NCBI GenBank assembly: GCA_020692205.1
Contig: JAIMKV010000044.1
Location: forward strand, 1-41,644
Direction of reading: 5' to 3'
From: Myxosarcina sp. GA_180221_E-2-1-MAG-40_15
GTDB lineage: Bacteria; Cyanobacteriota; Cyanobacteriia; Cyanobacteriales; Xenococcaceae
Length of the DNA: 41,644 bases
Shown: positions 1 through 41,644 of the stretch, piece after piece
Position numbering within the stretch: position 1 is the first letter of the stretch
Layout: each line of letters starts with the position of its first letter
Translations under genes and position numbers: made by a program
The notes under the pieces: generated by a model
Databases searched by the model: none
Told to the model about the DNA's origin: nothing
The model's input: the letters and a program-made list of their open reading frames with translations, nothing else

Positions 1-104
1 TCTTGCTCAACGAAGGTCTGAGAGCTTGGATGGCGACTCAAGACCAACCACACCAAAACTTTGAATTCCCAGAAGAAGTATTGCCTCGTGGTAACGCTCT
101 CTAG
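1..104 (+). CDS. psbD: Photosystem II D2 protein, 3' end only
   Basis: The first 104 bases encode the last 33 residues of D2, the reaction-centre subunit that binds the primary electron-transfer pigments and quinone QA in the thylakoid membrane. The reading ends in [10 protein letters not shown] followed by TAG, the almost invariant D2 C-terminus. The gene begins upstream of the window. In the usual psbD-psbC operon, psbC starts inside the psbD 3' end and continues downstream. Here no psbC frame runs through and a strong hairpin follows the stop, so this is probably the second, monocistronic copy (psbDII). Identity as D2 is certain; the copy assignment is inference. Confidence 0.95.
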
Positions 105-141
105 TTAACAGAAGTGAATTTAATGAAGCTAAATTAGGTTC

Positions 142-176
142 AAAAATAAGTCTCTCAAGTTGAGAGACTTATTTTT
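142..176 (+). terminator. Hairpin terminator of psbD
   Basis: Two perfect 17-base arms (142-158 and 160-176) form a long stem with AT-rich outer pairs, so an A-run precedes and a T-run ends the core TAAGTCTCTCAA stem. It starts 37 bases after the psbD stop. This is the form of an intrinsic terminator and closes psbD as a single-gene unit. Confidence 0.85.
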
Positions 177-624
177 ATGGCTTAACAGCTTTAAAATTAA
201 GCTTAGACAGACTAAAAACTTCAGTCAATCAATATTGTAATTAGCGGTACGTAAACAACCGGTTATTCATAGCTGAAGTGGCAAATCAAATACCGTAGTC
301 ATTAGCTCGAAAAATGAAGCCAAATTAATCGTGACAATAAGCAAACCAGACTATTATTTTTAGCTGCTCCACGATAGTCTAGAAGATAAGATTTTAATAT
401 TTAATTATTTTTGGGTTCCTACGATCAAAAGTTAAGCCGAAAAATTAATGATCAAAATTTTTACTCTGAAAAATTGCCAGCAAACATTTTATAGATTCCT
501 TAAACTTTTAGCTGATTTTGGCTAACTTTGTGCAAAAGTTATCGTCGAGCGATAATCTGAGTATATGTCCCACGCTAAAAGCCTTTTACACCAAGACCAG
601 ATTAGTACAGGATAATCATTAGTT
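177..624. other. Intergenic leader region upstream of nadK
   Basis: AT-rich, with no open frame of note on either strand and no RNA gene recognised. It holds a short inverted repeat (TTATCG-5-CGATAA at 539-555) about 70 bases before the nadK start and must contain the nadK promoter. No convincing -35/-10 pair could be chosen by eye. Confidence 0.5.
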
Positions 625-1548
625 GTGCCAAAGCCTAAAGCCGGCATTGTTTATAACGATATTAAGCCAGTAGCTTGTAAAGTTGCATTAGAGATAGAGA
701 AGAAACTTACTGGTTCTGGATGGGATGTGCGTATGACCACGGGAGTCGGAGGAATATTGGAATACTCGACTCCAGGTAGTCCTGTCTGCCATACACGAAT
801 TGAACAGTTAACTCCACCTAACTTCGATCAAAATATAAGCTTTGCGATTGTCTTGGGTGGTGACGGTACGGTGCTATCTGCCTTCAGACAGCTCGCTCCC
901 TATAATATTCCTTTGTTGACCATCAATACTGGACATATGGGATTTTTAACGGAAACTTATTTAAGTCATTTAGGTGAAGCACTAGAAAAGCTAATTGCCC
1001 AAGACTATAAAATAGAAGAACGTTCAATGTTGGCAGTTAGGGTATTTCGTAATGATGCTCTTTTATGGGAAGCACTAAGCCTGAATGAAATGGTCTTGCA
1101 TCGAGAACCACTAACCAGTATGTGTCATTTTGAGGTAAAGATTGGTGAACACGCTCCTGTAGATGTGGCAGCAGACGGCATTATTATTTCAACTCCAACA
1201 GGATCTACTGCTTATTCTTTAAGTGCGGGAGGGCCTGTGGTAACTCCAGAAGTTCCCGTGTTGCAGTTGGCGCCAATTTGCCCCCATTCTTTAGCTTCTC
1301 GTGCTTTGGTATTTAGCGATCGCGAACCAGTTAAAGTTTTTCCCGCTACGCGTAATCGCATGGTAATGGTGGTGGATGGTAACGGTGGATGCTATATTTT
1401 GCCAGATGACCATATCGAAGTCGAAAAATCGGTTTATTCTGCTCGTTTTATTCGGCTGCGATCGCCAGAATTTTTCCGTATTCTCAGGGAAAAGCTTGGT
1501 TGGGGACTACCTCATATCGCTAAGCCAACCTCGGTTGAGCTACCTTAA
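625..1548 (+). CDS. nadK: NAD kinase
   Basis: ATP-dependent phosphorylation of NAD to NADP in the cytoplasm, supplying the cofactor for photosynthetic electron transport and biosynthesis. The 307-residue product has the family hallmarks: GGDGT at residues 78-82, NTGHMGFL at 101-108, an NE-containing segment near 153, and the glycine-rich [16 protein letters not shown] block around 188-203 that builds the nucleotide site. Length is normal. The start is GTG at 625; the alignable N-terminus (GIVYND at 7-12) begins right after it, so this start is plausible. The regulator gene follows 42 bases downstream on the same strand and may be co-transcribed. Cyanobacteria commonly carry two NAD kinases; this looks like the type with an N-terminus close to IIYND. 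Confidence 0.93.
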
Positions 1549-1590
1549 GTAAGCCTTATCCAACTATTGCCCTAGGGTTTAATTGTTCTG

Positions 1591-2280
1591 ATGAATACCA
1601 AATCTAGCACCGCTAATTCGTCGATTCTCTTACTTACCGATCACACTTTTGCCCAGCAAGCGAGTTTAGACCTACAAACTCTGGGCTATTTACCTATTGT
1701 CGAAAAAGCTCAAACAGGATGGCCTCAGTTAAGCAGTCACCAAGCAGCTATGGTAATTGTTGATCGCGTTTTCACAGGTAAATCTGGCTTTGATTTATGT
1801 CGCCAGTTACGTAGTGCAGGAGATCGTACACCGATATTAATGTTGGTAGATCAAGAAACCGTAGCCGAGAGAGTTGCTTGCTTGGAGGCAGGGGCAGACG
1901 ATTATTTATTAAAACCCTATCAGAGAGAAAAATTACTGGAGCAAATTGAACTGTATCTTCAGCCAGAAGTTGGTATTTCTGAACAGCTTAGATTTGGCGA
2001 ATTAGTTTTGGATCTAACTACCCGCCAAGTAATTAGACAAGAGCAAATCATCGACTTAACCATGAAAGAGTTTGAGTTGCTTAAGTATTTGATGTCTAAT
2101 CCACAACAGGTAATGACCAGAGAAGAGATTATCGAGAACGTTTGGGGATACGATTATCGTGGTGAATCCAATGTAATTGAAGTTTATATTCGCTATTTAA
2201 GACTTAAAATAGAAAGCCAAAACCACAAAAGACTAATTCAGACCGTCAGAGGTATTGGTTATGTGTTGAGGGAATCATAG
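1591..2280 (+). CDS. OmpR-class response regulator, NblR-like
   Basis: A 229-residue two-domain regulator: receiver at about 10-122 and OmpR/PhoB winged-helix DNA-binding domain at about 133-227, ending in the usual VRGIGYVLRES. The acceptor aspartate (D58) and the conserved lysine (K108, in LLKPY) are present. The N-terminal acidic pair is reduced to T16-D17, and the switch Thr/Ser after beta-4 is replaced (MLVD at 84-87 instead of the usual MLTA). This atypical receiver, together with the size, recalls NblR, the cyanobacterial regulator of phycobilisome degradation and stress survival, which is described as acting without standard phosphorylation. I am sure of the family and only moderately of NblR identity. 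No histidine kinase lies nearby. Confidence 0.88.
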   Translation: MNTKSSTANSSILLLTDHTFAQQASLDLQTLGYLPIVEKAQTGWPQLSSHQAAMVIVDRVFTGKSGFDLCRQLRSAGDRTPILMLVDQETVAERVACLEAGADDYLLKPYQREKLLEQIELYLQPEVGISEQLRFGELVLDLTTRQVIRQEQIIDLTMKEFELLKYLMSNPQQVMTREEIIENVWGYDYRGESNVIEVYIRYLRLKIESQNHKRLIQTVRGIGYVLRES

Positions 2281-2410
2281 ATTTGTGGCTGATAATCAGC
2301 ACCTATTTTAAAAAAGATTCGATTTCTGAAGCTTTTACTTAGAATTAATTCTCTTGGTGCTGGCATAGTCTGCAATAGCTGACGATTTAATCTTGGTCAA
2401 AAATTAAATA

Positions 2411-2911
2411 ATGAAATTAAATATCAATTTAAGTGTATTATTGTTGGTTCTACTTTCTAGTTGTTCTACCATATCGACTTCAAGAAAAGTTATAGCTGAC
2501 GTAGCTCAGGAAACTAAATCTGGTCAAATGTTGCCGATTACAGCGATCGCTAATATTTCTGGAGCAACTATCGAGCTAGAGGTGGCGCAAACTCCTCAAC
2601 AACAGGCTACCGGCTTGATGTTTCGCCAATCTTTGGCTGATAATCGGGGAATGCTGTTTCCTTTTCAATCAGAACGAACTGCTCGCTTTTGGATGAAAAA
2701 TGTGCCAATATCGTTGGACATGATTTTTTTAAATAGCGATCGCGTTGTTGGTCTGGCGAGTAATGTTCCTCCCTGCAAAGCAGAACCATGTCCTGTTTAT
2801 GGTCCTGAAGCTTTAGTCGATCAGGTGGTTGAACTAAGAGGAGGAAGAGCTAAGGAATTAGGCATCAAGGTAGGAGATACCGTAAAGATTCAAGCCTTAG
2901 ATAATCTCTGA
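2411..2911 (+). CDS. DUF192 family lipoprotein
   Basis: A 166-residue exported protein. Residues 1-18 form a lipoprotein signal with a hydrophobic run and the lipobox LSSC (C18), so it should be membrane-anchored on the periplasmic side. Residues about 50-163 match the DUF192 (COG1430) fold: the TGLMFRQSL, GMLFPF, ARFWMKNVPISLDMIFL and VVELRGGRAKELGIKVGDTV blocks are all present. The family is widespread and its biochemical role is not established. It sits 130 bases after the response regulator on the same strand. Confidence 0.85.
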   Translation: MKLNINLSVLLLVLLSSCSTISTSRKVIADVAQETKSGQMLPITAIANISGATIELEVAQTPQQQATGLMFRQSLADNRGMLFPFQSERTARFWMKNVPISLDMIFLNSDRVVGLASNVPPCKAEPCPVYGPEALVDQVVELRGGRAKELGIKVGDTVKIQALDNL

Positions 2912-3475
2912 CAGTTGGTAAACATAGTTTAAAAATTAATAATATTTCTACGCAATATCTCAAATTTGCCACACTAAATCAGTAACATTGCTAAGCATCA
3001 ATTATTTTATAAATATTTAATAATTTCTGAGAACAATTATCTATCAAGCGATGGAGTAAAAACGAAGAGATAAAATACTATCTTTTTTATACTTGACAAA
3101 ATTAAGTGTTTTTACGTATCAGCATATGTATGTCATCATAAGGAATCTTGATTCTCGAAGATAGTGACAGATTTGTTTATTTACGGAAGCCAGTAGTAAA
3201 TTAATCGCTAATCAATCGATATTAAATCAGAAACAAGAGAATTTTTCTGGTAAACGGAATTACTTAATCCGTTACCTAAAAGAATTCTTATTGAATGAAC
3301 AAATTGAAAATTTTGCTCAACTGTGATTTAAAACACTGGCAAAATATTATTCGTTCTCAATAATCAATAATAGTCAAAATTCAATTGTGAGTAGTGATGG
3401 TTAAAACTAGACTATTCGACCCAGCAAAATTACTAATGACCTAATCCCAAAGCTTAAAATATAAGGTGAAGCCAG
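2912..3475. other. Long AT-rich intergenic region
   Basis: 564 bases with no supported gene on either strand and no tRNA-like or CRISPR-like structure. A lone TTGACA at 3093-3098 lacks a good -10 at standard spacing. A purine-rich AAGGTGA lies just ahead of the following ATG at 3476 and is probably its ribosome-binding site. The region is large enough to hide a small RNA, but nothing specific was seen. Confidence 0.5.
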
Positions 3476-3685
3476 ATGAAACCAGCCATATATGCCAAAT
3501 TTATCCAATTTTTAACGGAAGAATTAGCTCTTTCTAATGATTCAATTGACATCGTTCAGCGTTCGGTAGGAAACCATCCTGTACCCATACCAATGATTCT
3601 TTGGCAGTATGGACTAGTAACTTTAGAAGAACTTGATCGCATTTATGACTGGCTTCATAGCAAAACTAAATTGGACTTAGGCTAG
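3476..3685 (+). CDS. DUF2949 family small protein
   Basis: A 69-residue soluble protein recognised as the cyanobacterial DUF2949 family by its layout: IQFLTEELAL near the N-terminus, then PMILWQYGLVTLEELDRIYDWL at about 38-60. These proteins are short, mostly helical and of unknown function; several occur as multicopy paralogues in one genome. The start ATG is preceded by AAGGTGA seven bases upstream, a good ribosome-binding site. It stands alone, facing the convergent HTH-ATPase gene. Confidence 0.75.
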   Translation: MKPAIYAKFIQFLTEELALSNDSIDIVQRSVGNHPVPIPMILWQYGLVTLEELDRIYDWLHSKTKLDLG

Positions 3686-3748
3686 AATAAACTCGATTTC
3701 CTTTTACCTAGGCTAATAATCATGAGGTTAGTAATCCGAGTCGAGTAA

Positions 3749-5167
3749 TTACCATCCTCGAGATATCTGCCAATATCTCTGAACTAGCTGATAGCGAAAA
3801 GTATACATATTACCTAAGAGATTGTCTTCTTGGAGCAAATAATAGTCTTTGATCAAAAGTCTTAATACAGTTCTAGCCATTTCCTTATCTTTGGTTTCAG
3901 GTTCGCTTTTTAAGTACTGCCACAGCCGAGAAAAAGAGGTAGGGGGATTAATTGAAAGAATATCCAAGATTTCTAGAGCATAAGGTTTTTGTACCTCATT
4001 GTAATAATTATCAATGCGTTCGCGATAGTGATCCATCTTCCATAGATTCAAAGGACTACGCAAACATTCATTAATCGTGTCTGAAATTTTTTCGGCGGTA
4101 ATTTCGTCTTCTGAAGCTTTAAATTGATTAATTAGGTGATGAATATAAAAAGGAATACAGTCAACGGCTAAAGCAATATCCTCAGCAGTTTGGAGTAAAT
4201 TGGTCGCAGGGATTTCTTCCCCTTCCAAAAGATAAAGCGTTAACTTAGTCGCAGCGTCTAAATCTAGTGGTTGACCATCTATAGGATACATATCATTAGT
4301 CGGATCGTTACTGTAGCCAGCTTTCTGAAGATTTTTGATAATGTGATGTAAACCAATTGAGCCAGAAAAGATCATCCGTACATCTGGATAAGTTTGACGA
4401 AGCGATCGCAAAGTATCTAAAACTTCCATAGCATCGCGATCGCTAAAATTCCCCAACATATGAGGCATCTCATCCCAAATTAGCACGATCTGTTTGTCTT
4501 GCAACGTGACCAAATCTTCAATAGTTTTAGTTAAAAGAATTTTCCAGTGGACTGCTGATTCAGGAAACTGATAACCATCAAAATAACTACCAGTTAATTC
4601 ACTCAGATATTCTCTAACTCTTTTGGCTTTACCTGACTCTCTCAGATATGTTTCTGTATCTTGCCAAACTGCTTCGACAAACTCAATCGGAGTTCTCAGT
4701 CCCTCCAAATCTCGATAGATTGGCAGCATATCTACTGGTGCTTCAGCGGTCATCTTTTTCAGGATGCTACTTTTACCAATTCTCCTCTCTCCACTAAAAA
4801 TTAGACTTTGTTGTCTTAGTCTCTCCCATAGATTTGCAATCAATTCTTCTCTACCGATGACTTCATCGGGAGGAACTTGTCCCCCAGGATTAGCTTTAAA
4901 CTCTTCTTGCTTAAACTTGAAGCTTTCAATATGATCGTTCCATTCCCTCTCTGGTTGAGAAGCGATCTTCCAGTCGAGATCTAATTCCTGACACAAGCGA
5001 ATAAATGCATTCAAAGCAACAGGCTTACAATTTACAAACTTAGAGACTGAAGATCTAGATATTTCTAAACGTTCGGCAAGAGAACGTTGAGTCAATTGCT
5101 TAATTGCCAAAGATTCTTCTACTTTCGGTATCCATTCGCTGTTTAACTGTAATGAGCTACGTGCCAT
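3749..5167 (-). CDS. HTH-domain AAA/STAND-like ATPase
   Basis: A 472-residue protein. Residues about 22-67 form a helix-turn-helix (LAERLEISRSSVSKFV then the CQELDLDW segment). A P-loop ATPase domain of the archaeal/STAND type follows, with GREELI at 105-110, Walker A GERRIGKSS at 126-134, Walker B IVLIWDE ending D232-E233, and a sensor-1-like RMIFSGS at 264-270. The C-terminal third (about 330-472) is helical and looks winged-helix-like, as in ORC/STAND proteins. Cyanobacteria hold many HTH-plus-NTPase genes, often with WD40 or TPR tails; this one lacks such a sensor tail. Likely a signalling or defence NTPase, but partner and trigger are unknown. It is a single gene on its strand. Confidence 0.75.
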   Translation of the reverse strand: MARSSLQLNSEWIPKVEESLAIKQLTQRSLAERLEISRSSVSKFVNCKPVALNAFIRLCQELDLDWKIASQPEREWNDHIESFKFKQEEFKANPGGQVPPDEVIGREELIANLWERLRQQSLIFSGERRIGKSSILKKMTAEAPVDMLPIYRDLEGLRTPIEFVEAVWQDTETYLRESGKAKRVREYLSELTGSYFDGYQFPESAVHWKILLTKTIEDLVTLQDKQIVLIWDEMPHMLGNFSDRDAMEVLDTLRSLRQTYPDVRMIFSGSIGLHHIIKNLQKAGYSNDPTNDMYPIDGQPLDLDAATKLTLYLLEGEEIPATNLLQTAEDIALAVDCIPFYIHHLINQFKASEDEITAEKISDTINECLRSPLNLWKMDHYRERIDNYYNEVQKPYALEILDILSINPPTSFSRLWQYLKSEPETKDKEMARTVLRLLIKDYYLLQEDNLLGNMYTFRYQLVQRYWQISRGW

Positions 5168-5217
5168 ATTGTGCTTTATTTATATTGTAAGATAACCGCA
5201 GAAGTTGAGCTTGGGGG

Positions 5218-5264
5218 ATGCGTGGGCTTCCAAGGGGCTGAGCCTTGTACGCCCCGTCGCGCAT
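5218..5264. repeat. GC-rich imperfect palindrome
   Basis: Within AT-rich spacer lies a nested inverted repeat: ATGCG (5218-5222) pairs with CGCAT (5260-5264), GGGC (5224-5227) with GCCC (5251-5254), and CCAAGG (5230-5235) with CCTTG (5243-5247). Its base composition differs sharply from the surroundings. It resembles the small dispersed palindromic elements common between cyanobacterial genes. Only one clear copy is seen here. Confidence 0.5.
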
Positions 5265-5341
5265 ATCCAACTACGCTGTTGAGACTGTCTTAAGCTATCA
5301 CAAGTAATCTTACTAAAATAAAATTGTTTAAAATCGTTGCT

Positions 5342-6289
5342 TTAAGATTTTTTGGCTGATATTGCTAGGTAAATACCAAACAAAACTACGGCAAATGCCA
5401 AATAATTAAATAAACTCAACTGTTCGGCAAAGAGTAGCATTGCCAAAATTGCTGCAATTACAGGAATTGACAGCATTGATACTGCGATAAATCCTGAAGA
5501 GAATTTAGCCAAACTATAGGTTAAAAGCCCTTGTCCGAGCGCCTGAGAAATTAATCCTAGACCAACTATTGCTAGCCAACCAGTGACAGAAACGGGAAGT
5601 AATCGCTCTCTGGTGAAAAAGACTAGAGGCAACAAAAATAAACCACCAGCCAGACTTGTCCACTGCATAATTATCACAGTAGGAAATTGCACTCTCAACT
5701 GTTCTAAGCTTAAAATGCTAATTGCGGAAAATATGGCTGCTACTAAAGCTGCCCCATCTCCAGTTAAATGACTGGCTGCTGCCTGTAAGTCTTCAATTCC
5801 AATTGCCACTGCGCCTAATATTGCTACCGCCATCCCGATCAAAAACCGTCGCGAAAATTGCTGACGAAAGATGAGCCAGCCCCCCAAAGTAGTGAAGATC
5901 GGCATCATATTATTGAGCAAAGTTGAATTGGCAATACTGGTTTGAGTTAATGACCATGCCCAAAGCGCCAAAGAAATAGCAAAGCTAATGCCCGCAATTA
6001 AGAGCAGAGCGATCGCCCGACTGGTGTAAAGTTGAGCTGCTGAAGTTGTATCTGGATCCAGATGGTCATTGTGAGATACTTTTAAAGTGTTCCATATGCT
6101 AAAAGCCACGGCAGCGATTAATAGGCGATCGCAGGTTATGGCATTAGGCTTAATTTCTGTTTCAGCGATCGCAATTAAAATTGAAGCTGAAGCAATCCCT
6201 AATAAAGCAACACTCAAAGCTATAGGTGCAATCCAATTCGCCCTTGACTCTAATTTTTTGCCAATCTTACTCAGCCGAAATTGGTACAT
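5342..6289 (-). CDS. EamA/DMT-family transporter
   Basis: A 315-residue integral membrane protein with about ten hydrophobic segments in two halves, the EamA (drug/metabolite transporter) pattern. The SLAKFSSGFIAVSMLSIPVIAAILAMLLFAEQL block near residues 260-290 is typical of the second EamA repeat. Members move amino acids, sugars, nucleosides or toxins; the substrate cannot be read from sequence. It is divergent from the racemase gene, with a 365-base spacer containing the NtcA-type promoter of the racemase and a 16-base perfect palindrome (6382-6397) that is closer to this gene. If it belongs to the same regulon it could be an amino-acid exporter, but that is speculative. Confidence 0.85.
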   Translation of the reverse strand: MYQFRLSKIGKKLESRANWIAPIALSVALLGIASASILIAIAETEIKPNAITCDRLLIAAVAFSIWNTLKVSHNDHLDPDTTSAAQLYTSRAIALLLIAGISFAISLALWAWSLTQTSIANSTLLNNMMPIFTTLGGWLIFRQQFSRRFLIGMAVAILGAVAIGIEDLQAAASHLTGDGAALVAAIFSAISILSLEQLRVQFPTVIIMQWTSLAGGLFLLPLVFFTRERLLPVSVTGWLAIVGLGLISQALGQGLLTYSLAKFSSGFIAVSMLSIPVIAAILAMLLFAEQLSLFNYLAFAVVLFGIYLAISAKKS

Positions 6290-6381
6290 TTAATCAAAAT
6301 TGAATATAAATACAGTATTTAGTTAAAAATTAAATCCCAAAAATTGATGCGATCAATGTTACATTTTGCTAATTAGCCCGC

Positions 6382-6397
6382 TCTTTTCATGAAAAGA
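6382..6397. promoter_or_regulatory. 16-base perfect palindrome in divergent promoter region
   Basis: TCTTTTCATGAAAAGA reads the same on both strands. It lies 8 bases before the NtcA box of the racemase promoter and 93 bases upstream of the EamA gene start. It could be an operator for either gene. No homologous copy was seen at the other two promoters of the island. Confidence 0.35.
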
Positions 6398-6404
6398 ACA
6401 GTTT

Positions 6405-6446
6405 GTAGTTAAACATACAGTTTCTCAGACCTTTACTGTATACCGT
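6405..6446 (+). promoter_or_regulatory. NtcA-type promoter of the racemase unit
   Basis: GTA (6405-6407), eight bases, TAC (6416-6418), then exactly 22 bases and TACCGT (6441-6446), which fits the TAN3T -10 form. This is the arrangement of NtcA-activated cyanobacterial promoters. Predicted transcript start is near 6453, giving a leader of about 200 bases. The same spacing recurs at 7461 and 11957. Confidence 0.75.
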
Positions 6447-6454
6447 ATACAGTA
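6434..6454. promoter_or_regulatory. GTATAC-N-GTATAC operator, copy 1
   Basis: Ten-base arms (6434-6443 and 6445-6454) around a single central C make a perfect palindrome, TACTGTATAC-C-GTATACAGTA. It covers the -10 box at 6441-6446. The form (TGTATAC half-sites) resembles operators of GntR/FadR-type regulators, but the protein is unknown. This is the most symmetric of three related sites. Confidence 0.7.
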
Positions 6455-6483
6455 TAAATATTGAATTATTGAGGATTATTTAA

Positions 6484-6645
6484 TGGTTCTTATGGGGCGC
6501 GATCGCTCAATTGACTAGCTATGACGCTCGTAGCAGTAATGCAGCACCTAAGGACAATATTTCGGCTCTTTTCTTGGTATCTTCGGCGATCGCTTGGCTA
6601 AAGGTTGCCTACCATCACCATCACAAGGTTTATATCCATGATTAG
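6484..6645 (+). other. Open frame in the racemase leader, possible remnant
   Basis: A 53-codon frame runs from just after a TAA to a TAG 9 bases before the racemase ATG. It has no ATG or GTG; the only usable start would be TTG at 6511 (44 residues), with no ribosome-binding site. The translation has a hydrophobic stretch (NISALFLVSSAIAWLKV) followed by HHHH. It may be the decayed end of a former first gene of the unit, or chance; two HIP1-like sites contribute to the frame. Confidence 0.25.
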
Positions 6646-6654
6646 ATTTGAGCG

Positions 6655-7389
6655 ATGAAAATTAAAGTTATTAATCCTAATACAACTTCCAGTATGACGG
6701 AAAAAATAGGTGCGATCGCCCGATCTGTTGCCAATCCTGAGACAGAAATTATTGCTTGTAACCCCAATATGGGACCTGTTTCTATCGAAGGACATTATGA
6801 TGAGGCTCTTAGTATTGTCGGCATTCTCGATGAAATACGCAAAGGGGAAACAGAATGCATCGATGGTTATGTTATTGCGTGTTTTGGCGATCCTGGCTTA
6901 CTAGCAGCACGAGAATTAACTAAAGCACCTGTAATTGGTATTGCTGAAGCAGCAATGCACGCAGCCAGTTTGATCGCCACGAGCTTTTCTATTGTTACTA
7001 CTTTAAGTAGGACTAAAATTATCGCTCGTCATTTAGTCGATAACTATGGCATGAGTCATTTATGTCGTCAAATTCGGGCGATTGATTTACCCGTTCTAAG
7101 TTTAGAAGCAGATTCGGAAATTAAAAATATTATTTTAGAAGAGTGTCACCAAGCTTTAGCAGAAGATGAGTGCGGTGCAATTATTCTTGGCTGTAGCGGC
7201 ATGGCAGATTTGACGACTCAGATTTCGGCTCAATTGGGAATCCCTGTAATTGATGGGGTGAGTGCTGCGGTGAAATTTGTCGAAGCTCTAGTAGGATTGC
7301 AACTATCTACCAGTAAGACTGGCGATTTAGCCTATCCTATTGCCAAACCATACATGGGCATTTTGTCTTCTTTTGAATGCGATCGCTAA
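6655..7389 (+). CDS. Asp/Glu/hydantoin racemase family protein
   Basis: A 244-residue cofactor-independent racemase of the Asp/Glu/hydantoin superfamily. The N-terminus KVINPNTTSSMTEKI is characteristic of the hydantoin/allantoin racemase branch. The two catalytic cysteines expected of the two-base mechanism are present: C76 in IACFGDPG and C180 in LGCSGMAD, at the spacing seen in hydantoin racemases. Expected role is interconversion of D and L forms of 5-substituted hydantoins, allantoin or a related amino-acid derivative in the cytoplasm. No hydantoinase, carbamoylase or allantoinase is nearby, so the substrate is open. It is the first gene of the NtcA-type island, with its own promoter at 6405-6446, and precedes two ABC importers controlled by matching promoters. 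Confidence 0.88.
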   Translation: MKIKVINPNTTSSMTEKIGAIARSVANPETEIIACNPNMGPVSIEGHYDEALSIVGILDEIRKGETECIDGYVIACFGDPGLLAARELTKAPVIGIAEAAMHAASLIATSFSIVTTLSRTKIIARHLVDNYGMSHLCRQIRAIDLPVLSLEADSEIKNIILEECHQALAEDECGAIILGCSGMADLTTQISAQLGIPVIDGVSAAVKFVEALVGLQLSTSKTGDLAYPIAKPYMGILSSFECDR

Positions 7390-7460
7390 CAAAATTAATC
7401 TAACAAGCTATGTACAAATAATACACAAAAAATTGAAGTTTGATGACAAAAGATGAATTC

Positions 7461-7502
7461 GTAATCAAAGATACAAATCATCTAGTTTTTAATGTATACA
7501 GT
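7461..7502 (+). promoter_or_regulatory. NtcA-type promoter of the first ABC importer
   Basis: GTA (7461-7463), eight bases, TAC (7472-7474), 22 bases, then TACAGT (7497-7502) as the TAN3T -10 box. Predicted transcript start is near 7509, about 130 bases before the ATPase ATG. Geometry is identical to the promoters at 6405 and 11957. Confidence 0.75.
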
Positions 7503-7506
7503 ATGC
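7494..7506. promoter_or_regulatory. GTATAC-N-GTATGC operator, copy 2
   Basis: GTATACAGTATGC matches the GTATAC-N-GTATAC palindrome at 6438-6450 with one half-site substitution, and overlaps the -10 box in the same register. Probable binding site of the same unidentified regulator. Confidence 0.6.
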
Positions 7507-7641
7507 GAAATAGTCAAAAGATTGTAGTATTCACCAAGATTTAAATAATCAAATCAAAAGATTCTCTGGTCTCAAGAAGAGTTCAGTAAAACAATCTCAG
7601 GCAGTTAAAAGTTTTTTTAGTAGGTTTGAAATTGAATAATT

Positions 7642-8829
7642 ATGAATATCAGCACTTCGACTACTGCAACAACAACAAGTAAAAATCAGTCTCAGATCGA
7701 ACAAGCTTTACAAAATAATGCGGCTGGCGTTTTAATGAATTCTGTAACCAAAAAATATGGTTCATTTACCGCAGTAGAAGATTTAACTTTAGAAATTCCC
7801 GCAGGATATTATTGTTGTTTACTCGGCCCTAGCGGTTGCGGCAAAACCACAGCCTTGCGGATGATTGCAGGACATGAAGAAGTAACTAGTGGCGATATTT
7901 TTATTGGCGGTCGCAAGGTAAATCAGATTCCAGCAGCCAAACGCAGCACCTCGATGATGTTCCAAAGCTATGCCTTATTTCCCCACAAAACTATTTGGGA
8001 GAATATCGAGTTTGGGCTAAAAATGCAGAAAGTACGAGAAGCAGAAAGACGCACCAGAGTCGGAGAAATGTTGGATTTAGTGGGATTGAGTCATTTAGGC
8101 GATCGCAAACCAGACCAACTCAGTGGTGGACAGAGACAGCGAATTGCCCTGGCTCGTTCCTTAGTTACCCGTCCTCAAGTATTGATGTTAGATGAACCTC
8201 TCAGTGCTTTAGATGAAAACTTACGGGTAAGGATGCGCACGGAGTTACGTAAGATTCAAAAGCAATTTGGGATGACTTTTATTCAGGTAACCCACCACGT
8301 AGAAGAAGCCTTTTCCCTTTCTGATCAAATTGTTGTCATGACACACGGCAAAATCGATCAGGTTGCCAGTCCAGAAGAATTATTTGATACACCTGCCTCC
8401 CAATTTGTTGCCAAATTCATGGGCGATAATAATATTTTCCAAGGTAAAGTAATTAATTGCGTTCAAGATAGCGATTTAGATTTAATTCAACTGGAAGTAG
8501 AAGGTTTAGGTACTATTTTCTGTCGCGGACATGGTGTGGTAATAGGAACAGAAGCAGCTTGTTCAATTCGTCCCGATTTGATGTTTGTCGAACCTTATTC
8601 CCCCGATCTTCCTGCTAAGTCCTCCTTAGCTGCCAATCAAATTTCCGCTCGAATTACCGCAGTAGAAATGACAGGCTATGTAACGCGAGTTTGCCTGATG
8701 GCAGAATCGACAGGACAAGAATTACTTTACAAAGTTCGTACCGAAGATTGGCGTTCTAACTCTCTGCACGAAGGTCAATTAGTCGTTCTTAGTTGGTCAA
8801 AAGATAACTGTATTTTTCTTGCTTATTAA
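7642..8829 (+). CDS. ABC transporter ATPase, polyamine/opine type (PotA-like)
   Basis: A 395-residue import ATPase. Walker A GPSGCGKTT is at 62-70, the Q-loop FQSY at 107-110, the signature LSGGQ at 160-164, Walker B VLMLDEP at 180-186 and the switch histidine H218. Residues beyond about 280 form the C-terminal regulatory TOBE-like region typical of the PotA/FbpC/UgpC group. The first 30 residues are a low-complexity Ser/Thr/Gln extension not needed for the fold; ATG 7642 is kept because no better internal start with a ribosome-binding site is seen. It is the first gene of a four-gene unit (ATPase, binding protein, two permeases) and drives uptake across the inner membrane. Substrate class is polyamine, opine, thiamine or similar. 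Confidence 0.9.
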   Translation: MNISTSTTATTTSKNQSQIEQALQNNAAGVLMNSVTKKYGSFTAVEDLTLEIPAGYYCCLLGPSGCGKTTALRMIAGHEEVTSGDIFIGGRKVNQIPAAKRSTSMMFQSYALFPHKTIWENIEFGLKMQKVREAERRTRVGEMLDLVGLSHLGDRKPDQLSGGQRQRIALARSLVTRPQVLMLDEPLSALDENLRVRMRTELRKIQKQFGMTFIQVTHHVEEAFSLSDQIVVMTHGKIDQVASPEELFDTPASQFVAKFMGDNNIFQGKVINCVQDSDLDLIQLEVEGLGTIFCRGHGVVIGTEAACSIRPDLMFVEPYSPDLPAKSSLAANQISARITAVEMTGYVTRVCLMAESTGQELLYKVRTEDWRSNSLHEGQLVVLSWSKDNCIFLAY

Positions 8830-8837
8830 ACTAAAAT

Positions 8838-10145
8838 ATGTCTTCTAAAATTGGTCGGCGCACACTGCTAAAAACAGGATTAGCAGCAGGGGCTACTAGT
8901 ATTGCCGCAATTAGTTGTTCTCCCAAACAAGAAACTTCTGTTAATAAAAGTCCTACCTTAATTACTAACAAAATTAAAGACGTCACTTTACGTTTTGTAG
9001 GGACGGGGGCTGCTCAAAATAACGATATTCGCAACCAAGCAGAAAAAGATTTAGGCTTTAAGTTGCAAATGCGCGCCCTCAGTACTGGCGAAGTGATTCA
9101 AATTGGCATTTCTCAGCCAAAACAATATGATATCTTCGATGGGGAATTCTTTTCTTTACCTTTAGTTTTTCCTTCTGGGAATTTGCAACCAATTGATGTC
9201 AGTCGGATTAAACAATTTGACAAAATTACACCAATTTTTACTACGGGAGAATTATATTCAGGGGCGAAGGTAAATACTTCCCAAGGAACAGCGCCCCGCA
9301 AGGTAATGTTTGTTAAAAATCAAGATTCGACGGAGTTTTCTCAAGAACCAACTAACTGGGCAACGATGATCCCCTATCAGTATGGGGCAGATACTTTGGG
9401 ATATCGTCCCGATCTAGTGGGTAGAAAAATCGAGTCTTGGGCAGAGTTATTCAATCCCGAATTTAAAGGGAGAACGTCTTTGCTAGATATTCCTTCAATT
9501 GGGATTATGGATGCAGCAATGGTGCTGGAATCTCAAGGATTGATGACCTTTAGGGATAAAGGGAACATGACCAAGGAAGAACTGGACAAAGTCACCCAAA
9601 TCTTAATAGATCGCAAACAAGACGGTCATTTTCGAGCATTTTGGAAAACCTTTGATGAGTCGGTTAACTTCATGGCATCAGGAGAAGTTGTGGTGCAGTC
9701 AATGTGGTCGCCTGCCGTCACGGCGGTTAAAGCGAGGGGATTGCCCTGTATTTATGCACCTCTAAAAGAAGGCTATCGTGGTTGGGGCGGTGGTTTAGGC
9801 ATCTCGAAAAACCTCTCTGGTATCGAACTCGATGCAGCTTATGAATATCTCAATTGGGTTGCGGATGGTTGGATTGGAGGATTTTTAAGCAGGCAGGGTT
9901 ACTACAGTTCCACCCCTGAAAATGCCAGGAAGTTTATGAAACCAGAAGAATGGGATTTTTGGTATGAAGGCAAACCTGCTGCCACGGAGATTGTCGATCC
10001 TTATGGGGAGAAGATCGAATCTAAAGGTGCGGTAAGAGATGGCGGTTCTTTTGAAAAGCGCGTAGCTAATATTACCTGTTGGAACTCCTTTATGCAAGAA
10101 CAAGTATATCTCGTCTACAAGTGGACTGAATTTATTGTGGCGTAA
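8838..10145 (+). CDS. Tat-exported lipoprotein, ABC substrate-binding (PotD-like)
   Basis: A 435-residue periplasmic binding protein that begins 8 bases after the ATPase. The N-terminus has a twin-arginine motif (GRRTLLKTG at 6-14) and a lipobox ending AISC (C27), so it should be exported folded by Tat and lipid-anchored. The body fits the family-1/PotD fold: YDIFDGEFFSLPLVF, WATMIPYQYGADTLGY, WAELFNPEFKGRTSLLD and the GGLGISKNLSGIELDAAYEYLNW block are the kind of segments seen in polyamine/opine binding proteins. It captures substrate for the two permeases downstream. Ligand cannot be assigned; hydantoin- or amine-type compounds would suit the neighbouring racemase, but that is inference. 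Confidence 0.85.
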   Translation: MSSKIGRRTLLKTGLAAGATSIAAISCSPKQETSVNKSPTLITNKIKDVTLRFVGTGAAQNNDIRNQAEKDLGFKLQMRALSTGEVIQIGISQPKQYDIFDGEFFSLPLVFPSGNLQPIDVSRIKQFDKITPIFTTGELYSGAKVNTSQGTAPRKVMFVKNQDSTEFSQEPTNWATMIPYQYGADTLGYRPDLVGRKIESWAELFNPEFKGRTSLLDIPSIGIMDAAMVLESQGLMTFRDKGNMTKEELDKVTQILIDRKQDGHFRAFWKTFDESVNFMASGEVVVQSMWSPAVTAVKARGLPCIYAPLKEGYRGWGGGLGISKNLSGIELDAAYEYLNWVADGWIGGFLSRQGYYSSTPENARKFMKPEEWDFWYEGKPAATEIVDPYGEKIESKGAVRDGGSFEKRVANITCWNSFMQEQVYLVYKWTEFIVA

Positions 10146-10150
10146 GGGAG

Positions 10151-10216
10151 AAAAGTAAAAAGTAAAAAATTAAAAAGTATTGCAATTATTATATATTTCT
10201 TTTGACTTTTGACTTT
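10151..10216. repeat. Degenerate heptamer repeat with inverted halves
   Basis: An A-rich run built of AGTAAAA-like units (10151-10178) is followed by a T-rich run of GACTTTT-like units (10200-10216), so the two halves can pair imperfectly. Such heptamer tracts are common in cyanobacterial spacers. This one separates the binding-protein gene from its permease gene and might weaken readthrough within the operon. Confidence 0.4.
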
Positions 10217-10226
10217 CCCAAAGCTT

Positions 10227-11081
10227 ATGTTAAACAACAAAAATTTATCAACTTACCTATTGGTAACACCGCAAACTTTAATTTTTGTCTTATTTTTAGT
10301 GTTACCAATTATCGCGATCGCCATTGTCAGTTTTTGGAATTTTAATGGCTTTGCTATGACTCCAGGTTTTACTCTTAGTAATTACTTGGGGATATTTACT
10401 TCTAAAGTTTATTTGTCTACTTATCTGAATACCTTTAAATTTGCCGCGATCGTTTGGTTGATTTGCTTGTTAATTAGCTATCCTGTGGCTTATTTTTTGG
10501 CATTTCAGATTAAAAGCCCGCAATGGCAAACGATTTGGTTTTTAATCTGTACTGTTCCCTTCTTAACTTCTAATATCATTCGTATGATTGCCTGGATTCC
10601 TTTTTTGGGTAGAGAAGGATTACTCAATCAAGCCTTAATGGGACTAAATCTTATTGATCGCCCAATTGAAATATTTTTGTTTTCTGATTTTGCCGTCGTT
10701 TTGGCGATGGTGCAACTGTATTGTCTATTTATGATTGCACCAATCTTCAATAGTATGGTCAGGATTGATCGCGCTTTAGTTTCGGCTGCTGAAGATTTAG
10801 GTTCATCTAGTTTCCAAATTCAAAAAGAAATTATCTTACCTCTATCTGCCCCAGGAATTGCGATCGGTTCGATTTTTGTTGTGACTTTAGTTATGGGTGA
10901 ATTTGCGACGATGCGTTTAATGAGTGGCGGTAAATCCTCTTCTGTTGGCTATCTAATTAAAAACCAAATTGACAGTTTACAGTATCCGATGGCAGCAGCT
11001 AACGCGATCGTCTTGCTACTTTTAGCCTTAATAGTTGTGGCTTTAATTTTACGTACTGTAGATATTCGCAAACAACTTTGA
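10227..11081 (+). CDS. ABC transporter permease, PotB-like
   Basis: An inner-membrane permease of about 284 residues with six hydrophobic segments. The EAA loop that docks on the ATPase is visible as SAAEDLGSSSFQIQKEIILPL near two-thirds of the length. The frame is open from a TTG at 10209, but those six extra codons lie in the heptamer repeat; ATG at 10227 begins a normal N-terminus and is preferred. Paired with the next gene it forms the membrane channel of the importer starting at 7642. Confidence 0.87.
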   Translation: MLNNKNLSTYLLVTPQTLIFVLFLVLPIIAIAIVSFWNFNGFAMTPGFTLSNYLGIFTSKVYLSTYLNTFKFAAIVWLICLLISYPVAYFLAFQIKSPQWQTIWFLICTVPFLTSNIIRMIAWIPFLGREGLLNQALMGLNLIDRPIEIFLFSDFAVVLAMVQLYCLFMIAPIFNSMVRIDRALVSAAEDLGSSSFQIQKEIILPLSAPGIAIGSIFVVTLVMGEFATMRLMSGGKSSSVGYLIKNQIDSLQYPMAAANAIVLLLLALIVVALILRTVDIRKQL

Positions 11082-11118
11082 GAAGTAGGAAATTAAAAAT
11101 TAAAAGGTAAATAAAGAA

Positions 11119-11934
11119 ATGGATAAATATAAGCGATCGCTTTCTTATTATTTTCTAGCAGCTTTTTTTGGTTTATTTGTCTTATTTCTTTATGGCCCAA
11201 TGTTGTCGATGTTTTTATTATCACTTCAAGGGACAAAAGGAACTTTGACTTTCCCTATGCGTGGATTTAGTTTTTATTGGCTTCAATCTGTATTTGCCGA
11301 ACAGCGTGTTGGTAATTTTGTTGAGGCATTTGGCAGGTCTTTTTCTTTAGCAATAATTATTGCTTTGATTACAGTAGTTTTTAGCGTTTTGGCAGGATTA
11401 GCTTTTCGTAAACAATTTAAAGGTTCAAGTGCAATTTTTTACCTAACTATTTCTAGTTTAATTGTTCCTAGCATTTTAGTTTCTTTAGGTATTGGTATTT
11501 TATTTAGCTTAATAAATTTACCAGTTCAATGGTTTTCTTCCGCCTTAGCTGGACATTTAACTTGGACATTACCCTTTGCTTTTTTAATTATGTTAGGCAT
11601 CTTTGGTCGGTTTAATCCTGCTTATGAAGAAGCTGCCCGCGATTTAGGTGCGAGTGAAACAACCACCTTCTGGGAAGTAATTTTTCCTTTAATTGCTGCT
11701 AGTGTAGTCGGTGTAGCTTTGCTTGGATTCACCCTTTCTTACGATGAATTTACCCGTACTTCGCTAATTTCTGGAGCAACTAATACCTTGCCTTTGGAAA
11801 TATTTGGCATGACGACTAATGTCACTTCTCCTGCACTTTACGCTTTAGGCACTTTAACTACTATTTTTTCTTTTGCTCTAATTGGAGTTACTTTATTTAC
11901 CATCCAATTTTTATCTCGTCGTCAAATAAAATAA
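11119..11934 (+). CDS. ABC transporter permease, PotC-like
   Basis: A 271-residue second permease of the polyamine/opine-type importer, with six hydrophobic segments. The EAA loop reads YEEAARDLGASETTTFWEVIFPL, close to the PotC consensus, and the YDEFTRTSLISG segment follows. It starts 37 bases after the PotB-like gene and is the last gene of the unit; the next unit has its own promoter at 11957. No hairpin terminator is obvious between them, so some readthrough into the second importer is possible. Confidence 0.88.
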   Translation: MDKYKRSLSYYFLAAFFGLFVLFLYGPMLSMFLLSLQGTKGTLTFPMRGFSFYWLQSVFAEQRVGNFVEAFGRSFSLAIIIALITVVFSVLAGLAFRKQFKGSSAIFYLTISSLIVPSILVSLGIGILFSLINLPVQWFSSALAGHLTWTLPFAFLIMLGIFGRFNPAYEEAARDLGASETTTFWEVIFPLIAASVVGVALLGFTLSYDEFTRTSLISGATNTLPLEIFGMTTNVTSPALYALGTLTTIFSFALIGVTLFTIQFLSRRQIK

Positions 11935-11956
11935 AGCAAGTCAACAATTGTCTTTT

Positions 11957-11998
11957 GTATTTATCTATACAATATTTTGATTAACTATTGTATACAGT
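11957..11998 (+). promoter_or_regulatory. NtcA-type promoter of the amino-acid importer
   Basis: GTA (11957-11959), eight bases, TAC (11968-11970), 22 bases, then TACAGT (11993-11998) as -10 box. The predicted start near 12005 leaves a leader of about 36 bases before ATG 12041. It is the third member of the identical promoter set. Confidence 0.75.
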
Positions 11999-12002
11999 AT
12001 TC
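11990..12002. promoter_or_regulatory. GTATAC-N-GTATTC operator, copy 3
   Basis: GTATACAGTATTC differs by one half-site base from the palindrome at 6438-6450. Outer flanks CTATT and AATAG add further dyad symmetry (one extra A on the right). It overlaps the -10 box exactly as in the other two copies. Confidence 0.6.
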
Positions 12003-12040
12003 AAATAGATAAAAGCAAAGGTTTTTCCTTTGAACCAGAG

Positions 12041-12715
12041 ATGAACTATTCATTTGATTTTTCTGTAGTCTGGGAAAATATTGATATCTTACTGGCGGGA
12101 GCTTGGTTGACTCTAAAGATATCGCTAGTGGCGATCGCTTTTGGCTTAGTTATCGGTGTTATCGGTTCACTGTGTCGGACTTCTGGGAATAAAATTTTGA
12201 ATGCGATCACCTTGGCTTATGTAGAAGTTATTCGCAACACGCCCTATTTAATTCAGCTATTTTTTATCTTTTTTGGCTTACCCAATTTAGGCATTAAGCT
12301 ATCGGCAGAACAAGCAGCAATTCTTTCGCTAGCGGTTAATTTTGGCGCGTATTCAACTGAAATCGTCAGGGCGGGAGTCGAAAGTATTCCCCAGGGACAA
12401 TGGGAAGCAGGTATGGCGATTGGCTTTAAGAAACTGGCAATATTTCGCTACATAGTCATTCCACCAGCTTTAGCCAATATTTATCGAGCCTTAGTCGGTC
12501 AAGTAATTTTAGCAGTACTGTTTACGAGTATCGTATCGCAAATTGCCGCCGAAGATTTAACCTATGCAGGAGATTATTTAAACTCTCGTACTTTTCGCAG
12601 CTTTGAGATTTATTTTACCGTCGCCCTGCTTTATCTAGCGATTGTCTGGCTAATCAAAGGAGTGGCTTTCCTGATTGAAAACCAAGCATTTAAGTTTGCC
12701 AAATATAGACGTTAG
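12041..12715 (+). CDS. Polar amino-acid ABC permease 1
   Basis: A 224-residue permease of the His/Glu/Gln/Arg/opine (PAAT) family. It shows the family core: VEVIRNTPYLIQLFFIFFGLP, then GAYSTEIVRAGVESIPQGQWEAGMAIGF, the EAA-type docking loop. About five membrane segments. It is the first gene of a tight four-gene unit (permease, permease, binding protein, ATPase) whose promoter carries an NtcA box and the shared GTATAC operator. The exact amino acid is not predictable. Confidence 0.93.
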   Translation: MNYSFDFSVVWENIDILLAGAWLTLKISLVAIAFGLVIGVIGSLCRTSGNKILNAITLAYVEVIRNTPYLIQLFFIFFGLPNLGIKLSAEQAAILSLAVNFGAYSTEIVRAGVESIPQGQWEAGMAIGFKKLAIFRYIVIPPALANIYRALVGQVILAVLFTSIVSQIAAEDLTYAGDYLNSRTFRSFEIYFTVALLYLAIVWLIKGVAFLIENQAFKFAKYRR

Positions 12716-12733
12716 TTTTGGGAATCTAAATTG

Positions 12734-13387
12734 ATGGACGAATTTACACTTTCTCGTATATTCATTAACTTAATCATTGCTACCAAGTGGACGTTAATTC
12801 TTTCGGCGATCGCCTTTATCGGCGGTGGTATTGTTGGTTTTATTGTGATGCTAATGCGCCTCTCTGCCAGTAAATGGCTAAGAGGCGTTAGTTTTGTCTA
12901 TGTTGAATTCTTCCAAGGAACACCTTTACTGCTACAGCTATTTTTGGCCTTCTTTGGACTTTCGGTGGTATTTGGCATCAACTTATCTCCGTTAGTAGCA
13001 GCTACTCTGGCTTTAACAGGATTTACCAGTGCTTTTTTGGCCGATATTTGGCGCGGTTCGATTGAATCTTTGCCACCAGGACAGTGGGAAGCGGGTTCGG
13101 CGATTGGCTTTGGCTATTTAAAACAAATGCAGCTAATTATCTTACCCCAGGCGGTAAAAAGCGCGATCGCCCCTACCATTGGCTTTTTAGTGCAGGTAAT
13201 TAAGGGAACTTCTTTAGCTTCAATTATTGGCTTCACTGAGCTATCTAGATCTGCTGCTTTGATTAATAACGTAACTCTGCAATCACTGCTGATTTTTGGT
13301 TTGGCAGGTTTAATTTACTTTGCAGTCTGCTATCCTCTGTCTACCTGGAGTCAGTATTTAGAGAAAAAATTAGCTTATGAGACTTAA
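12734..13387 (+). CDS. Polar amino-acid ABC permease 2
   Basis: A second PAAT-family permease of 217 residues. The same core is present: VEFFQGTPLLLQLFLAFFGL and WRGSIESLPPGQWEAGSAIGF. It pairs with the preceding permease as a heterodimeric channel. The frame also opens at a TTG at 12731, directly before ATG 12734; the ATG is chosen. It begins 18 bases after the first permease and ends 11 bases before the binding-protein gene, so co-transcription is near certain. Confidence 0.92.
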   Translation: MDEFTLSRIFINLIIATKWTLILSAIAFIGGGIVGFIVMLMRLSASKWLRGVSFVYVEFFQGTPLLLQLFLAFFGLSVVFGINLSPLVAATLALTGFTSAFLADIWRGSIESLPPGQWEAGSAIGFGYLKQMQLIILPQAVKSAIAPTIGFLVQVIKGTSLASIIGFTELSRSAALINNVTLQSLLIFGLAGLIYFAVCYPLSTWSQYLEKKLAYET

Positions 13388-13398
13388 ATGCGATCGCC

Positions 13399-14304
13399 AT
13401 GACTTTAGATTTTTTAAAAGCACTATTTCCTACCAGCTTTCAACGAGCTTTAGCATTGTTTGTTGCCAGTTTCTTACTTACCGTTAGCATTGCCTCGTGT
13501 TCAGGAGGAGATTCCGATGCAGTTAAATCCGAAGCGAATATCTCTCCTGATAACATTGCCCAATTAGCTGAAGGGGGAGGCACTTTACAAGATATTCAAG
13601 CAGCAGGAAAAATCAATATTGCCGTACCTGCCGACTTTCCTCCCTTTGGGGCGGTAGGAGTGAATATGGAGCCCAGAGGATACGATATCGACGTAGCTAA
13701 TCAAATTGCCGCAGGATTAGGGGTGAAAGCAGAACTCGTCTCGGTAGTAGGAAATTACCGCATTCCTTTTTTACAAACAGCTCGAGTGGATTTGGTGATT
13801 TCTAGCTTAGGCAAAAACGAAGAAAGAGCAGCTATTATCGACTTTTCCCAACCTTATGCACCTTTCTTTTCGGGAATCTATGGCAGACCAAATATTAAGG
13901 TAGCTTCCCTGGGTGAACTTCAAGGACAAACCGTCGGTGTAGCCCAAGGTTCTCTCGAAGACCTAGAAATCTCTAAGCTGCCCCCAGATCAGGTAGATAT
14001 TAAACGCTATGCCAATAATAGTTTGACAGCTTCAGCATTGGTATCAGGACAGGTAGATTTAATTGCGACAGGAAATGTAGTAGCAGCCAAATTAATTCAG
14101 GACAATCCCGAGCAAAAAATTGAGAGTAAGTTTGTGATGAAAGATTCTCCCTGTTACGTTGGTCTCCGTAAAAAGGATACAGAACTTTTACAACAGGTAA
14201 ATAATATTATTGCTAATCTCAAACAAACTGGGAAATTAAATCAATTGTCTTTAAAGTGGTTTGGCGAACCTCTGCCTAAAGATTTAGCTGCTGCTACTAC
14301 TTAA
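13399..14304 (+). CDS. Family-3 amino-acid-binding lipoprotein
   Basis: A 301-residue periplasmic binding protein (SBP_bac_3). Residues about 15-34 form a lipoprotein signal with lipobox IASC (C34), followed by a Ser/Asp-rich linker. The mature part starts a typical type-II fold: INIAVPADFPPFG, RGYDIDVANQIAAGLG, ARVDLVISSLGKNEERAAIIDFSQPY, and closes with LNQLSLKWFGEPLP. These are the amino-acid-contacting regions of the family. It supplies the two PAAT permeases upstream. Its sequence suggests a polar amino acid or related nitrogenous ligand; nothing more specific is safe. Confidence 0.92.
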   Translation: MTLDFLKALFPTSFQRALALFVASFLLTVSIASCSGGDSDAVKSEANISPDNIAQLAEGGGTLQDIQAAGKINIAVPADFPPFGAVGVNMEPRGYDIDVANQIAAGLGVKAELVSVVGNYRIPFLQTARVDLVISSLGKNEERAAIIDFSQPYAPFFSGIYGRPNIKVASLGELQGQTVGVAQGSLEDLEISKLPPDQVDIKRYANNSLTASALVSGQVDLIATGNVVAAKLIQDNPEQKIESKFVMKDSPCYVGLRKKDTELLQQVNNIIANLKQTGKLNQLSLKWFGEPLPKDLAAATT

Positions 14305-14317
14305 CTAGGAGAAACAA

Positions 14318-15106
14318 ATGACTAACTTTCAACCGCGATCGCACTCATCAAATACGGCTATCTTAGAAACTAAACCAATTATTGTCGCCCGCGATGTCGA
14401 GAAATGGTATGACAATGGTTTTCACGTACTTAAAGGGGTAAGCTCAACTATTAATCAGGGTGAAGTTGTCGTGTTAATGGGGCCTTCTGGTTCAGGTAAA
14501 TCTACTTTTATTCGTACCTTCAACGGTTTAGAACCCTATCAAAAAGGCAGGATTGAAATTGATGGCACTCTCATTGCCCATAACCAGAAAGGAATCGAAT
14601 TATTACGCCGCGAAGTTGGCATGGTATTTCAGCAGTTTAATCTCTTTCCCCACCTTACAGTGCTTAAAAATATTACCTTGGGTCCAACTCATTTACGAGG
14701 CTTATCTAAACCCCAAGCCAAAGCAAATGCCATGCAGTTATTAGCAAAAGTTGGTATTGCTCATCAAGCTAATAAATATCCAGGACAACTTTCTGGTGGA
14801 CAACAACAACGGGTAGCCATTGCCCGTGCTTTAGCCATGCAGCCAAAAGTAATGCTGTTTGACGAACCCACCAGCGCACTCGATCCAGAAATGGTACGGG
14901 AAGTATTAGATGTCATGAGAAGCCTTGCAGAATCGGGGATGACTATGGTTTGCGTTACCCACGAGGTAGGTTTTGCCCGCGAAGTTGCCGATCGCATTAT
15001 CTTTTTAGCTGATGGTACTTTAGTTGCTGATACTACTCCCGATGAGTTTTTTAATAACCCGAAAGAAGAACGCTTACAAAAGTTCCTTGCTCAGATTTTA
15101 CATTAG
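14318..15106 (+). CDS. Amino-acid ABC importer ATPase (GlnQ-like)
   Basis: A 262-residue ATPase with Walker [10 protein letters not shown] at 55-63, Q-loop [16 protein letters not shown] near 104-119, signature LSGGQ at 158-162, Walker B VMLFDEP at 178-184 and switch H215. The pattern [14 protein letters not shown] is diagnostic of the polar-amino-acid (GlnQ/HisP) subgroup. An AGGAG-like ribosome-binding site lies before ATG 14318 (CTAGGAGAAACAAATG). It ends the four-gene unit, with a palindromic terminator 7 bases downstream. Confidence 0.94.
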
Positions 15107-15113
15107 TTAGTAG

Positions 15114-15133
15114 GGGCTTTTCGCGAAAAGCCC
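15114..15133. terminator. Bidirectional palindromic terminator
   Basis: A perfect 20-base palindrome, GGGCTTTTCGCGAAAAGCCC, lies between the convergent GlnQ-like gene and the small minus-strand gene ending at 15141. There is no long T-run after it on the plus strand, so efficiency is uncertain, but its position fits termination in both directions. Confidence 0.65.
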
Positions 15134-15140
15134 TCACAAA

Positions 15141-15293
15141 TTATTTGGTTTGTTGCTGACTTGCTCTTTTATGCCGGGCGGGATTTTTAGTCTCAGAAAA
15201 TCCATAGGACATCAGGATGGCTGCGGTTTGAGGATTAACTGACTCAATTGCAGTTTTGTTTTTATTACCAGAAAATGATTTGAACAATCTCAT
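15141..15293 (-). CDS. Unannotated 50-residue basic protein
   Basis: A short frame of 50 residues, beginning MRLFKSFSGNKNKTAIE and ending KNPARHKRASQQQTK; rich in Lys, Arg, Ser and Gln, strongly basic, with no membrane segment. The case for it being real is its start: a full AGGAGG (minus-strand sequence at 15302-15307) sits 8 bases before the ATG, the best ribosome-binding site in the whole window. It lies downstream of sucD on the same strand and ends 8 bases before a palindromic terminator. I do not recognise the family. A promoter of its own may lie in the 160-base spacer, which has a TATAT-rich stretch near 15405. Confidence 0.65.
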   Translation of the reverse strand: MRLFKSFSGNKNKTAIESVNPQTAAILMSYGFSETKNPARHKRASQQQTK

Positions 15294-15455
15294 ATTATTT
15301 GCCTCCTATAGCTGAAATGATTTGAGGCGCGTTTCTTCGGGCTATGCCTACTTCCGTCCTAATTTAATTGACTTAGATTCAGGATAAACGTTTAAGTTTT
15401 TTCTGTATATATTGTAACAAACAACTAGCAAACGGAAGCAAGAAAGTTGATAATC

Positions 15456-16358
15456 TTATGGCTCTGCTGACAATGTCTCTTGAATCAGGAGAGGAATTTC
15501 GCTAGGTTTATTAGCTACTTTTATGCCGATTTTCTTCAGTTTATTAACTGTTTGGCGGTCGCGATTGACGGCTGGAATTGAACCAGATAAATGATTGCTA
15601 ATAATCGTAGTCGCGTCACCATAAACTTTTTCTTGAGGGGCTTTTAATCCTGCCAGGTAAATAATTACGGGCTTAACATAACCATAATTTTTGCTGTAGG
15701 CGATAATTGCTTCAATGTCGTTATCGTTAATTCTTTGCCCGATAGAGACAATTGCCTTAGTATTGGGATCTTCATTGAAAATTGACAACCAATGAGTCAA
15801 GCTAGAACCAATAATACGTTCATCGCCTAAACTAATCACCATTGACTGACCAAGACTGGCAGCATTTAACTCGGTAGCAACTTCGTAAGAGAGATGGCGA
15901 CTAGAAGTAATTAAACCTACTGTACCTGGTTGATAAAACTGAGGCTGTAAATTGCCGAGCCAAGCCTGTTGTGGAATTATAATACCATCGCTACCAGGAC
16001 CTAAGATTAGGGTGTTGGTTTTCTTAGCGTGCCTAATCAGTTCAATGGTATCCAAAGGAGGTATTTTAGGCGTTAAAATGATCACATGATTGATTCCTGC
16101 TGCGATCGCTTCTCTAACAGCATCTAGCACTTGATAAGAATCAACAAATATTAGGCTAACATCTATTTTCTCTACCTGAGCCTGAACCTGTTCAATTAAA
16201 TCAAATACAGGTATATTTTCTACTTTGGTGCCACCATTGCCAGGACTTACTCCAGCCACAATATTAGTACCATAGGCTTTCATTTGCACGGCGCAAAAGG
16301 CAGCCCAATTCGATGTTATTCCTTGAACAATAATTTTGTTTGGAGAAGACCAATTCAT
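15456..16358 (-). CDS. sucD: Divergent succinyl-CoA synthetase alpha-like protein
   Basis: A 300-residue homologue of SucD, the CoA-binding and phospho-histidine subunit of succinyl-CoA synthetase. Overall order is kept: QGITSN, YGTNIVAGVSPGNGGT, VFDLIEQV, ILGPGSDGIIIP and VGLITSSRHLSYE correspond to the family blocks. Key chemistry is missing: the GHAGA motif with the phosphorylated histidine reads YGDATTI, giving Asp248, and the helper glutamate of the GEIGG motif reads GQRIND (Gln208). The GPNCPG loop is GPGSDG and the CoA-loop GSQG is SNWA. Catalysis by the normal mechanism therefore looks impossible. Length is normal and the frame intact, so it seems kept for another role. sucC lies 157 bases upstream. 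Confidence 0.85.
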   Translation of the reverse strand: MNWSSPNKIIVQGITSNWAAFCAVQMKAYGTNIVAGVSPGNGGTKVENIPVFDLIEQVQAQVEKIDVSLIFVDSYQVLDAVREAIAAGINHVIILTPKIPPLDTIELIRHAKKTNTLILGPGSDGIIIPQQAWLGNLQPQFYQPGTVGLITSSRHLSYEVATELNAASLGQSMVISLGDERIIGSSLTHWLSIFNEDPNTKAIVSIGQRINDNDIEAIIAYSKNYGYVKPVIIYLAGLKAPQEKVYGDATTIISNHLSGSIPAVNRDRQTVNKLKKIGIKVANKPSEIPLLIQETLSAEP

Positions 16359-16515
16359 ACAATGGGCGGAGTTTTCGGGTAAAAATTGTCAGCGAAATTG
16401 AACTAAAGAGCTAAATTAAAAAAACTAGCGCGGCTTGAATCGGGAGCAAAAAACATCAATTCAGCTATGCTAAATAGGCTTGATCTTTTGTCGCAACTCT
16501 CAGCGCACAATATTT

Positions 16516-17775
16516 TTAATTAGATTTGACTATTGTAATCGCCTCCGAAATTGCTGCCTCTAAATTACTGGATAGATAAATTTTCTCGGTTAATGGCAAA
16601 TCCTCAAGATTATCTTGATCCAACAACCGTAAAATAAAGTAAGGTGTAGCTGAAGGCGTTTGATTCGATTTCAAATTAGGATAATTTACGTTTAGATTAC
16701 TGCTATTATCTGCGGTAATAGCACTGTTGACCAATACCTGCTCTGCTTTAGATAGTAAAGTTAATTCTTCCGCAGTACGGCAATAGTCGCTAATAGTTTG
16801 GACAATTTCACGACTAATGGCTGCTGATTCCCAAATATTTAAGACAATTACTTTAATTCCTTTAATTGTCTCTAGCTGCGCTAAAATTTCCCATAATTTT
16901 TCTCGATAAAGCTGTAGATTATCGGCTTCGGTAATCAAACTATTTTCGAGTAGCAGACTGCAAGCAGGAGTAACTTTATCTTGTTTGAATAAGTCCCAGG
17001 TTAATAGTGCCGAGTCGAAACTACCGCAAATCAGGGCAACTTTACCTAGTTTGTGATGCCAATCGAGCCAACGCCAGTTAATCTGATTCAAGTTTGGCTC
17101 AGTTTTGCTTTGCTGCGCCGAAAAATTTAGAGTCTCGACGATTGGTTGTCTTGCCACAGCATAATCATTAACTTTTATTTTGCCATCTAAGGCCATCAAT
17201 TCGCCCTGAGTATTAATTCCTAACGGGTTAATCTCAATCAAGTCAAGGTCTTTTTCAAAGAATAAACGATACATCTTGGCAATAATGTCGCTAACAGAGC
17301 AAATGAGTTTTCCTGATAATCCCATCTTGGCAGCTAAACGACGAGCATAAAACAGCGAAAATTCCGCCTCAACTACCACCTGCTGTAGATTGGTCAGTAA
17401 TAAATCAACATTCATTCCCCCAAAAGCCGAACCAAGCAACACAGGCGATTGTAGGTCGTAATCTAGAACAATAGCCAAAAATACCTCTCTTTCAGTATTG
17501 TAGTGGGCCTCAGCTAAGATAACTTCAGGATATTCTCCGAGAATAGGCAAATTAAAAATATTGCGTGCAGCAGCGATCGCATCAATTGTATTGGCTACAA
17601 AACGTACCCCTCCAGCCTTTCCCCTTCCTCCAGATCTGACTTGAGACTTTAAAACCACGGGATAAGGAATTTGCAGCTGTTTAATTTTTCTTGAATCTTT
17701 AATTGTTTGAGAAGGTAAAATAGGAATACCTACCATTCTAAATAATTCTTTAGCCTGATACTCTAGTAGTTCCAT
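16516..17775 (-). CDS. sucC: Divergent succinyl-CoA synthetase beta-like protein
   Basis: A 419-residue SucC homologue. The N-terminal ATP-grasp domain is well kept: LEYQAKELF at the start, KSQVRSGGRGKAGGV at 43-57, LIEINPL with E181 and N183, and LMALDGKI with D197. The C-terminal ligase domain is not: the NGAGLAMGTMD loop reads CGSFDSALLTWD near 249-260, the GGGAT loop is unrecognisable, NIFGGI reads NIWESA, and the last hundred residues contain Asn-rich unalignable sequence. With SucD also lacking its histidine, the pair cannot be assigned normal succinyl-CoA ligase activity. ATP binding may remain. It is the first gene of the minus-strand group sucC, sucD and the 50-residue gene. Confidence 0.85.
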   Translation of the reverse strand: MELLEYQAKELFRMVGIPILPSQTIKDSRKIKQLQIPYPVVLKSQVRSGGRGKAGGVRFVANTIDAIAAARNIFNLPILGEYPEVILAEAHYNTEREVFLAIVLDYDLQSPVLLGSAFGGMNVDLLLTNLQQVVVEAEFSLFYARRLAAKMGLSGKLICSVSDIIAKMYRLFFEKDLDLIEINPLGINTQGELMALDGKIKVNDYAVARQPIVETLNFSAQQSKTEPNLNQINWRWLDWHHKLGKVALICGSFDSALLTWDLFKQDKVTPACSLLLENSLITEADNLQLYREKLWEILAQLETIKGIKVIVLNIWESAAISREIVQTISDYCRTAEELTLLSKAEQVLVNSAITADNSSNLNVNYPNLKSNQTPSATPYFILRLLDQDNLEDLPLTEKIYLSSNLEAAISEAITIVKSN

Positions 17776-18376
17776 GTTTTGATTAATCTATATTTTGATT
17801 TATATTATTGATTAAGAATTGGTGTAGGTTATGTCGCTTTGGCTAAAACCATTGATTGCTCATGAGCTTAACAACTTCTAAGTAAACTAATTAAAGCGAT
17901 CGCTCTCATTAAGACACTGGTTGGCATAATTTAATTTATTATCTTTTCTTTACAGTTTAAAGTAGCTAATTTATTATTCTTAGGTTAATTTGTTATCTTA
18001 TGTTGAGATTGTTGAATTATTAAATTATTTCCCCGCTAGCTTGAAAACTCCACCGTGAAGCAATTATGATAGGTACTGCTTAAAAGTCTAACCTTTCCTG
18101 ATAGAAACAGTTGCTTAAAAGTAGCAAGCGTATATAATAATCACGCCAAGGTTTTGGATTGGTATTCCAAATTTATATTTGGTTATCGCTCAAAATTCGC
18201 TGCTCTGGTTGCAAATACTCTCAACTCCTAAATAGATAGATTGATTGACAATTCAACTATGCCCAACAAATACAAATATTACGGACTATTTTTTCACTCA
18301 ATGACAGCAGCCAGATTAGCAATTCAACAACTAAGTATTTGAACAGGGCAAGAATACGGCTCGGCTCACAACAGCT
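17776..18376. other. Long intergenic region between sucC and an unknown gene
   Basis: About 600 bases between divergent genes, AT-rich, without tRNA or CRISPR structure. It should hold the promoters of sucC (minus) and of the gene at 18377 (plus). A 27-residue frame at 18259-18342 exists on the plus strand but has no ribosome-binding site or recognisable sequence. Confidence 0.5.
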
Positions 18377-19117
18377 ATGGCAAAATCTCATAACTATGGA
18401 AGGGGAATGGAAAAAGTTGTAATTATTATCAATGCTGAAGTTAGCGATCAAGGACAGTTAATTTCAGCGTCGCCTGTAACTCAGAAGATGGTTGAAGCTT
18501 TGCAGCGTAGTATTGCAAATTCATCATCTAAGGTGGTAGAAATCGTCTCTGCTGCCACTCTTTGGTCGAGAAATTCTAAAACTATTAGAAAAGACCAAAA
18601 CGACGACTCAATATACTGTCCTTTGACAATTCAGCTACCAGATTATTTTGATTTTCCTCAAAGAAAAATCTACTCTGCGTGCAAAGATATTAATACTAGA
18701 AGGCGTTGGGTTGAAAAAAATTTAGGATTTAAAACCAGCGTAGGCGATTCATGGCTGGGTCATTTGTGGTTGCCGATCATTATGACCGATAAACTTGTGT
18801 TTGCAGAGGTGATTGGGGAAGGGTCAATGCCTAACTCCTACGAACATCCAGTTGTAATACCAAAACGCCAGCAAAAATCACTTCATGGTTTAGCAGAGCA
18901 ACTATTAGATTCGTTAGACGCATTACCAGCAACTTACCTGCTCCAGTTTAGTTTGTACAATGGCGAGATTGTCTTTGATCGGCTCTGGCCTTTTCCTGCT
19001 GCACCAGCCTTGATTACCTTAAAAACCCAGCAACCCGATTTGTTTACCTGTCATTGGCATTGTTTAACCAATCAACCTATTGCTAACATCAGTATCTCCG
19101 CTCCCATGCCGATCTAG
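18377..19117 (+). CDS. Cyanobacterial protein of unknown function
   Basis: A 246-residue soluble protein that I do not recognise. There is no signal peptide, membrane segment or nucleotide-binding motif. A conserved-looking central part (GHLWLPIIMTDKLVFAEVIGEG and YEHPVVIPKRQQKSLHGLAEQLLDSLDALPATYLLQF) and a Pro-rich stretch WPFPAAPAL follow. The start is uncertain: ATG 18377 has no ribosome-binding site, while ATG 18407 (giving MEKVVIIINAEV) starts a natural first beta-strand but has its AGGGG only one base away. A hairpin terminator follows at 19139-19181. The product is read as a real gene from its length and lack of competition on the other strand. Confidence 0.7.
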   Translation: MAKSHNYGRGMEKVVIIINAEVSDQGQLISASPVTQKMVEALQRSIANSSSKVVEIVSAATLWSRNSKTIRKDQNDDSIYCPLTIQLPDYFDFPQRKIYSACKDINTRRRWVEKNLGFKTSVGDSWLGHLWLPIIMTDKLVFAEVIGEGSMPNSYEHPVVIPKRQQKSLHGLAEQLLDSLDALPATYLLQFSLYNGEIVFDRLWPFPAAPALITLKTQQPDLFTCHWHCLTNQPIANISISAPMPI

Positions 19118-19138
19118 TAAAAGGGATGTACTGATTGG

Positions 19139-19181
19139 GTAATGAGGACGAAAAAAACCAGATCTATTTTGTCCTCATTAC
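19139..19181. terminator. Bidirectional hairpin terminator
   Basis: GTAATGAGGAC (19139-19149) pairs perfectly with GTCCTCATTAC (19171-19181) around an A- and T-containing loop; GAAAA and TTTT next to the stem add pairs with one bulge. It lies between the convergent unknown gene and ruvX, and serves both. Confidence 0.8.
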
Positions 19182-19185
19182 TTGA

Positions 19186-19626
19186 TTATTCATTTCTAAT
19201 CCTTTTAGCCCGCCGCATATCAAGCCACTGCTGCAAAATTATTGCTGCTGCACGGCGGTCAACCGCGCCTTTATTGCGGGTAGAAAAATTGTTTTGCGCT
19301 TTTAGTTGTACTTCTGCTTCAACAGACGTTAAACGCTCATCTACGTATTCGATAGGTAATTGGAAACTACTAGAGATTTTATTAGCAAATTTTTGTACCT
19401 GTTTTGCCTGAAGTCCTATAGTACCATCTAAGTTATATGGTAGACCAATGATAATAATTTCTACTTCTCTTGCCGTAATGATATCTTGTAACTGTTCCAT
19501 ATCTTCAGCCCAAGAAGTTCGGTAAATTGTAGTTAAGCCAGTGGCAATTAAACCTGTGCCATCGCAGCCAGCTACTCCCATACGCTTTTTGCCGACATCT
19601 AATCCTAAAGCCGAAACTTTTTTCAT
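19186..19626 (-). CDS. ruvX: RuvX/YqgF-type Holliday junction resolvase-like nuclease
   Basis: A 146-residue protein of the RNase H-like YqgF family, linked to 16S rRNA 5'-end maturation and possible Holliday junction resolution. The family acidic residues are visible: D10 in GLDVGKKRMGVA, the GLPYNLDG segment near 61-68, the acidic YVDERLTSVEAE near 94-105, and the C-terminal DRRAAAIILQQWLD. Length is standard. It stands before the convergent terminator at 19139 and 145 bases downstream of the GNAT gene on the same strand. Confidence 0.93.
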   Translation of the reverse strand: MKKVSALGLDVGKKRMGVAGCDGTGLIATGLTTIYRTSWAEDMEQLQDIITAREVEIIIIGLPYNLDGTIGLQAKQVQKFANKISSSFQLPIEYVDERLTSVEAEVQLKAQNNFSTRNKGAVDRRAAAIILQQWLDMRRAKRIRNE

Positions 19627-19771
19627 GCTCAGAAATAAATATTAACTATTTATTGAAAATATCATATTGAGTAACTTGGCTGTATTTAGCCCTAAACAGA
19701 ACGCAAACACTTAATAACAGCAGCTTTATTGTCAACAAGCGATCGCGCTGTTCAAGCAGCTATCACGAATG

Positions 19772-21067
19772 CTAAACTAGGCCACTATTAGGAGGTTTAA
19801 AAGATTTTCCCGAATTACTTTCTTCGGTGCTTACCAACTGACTAGATTTAGAACGGAAGATGTTTTTTTGCCTAACGATATTTTGATAAGAACTAGAAAG
19901 AGATTTTAACCAAGATATACGAGAAGGAATGGGAGCGCGAGATGGTTTTAGCCCCTGAAGAACATCTGATAACTGTAGTCCTTCGAGTGGCTTAGCTTCT
20001 TTAATTTTATGCCATACAGAGCGGGACATTAAAAGAGTATGCTCTACAGAAGTAGCTCCAATTTTATTAAAATACTCTTCTCTTTCTGGTTGATAATCGG
20101 CAGAGACTATCTCTAAAGGTTGAGAATATAGTTGGTTATCATTAGATAAACCGCGTTTTCGATCTAGTGACTCCTGAACAATCTGAGCCATTTTAGCCGT
20201 CAGCTTGGGGTAAAGCCAAGTATAAGCAGGGTTTACGGTTAGCTGCGCTCGATGAGGACGAGAACCATCTTTAGAAGATTCTAGTCTGAAATAGCCAATT
20301 GCTGCCTTGCGCTGGGGTTCAAAAACATAGCCACTAACTATATCTGTACCATTAAGCCAAACTCTGATTTGGCTCACTGCATTTTGCACTATGCTAGTTT
20401 TAAAATCCTCGACGTGGCGATCAAAAACCTGGCGCAGCAGAGGAGGCATGGATACGCAGTCTAACTGGTATAGCAGTGGTGCGTCAGCGTTACTAATAGG
20501 CAAAAAGTTAGGTAGATCAGGATCTTGTTGCGCTAATTGAGCAATTAGTTTTGAAGATATCTGCCAATAAGTCATCTGTGCCAAAGGTTGAAACCCATTT
20601 TCGCGATAAAGAGCTAAATGGTTTTTTTCATTGACGTTGACTTCTAGCATCCAAGTTCGCGCTTCCCAAATATTCTGTAAGCAGTAACGCAGTAACTGCG
20701 AACCAATTTCTTTCTGAGTTTTGAGTAATTCTAACTGAGGGGAATTGCTGTTGAGCAAGACTCTTTCAACTCTCCAAGTGCTACGAGTGCTGTTGAGAGA
20801 AGAAACCTGAATTAGACCTAAAACTGCATCATAGTGTTGAGCAACATAAACCCGCCAACCATGATAGTAGGAACGAGGCAAAAGACTGAGAAATCTTTTG
20901 AGTCCATACCAAGAACCAACTTGTTCTAGTTCTCTATCGATAGTTATCAAACGCTTGGAAGTTTCTTTGGCAACACATTCACTCACCAAAGCATTAATTG
21001 CATCCACGTCACGATGCTGAAGAGGACGAACTATAAGCTGTTCATTATTAGGTACGGATGAAGTCAT
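19772..21067 (-). CDS. GNAT-family acetyltransferase-like protein
   Basis: A 431-residue protein, much longer than a single GNAT domain. Residues about 10-170 look like GNAT: IVRPLQHRDVDAINALV at the start, ALGLIQVSS, IGSQLLRYCLQ as the acetyl-CoA loop region, and NHLALYRENGFQPLAQMTYW near 153-172, a typical end. The middle (about 180-345) may hold a second diverged GNAT unit, and the C-terminal 80 residues are Ser/Lys-rich linker-like. The substrate is unknown. It lies 10 bases downstream of the 91-residue gene and is surely co-transcribed with it. Confidence 0.75.
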   Translation of the reverse strand: MTSSVPNNEQLIVRPLQHRDVDAINALVSECVAKETSKRLITIDRELEQVGSWYGLKRFLSLLPRSYYHGWRVYVAQHYDAVLGLIQVSSLNSTRSTWRVERVLLNSNSPQLELLKTQKEIGSQLLRYCLQNIWEARTWMLEVNVNEKNHLALYRENGFQPLAQMTYWQISSKLIAQLAQQDPDLPNFLPISNADAPLLYQLDCVSMPPLLRQVFDRHVEDFKTSIVQNAVSQIRVWLNGTDIVSGYVFEPQRKAAIGYFRLESSKDGSRPHRAQLTVNPAYTWLYPKLTAKMAQIVQESLDRKRGLSNDNQLYSQPLEIVSADYQPEREEYFNKIGATSVEHTLLMSRSVWHKIKEAKPLEGLQLSDVLQGLKPSRAPIPSRISWLKSLSSSYQNIVRQKNIFRSKSSQLVSTEESNSGKSFKPPNSGLV

Positions 21068-21077
21068 GGTTTTTTAG

Positions 21078-21353
21078 TTAATCAACCCTTTCTAATTGCC
21101 ATAAAATTTGATTGCCTTCTCGTCTTACTCTTGATACAACCCAATTCCGCCAAGACCAATGATCGCCTCTGCTAGTGACAGCACTGGCATTGATATCCAT
21201 AAGATCTGCCAATTCGGAACTGCTAATCAAATAACCTTTGCCAGCTATCTCTTCAGCGATTCTTAAAGTATCAATTAAATTTCTTAATTGAGTTACTCTC
21301 TCTTCGCTCGATATTCTGGTTTCTTCCATTGTGCTGTTCGATGATTCAGTCAT
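21078..21353 (-). CDS. Small HTH-like cyanobacterial protein
   Basis: A 91-residue soluble protein with a helix-turn-helix-like core: YLISSSELADLMDINASAVTSRG at about 41-63 followed by the Trp-rich WSWRNWVVSRVRREGNQILWQLER. I do not know a named family. The 10-base gap to the GNAT gene suggests one transcription unit. A regulatory or adaptor role is possible, but only the HTH-like look supports it. Confidence 0.65.
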   Translation of the reverse strand: MTESSNSTMEETRISSEERVTQLRNLIDTLRIAEEIAGKGYLISSSELADLMDINASAVTSRGDHWSWRNWVVSRVRREGNQILWQLERVD

Positions 21354-21455
21354 AGATACCTAAATTTAAATAAAATAATAACTAATTTCTGAAGATGAAA
21401 TTACATCTGCAAGAATAATAAAGTTTACCCGATATCTTAATTACCGTCATCTTAG

Positions 21456-22997
21456 CTAATTTGAACGAGAATTATCTGCTACTAGGTTAATATATCTTGA
21501 ACGTCCTGGCTGGAAATCGGGTTTAATTTCTAAAGCTTTTTCGTAGCTGGCGATCGCGTCTTGCCATTGTTCTAGGTGTTCTAAAGCGCAGCCTCGATTG
21601 TACCAAAACAAATGATTTCCTGGCATGATTTTGATGGCATTGCTCCAGCTATTAACTGCTTCCGACCAATTTTGTAGCTGATATAAAGCGTGGGCGCGGT
21701 CATTCCAAGCTTGATAGTTATGAGGGTCAATAGTCAAAGCACTCTGAAACGATTCGATTGCAGCTTCGTAATTACCTAAACGACCTAAAGCACTCCCTCG
21801 ATTGTGCCATGCTTCTGATAAATTAGGATTAATGTTGAGTACTTTTTCCCACGAAGCGATCGCTTGTCTAAATTCTCCCGCACTAACTTGTTTTAAGCCT
21901 AGCTCGAACCAGCTTTCAATCAGCTCTAAGGTAGATCGATCAAGTTCATTAAGCTCAGCTTTGGTAATTTCTGGTTTAACCAGAGAAGGATTTAGTTTTT
22001 GGGATATTTGCTGCGCTAGTTCTTGATCTTCTTGGATTAGTTGCATTAACTGCTGCATATCAATGGCTAGAGGATCATTATCTTTAAGATCAAGATATTT
22101 TACAGAAGATGATACATTAGACTCATAACTATCTGAGTCTTCTGCTAGCTCTGATAATTTTTTCTTAGCCTCTAGAGGTAAGTTGGATTCTGATTTAACA
22201 GCCGAAGTTTTTTTGGCTCGCTCAACGGGCTTATTACCTCCAGAACTGGCAATTTTAGCTATATTTACAGTTTCTGTGCTTTGATGAATCGATTTGAATT
22301 CATCAATTTTCTTACTGTTACTATAATTAATAGTCTTAGTTAAATCAGTTGAGTTTAAGTTCCTCTCTGGTATTGCCACTTCTGCTTCTGTTAAGCTTTT
22401 TGCTGCTGTGTCATCTGAATTTTTGTCAGTTGGCTCTAGTGCATCAGGAGTTACAACCTTATTTATGCTAGTTTCGCTCAGTTGAGCTAGTGGCTCAGAA
22501 GAAAATTCAGGTTCTTTAGGCTTCAATTTAGTAGGATTTAAAGCCAGATCTGGTCCAACGTATTCCCAAATCACTGCTGGAGAGTTGCCCAATAATAATT
22601 CTCTGCCAATGCGATATGATGCTGCGGCAATTTGACTGATTTCAGTAATAGATTGAGTTAGTTCTCCTAAACGAATCATTGTAGTCCCTAGCTGACGCTT
22701 AGACTGAACTGGTAAACTTGATACCTCGCCTTGGAAGCGATCTAACCAGGCAACCCAATCTGCCTGTTGGGCGCGATCGCCTAGCTGTTTAAAAAACTTA
22801 GCAATTCGGCGATCGTGCCAACCATGAGTAATTCCTTCTAATAGCTGGTTAAATAAAAATTCATAGTCGGCATCTGACAAACCCGAAGTAGATTTTAATG
22901 TATTATCTTCAAGCTTTGCTGAGCCTTGATTTGCTTGAGATGAGTTAGAGTTTGACTGTTGGTTATCCTGCTTGACTTGCCCAATCGTGTGACTCAT
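21456..22997 (-). CDS. TPR-repeat protein with long disordered middle
   Basis: A 513-residue cytoplasmic protein. Residues 1-35 are Gln/Ser/Asn-rich; about 40-160 form a helical domain seen in cyanobacterial TPR proteins (DADYEFLFNQLLEGITHGWHD). About 165-330 are low-complexity Ser/Lys/Glu-rich. The C-terminal part (about 360-505) carries at least four TPR units, recognisable by AWHNRGSALGRLGNYEAAIESF, AWNDRAHALYQLQNWSEAV and WYNRGCALEHLEQWQDAI. A scaffold role is expected; the partner is unknown. It is divergent from dnaX. Confidence 0.8.
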   Translation of the reverse strand: MSHTIGQVKQDNQQSNSNSSQANQGSAKLEDNTLKSTSGLSDADYEFLFNQLLEGITHGWHDRRIAKFFKQLGDRAQQADWVAWLDRFQGEVSSLPVQSKRQLGTTMIRLGELTQSITEISQIAAASYRIGRELLLGNSPAVIWEYVGPDLALNPTKLKPKEPEFSSEPLAQLSETSINKVVTPDALEPTDKNSDDTAAKSLTEAEVAIPERNLNSTDLTKTINYSNSKKIDEFKSIHQSTETVNIAKIASSGGNKPVERAKKTSAVKSESNLPLEAKKKLSELAEDSDSYESNVSSSVKYLDLKDNDPLAIDMQQLMQLIQEDQELAQQISQKLNPSLVKPEITKAELNELDRSTLELIESWFELGLKQVSAGEFRQAIASWEKVLNINPNLSEAWHNRGSALGRLGNYEAAIESFQSALTIDPHNYQAWNDRAHALYQLQNWSEAVNSWSNAIKIMPGNHLFWYNRGCALEHLEQWQDAIASYEKALEIKPDFQPGRSRYINLVADNSRSN

Positions 22998-23119
22998 TTA
23001 CTTAGATCAAATATACTGATTTTACAAGTGAAGTTAAACTTATTTCACTAAATATTGCTCAATTGTACAGGGATATTTTTCGACTCACTAGTGGAAAAAT
23101 GGAAAAATCCACCTTAACT

Positions 23120-25150
23120 ATGGCTTACGAACCTCTTCATCATAAGTATCGACCACAGACTTTTGACGATTTAGTTGGTCAAGAAACGATCGCTTTGACC
23201 CTCAGCAATGCCCTAAAACAAGCAAAAATTGCTCCTGCCTATTTATTTACTGGGCCAAGAGGAACGGGAAAAACCTCTAGTGCCAGAATTTTAGCCAAAT
23301 CGCTTAATTGTTTATCCAGCAGTAAGCCTACTCCTCATCCTTGTGGTAAATGTGAGGTTTGTTTAGCGATCGCCAAGAGTTCCGCATTAGACGTGATGGA
23401 AATTGATGCTGCTAGCAACACGGGGGTAGACAATATTCGAGAAATAATCGAGCGATCGCGGTTTGCTCCAGTTCAATGTCGCTACAAGATCTATGTGATC
23501 GACGAGTGTCATATGCTTAGTACGGCAGCGTTTAATGCTTTACTTAAGACTTTAGAAGAACCACCACCACAAGTTGTCTTTATTTTAGCAACGACCGATC
23601 CTCAACGAGTCCTCTCGACAATTATTTCGCGTTGTCAGCGGTTTGATTATCGACGTATCCCCCTGTCTGATATGACTGCTCATTTAAGATTTATTGCCGA
23701 TGCTGAAAATATAGCGATCGCCGATGATGCTCTAACTTTAGTTGCCCAAATTGCTAATGGTGGTTTGCGAGATGCTGAAAGTTTGTTAGATCAATTGAGC
23801 CTCTTGCCAGAGACAATTTCCGTATCTCAGGTATGGGATCTAGTCGGTGCTGTGCCAGAGCAAGATTTATTAAAGCTACTGCAAGCAATAAATAGCAATA
23901 ATTCTTTAGCAGTTTTACAACAATGTCGTAATCTTTTAGATCGTGGCAGAGAGCCTTTAGTCGTCTTGCAGAATTTGGCTGGTTTCTATCTCAATTTACT
24001 AATTGTTAAAACTGCGCCTCAGCGTCTTGATCTAACCGCTGTTACCGAAACCTGCTGGCAACAATTATGTATCGAGGCAGCTAGTTGGGATACTGCCCTA
24101 ATTTTACATGGACAGCAACAGTTAAGAGCAGCAGAAATTCAACTAAAGCAGACCACTCAGCCTCGCCTCTGGTTAGAAGTAACTTTATTAGGATTGTTAC
24201 CTGAGATTAACGCTGCGATCGCTAACCAACCTGTAATGGCAGTAAATTCAGTAACTACTCATAGCAACCACAAATCAACTGCTCCAGCTCAGTCAACTGA
24301 AAAAGCAACCCAGCAGAATACTGTTTTAGCCAACGTTATTGCACCTGAGCCAAATGTTGTCAAAACAGTTGCTCAGCATGATGCGACAAATATCCAAGCT
24401 AGTTTACAGAATACTGCGCCAATTACATCTTCTCCTCTGGGCGATTCTGAGTCATTGATCGACATTCCTCGTAACTCTCCGCAAGATTCCGTTGCCAATC
24501 AAGAGACTTGGAACAAAGTTGTTAGCTGTTTGCAACCCCCGACAACTCAAGCATTGCTGAAGCAGCAGTGTCACTTAGTTAGCTTTGATGGCAAGAGTGC
24601 GATCGTTGGGATCAGTTCTGCCAAACTACAAAAACTCAATCAAGGCAAAGTTCCTAACATCGAAGCTGCATTTGCCAAAGTATGTCAACGCCAAGTCAAA
24701 GTCCAGTTAGAAGTCGCTAATCTCAAAGATACTTTAACTAAAAATATTGTATCAAGTAATAATTTTGCTGCTAAGACGTTAAAAGTAGTTCAAATTGTAC
24801 CCAATCTCAATCCAGTAGACTTTTCCGCCATCAATAATGTTTTACAGCCTAATAACGATCTGCCCACGATTATAGCTACGCAACCCACTCCCTCCATAAG
24901 ATCGACAATCTTACCTGAAAACAACTTCACCATCCCGCAAGCGACTACGGAATCAGATCTTAGCCAAAATAACACCGATCACGACTTGCAACAAGCTATA
25001 GACAATCTAACTCAAAGTTTTGAAGGAGAATTAGTACAGCTAGACAATGCTTCAAGCCAAACCTTAGCAGTATACAAAGCTAGCCAACCAGCAGAATCAG
25101 TTTCTAATCAAGATCGACCCAATCTAGAAGACTACAACGATGATTGGTAA
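23120..25150 (+). CDS. dnaX: DNA polymerase III gamma/tau subunit
   Basis: The clamp-loader ATPase that couples the replicative polymerase to DnaB. From ATG 23120 it has 676 residues and begins MAYEPLHHKYRPQTFDDLVGQ, the conserved family start; upstream codons open from TTG 23063 and ATG 23099 are probably leader. Walker A GPRGTGKT is at 45-52, a four-Cys zinc module at C64, C75, C78 and C81, Walker B VIDECHM near 129-135, and the SRC motif (IISRCQRFDYRR) near 177-188. Residues about 390-676 are a long, low-complexity linker with a small folded domain (STHLVSFDG-like region about 500-560). No intein is present. Divergent from the TPR gene. Confidence 0.95.
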   Translation: MAYEPLHHKYRPQTFDDLVGQETIALTLSNALKQAKIAPAYLFTGPRGTGKTSSARILAKSLNCLSSSKPTPHPCGKCEVCLAIAKSSALDVMEIDAASNTGVDNIREIIERSRFAPVQCRYKIYVIDECHMLSTAAFNALLKTLEEPPPQVVFILATTDPQRVLSTIISRCQRFDYRRIPLSDMTAHLRFIADAENIAIADDALTLVAQIANGGLRDAESLLDQLSLLPETISVSQVWDLVGAVPEQDLLKLLQAINSNNSLAVLQQCRNLLDRGREPLVVLQNLAGFYLNLLIVKTAPQRLDLTAVTETCWQQLCIEAASWDTALILHGQQQLRAAEIQLKQTTQPRLWLEVTLLGLLPEINAAIANQPVMAVNSVTTHSNHKSTAPAQSTEKATQQNTVLANVIAPEPNVVKTVAQHDATNIQASLQNTAPITSSPLGDSESLIDIPRNSPQDSVANQETWNKVVSCLQPPTTQALLKQQCHLVSFDGKSAIVGISSAKLQKLNQGKVPNIEAAFAKVCQRQVKVQLEVANLKDTLTKNIVSSNNFAAKTLKVVQIVPNLNPVDFSAINNVLQPNNDLPTIIATQPTPSIRSTILPENNFTIPQATTESDLSQNNTDHDLQQAIDNLTQSFEGELVQLDNASSQTLAVYKASQPAESVSNQDRPNLEDYNDDW

Positions 25151-25235
25151 ACAGTTCATTAGCTGTGGAGTTAGGCGATCACCAGATTCGAGTTGACGCG
25201 GGGTGTCCTGGGTTGTGGTAATCATTGAGTTTTAA

Positions 25236-26423
25236 TCACCTCATCATAAATTGTTGAATTTTTGCTGCTGCTTGACGCAGAGTTTCTGGATCTTTGACTA
25301 AGGCAAAGCGAACATAGCCTTCTCCAGATTTGCCAAATCCTGCGCCTGGAGAGGCAGCAACGCCAGTTTGAGCTACTAGTTTGGTACAAAAATCAACCGA
25401 GCTATTTTGCCAGGGTTCGGGAAGTTTTGCCCAAATATACATCGTGGCTGGGGGAGAGGGTACTTGCCACCCAATTTGATTAAGAGCTTGAACAAAAACA
25501 TCTCGGCGATGCCTAAAAGTATTAACGGTTTTGATAACCGATTCTTGTGAACCAGACAAAGCTGCGATCGCACCATCTAAAATACCCCGATATTGATTGA
25601 AATCAACTACGGCTTTGATTTGTCTTAAAGCTTGGATTAAAGAGCTATTGCCGATCGCATAACCGATCCGAAAACCACCCATATTATAAGATTTAGATAG
25701 AGTGAAAAATTCAATGCTGAGCTTTTTTTGCGGATCAGCTTGAAGAATTGAAGGAGCCAGATTACAGTTAGTCTCTATGTCGTCATCAAAGACTAAATCT
25801 ACATAAGGAAAATCATGAACCAAAATTAAGTTGTGTTGTTGGCAAAAGTCTACCGTCTGCTTGAAGAAAGTTAAAGGTGCGATCGCTGTAGTAGGATTAT
25901 GCGGATAGCTGAGTACCATCATTTTAGATTTAGCTAAAACAGCAGCAGGAATATCTTCCAATACAGGCAAAAAGTTATTGTGCGCCAATAAAGGCATAGG
26001 ATAAATTACACCTCCTGCTAGATAAACTCCTCCGGCATGAGAAGGATAACCAGGATCTAATAGCAAAGCTACCTCACCAGGGTCGAGTATTGCCAGCGGT
26101 AAATGAGCAGTACCTTCTTGAGAACCAATCAGCTGCAATACCTCAGTTTCAGGATCTACGGGAATACCAAATCGATTAGTATACCAGTTGGCTACGGCAA
26201 CCCGAAAATCTTTAGTTCCAGCATAAAGTAGATAACCGTGAGTCTGAGGATCGTGTAAAGCAGTTTCTATTGTCTTAATGGTAGGCGTGGCTACAGGTAG
26301 ATCTGATGAACCCAAAGATAGATCGATAATTTCTTGACCGAGATTTTTCGCCTGAGTTTTTGCTCGATCCATGTCGGCAAATACATTACTTTTTAAGGCT
26401 TGTAAGCGTTTAGCAAATTGCAT
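25236..26423 (-). CDS. Class I/II aminotransferase, LL-diaminopimelate type
   Basis: A 395-residue PLP enzyme of fold type I. The PLP lysine is K244 in TLSKSYNMGGFRIGY; other active-site residues are visible in YPHNPTTA (N176), D204 and Y207 of VHDFPYVDL, and R251-less GGFRIGYA after the lysine. The N-terminus (MQFAKRLQALKSNVFADMDRAK) and the NMGGFRIGY segment match the cyanobacterial branch often labelled succinyldiaminopimelate or LL-diaminopimelate aminotransferase. Substrate is amino acid plus 2-oxoacid; the exact one is open, because cyanobacteria hold several paralogues. Convergent with dnaX. Confidence 0.87.
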   Translation of the reverse strand: MQFAKRLQALKSNVFADMDRAKTQAKNLGQEIIDLSLGSSDLPVATPTIKTIETALHDPQTHGYLLYAGTKDFRVAVANWYTNRFGIPVDPETEVLQLIGSQEGTAHLPLAILDPGEVALLLDPGYPSHAGGVYLAGGVIYPMPLLAHNNFLPVLEDIPAAVLAKSKMMVLSYPHNPTTAIAPLTFFKQTVDFCQQHNLILVHDFPYVDLVFDDDIETNCNLAPSILQADPQKKLSIEFFTLSKSYNMGGFRIGYAIGNSSLIQALRQIKAVVDFNQYRGILDGAIAALSGSQESVIKTVNTFRHRRDVFVQALNQIGWQVPSPPATMYIWAKLPEPWQNSSVDFCTKLVAQTGVAASPGAGFGKSGEGYVRFALVKDPETLRQAAAKIQQFMMR

Positions 26424-26823
26424 TTTGTCCTATTTGAGCTTAGTTTTGGCTAAATCTGAGCGAGCAATTAATTATGAGTGGTGAATAATATAATAGTGTT
26501 CCAAAGCTTAAAGTTATTTAAACAACCACTCGATAATTTTTATTCTTTCATCTATTGACTAATTTCTCCAACGGCTTGCTAAGAAACTGCAAGCTACAGA
26601 TTTTAAACAACAGATGTAGTTTCGCCTTATTTTCTGGTTTAGCTCTCTAATTAACAACACCTTGAAAATATGGCGGTTAGCAATTTCGTAAGCTAAGATT
26701 GACCGTTAGTTAAAATGAGTCGCCTTGCTTATCCTTTATAGGTAGTGGCGTAAGGCAAGTTAAAACTTTCGTTGAATTTGACCGCTAACTCCACAGCCGA
26801 ATTGTTTAGTTCATGGTTCTTGA
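26424..26823. other. Intergenic region upstream of TPR gene
   Basis: 400 bases between divergent genes. No RNA gene or credible small frame was seen. The 3' part has a GC-richer stretch (26720-26800) that could fold weakly, just ahead of the TPR gene. Confidence 0.45.
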
Positions 26824-28173
26824 ATGAAGACTAATTTGAAATCCTCAACCCTCCTCTCACTAGACAAAAAGTCACAAACTAACTTTCACCACTCTGCTAA
26901 ATCTCTCACTCTGGTTCAATCAGCTAATCAATTGGATCGACCAAATCAGCCCCAAAAAAAAACAATTGCCCGTATTTATGTCGAACAGGCATGGATCTAT
27001 TTTCAAGCCCAAAATTGGCAAGGCGCAATTATTGCCTGTAAAAATGCGTTGGAATCAGATGCCAATAATGCTGATGCCTATAAGATATTAGGCAATGTTC
27101 TGAAGACTAAGGGCAAAAAAGCTGAAGCTTTGGGAGTATATGCTAAAGCACTGGCACTTAATCCCAATTCTGCACCCATATACGCTAATTTGGGCAGTTT
27201 TTACGCTGAACAAAAAGATTGGCAACAGGCTTTAGATTATTATCAACAGGCTGTAATTCTCGACCCCAAATTAGCTGGGGCATATCGTAGCTTAGCACAG
27301 GTTTGGGAGGAATTGGGCGACACTAACCAAGCTCTAGAATGTTTTTGCCAAGCAGTCAATCTTGAACCTGAAAAGTTAACCTCGGCGGAATACTTTAGCT
27401 TTGGTCAAGAACTTTACCAGCAAGGCAAGGTCAAAGAAGCCAGTATTTTTTATATCCACGGAGTTCAACTCAATCCTCAAGCAGAAACGGAACTAGAACA
27501 ATTAGTTGCAATGTTAGAGGAGCTTGAAGAATGGCAACAGGCAGTAGTTTATTATCATCAGCTAATTTCTCTGTCTGATCATCATTTAGCTCGTCAAGAT
27601 TCATCTCTCAATGATAAACCGATTAAAAAACTGCTGTCTCATTCAAAGTTGCAGCGAACTAACAAAGCGATCTCTATAGCTACTTTAGAAGCAACTTCAG
27701 CTTTAGCCAACAGCCCGACTCAAAAGCTACTACCCCAGGTTTCAGCTCAAACCAAACCGACTGATGCTGCTTCTTGGCATAATTTGGGCAGTCTATACGC
27801 CCAAAAACAACAATGGGCAAAAGCGATTAGCTGTTACCAAGAAGCAATACAGCTTGAGCCAAATTTTTGCCAAACCTATCGTAGCTTAGCTAAGGTTTAC
27901 AGCAAAATAGGCAAACAATCCAAAGCAGCTTTGTGTTGGTACGAAGCTTTTAGTTTAGAACCTGATCAAGTCAAGCCTGAAGCATATTTTAGTCTGGCAA
28001 AAAGTCTCTTACAGCAACGCCAGATTGATAGAGCGATCGCCTGTTTACGCCATACAGTTCAGCTTAAGCCAGATTTCCCTCGAGCCTATTTAATCTTAGG
28101 CAAACTATTTGAAAGTCAAGGAAAAGCAGCAGCAGCTCAGGCTTGTTATGAGCGGGCAGGAAAAAGCGAATAG
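26824..28173 (+). CDS. TPR protein with an internal duplication
   Basis: A 449-residue protein made mostly of TPR units. A roughly 100-residue module of three TPRs occurs twice: 118-219 (ANLGSFYAEQKDWQQALDYY then AYRSLAQVWEELG) and 317-418 (HNLGSLYAQKQQWAKAISCY then TYRSLAKVYSKIG), linked by a less ordered Ser/Gln-rich stretch (about 255-312). The first 45 residues are polar and probably disordered. No signal peptide. A scaffold function is likely. Stand-alone gene, convergent with vipp1. Confidence 0.82.
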   Translation: MKTNLKSSTLLSLDKKSQTNFHHSAKSLTLVQSANQLDRPNQPQKKTIARIYVEQAWIYFQAQNWQGAIIACKNALESDANNADAYKILGNVLKTKGKKAEALGVYAKALALNPNSAPIYANLGSFYAEQKDWQQALDYYQQAVILDPKLAGAYRSLAQVWEELGDTNQALECFCQAVNLEPEKLTSAEYFSFGQELYQQGKVKEASIFYIHGVQLNPQAETELEQLVAMLEELEEWQQAVVYYHQLISLSDHHLARQDSSLNDKPIKKLLSHSKLQRTNKAISIATLEATSALANSPTQKLLPQVSAQTKPTDAASWHNLGSLYAQKQQWAKAISCYQEAIQLEPNFCQTYRSLAKVYSKIGKQSKAALCWYEAFSLEPDQVKPEAYFSLAKSLLQQRQIDRAIACLRHTVQLKPDFPRAYLILGKLFESQGKAAAAQACYERAGKSE

Positions 28174-28259
28174 AGTTAGGAAATGGCGGATTTTCCAGCG
28201 ATTATCCACCATTCCCGTGATCATTGAAGATTATGCCTTAACCAAATCAGGATCTCTTT

Positions 28260-29024
28260 TTACTTATCAAGTTGAGAACGCAATTCGTCTAGTTCAGCAT
28301 CAATTACTGCATCTTGCGGAGCGGAGGTAGTTTCAGCTGCTTCCAATTTAGGTGTTTCGGCACTCGTACCAGATAGCTGCGCTTTCATCGCTGCTAGTTC
28401 GTCATCAACGCCACTACCTGCCTCTAATGCTGCAAACTGTTGTTCGATGCCTGTGCCACCCAATTCTGCTGCGGTTTCCGACTCTGCCTCTAACTGCATC
28501 ACCTTGTCTTCCATCCGCTCAAATGCACCCATCGCGCTACTGGTACCAATGTTGTTCACTGAATCTTGTAGCTGTTTATTAGCCTTGGCTGCATTGGCTC
28601 TGGCTCGAAGCATATCCTTTTTAGTTTTAGCTTCGGAGATCTTGCTCTCTAAAGCAATCAAGTTGCGCTTGAGACTGGTAACCTGGCCACTCTGTTGATC
28701 TAACTGAGCCTTTAAACTGTTGGCAGTATCGCTAAATGATTTTTTGCGTACCAGTGCTTCGCGAGCTAGGTTCTCATCACCTTTAGATAGTGCTAATTGC
28801 GCTCTTTGCTGCCAATTAGTAGCTTCAGATTGATTTTTGTTATATTGCTGTTCGGTGCGCTTTTGTGTAGCAATCGACCTGGCAACAGCTTGACGAAGCT
28901 GCACCAGGTCTTCTTGCATATCAATTACTGCTTGTTCCAAGACTTTCTCTGGATCTTCAGCTTTACTGACTAAATCGTTAATATTGGCTCGAACAACTCT
29001 GCTAAGGCGATCAAATAATCCCAT
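28260..29024 (-). CDS. vipp1: Vipp1 / IM30, thylakoid membrane maintenance protein
   Basis: A 254-residue PspA/IM30-family protein that forms rings and rods on membranes and is needed for thylakoid biogenesis and repair. The N-terminal amphipathic helix (MGLFDRLSRVVRANINDLVSK) and the long alpha-helical coiled core (EDLVQLRQAVARSIATQKR to about residue 190) are typical. The C-terminal tail ending VIDAELDELRSQLDK, joined by a Ser/Thr/Ala-rich linker, is the extension that separates Vipp1 from PspA. Length and features are normal. Confidence 0.95.
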   Translation of the reverse strand: MGLFDRLSRVVRANINDLVSKAEDPEKVLEQAVIDMQEDLVQLRQAVARSIATQKRTEQQYNKNQSEATNWQQRAQLALSKGDENLAREALVRKKSFSDTANSLKAQLDQQSGQVTSLKRNLIALESKISEAKTKKDMLRARANAAKANKQLQDSVNNIGTSSAMGAFERMEDKVMQLEAESETAAELGGTGIEQQFAALEAGSGVDDELAAMKAQLSGTSAETPKLEAAETTSAPQDAVIDAELDELRSQLDK

Positions 29025-29311
29025 GACTTGTATATCCTTTAATCGTTTACATAAAGAGTATTAGGTTCGGCAGACTCCAGGATACTAAGTCCACCACAAA
29101 TTGTTGATTAAGAGAGCGATATTGCTCTTCACGTCTCTAGTGTGACATATTCTCCTAGTGTACTGTCGATCTCAAAATAAAACGTACCGCTACATTAAAA
29201 ATATTCGCTCTTTTTAGATGGAAAACTAAATTAATCTCGATAAATTTATTACCAGATTTGAGTTTTCTGTATCATCAGAATTCTAGAAATTAGTGCTAGA
29301 CAATGGAATAG

Positions 29312-30076
29312 TTAATCAAAAGGATATATACGAGCAGTAAATTCTTTATTTTTGAGCTGAGATACAAATTTGTCTGCCTGCTCCCTGTTGGTAAATGCAC
29401 CCAGATAAATGAATACTCCTTCAGGAAAATTAACTAAAGAAACTTGCTTTACTTGTTGTCTGGCTAAAGCTAAAGAACGATCGCCCGTATACTCTGACAA
29501 AATATAAAAATAGGGAGAATTGACTGGCGATAACGCTACGGTATGATTATTAATCGGCGCTAAAGCAGGGCTAATCGGCTCAATAACTGTTGGTGCCACT
29601 ATGTCTTCACTACTTTTAAGTACGCTTATAGTGCTAAGGTTGAGAGGCATAAATTCTTCACTAGCTAACTGGGCATTACCCAAAGTAGATATAGCTTGTG
29701 AGGAGTTGGAGTTAGCTCTTAAATGATCGCGCCAAACAACTGCTCCTGAGACTAAATTAGCCAAGAAGATCATGGCGATTGCGCTAATGCTCCAAGGATT
29801 AAGTAGATTATCTAGCCAACGGCGATCGCGATCTTCAGCTTCGATTAAATCAGACTCTGATGTCAATTCTGATTTTAATGCTTGTGGCTGCTCTAATTCA
29901 GCATTTAAAAATAACTTGGGCGCAGTTGACTGATCGTTGGGTTGCTCGGAATTGTTTCTGTAACGATTAAAAATATTGATCGTTCCCGTCGCAAAAGGTT
30001 TGTGAACGATACTAGACTTGACCTGAGGGTTGGTTTTTGATCCTTGAGCGCGATTGTTTGAGTTCATTGGGGACAT
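29312..30076 (-). CDS. Membrane-anchored SPOR-like protein
   Basis: A 254-residue type-II membrane protein. The first 90 residues are polar and cytoplasmic; one membrane segment (SISAIAMIFLANLVSGAVVW) lies near 93-113; the rest is periplasmic. The last 70 residues have a SPOR-like layout (YILSEYTGD, VFIYLGAFTNREQADKFVSQLKNKEF), a fold that binds denuded peptidoglycan at division sites. A cell-envelope or division role is plausible. The family is called from the end of the protein only. Confidence 0.7.
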   Translation of the reverse strand: MSPMNSNNRAQGSKTNPQVKSSIVHKPFATGTINIFNRYRNNSEQPNDQSTAPKLFLNAELEQPQALKSELTSESDLIEAEDRDRRWLDNLLNPWSISAIAMIFLANLVSGAVVWRDHLRANSNSSQAISTLGNAQLASEEFMPLNLSTISVLKSSEDIVAPTVIEPISPALAPINNHTVALSPVNSPYFYILSEYTGDRSLALARQQVKQVSLVNFPEGVFIYLGAFTNREQADKFVSQLKNKEFTARIYPFD

Positions 30077-30357
30077 ATTTATTTAGTAACTCGAGACAAA
30101 TAAATCAAATCAAAGAGCTAAAGCTTCTACTAGTCAAACGTTTTCTGCCTTTTAACCACAGCAGTGTCCGCCACCTAGAGATTCGTTAACTAGTAGATGA
30201 TGCTTGCTTTTACTTGTTTGGTTATAAAATTTGAACACAAAATAAAAACTTAAGTTGTGAAAAAGTCTAGCTTAACTTCTCCAATCAAAAACCGCCCTAC
30301 CCAAAAACCTAGTTTTTCTTGACTACTGGGATGTATTGAAGAGTAATCTGTCTATGA

Positions 30358-30888
30358 TCATTGCCTCTGCATGACTACCCGATTAATAATGACAATTTTC
30401 CACTGTCCTAACTGACTGGCTTGAAAAGCTACCTGACTGCCGTCGCCATTAATTGTGGGTTGTTTGGTTGAGCCTCTAACATTAACTGTTAACAGTTCTG
30501 ATTTTTGTTGTTGGCGATCATAAACAAAGATATCTGTCTTGCCTCTTTCTGTGGAAACATAAGCAACATAACGCCCATCTGCGCTTAATGATGGCTGATC
30601 TTGAACTGAATCTCTTCGATTAAGATTGGGGAGAGACACTAGTTGTTTAGACTCTAGATCGTACAGAAAAATGTCTCTTTGCCCACGACGATCTGAGGCA
30701 AAGGCAAGATAGCGACCATTTTGACTGTAAGCTGGGTATTCTTCAGTCGAGTTACTGTTAATACCTCCAGGGAGAATTTCTGGTTGAGTTAACAAATTGC
30801 CTGTGCAACCACTACAAATAAACACTAAGGCGATTAATAACAGCCTGAAAGCTCTAATAGAAGATATACGATGAACCATCTGGATCAC
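30358..30888 (-). CDS. TolB-like beta-propeller lipoprotein (short)
   Basis: A 176-residue exported protein. The N-terminus has a hydrophobic run and a lipobox-like CSGC (C28). Three PD40/WD40-like blades follow: EYPAYSQNGRYLAFASDR with RRGQRDIFLYDL, DQPSLSADGRYVAYVS with GKTDIFVYDR, and KQPTINGDGSQVAFQA. Full TolB is about 430 residues with six blades, so this is a half-size member of the group and not TolB itself. A periplasmic binding role is inferred. Other ATG codons near the start (fourth codon) could serve. Confidence 0.75.
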   Translation of the reverse strand: MIQMVHRISSIRAFRLLLIALVFICSGCTGNLLTQPEILPGGINSNSTEEYPAYSQNGRYLAFASDRRGQRDIFLYDLESKQLVSLPNLNRRDSVQDQPSLSADGRYVAYVSTERGKTDIFVYDRQQQKSELLTVNVRGSTKQPTINGDGSQVAFQASQLGQWKIVIINRVVMQRQ

Positions 30889-31207
30889 AAAACAATAATT
30901 ATGAATATTATTACTGATCGTTTTGTTGTAATGTATGTAATTTAATTTGAACCAATTCGTTAACCTAGTTGAAGTTGAGAGTAACGCCTGGTAACAAATA
31001 GCTAGTTTAATTCGATCTCACTCTCAGGCGATCGCCTTATTTAAACACACCTTGTTACCAAGAAATATATAGTTGAAGATTATTTAGCAGTAAAATTACG
31101 GTTGACAAAAGTAAAAAAACGTAGAATTTAATCAGTAAATCTACGATTGATCCTGTACTATGAATGTTAATGATAGAACCCCGTGAACTTAGTAACTCCC
31201 TAATCAA
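30889..31207. other. Spacer between TolB-like and exopolysaccharide genes
   Basis: 319 bases between divergent genes, with a HIP1 site near 31028. No RNA gene or small frame was recognised. The promoter of the phosphotransferase gene should be here, but no clear boxes can be chosen. Confidence 0.45.
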
Positions 31208-32650
31208 ATGTTTTACAGTAAACAACAGTCGAAATATTTATCGACTCTGTTAATGTATAGCCGCACTTCTCGTCGGATGATTGTGTGGCTGCTGATCCTT
31301 GGAGACATTGCCGGATTGCTGTTATGCTTCAATTTAGCTTTGAAGCTGCGTCTATCTGAATCTTTGAACTTTGAAACGCCAGTTCTGTATGCCCTAATCG
31401 CGATGTATCTGTTTGGCTTATATCTAACCGATACATATAAGCTGAATCGTGAAGTTTCTGGTGTTCGACTCTCCGAAAGAGCTATTTTAGGTATTTTGGC
31501 CACAGTTACGGCAGTGACCTGCGGTGTCTATATCACTGGACTTTGGGGTAGCGAGCCGATAGTAGGCAGAGGAGTGTTATTAATCAGCGTCGGTTTGTTT
31601 TCAATTTGGGCGGTGACAAGCAGAATGATTGCAAATCGATGGCTTAAAGTAAATCAGCAAAGCAGCCGCTTTTTAGTACTAGGTGACTACCAGAAAGTTG
31701 TCAAATTTGGGAAAGAACACCGTAAATTAAATTCTCATACTGAATTTGTCTCTTTTTCAGATCATTTTGCCAGTGGAAACCCAGGTAATAGAGGCGAAAT
31801 AAACAATGGCAAACCAATGGTTATAGACACCATAAACCAGCTAAATTCGACCTGGAATCAGCAATACTGGTCGGGAATTTTAATTGATGGTGCGGAGCGT
31901 AACTTATCTCAACAAATGATCCGAGAGTTAATGGAAATGAGGCTTAAAGGCATCTATGTATACAGCATAGCCGACTTTTGCGAACAGTTTTGGCAAAAGA
32001 TACCTCCAGCTTATATTCAAGATGACTGGTTTGCCTTTACTTCTGGATTTAACATATTACACAATCGGATTAAGGCTAAGCTAAAACAGGCAATTGATAT
32101 TTTGGCAGCGGCAGTATTGCTACTTTTGTCTTTACCGATCACAATTGCCATAGCGATCGCCATCAAGTTTAGCAGTAAAGGACCAATCTTTTATTCTCAA
32201 GTCAGAACTGGTCTAAATGGTCAGAAGTTTCGGGTATATAAGTTTCGCTCGATGTATCAAAATGCCGAAGCTCAAGGGATTCAATGGGCAAAGAAAAAAG
32301 ATCCTCGAGTTACGCCGATTGGTTCTTTTATTCGGTTAACTAGAATTGACGAACTGCCTCAACTATGGAACGTTTTTAAAGGAGAAATGAGTTTAGTTGG
32401 TCCTCGTCCAGAACGCCCTGAGTTCGATCTTCAGCTAAGAGAAGAAATTCCCTATTATGATGTGCGCTATTTAGTTAAACCAGGGATTACTGGTTGGGCT
32501 CAAGTTTGCTATCCTTACGGTGCTTCTGTAGAAGATGCCTATCAAAAAGTAGCTTATGACCTTTACTACATCAAAAACTATTCTCTGTTTCTGGATTTGG
32601 CGATCGCTTTGAAAACTTTAAGAGTAGTAGTTCTAGGTAAAGGCAGATAG
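31208..32650 (+). CDS. Polyprenyl glycosylphosphotransferase (WbaP/CpsE type)
   Basis: A 480-residue enzyme that transfers a hexose-1-phosphate to undecaprenyl phosphate, the first step of exopolysaccharide or O-antigen repeat assembly at the inner membrane. The N-terminal part (about 20-150) has four hydrophobic segments; a cytoplasmic middle domain follows (about 155-285). The catalytic C-terminal domain (about 290-480) shows all family motifs: a re-entrant hydrophobic helix, KFRSMYQNAEAQG, LTRIDELPQLWNVFKGEMSLVGPRP and YLVKPGITGWAQV. No other polysaccharide genes are close. Confidence 0.93.
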   Translation: MFYSKQQSKYLSTLLMYSRTSRRMIVWLLILGDIAGLLLCFNLALKLRLSESLNFETPVLYALIAMYLFGLYLTDTYKLNREVSGVRLSERAILGILATVTAVTCGVYITGLWGSEPIVGRGVLLISVGLFSIWAVTSRMIANRWLKVNQQSSRFLVLGDYQKVVKFGKEHRKLNSHTEFVSFSDHFASGNPGNRGEINNGKPMVIDTINQLNSTWNQQYWSGILIDGAERNLSQQMIRELMEMRLKGIYVYSIADFCEQFWQKIPPAYIQDDWFAFTSGFNILHNRIKAKLKQAIDILAAAVLLLLSLPITIAIAIAIKFSSKGPIFYSQVRTGLNGQKFRVYKFRSMYQNAEAQGIQWAKKKDPRVTPIGSFIRLTRIDELPQLWNVFKGEMSLVGPRPERPEFDLQLREEIPYYDVRYLVKPGITGWAQVCYPYGASVEDAYQKVAYDLYYIKNYSLFLDLAIALKTLRVVVLGKGR

Positions 32651-32669
32651 CAGGATGAATCAAGGGCAA

Positions 32670-34040
32670 TTATTTGCCAATACAAAAACGACTGAAAATT
32701 CTATCTAAAACTGATTCTGTCACTTCTTCTCCCGTAATCTCTCCTAGAGCTTGGATTGCTCCCCTGAGGTCAATTGTCCAGAAATCTAACGGCAGTTGGT
32801 TGGCGACAGTTTCTTGCACTTGTTCCAGGGCAACGCTTGCCCTAGTTAAAGCTGATGCCTGTCTTTGATTGACTGCTACCTCAGAATTGGCAGCAACTAT
32901 CGCTCCTTTGTTAGCTAGAGTTAAAATCGCCGTTTCCAACGCTTCAATTCCGTGATTATTAACTGCACTAAGATAAACTGTCGGTGCATCTGGATACAGA
33001 ACAGGCTGAGGCGAAGCCAAATCAACTTTGTTAATGACTAGAATTAGTGGTCGATTTTTTACCTGTTGATATATTTCCGAGTCGGCTGTCGTCCAACCAA
33101 GAGAAGCATCAATAGTTAATAAGACCAAATCCGCCGCCGCTGCCGCGTGACGCGATCGCTCTACACCTAACTTTTCTACGGTATCAACAGTATCTCTAAT
33201 TCCTGCGGTATCTAAGATCTTGAGCGGAATTCCTCTCACTACCAAAGTAGACTCAATCACATCACGAGTTGTCCCAGGAAGATCGGTCACTATAGCGCGA
33301 TCGCTTTTACTCCAGGCATTAAGCAGACTTGACTTACCTACATTGGGACAGCCGACAATAGCAATCTTTAAACCATTTCTCAGTAATTCTCCTTGTTCTG
33401 CCGTAGCTAAGATATCCCGAACCTGAAGTAAGACATTTTGCAGTTGCTCTTCAATTTCTGCTTCATTTAGAGGCGGCAGATCGTCAGCAAAATCAATTCT
33501 TGCTTCCACTTCTGCCAAGATATTCAAACAGGTGGATCTTAAATCGCGAATGGGAGTACCTAACTTACCCTGTAAACCAGCCAAGGCTATTTGTGAGGCT
33601 GCTGTTGATTGAGCAGCTACCAGTTCGGCGATGCTTTCGGCTTGAGTTAGATCGATCCTGCCATTAAGAAAAGCACGTAAGCTAAACTCTCCTGGTTGAG
33701 CTAATCTTGCCCCTTGAGCAACACATAGCTGCAAAACTAATTGAACAGCAATAATTCCGCCATGACAGTGAAATTCAACTACGTCTTCACGGGTAAAGGA
33801 ACGGGGTTGTAGCATTAGCAGTAACAATGCCTCGTCTATTACCTGTTTTGTTGTCGGATGGCGAATATAACCGTAAAGAATGCGATGGGTTGACCATTCC
33901 TGTTTACCTGGAGAATGAAATAGCTTTTTGGCGATCGCCAAAGATTGCGCTCCTGACAGGCGAACAATACCGACGCTACCCTGTTGCGGGATGACGGCAG
34001 TGGCGATCGCTACAATGGTTTCTCCCTGGACTAAAGACAT
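32670..34040 (-). CDS. mnmE: tRNA modification GTPase MnmE
   Basis: With MnmG it makes cmnm5U at the wobble base of certain tRNAs. The 456-residue product has the N-terminal tetrahydrofolate-binding domain ([10 protein letters not shown] near 21-30), helical parts, and an inserted G domain with P-loop GCPNVGKS at 230-237, DLPGTTRD at 253-260 and a later NKVD. The C-terminus ends in the required FCIGK, with C453. Everything needed is present. Convergent with the phosphotransferase gene (20-base gap). Confidence 0.97.
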
Positions 34041-34124
34041 TCAATAAAATAGATATGTGTAAATTATCTTAAGCTAAGTATAATTTTAAAGCTTTTAGCT
34101 ATTAAATCTGAATGATCTAATATT

Positions 34125-34802
34125 ATGAACAAAGCAGTAGTCTTGCTTTCTGGAGGATTAGATTCCGCCACCACCGCAGCCATTGCCATTGCTGAAGGAT
34201 ATGAGGTGATTGCTCTTTCTTTTTATTATGGTCAACGACATCAAAAAGAATTGCAGGCGGCGCAGAAAATTGCTCAAACACTGGGAATTAAAGAACATTT
34301 CGTGACTGAAATTAATTTATCTCAATGGGGTGGATCTTCGCTCACAGATAAATCAATGACGATTCCTCAAGATGGCATAGAGCCTGATGTGATTCCTTCT
34401 ACCTACGTACCTGGGCGCAACACCGTCTTTATTGCGATCGCTCTTTCTCTAGCCGAAGCCAAAAATGCTCAAGCAATTTACCTCGGTATTAATGCCGTAG
34501 ATTATTCTGGCTATCCTGATTGTCGTCCCGAATATCTTCAAGCCTATCAACAGTTAGCTCAACTTGCCTCTAAAGCAGGAGTTGAAGGTCATGCGCCTCA
34601 GTTAGTTGCGCCTCTCGTAAAAGACTCGAAAGTAGATATTGTGCGTCGCGCCCTAGAGTTAAATGTTCCTGTTGCCGATACTTGGTCTTGTTATCAGGGC
34701 AGCGAAACTCCCTGTGGTTTATGCGATTCCTGTCGGATACGCGATCAGGCTTTAATTGAAGCTGGACGAGAAGATTTGACTAGTAATGCTGTCAAGAAAT
34801 AA
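34125..34802 (+). CDS. queC: 7-cyano-7-deazaguanine synthase QueC
   Basis: Converts 7-carboxy-7-deazaguanine and ammonia to preQ0 with ATP, in queuosine synthesis. The 225-residue product has the PP-loop [10 protein letters not shown] near 8-17, the [10 protein letters not shown] segment near 93-102, and the zinc-binding cysteines C189, C197, C200 and C203. Length is normal. Divergent from mnmE, convergent with the TauE-type gene. Both neighbours mnmE and queC act on tRNA. Confidence 0.96.
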
Positions 34803-34818
34803 GCAATAAGTCTTGTGA

Positions 34819-35589
34819 CTACCGACTGCTATAACTCTTCCAGGCTTGCCAAAAATTAAACACCGCCATGATCAGCAAAAACAAGCTAAAAATCTTGCTG
34901 ACTAGAGAATTTGGTAAATTAGGTAAGACCCTCGTTCCAACTTGGGTACCCAAAATTCCCCCAATGCCCAAAATTAAACCAGGAATAAACAGCACATTAC
35001 CCTGAACCGCATGAATTATCGAAGAAGAGATCGTTGCTGTCACAATTACCCCTAAGCTAGTTCTCACCGCAACTTTAATTTCTTCGTTTAACAACAGCAT
35101 CTGCAAAGGAACCATAATCATCCCCCCACCAATTCCTAGCAAACCAGCCAGTAAACCAGCAATCCCACCCGTAGCAATTCTAGAAAGAGTCGGATTTAAT
35201 GTCTGTTCTGAATGCTGTGCTTGCGCCACGATTTTCTGACGTAGCCTAATCAAGTAAACATTAACTAGTAAAAAGCAGCTGAATATCGTTAACAATACAT
35301 ATTCTGGGATCAACTCGGCTAAATATGCACCTAGAGGTGCGGTAATAATAGCTGGTATTGCCAGATAAACTACACGCTGCAAGTCGAGGTAGCCCATTCG
35401 CCAATTGTAAAAACTCCCAGTAGTAGAACTGATAATAATTACTAAGCTACTAGTTGCTACAGCCTGAATTGCAGGATAGCCTAGTGCCACCATTAAAGAC
35501 ACAATAATAAATCCGCCACCTATTCCTAATATTCCTGCTAATATCCCTGAAAAAACGCCCCCTAATGCAAAAAACAACCAGTTTTCCAT
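34819..35589 (-). CDS. TauE/SafE-family anion exporter
   Basis: A 256-residue inner-membrane protein with about eight hydrophobic segments in two similar halves: the GVFSGILAGILGIGGGFIIVSL and IAGLLAGLLGIGGGMIMVPL motifs mark the two repeats. Members export sulfite, sulfonates or related anions. The substrate is not known. The next gene upstream lies 17 bases away on the same strand. Confidence 0.93.
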   Translation of the reverse strand: MENWLFFALGGVFSGILAGILGIGGGFIIVSLMVALGYPAIQAVATSSLVIIISSTTGSFYNWRMGYLDLQRVVYLAIPAIITAPLGAYLAELIPEYVLLTIFSCFLLVNVYLIRLRQKIVAQAQHSEQTLNPTLSRIATGGIAGLLAGLLGIGGGMIMVPLQMLLLNEEIKVAVRTSLGVIVTATISSSIIHAVQGNVLFIPGLILGIGGILGTQVGTRVLPNLPNSLVSKIFSLFLLIMAVFNFWQAWKSYSSR

Positions 35590-35606
35590 AGTCAGTTTTT
35601 AATTAC

Positions 35607-35795
35607 TTATTCTTGATAGTCACTGTTAATTTCAACTTCTAGAGTATCTTCATCAATACAAACGTAAAGAACATTGGGGCGACAGCAGACTTGACAGTCT
35701 TCCGTATAAGATTGCTGCATTCCTGCACTGATATCGACAAAAGTGCTGTTAGATTCGCCACAAAAGGCGCAGAAATATTCGGCAGTTGTTTGCAT
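35607..35795 (-). CDS. CPXCG-type small zinc-ribbon protein
   Basis: A 62-residue protein with two cysteine knuckles, C9-x2-C12 and C34-x2-C37 (C38 adjacent), expected to hold one metal ion. This is the CPXCG-motif family, of unknown function. Placement 17 bases upstream of the TauE-type gene and 42 bases downstream of the radical SAM gene suggests a shared transcript. Confidence 0.8.
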   Translation of the reverse strand: MQTTAEYFCAFCGESNSTFVDISAGMQQSYTEDCQVCCRPNVLYVCIDEDTLEVEINSDYQE

Positions 35796-35837
35796 ATTTA
35801 ATTCATTAATAATAAATAAGGTTAAAAACCAAAAACC

Positions 35838-37469
35838 CTAATTATTAACTATCAATGGTTCGTTCTGTATTGCCATTGCTTCATTTAAATGTTTGATTAA
35901 AGTTTTTTGAGGTAATGCACCCTGTATATGATGCCACGGAAGAATACCCTTGTCTGGCTTCCAATCATCGTGAACGTAGTAATCTAGAGGAGGTATTTGT
36001 CCCTGTAGCTGTTTAAAGGCTCGTTTATAGCTACCTACCGAGTCACCAAATTCTCTGGTTAACTCAAGTAATTTACCTAAACGGCGATCGCCACGGGAGA
36101 TTAAAGCTTGAATTACTGACCAGTTATAGCTTTCGGGACGAAAATCAATGTCTTGTTTTCGCAGATTTTTTTCTAAATACTTCAATCGCTTTTTAGCTTC
36201 AGAATTGACTCCAAACCATTGAAACGGAGTGTGAGATTTTGGCACAAAAGTACTACATCCCAAAGTCAAGCGTAAGCCAGGCGCAGCTTTTTTGATTGCC
36301 GACATCATGGTAACAGTTGCGGCTACATCCTCCATGGATTCTCCAGGAATACCCACCATGCCGTAAAGTTTTAAAGCCTTTAAGCCACCAGCCTTAGCGT
36401 TAATTGCTGCTTGAATAATTTCATCATTAGTAAGTTTCTTATTAACTATCTGCCTGACTTTTTCTGATCCACTTTCCACGGCAATAGTAATCGAACGAGT
36501 ATCACGATTAGCCAGGGTAGAGGCTAGCTTTTCGGTAACAGTGTTAGTTCGTACTGAGGCAATACTGAGACGGACATCTTGATATTGAGGTTGGGATAGA
36601 TAATCAAGAATTGCTTCAAATTCTGGATGTTGCGTTACGGATGCACCAAGTAAGCCCAGGCGATTAGTAACTTTTAAGCCTCTGTCAATGGCAGGGATTA
36701 ACGAAGTTGCTAAAGGCGCGGTACGAAATGGCAATGTAAGATAGCTAGCTAGACAAAAGCGACACATTTCTGGACAACTACGAACAACCTCTACCATATA
36801 TATATTTTCCCAGACTGCTTTTTCGGTTACTACAGTAGAAGCGGAAAGTGTATTACCACGATAGGTTTGTTTGTGAACTCGAACGGGGATGTCAGAATCA
36901 ATCGGTGCGATCGCGCTGATTGCGCCGTCAGGACTATCATAGGTTACTTCGTATAGACTGGGTATATAAACCCCAGGAACTTGCGCCAGATGACGCAGTT
37001 TAGTTTGGCGATCTGCATTACGCACTTGTTGATAAGCATCAATAAAACGATCAAGTAGATCTTCTCCATCTCCCAAAAGAATGACATCAAAGAAATCTGC
37101 CAAGGGTTCAGGGTTAGCAGTTAATACTGTTCCTCCACCGAATACCAAGGGATGTTCGTCTTGTCGCTCAATGTTGTGCAGCGGAATAGCTAAAGACTCT
37201 AATAAATTGAAAATATTGATATAGTCTAGTTCCCAAGATACGGAAAATCCTAGTAGTTCAGGATTTCTGGGTAATGGTTCGCTCAAGTCGGTAAACAAAC
37301 GGCTAACATCAACATCAGAACGCATCGCCAAAGTTGCCCAAACAATTTGAAATCCTAAGCTGGTAATACCGATAGTGTATTCATTAGGGAAGGCAAAAAT
37401 AGCGGGAATGGCATTATTTTCGGGGGTGGCAGGAGTAAATAACAGACGTTCTTGTTGGAATACACTCAC
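35838..37469 (-). CDS. B12-binding-domain radical SAM protein
   Basis: A 543-residue radical SAM enzyme. The 4Fe-4S site is C232-x3-C236-x2-C239 (SCPEMCRFCLASY). An N-terminal B12-binding-like part is at about 20-145 (ITSLGFQIVWATLAMR, LGFSVSWELDYIN, VFGGGTVLTANPEPLADFFDVILLGDGE). The RSAM barrel continues to about 440 (GIPGES as a glycine-rich SAM site). It matches the family that in other phyla is fused to a DUF2344 domain and is called TIGR03960-like; here it ends without that domain. Its reaction is not known. Confidence 0.88.
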   Translation of the reverse strand: MSVFQQERLLFTPATPENNAIPAIFAFPNEYTIGITSLGFQIVWATLAMRSDVDVSRLFTDLSEPLPRNPELLGFSVSWELDYINIFNLLESLAIPLHNIERQDEHPLVFGGGTVLTANPEPLADFFDVILLGDGEDLLDRFIDAYQQVRNADRQTKLRHLAQVPGVYIPSLYEVTYDSPDGAISAIAPIDSDIPVRVHKQTYRGNTLSASTVVTEKAVWENIYMVEVVRSCPEMCRFCLASYLTLPFRTAPLATSLIPAIDRGLKVTNRLGLLGASVTQHPEFEAILDYLSQPQYQDVRLSIASVRTNTVTEKLASTLANRDTRSITIAVESGSEKVRQIVNKKLTNDEIIQAAINAKAGGLKALKLYGMVGIPGESMEDVAATVTMMSAIKKAAPGLRLTLGCSTFVPKSHTPFQWFGVNSEAKKRLKYLEKNLRKQDIDFRPESYNWSVIQALISRGDRRLGKLLELTREFGDSVGSYKRAFKQLQGQIPPLDYYVHDDWKPDKGILPWHHIQGALPQKTLIKHLNEAMAIQNEPLIVNN

Positions 37470-37561
37470 AGATGATTAGTTTTGAGTTGTGAATTTGACT
37501 CTATATCATGATTATCGATCGCTTTTGCGTATTGTTGCAAAAAGCTCCAGTTATAACCAAG

Positions 37562-37849
37562 TTAATTTTTTCGGTCAATTAAGCCTAAATCTGATAGTGA
37601 TAATGTTCCTGCAACCAAAAGTTCTTTCGTGCTTTTTGGCAGTCGTTTGACATAATATTCTGCCCGACTCGCAGCGGATCTTGTCCCAATTTCGGCAGTG
37701 AAGACTAGCTTTAAGGGATGACGAGTTTTGGTATATTTAGCAGCTTGAGAATTACCAGATTGATTAACTGCGAAGCGTTTGGCTACCTGATTAGAAATGC
37801 CAGTATAGAGAGAGCGATCGCCACAGCGAATCAGATAAATAGACCACAT
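37562..37849 (-). CDS. GIY-YIG nuclease-like protein
   Basis: A 95-residue single-domain protein of the YhbQ/URI type. GIY is represented by YLIRCGDRSLYTGIS at about 5-19, the conserved R25 and the H of KYTKTRHPLKLVF follow, and EYYVKRLPKSTKELL closes the domain. A DNA-repair-type nuclease activity is likely for the fold, but the single-domain members are poorly characterised. Confidence 0.88.
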   Translation of the reverse strand: MWSIYLIRCGDRSLYTGISNQVAKRFAVNQSGNSQAAKYTKTRHPLKLVFTAEIGTRSAASRAEYYVKRLPKSTKELLVAGTLSLSDLGLIDRKN

Positions 37850-38073
37850 AGATCCGATTAAGATGATTAATGTTTTTAATATAGTTAAATTATTGATCTG
37901 ACATCGAAAAATAAATTGAGCTTTAAGTTTGGTCTTTTTTACGTGACAATAGAAAACTGACTGTAGATTTATCCGCCCTTGGTGAACGCAAGAAACATTT
38001 GTCTGGATGTATTTTCTAAATCATAGTCTGGCAAATTTTCTTCTATCGATGACTTTTTAATCAGCACAGTACA

Positions 38074-38718
38074 ATGTCTACCAGCAAAATTAAAAATTAC
38101 CATATTCCCTTAGATAAAATTCGCTACAACGAACAAGGATTAGTACCTGCGATCGCCCAAGACTATTTAGATGGCACAGTCTTGATGATGGCCTGGATGA
38201 ACCAGGAATCCTTACAAAAAACTTTGGCTACTGGAGAAACCTGGTACTGGAGTCGATCTCGTCAGCAATTATGGCATAAAGGTGCAACTTCTGGGCATAT
38301 TCAGAAAGTGAAATCCCTCCGCTACGACTGCGATAGTGATGCTTTATTAATTACTATTGAGCAAATCGGCGATATAGCTTGTCATACAGGAGAACGTAGC
38401 TGTTTTCATCAAATAGATGCTGCTAAAGTCCCGCCTCCAGCCGATACTCTATCAGAAGTATACCGAGTTATTTGCGATCGCCTAGCTAACCCAACTGAAA
38501 CTTCTTATACCTGTAAGCTCCTTGCAGGAGGGGATAATAAAATTCTGAAAAAGATTGGTGAAGAATCAGTCGAAGTAGTAATGGCCTGTAAAGATGACGA
38601 CAGTAGCGCGATCGCTTCTGAAGTAGCAGACTTGCTGTATCATACTTTGGTCGCCCTAGCCTACCACAAAGTAGATATTCGCGACGTTTATCGGCAATTA
38701 CAGTCTAGAAGAGGCTAG
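38074..38718 (+). CDS. hisIE: HisIE, phosphoribosyl-AMP cyclohydrolase / phosphoribosyl-ATP pyrophosphatase
   Basis: A bifunctional histidine-pathway enzyme (steps 2 and 3) of 214 residues. Residues 1-115 are the cyclohydrolase with [23 protein letters not shown], the zinc-binding YDCDSDALL and CHTGERSCF. Residues about 122-214 are the pyrophosphohydrolase with [28 protein letters not shown] and [13 protein letters not shown]. All needed motifs are present. It stands alone with no other his gene nearby, as usual in cyanobacteria. Convergent with the CpcS-like gene. Confidence 0.97.
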
Positions 38719-38725
38719 CTTTTCA

Positions 38726-38769
38726 GATGATTGAGGAAATAACTGGCTACTCCTGTAGTTTCTCATCAT
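38726..38769. terminator. Possible bidirectional terminator
   Basis: GATGATTGAGGAAA (38726-38739) can pair with TTTCTCATCAT (38759-38769) with two bulges, and a T-rich run follows. It lies in the 62-base gap between convergent genes. The imperfect stem keeps confidence low. Confidence 0.4.
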
Positions 38770-38780
38770 TTTATTTTCCA

Positions 38781-39302
38781 CTAAGAATCGTTTTGGGGCG
38801 CTGCTTTGCGAATTTCTGAATAAAAGGAGGTTTGCTTCTTACCATCGCTGTATTTAACTACGGTGGTACGCAGGCGAAAATTATCGCTGGCAAACCACTG
38901 ACGTTCCTCAGCATACATTTTATCTGTTTCAATGATTAAAGTAAGAGCTTCATCTTCGCCCAAAATATAATGCCCGCAGATTTGAGAATCTTCGGGACGA
39001 ATGAATTTTCCAGTGCGATCGTTTTCTGGCTCACTAACTAAAATAATCGTCGTAGAACCTACTTGTTTCGCTTTGCCCCAATCGACGGAGTTATCCCAGC
39101 TTTGAACTGTACCGCCAACGATTAAATTAGAGTCTAGATGATGTTTCTGGCAAAGTTCTAACGCTCGCGAATCATCGGGCGGGATAAACTCAAGTGTAAT
39201 ATCGGCTTTACTACTAACTGATTTATGCTCATCTAGAAAATAGTTGGTTCGCTGACTAAACCATTTACCTGCACTTAAATTTAGAAATTTTTGTAAATTC
39301 AT
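38781..39302 (-). CDS. Phycobiliprotein chromophore lyase, CpcS/CpeS type
   Basis: A 173-residue lipocalin-like enzyme that attaches a bilin to a cysteine of phycobiliproteins. The family signature near the C-terminus, YAEERQWFASDNFRLRTTVVK, and the N-terminal FLNLSAGKWFSQRTNYF block identify the CpcS/CpeS/CpcU group. It does not show enough to tell CpcS from CpcU. Length is close to family size. It lies alone, with the unknown 165-residue gene divergent upstream. Confidence 0.9.
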   Translation of the reverse strand: MNLQKFLNLSAGKWFSQRTNYFLDEHKSVSSKADITLEFIPPDDSRALELCQKHHLDSNLIVGGTVQSWDNSVDWGKAKQVGSTTIILVSEPENDRTGKFIRPEDSQICGHYILGEDEALTLIIETDKMYAEERQWFASDNFRLRTTVVKYSDGKKQTSFYSEIRKAAPQNDS

Positions 39303-39522
39303 GATTATATTGTTCTATTAGTCTATAAAAATTTTATAGAATTATTGCCCCTTTCTTAAAGTTCATCGTGCCTACAGGTTATATTGCTGCTTTGAGGGTA
39401 CATAACACTTTTATCACATACAATACATGGCTTGGATTGCCAAGTTAATTAAACCACTTTGTTGGGTAAGCTCAATTGAGCATAACTTGGTTTTCTTGAC
39501 CAATACCGCAATTTTTTAACCT

Positions 39523-40020
39523 ATGAATAGCCAACCAAATTATCCAACTTCTACTGCCGATTTACCTTCTTTAGAATTAGCTCTCGACATTTTACTAAAT
39601 CGACAGCAAAAAGATTGGGGGTATTTTCAGGTGATCAAAGAAGCAGAATTTTATGCTTTATATATTCCAACTTTAGATAGCTTCAAACTATACAAAAATC
39701 CTAAAAGCGAGAACTATAAAGGGTATTGGCGTAACTCTCTGTCGGAAACTTTGCCAGATCTAAAAAGCCGAGACGAAAAACCAGATATCTTCCTGCGTAA
39801 CCGTAGTCAGCAGATCGAAGAAAAAAAGAAAAATCAAACGATAATCTGCAAGAAGCAGCGCATTATTGACGTTAAGTATCGCTATAATCCTTGTCCAGAA
39901 ATGTATCGCCTCAATCAAATGATTGCTAAACTGATACGCGATCGCATTGCCAGCAACGTTACTTTTACTCCAGGGGCAGAAATCATGCCTCTAGTTGTGG
40001 CAACTGAAGTTGAGGATTAA
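39523..40020 (+). CDS. Unknown 165-residue protein
   Basis: A polar, Lys/Asp-rich soluble protein with no signal peptide or membrane segment. It has a repeated-charge middle (SQQIEEKKKNQTIICKKQR) and a more ordered C-terminus (EMYRLNQMIAKLIRDRIASN, then FTPGAEIMPLVVA). I do not recognise the family. It is read as a real gene from its intact frame of good length; nothing in the context points to a role. mtnP follows 116 bases downstream. Confidence 0.6.
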   Translation: MNSQPNYPTSTADLPSLELALDILLNRQQKDWGYFQVIKEAEFYALYIPTLDSFKLYKNPKSENYKGYWRNSLSETLPDLKSRDEKPDIFLRNRSQQIEEKKKNQTIICKKQRIIDVKYRYNPCPEMYRLNQMIAKLIRDRIASNVTFTPGAEIMPLVVATEVED

Positions 40021-40136
40021 TCAAGCTTTACACTATATGTATTCTCAGTAACCTGCAATAGTATTGCTTAACTAGTATCGCGCAAATAATCGAGCATATT
40101 TTTTAAATTAAATTACAAATTACATCCAGCAAACTC

Positions 40137-41009
40137 ATGGTAGAAGCAAAAATCGGCATCATCGGTGGTAGTGGTCTATACAAAATGGATGCTCTCCAAG
40201 ACATTCAGGAAGTAAAAATCTCTACTCCCTTCGGCGATCCTTCTGATGCTCTAATCGTCGGTCAACTGGAGGGAGCTAAGGTAGCTTTTTTGGCTCGCCA
40301 TGGACGCAATCATCATCTTCTTCCTACCGAATTACCTTTTCGTGCCAATATTCACGCCATGAAGCAGTTAGGAGTGAAGTACATTATTTCTGCTTCTGCG
40401 GTTGGCTCCCTAAAAGAGGAAGTTAAACCTTTAGATATGGTGATTCCCGATCAGTTTATTGACCGCACCAAAAATCGCCGATCTACCTTCTTTGGCGAAG
40501 GATTAGTCGCTCATATTGCTTTTGGCGATCCTGTCTGTCCAAACTTGGCTGAAGTTCTAGCTGATGCAGTTAAATCCTTGAATCTGTCTGAAGTTGATTT
40601 GCATCATGGCGGCACTTATCTCTGTATGGAAGGACCTGCATTTTCGACTAAGGCGGAATCTCAACTTTATCGTAGCTGGGGAGCAACTGTTATTGGCATG
40701 ACTAATTTACCAGAAGCCAAGTTAGCCCGAGAAGCTGAAATTGCTTATGCTACTCTAGCTTTAGTTACAGATTATGATTGCTGGCATCAAGATCATGACA
40801 ACGTTACAGTAGAAATGGTAATTGCTAATCTTCAGCGTAATGCGACTAATGCTCAAAAAGTTATTCAAGCCTCAATAAGAAGATTAAACGCTAATCCTCC
40901 TCAATCGGCAGCTCACTCGGCTTTAAAATACGCCATACTAACTCCTCTCGAGCAAATCTCTGAAACAGCCAGGAAAAAACTTAAATTACTCATTAAAAAG
41001 TATTTGTAA
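40137..41009 (+). CDS. mtnP: S-methyl-5'-thioadenosine phosphorylase
   Basis: Cleaves methylthioadenosine with phosphate to adenine and 5-methylthioribose-1-phosphate in the methionine salvage and polyamine by-product route. The 290-residue protein has the phosphate-binding GGSGLYKM near 8-15, [22 protein letters not shown] near 56-77, SAVGSL, and the purine-site TKAESQLY and [16 protein letters not shown] stretches. It is full length. The following gene starts 10 bases downstream. Confidence 0.94.
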
Positions 41010-41018
41010 GCTAATAAC

Positions 41019-41501
41019 ATGGGTAATTTGCCGATTAAGAAATGGAATATCAGACAAAAGTATTTAAATTCATTAATTATTACTGGATTGTTACTCCTCA
41101 TTACTCTTTTGATGCAGCAAACTGTAGCTCAACCTTTGCCCATGAAAGAACAAAATATTGAGATAGTAATGCGACAAGCTCAAGCTTGGTCAGAGCAAGA
41201 TGTACAGGTGATCGCCAATGACTTTGCCGAAGATGCCGTTTTTATCGCTGCTGGTTTTAAGTTTCAGGGCAAACAGCAGATTAAGCAGGCAGCACAAAAC
41301 TATTTCCAGCAATTTCATCACACTTCTGTAAAAATCAAACGCATTGTTATTGAAGGTAAGCAAGGCGCTGTGGAATGGGACTGGCGCGATCAAGAGCGTA
41401 AGACGGGAAAAAAAGGTTATGCCGAAGATGCAATTATCTTTGAATTAGAAAATAACAAGATAATTTACTGGCGAGAATACATTGAAAAACAAAAAGTATA
41501 A
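41019..41501 (+). CDS. SnoaL/NTF2-like exported protein
   Basis: A 160-residue protein with an N-terminal hydrophobic stretch (SLIITGLLLLITLLM, about 15-30) that can act as signal or anchor. Residues about 42-158 form an NTF2-like cone (QAQAWSEQDVQVIANDFAEDAVFI, IKQAAQNYFQQFH, GAVEWDWRD, FELENNKIIYWREYIEKQ), the SnoaL-like type. Function is unknown; such domains serve as small-molecule binding or cyclase folds. The tight spacing to mtnP suggests one transcript. Confidence 0.8.
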   Translation: MGNLPIKKWNIRQKYLNSLIITGLLLLITLLMQQTVAQPLPMKEQNIEIVMRQAQAWSEQDVQVIANDFAEDAVFIAAGFKFQGKQQIKQAAQNYFQQFHHTSVKIKRIVIEGKQGAVEWDWRDQERKTGKKGYAEDAIIFELENNKIIYWREYIEKQKV

Positions 41502-41644
41502 GCCATACTTATAACCTACATTATTAATAACAATGTAATACATCTTGATAAAGTAGAAATACTTAGCTATATTGATTACATAGACATACGGAAACGCATT
41601 ATTCATATCTTAGTTTCTGGTCTTGTTCATAATCGAACCAAAAA

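Follow-up and report, generated by a model that had tools for sequence, protein, structure and literature searches.

Three gene units in a Myxosarcina genome, encoding a racemase and two ABC importers, begin behind promoters of one geometry, which raises the question of which regulators these promoters answer to and which nutrient the genes serve. The window, that is, the whole stretch of DNA analysed, is the 41,644-nt contig JAIMKV010000044.1 (GCA_020692205.1, Myxosarcina sp. GA_180221_E-2-1-MAG-40_15). Canonical NtcA promoters combine a GTAN8TAC box near −41.5 with a TAN3T −10 element, according to the available part of PMC3898017, and the original prediction read all three promoters as NtcA-controlled, joining the units into a single nitrogen-scavenging programme. 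Here, we propose that the three units are probably part of a regulon for purine/ureide scavenging, and that their composite promoters, as predicted from sequence, are read by both NtcA and a GntR-type regulator.

Results

The genes concerned are the following.

5342–6289, − strand: EamA-family transporter, divergent from the racemase
6655–7389, + strand: allantoin/hydantoin racemase (Asp_Glu_race, 192.8 bits; cut-off 31)
7642–8829, + strand: ABC importer ATPase, PotA-like (best curated models below cut-offs)
8838–10145, + strand: substrate-binding protein, SBP_bac_8 family
10209–11081, + strand: permease, PotB-like
11119–11934, + strand: permease, PotC-like
12041–12715, + strand: polar amino acid-type permease (HEQRo_perm_3TM, 109.9 bits; cut-off 42.2)
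12731–13387, + strand: second polar amino acid-type permease (91.9 bits; cut-off 42.2)
13399–14304, + strand: substrate-binding protein family 3 (SBP_bac_3, 110 bits; cut-off 26.4)
14318–15106, + strand: ATPase, GlnQ-like (best curated model below cut-off)

The GC content of this island does not stand out (39.4% vs 39.7%). On direct reading, all three predicted boxes are present and the predicted gap of 22 nt between box and −10 is exact in each case.

6405–6418, + strand: NtcA-type box GTAGTTAAACATAC, racemase promoter
6438–6450, + strand: putative GntR-type operator GTATACCGTATAC, racemase promoter, spanning the putative −10 TACCGT at 6441–6446
6445–6457, + strand: second, overlapping operator copy GTATACAGTATAA, racemase promoter
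7461–7474, + strand: NtcA-type box GTAATCAAAGATAC, first ABC importer promoter
7494–7506, + strand: putative GntR-type operator GTATACAGTATGC, first importer, spanning the putative −10 TACAGT at 7497–7502
11957–11970, + strand: NtcA-type box GTATTTATCTATAC, second ABC importer promoter
11990–12002, + strand: putative GntR-type operator GTATACAGTATTC, second importer, spanning the putative −10 TACAGT at 11993–11998

GTAN8TAC by itself is not enriched in the window (10 occurrences vs 5.9 ± 2.5 in shuffled sequence, with 11 of 100 shuffles reaching 10), and a scan for sigma-70-type consensus sites is uninformative (23 sites vs 24.7 in shuffles). The spaced pattern GTAN8TAC-N22-TAN3T occurs four times on both strands together, once on the − strand at 237 and three times on the + strand, where all three pairs precede the racemase, first importer and second importer units. 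Four pairs compare with a mean of 0.32 and a maximum of 2 in 100 dinucleotide shuffles of both strands, which bears out the claim that the spaced triple exceeds chance. A second purine-permease operon, on contig C110 and unlinked to the window, has the identical GTAN8TAC-22-TACAGT geometry, and its box has the same letters as GTAATCAAAGATAC.

The genome encodes ntcA (C92:76237, 385.4 bits; cut-off 244.95). As own-genome controls of the spacing, amt on contig C113 has the box GTATTTGCAAATAC approximately 95 nt upstream, with a −10 at 22 nt only facing away from amt, and amt on C88 has no nearby box with TAN3T at 20–24 nt. No GlnA of this genome reaches the curated TIGR00653 cut-off; its gene for a type III glutamine synthetase (PF12437, 247.6 bits) carries GTAGCGATGACTAC, flanked by TAN3T 24 nt away both towards the gene and in the opposite direction, which gives weak support to NtcA spacing. 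NtcA control is well supported by the geometry, the ntcA gene and the same-distance box in relatives and in the unlinked operon, but as an account of these promoters it is incomplete, given that each −10 lies within a GntR-type operator.

All three −10 regions share a longer word, GTATACAGTAT (6445–6455, 7494–7504 and 11990–12000). In the racemase promoter the −10 sits in an overlapping copy of this word, GTATACCGTATAC, and a 10-bp inverted repeat without mismatches, TACTGTATAC-C-GTATACAGTA (6434–6454), takes in the shared word; the operators starting at 7494 and 11990 form imperfect palindromes. The original prediction had passed over the longer word. The genome (4.87 Mb) contains GTATACAGTATAC, with at most one mismatch, at 10 separate places and the reversed pattern at none. 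Nine of these places are in promoter positions and correspond to eight promoters, given that the racemase promoter holds two overlapping places; the tenth lies within a phosphoenolpyruvate synthase gene. The eight promoters are those of the racemase, PotA, the GlnP-type permease, gntR, an allantoate amidohydrolase, a porin, an NCS2 permease operon and a xanthine-dehydrogenase-type operon/NCS2 permease.

FadR-type GntR regulators have the consensus GTM-N0-1-KAC, often with an extra half-site 7–12 nt away, and the available part of PMC4494728 describes such FCD-type repressors with the same GntR and FCD domains, the GT-AT-AC core and an operator before their own gene. The GTATAC core fits this consensus, whereas the full operator here has the pattern GTATAC-A-GTATAC. 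The table row for Cyanobacteria in that part of PMC4494728 gives 0, 1, 0, which we read as no FadR-type case.

The genes under the operator probably import and degrade purine waste, judging by their families. In the Myxosarcina genome they include the allantoate amidohydrolase family gene (445 bits; cut-off 399), the xanthine permease of the C110 operon (435 bits; cut-off 414) and a molybdopterin enzyme on C66 whose Ald_Xan_dh_C, MoCoBD and XdhC-type maturation domains exceed their Pfam cut-offs, and for which the best named model, XdhA, is below its cut-off (645 vs 780). This xanthine-dehydrogenase-type operon has a purine permease gene divergent from it; under the operator on C66 stand a PF00860 permease and, behind it, an adenosine deaminase (559.8 bits; cut-off 419). 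In relatives, the operator precedes genes for PuuE allantoinase (463.5 bits; cut-off 424.6), adenosine deaminase (484.4 bits; cut-off 419) and an 8-oxoguanine deaminase homologue that shares 89% identity with the Myxosarcina one. The Myxosarcina puuE gene has no operator with ≤3 mismatches in the 330 nt upstream, and its 8-oxoguanine deaminase gene (C100, 663.8 bits; cut-off 532) has none of its own with ≤2 mismatches. One relative (G043) clusters importer, racemase, gntR and allantoate amidohydrolase (431.2 bits; cut-off 399), with an EamA-like gene beside gntR, and in another (G018) an operator starts 15 nt ahead of the first start codon in the EamA homologue frame.

Aligned over its length, the racemase scores 290.9 bits against 3qvj and 154.1 bits against 5lfd, a named allantoin racemase. 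Cysteine occupies each of the two positions at which 3qvj and its variant 3qvk differ, and we take these residues to be the catalytic ones. By sequence the racemase is allantoin-racemase-like, with both cysteines present. Hydantoinase, racemase and carbamoylase together form a known hydantoin route, and the same dual control could instead govern importers of hydantoins, amino acids or polyamines, with the racemase in hydantoin use. Curated models that come closest to the importers describe PotA/PhnT2, GlnP/GlnQ, cystine and ectoine systems, with most scores below cut-off, the same importer in G030 lies near a D-hydantoinase/dihydropyrimidinase gene (581.7 bits; cut-off 393.25), and the broader hydantoinase/carbamoylase model likewise recognizes the Myxosarcina amidohydrolase (411.6 bits; cut-off 204). 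This alternative is possible yet doubtful, as the racemase alignments, the G043 cluster and the regulon's purine permeases, xanthine-dehydrogenase-type enzyme, adenosine deaminase and, in relatives, PuuE all favour purines and ureides. The theme that unites the units is probably purine/ureide nitrogen and not nutrients generally.

The candidate regulator of this purine/ureide regulon is a GntR/FCD gene on a contig other than the window (C100:534–1226), with both domains over their cut-offs (PF00392, 63.2 bits, cut-off 27; PF07729, 87.5 bits, cut-off 24.3). Among the four GntR-domain genes over cut-off in the genome, it is the only one whose contig carries the operator (≤1 mismatch), just upstream of the gene. 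We compared 27 genomes of the family, Myxosarcina included, scoring GntR presence at ≥70% identity and summing forward and reverse operator matches. The 12 genomes with a C100-type GntR have 5–14 matches vs 0–4 in the other 15 (Mann-Whitney p = 1.1e-5), and a reversed-pattern control gives 0–4 across all 27. Of 30 gntR orthologue loci fetched, one was cut by a contig end; the operator (≤2 mismatches) lies ≤260 nt upstream of gntR in 22 of the 29 examined (shuffles, 1.1%) and is absent at this threshold and distance in seven.

Plain NtcA-activated promoters, with GTATACAGTAT as a conserved extended −10 and no second regulator, would account for an ntcA gene and for a box and spacing that are canonical by the available part of PMC3898017. 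They would not account for the same 13-mer, in both orientations, at promoters without an exact box at that distance, or for an abundance that tracks one GntR gene, and we consider this reading improbable. Slightly more improbable is that the operator is read not by the C100 GntR but by another transcription factor: there are four GntR-domain genes to choose from and binding by the C100 protein is a prediction, but only this gene has the operator on its contig, operator counts track its orthologues and most of those have the operator upstream.

The fixed distance between box and operator recurs in relatives. At 83 operator sites in fetched loci, with boxes sought up to 46 nt upstream, an exact GTAN8TAC is found 14 times at one distance, 19 nt before the operator, which equals 22 nt before TACNGT. 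Other distances account for five cases (26 nt three times, 37 and 46 nt), one of which is at a box already counted at 19 nt. Shuffles of the same sites give a mean of 0.053 at 19 nt and never more than three at any distance (2,000 shuffles). Eight of the 14 exact composites are instances of one promoter, that of the purine-permease operon (whether or not a Rieske gene is included), so there are fewer independent cases; the independent classes are racemase, PotA, GlnP-type permease, permease operon and 8-oxoguanine deaminase. The purine-permease composite is exact in seven relatives and has one box mismatch in two, and one composite in G009 faces no frame of at least 110 codons within a 3-kb stretch. 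The least probable reading is control by GntR only, with boxes due to chance or another protein: GTAN8TAC by itself is not enriched in the window and four of the eight own-genome operator promoters (gntR, allantoate amidohydrolase, porin and xanthine-dehydrogenase-type operon) lack an exact box at the set distance, but 14 boxes at one distance, in at least five gene classes, speak against it.

All exact composites are from genomes of a single family. The motifs had been expected to persist in relatives that keep the genes, and in G016 this holds for the GlnP-type importer, which has the exact composite, but not for PotA, where the operator is kept and the nearest exact box is 7 nt farther off, or for the racemase, with neither box nor operator within 450 nt upstream. 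Outside the Myxosarcina genome, 23 racemase loci were fetched and 22 anchored; none of the 22 has the composite at 19 nt, two (G080 and G244) have the operator 33 nt after the nearest box, and three further loci have a box without the operator. In other families, the fetched loci covered the upstream region of four confirmed PotA genes (L016, L051, L052 and L057); these have no operator with ≤3 mismatches in 500 nt, and two of the four upstream regions have a box. The composite layout is a family-level trait: the operator recurs outside the family, but none of the loci examined there has the fixed NtcA spacing.

Discussion

These observations are best explained by a regulon with two promoter types, GntR-only and NtcA + GntR. 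Starting from sequences, geometry, gene families and co-occurrence, we infer binding, direction of regulation, effector, substrates and start sites. NtcA, which reports nitrogen shortage via 2-oxoglutarate, would bind GTAN8TAC, with the centre of the box near −41.5, and act as a class II activator. The C100 GntR would read GTATACAGTATAC, which holds the matching −10 (TACCGT or TACAGT); bound at approximately −15 to −3 relative to the start predicted by NtcA geometry, it would block RNA polymerase until a purine-derived compound frees it from the operator. NtcA + GntR operons would then be on only when nitrogen is short and food is present, and the GntR-only promoters (gntR, allantoate amidohydrolase, porin, and the xanthine-dehydrogenase-type operon plus divergent permease) would respond just to the inducer. 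Because the −10 boxes lie inside the operator of a wider purine/ureide regulon, nitrogen shortage alone is probably insufficient for expression.

Parts of this logic have counterparts elsewhere. The purine/allantoin hpx system of Klebsiella has the GntR regulator HpxS and an HpxA-type racemase, and the likeness, one of gene types, extends to allantoate amidohydrolase-type enzymes and nitrogen control above; here the global regulator would be NtcA, and enzymes and importers differ. In lac-type logic a global activator and a specific repressor over the start site likewise bring two inputs to one promoter, whereas the signals here would be nitrogen status and probably a purine-derived compound. 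Class II NtcA promoters (glnA, nirA and urtA, in the available part of PMC3898017) have the same GTAN8TAC, distance to the TAN3T −10 and nitrogen-scavenging genes, but here the −10 is embedded in an additional operator, a palindrome associated with a GntR gene. Among the matches listed in a search of open-licence literature, judged by title and the start of the abstract, none concerned NtcA and GntR control of purine or allantoin genes in cyanobacteria.

Resemblance between the PotA and purine-permease promoters reaches beyond both sites, and this similarity upstream of the box suggests that the PotA promoter may have arisen by copying. It seems somewhat likely that a GntR repressor and NtcA are locked together in the composite GTAN8TAC-19 nt-GTATACAGTATRC at unlinked operons, and that the patchy importer/racemase island was wired in by promoter copying. 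If so, cyanobacterial purine/ureide nitrogen use would acquire a defined route together with the logic of its control, orphan ABC importers of one family could be put to the test, and a specific repressor and NtcA could be seen to share one promoter at a fixed geometry.

Results

The original prediction held that the units for the racemase, the first ABC importer (PotA-like in our analysis) and the second (GlnP-type), starting at 6655, 7642 and 12041, each lie behind an NtcA-type box (GTAN8TAC) 22 nt from a -10 box (TACCGT, TACAGT and TACAGT, respectively), a spacing regarded as too regular for chance. The boxes are present as described, at 6405, 7461 and 11957, and the spacing stands up to a control: the spaced pair occurs three times on the + strand, always before these units, and once on the - strand (at 237); 100 shuffles gave a mean of 0.32 and a maximum of 2 (both strands). 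On its own, GTAN8TAC occurs in the window at a count near that of shuffles.

What the three -10 boxes have in common extends beyond TAN3T: each is embedded either in the word GTATACAGTAT, a putative GntR-type operator, or, for the racemase, in an overlapping copy, GTATACCGTATAC. A scan of all 131 contigs (4.87 Mb) gave 11 exact matches to the 11-mer GTATACAGTAT and none to its reverse. The window has three of them and contig C100 another three, including one that shortly precedes a GntR gene. Matches within coding frames (C6, C63, C91) and in a gap with no clear target (C14) look like background. At up to one mismatch, GTATACAGTATAC has 10 distinct places in the genome (reverse control, 0), nine at promoter positions and one inside a phosphoenolpyruvate synthase gene.

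Genes behind operator promoters in the Myxosarcina genome.
gntR with an allophanate-hydrolase-C-like gene (PF21986)
Allantoate amidohydrolase
SomB-type porin
Racemase (two overlapping places)
PotA
GlnP-type permease
NCS2 permease operon, contig C110
Contig C66, intergenic region separating a xanthine-dehydrogenase-type operon from a divergent PF00860 permease

At 6309-6321 the window has AATACAGTATTTA, a symmetric sequence that weakly resembles the operator (common part ATACAGTAT) and precedes the divergent EamA gene by about 20 nt.

Among 27 genomes of the family, this one included, summed operator matches were 5–14 in the 12 that encode this GntR (identity of at least 70%) and 0–4 in the 15 that do not, including four with a 52–54% relative; the reversed pattern gave 0–4 in all 27. 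The operator (up to two mismatches) was found within 260 nt upstream of 22 of the 29 gntR orthologues examined, and not in that interval at the other seven. The closest named record found for the GntR protein is from Pleurocapsales cyanobacterium LEGE 10410 (87% identity).

A fourth composite of box and operator in the genome, unlinked to the window, is on C110, where GTAATCAAAGATAC stands 22 nt before TACAGT within GTATACAGTATGC, preceding two purine permeases. We fetched 60 stretches around operator sites from 14 relatives (11 GntR-bearing); the remaining family genomes mostly have one or two sites each. Upstream of the 83 operator sites in these stretches and our own loci, exact GTAN8TAC lies at 19 nt 14 times, at 26 nt three times, and at 37 and 46 nt once each, whereas 2,000 shuffles gave a mean of 0.053 boxes at 19 nt and never more than three at any distance.

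Composite promoters with the box at 19 nt (G numbers, related genomes).
Three window units
Purine-permease operon: own genome, G012, G016, G019
Purine-permease operon led by a Rieske oxygenase, permease following in each: G008, G006, G007, G018
GlnP permease: G016
8-oxoguanine deaminase: G016
No frame of at least 110 codons ahead: G009

In G004 and G023 the box is in the same place with one mismatch. An exact box at 19 nt is absent at the listed operator sites before gntR (n = 5), allantoate amidohydrolase (n = 6), the porin (n = 5), the xanthine-dehydrogenase-type operon (n = 4), its divergent permease (n = 3), PuuE (n = 5) and EamA (n = 1).

Further observations concern the fetched loci (L numbers). 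The G009 composite (L214:1503) has no recognisable gene behind it, PuuE in that genome is only a 93-position fragment with a stop (C1:974213-974491), and the purine pathway may be decaying there. In G016 the racemase directly precedes the purine-permease composite promoter (L184:1827-2895), the place held by PotA in the window, a possible promoter swap. A conserved 12-mer, TAGTTTTGTGAC (up to one mismatch), is located 12–14 nt upstream of exact NtcA-type boxes:
L038:2274-2285
L038:3193-3204
L161, L174 (twice), L183, L184, L190 and L202
Three of these boxes are without an operator downstream, and a more derived copy of the 12-mer may precede PotA in the window. The 12-mer may be a third binding site, or else part of a promoter that was copied.

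Above curated cut-offs, the genome encodes 8-oxoguanine deaminase, a member of the allantoate amidohydrolase subfamily, xanthine permease, adenosine deaminase and PuuE, the last on C72 with no operator upstream; in relatives, PuuE and adenosine deaminase genes are under the operator. About 86 nt upstream of our PuuE (L230) is an NtcA-type box, GTATCAACAATTAC, with no TAN3T at 19–25 nt. The C66 enzyme has xanthine dehydrogenase/aldehyde oxidase domains above Pfam cut-offs, and its best named model, XdhA, scores below its cut-off. The racemase aligns along its length with both 3qvj and 5lfd, the latter a named allantoin racemase, and conserves the two cysteines that separate 3qvj from its variant. 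The relatives' Rieske oxygenase, whose closest solved structures are those of SxtDIOX/SxtT and the methylxanthine demethylases NdmA/B, stands directly before the purine permeases under the composite promoter (L164:1552-2544; L161:3157-4149) and is missing from the C110 copy of the operon. A D-hydantoinase gene near the importer in G030 speaks against a purely purine reading of the system.

The importer's binding protein and the racemase were found in 22 and 24, respectively, of 388 genomes of the order, this one included (E up to 1e-60), and neither in the 12 other genomes of the genus; G006 has an 84% match to the binding protein across 50 residues. In G043, from another family, a single locus holds gntR and the allophanate-like gene together with the racemase, importer, allantoate amidohydrolase and an EamA-like gene. 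Operators (1–2 mismatches) precede PotA and gntR there, neither accompanied by a box at 19 nt.

Other window genes include, beside the island on the opposite strand, a CoA-binding/ATP-grasp pair similar to the subunits of succinyl-CoA synthetase (15456-17775), and a protein with Cro/C1-type HTH and AAA domains (3749-5167).

Discussion

The geometry of box, -10 and operator suggests that NtcA would activate as at a class II promoter, from a box centred at -41.5 (predicted starts 6453, 7509 and 12005), and that GntR, with its operator spanning about -15 to -3, would occlude the -10. Because the box is found on some members only, we propose a tendency, and no more than that, for nitrogen to gate import and entry steps, while several internal steps would answer to inducer alone. 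Exceptions are the porin, the C66 permease and the racemase, the last an internal step with a box. Joint control by a global activator and a specific repressor is a known design; as far as we searched, the regulon, its operator and the fixed NtcA–GntR composite are new in cyanobacteria.
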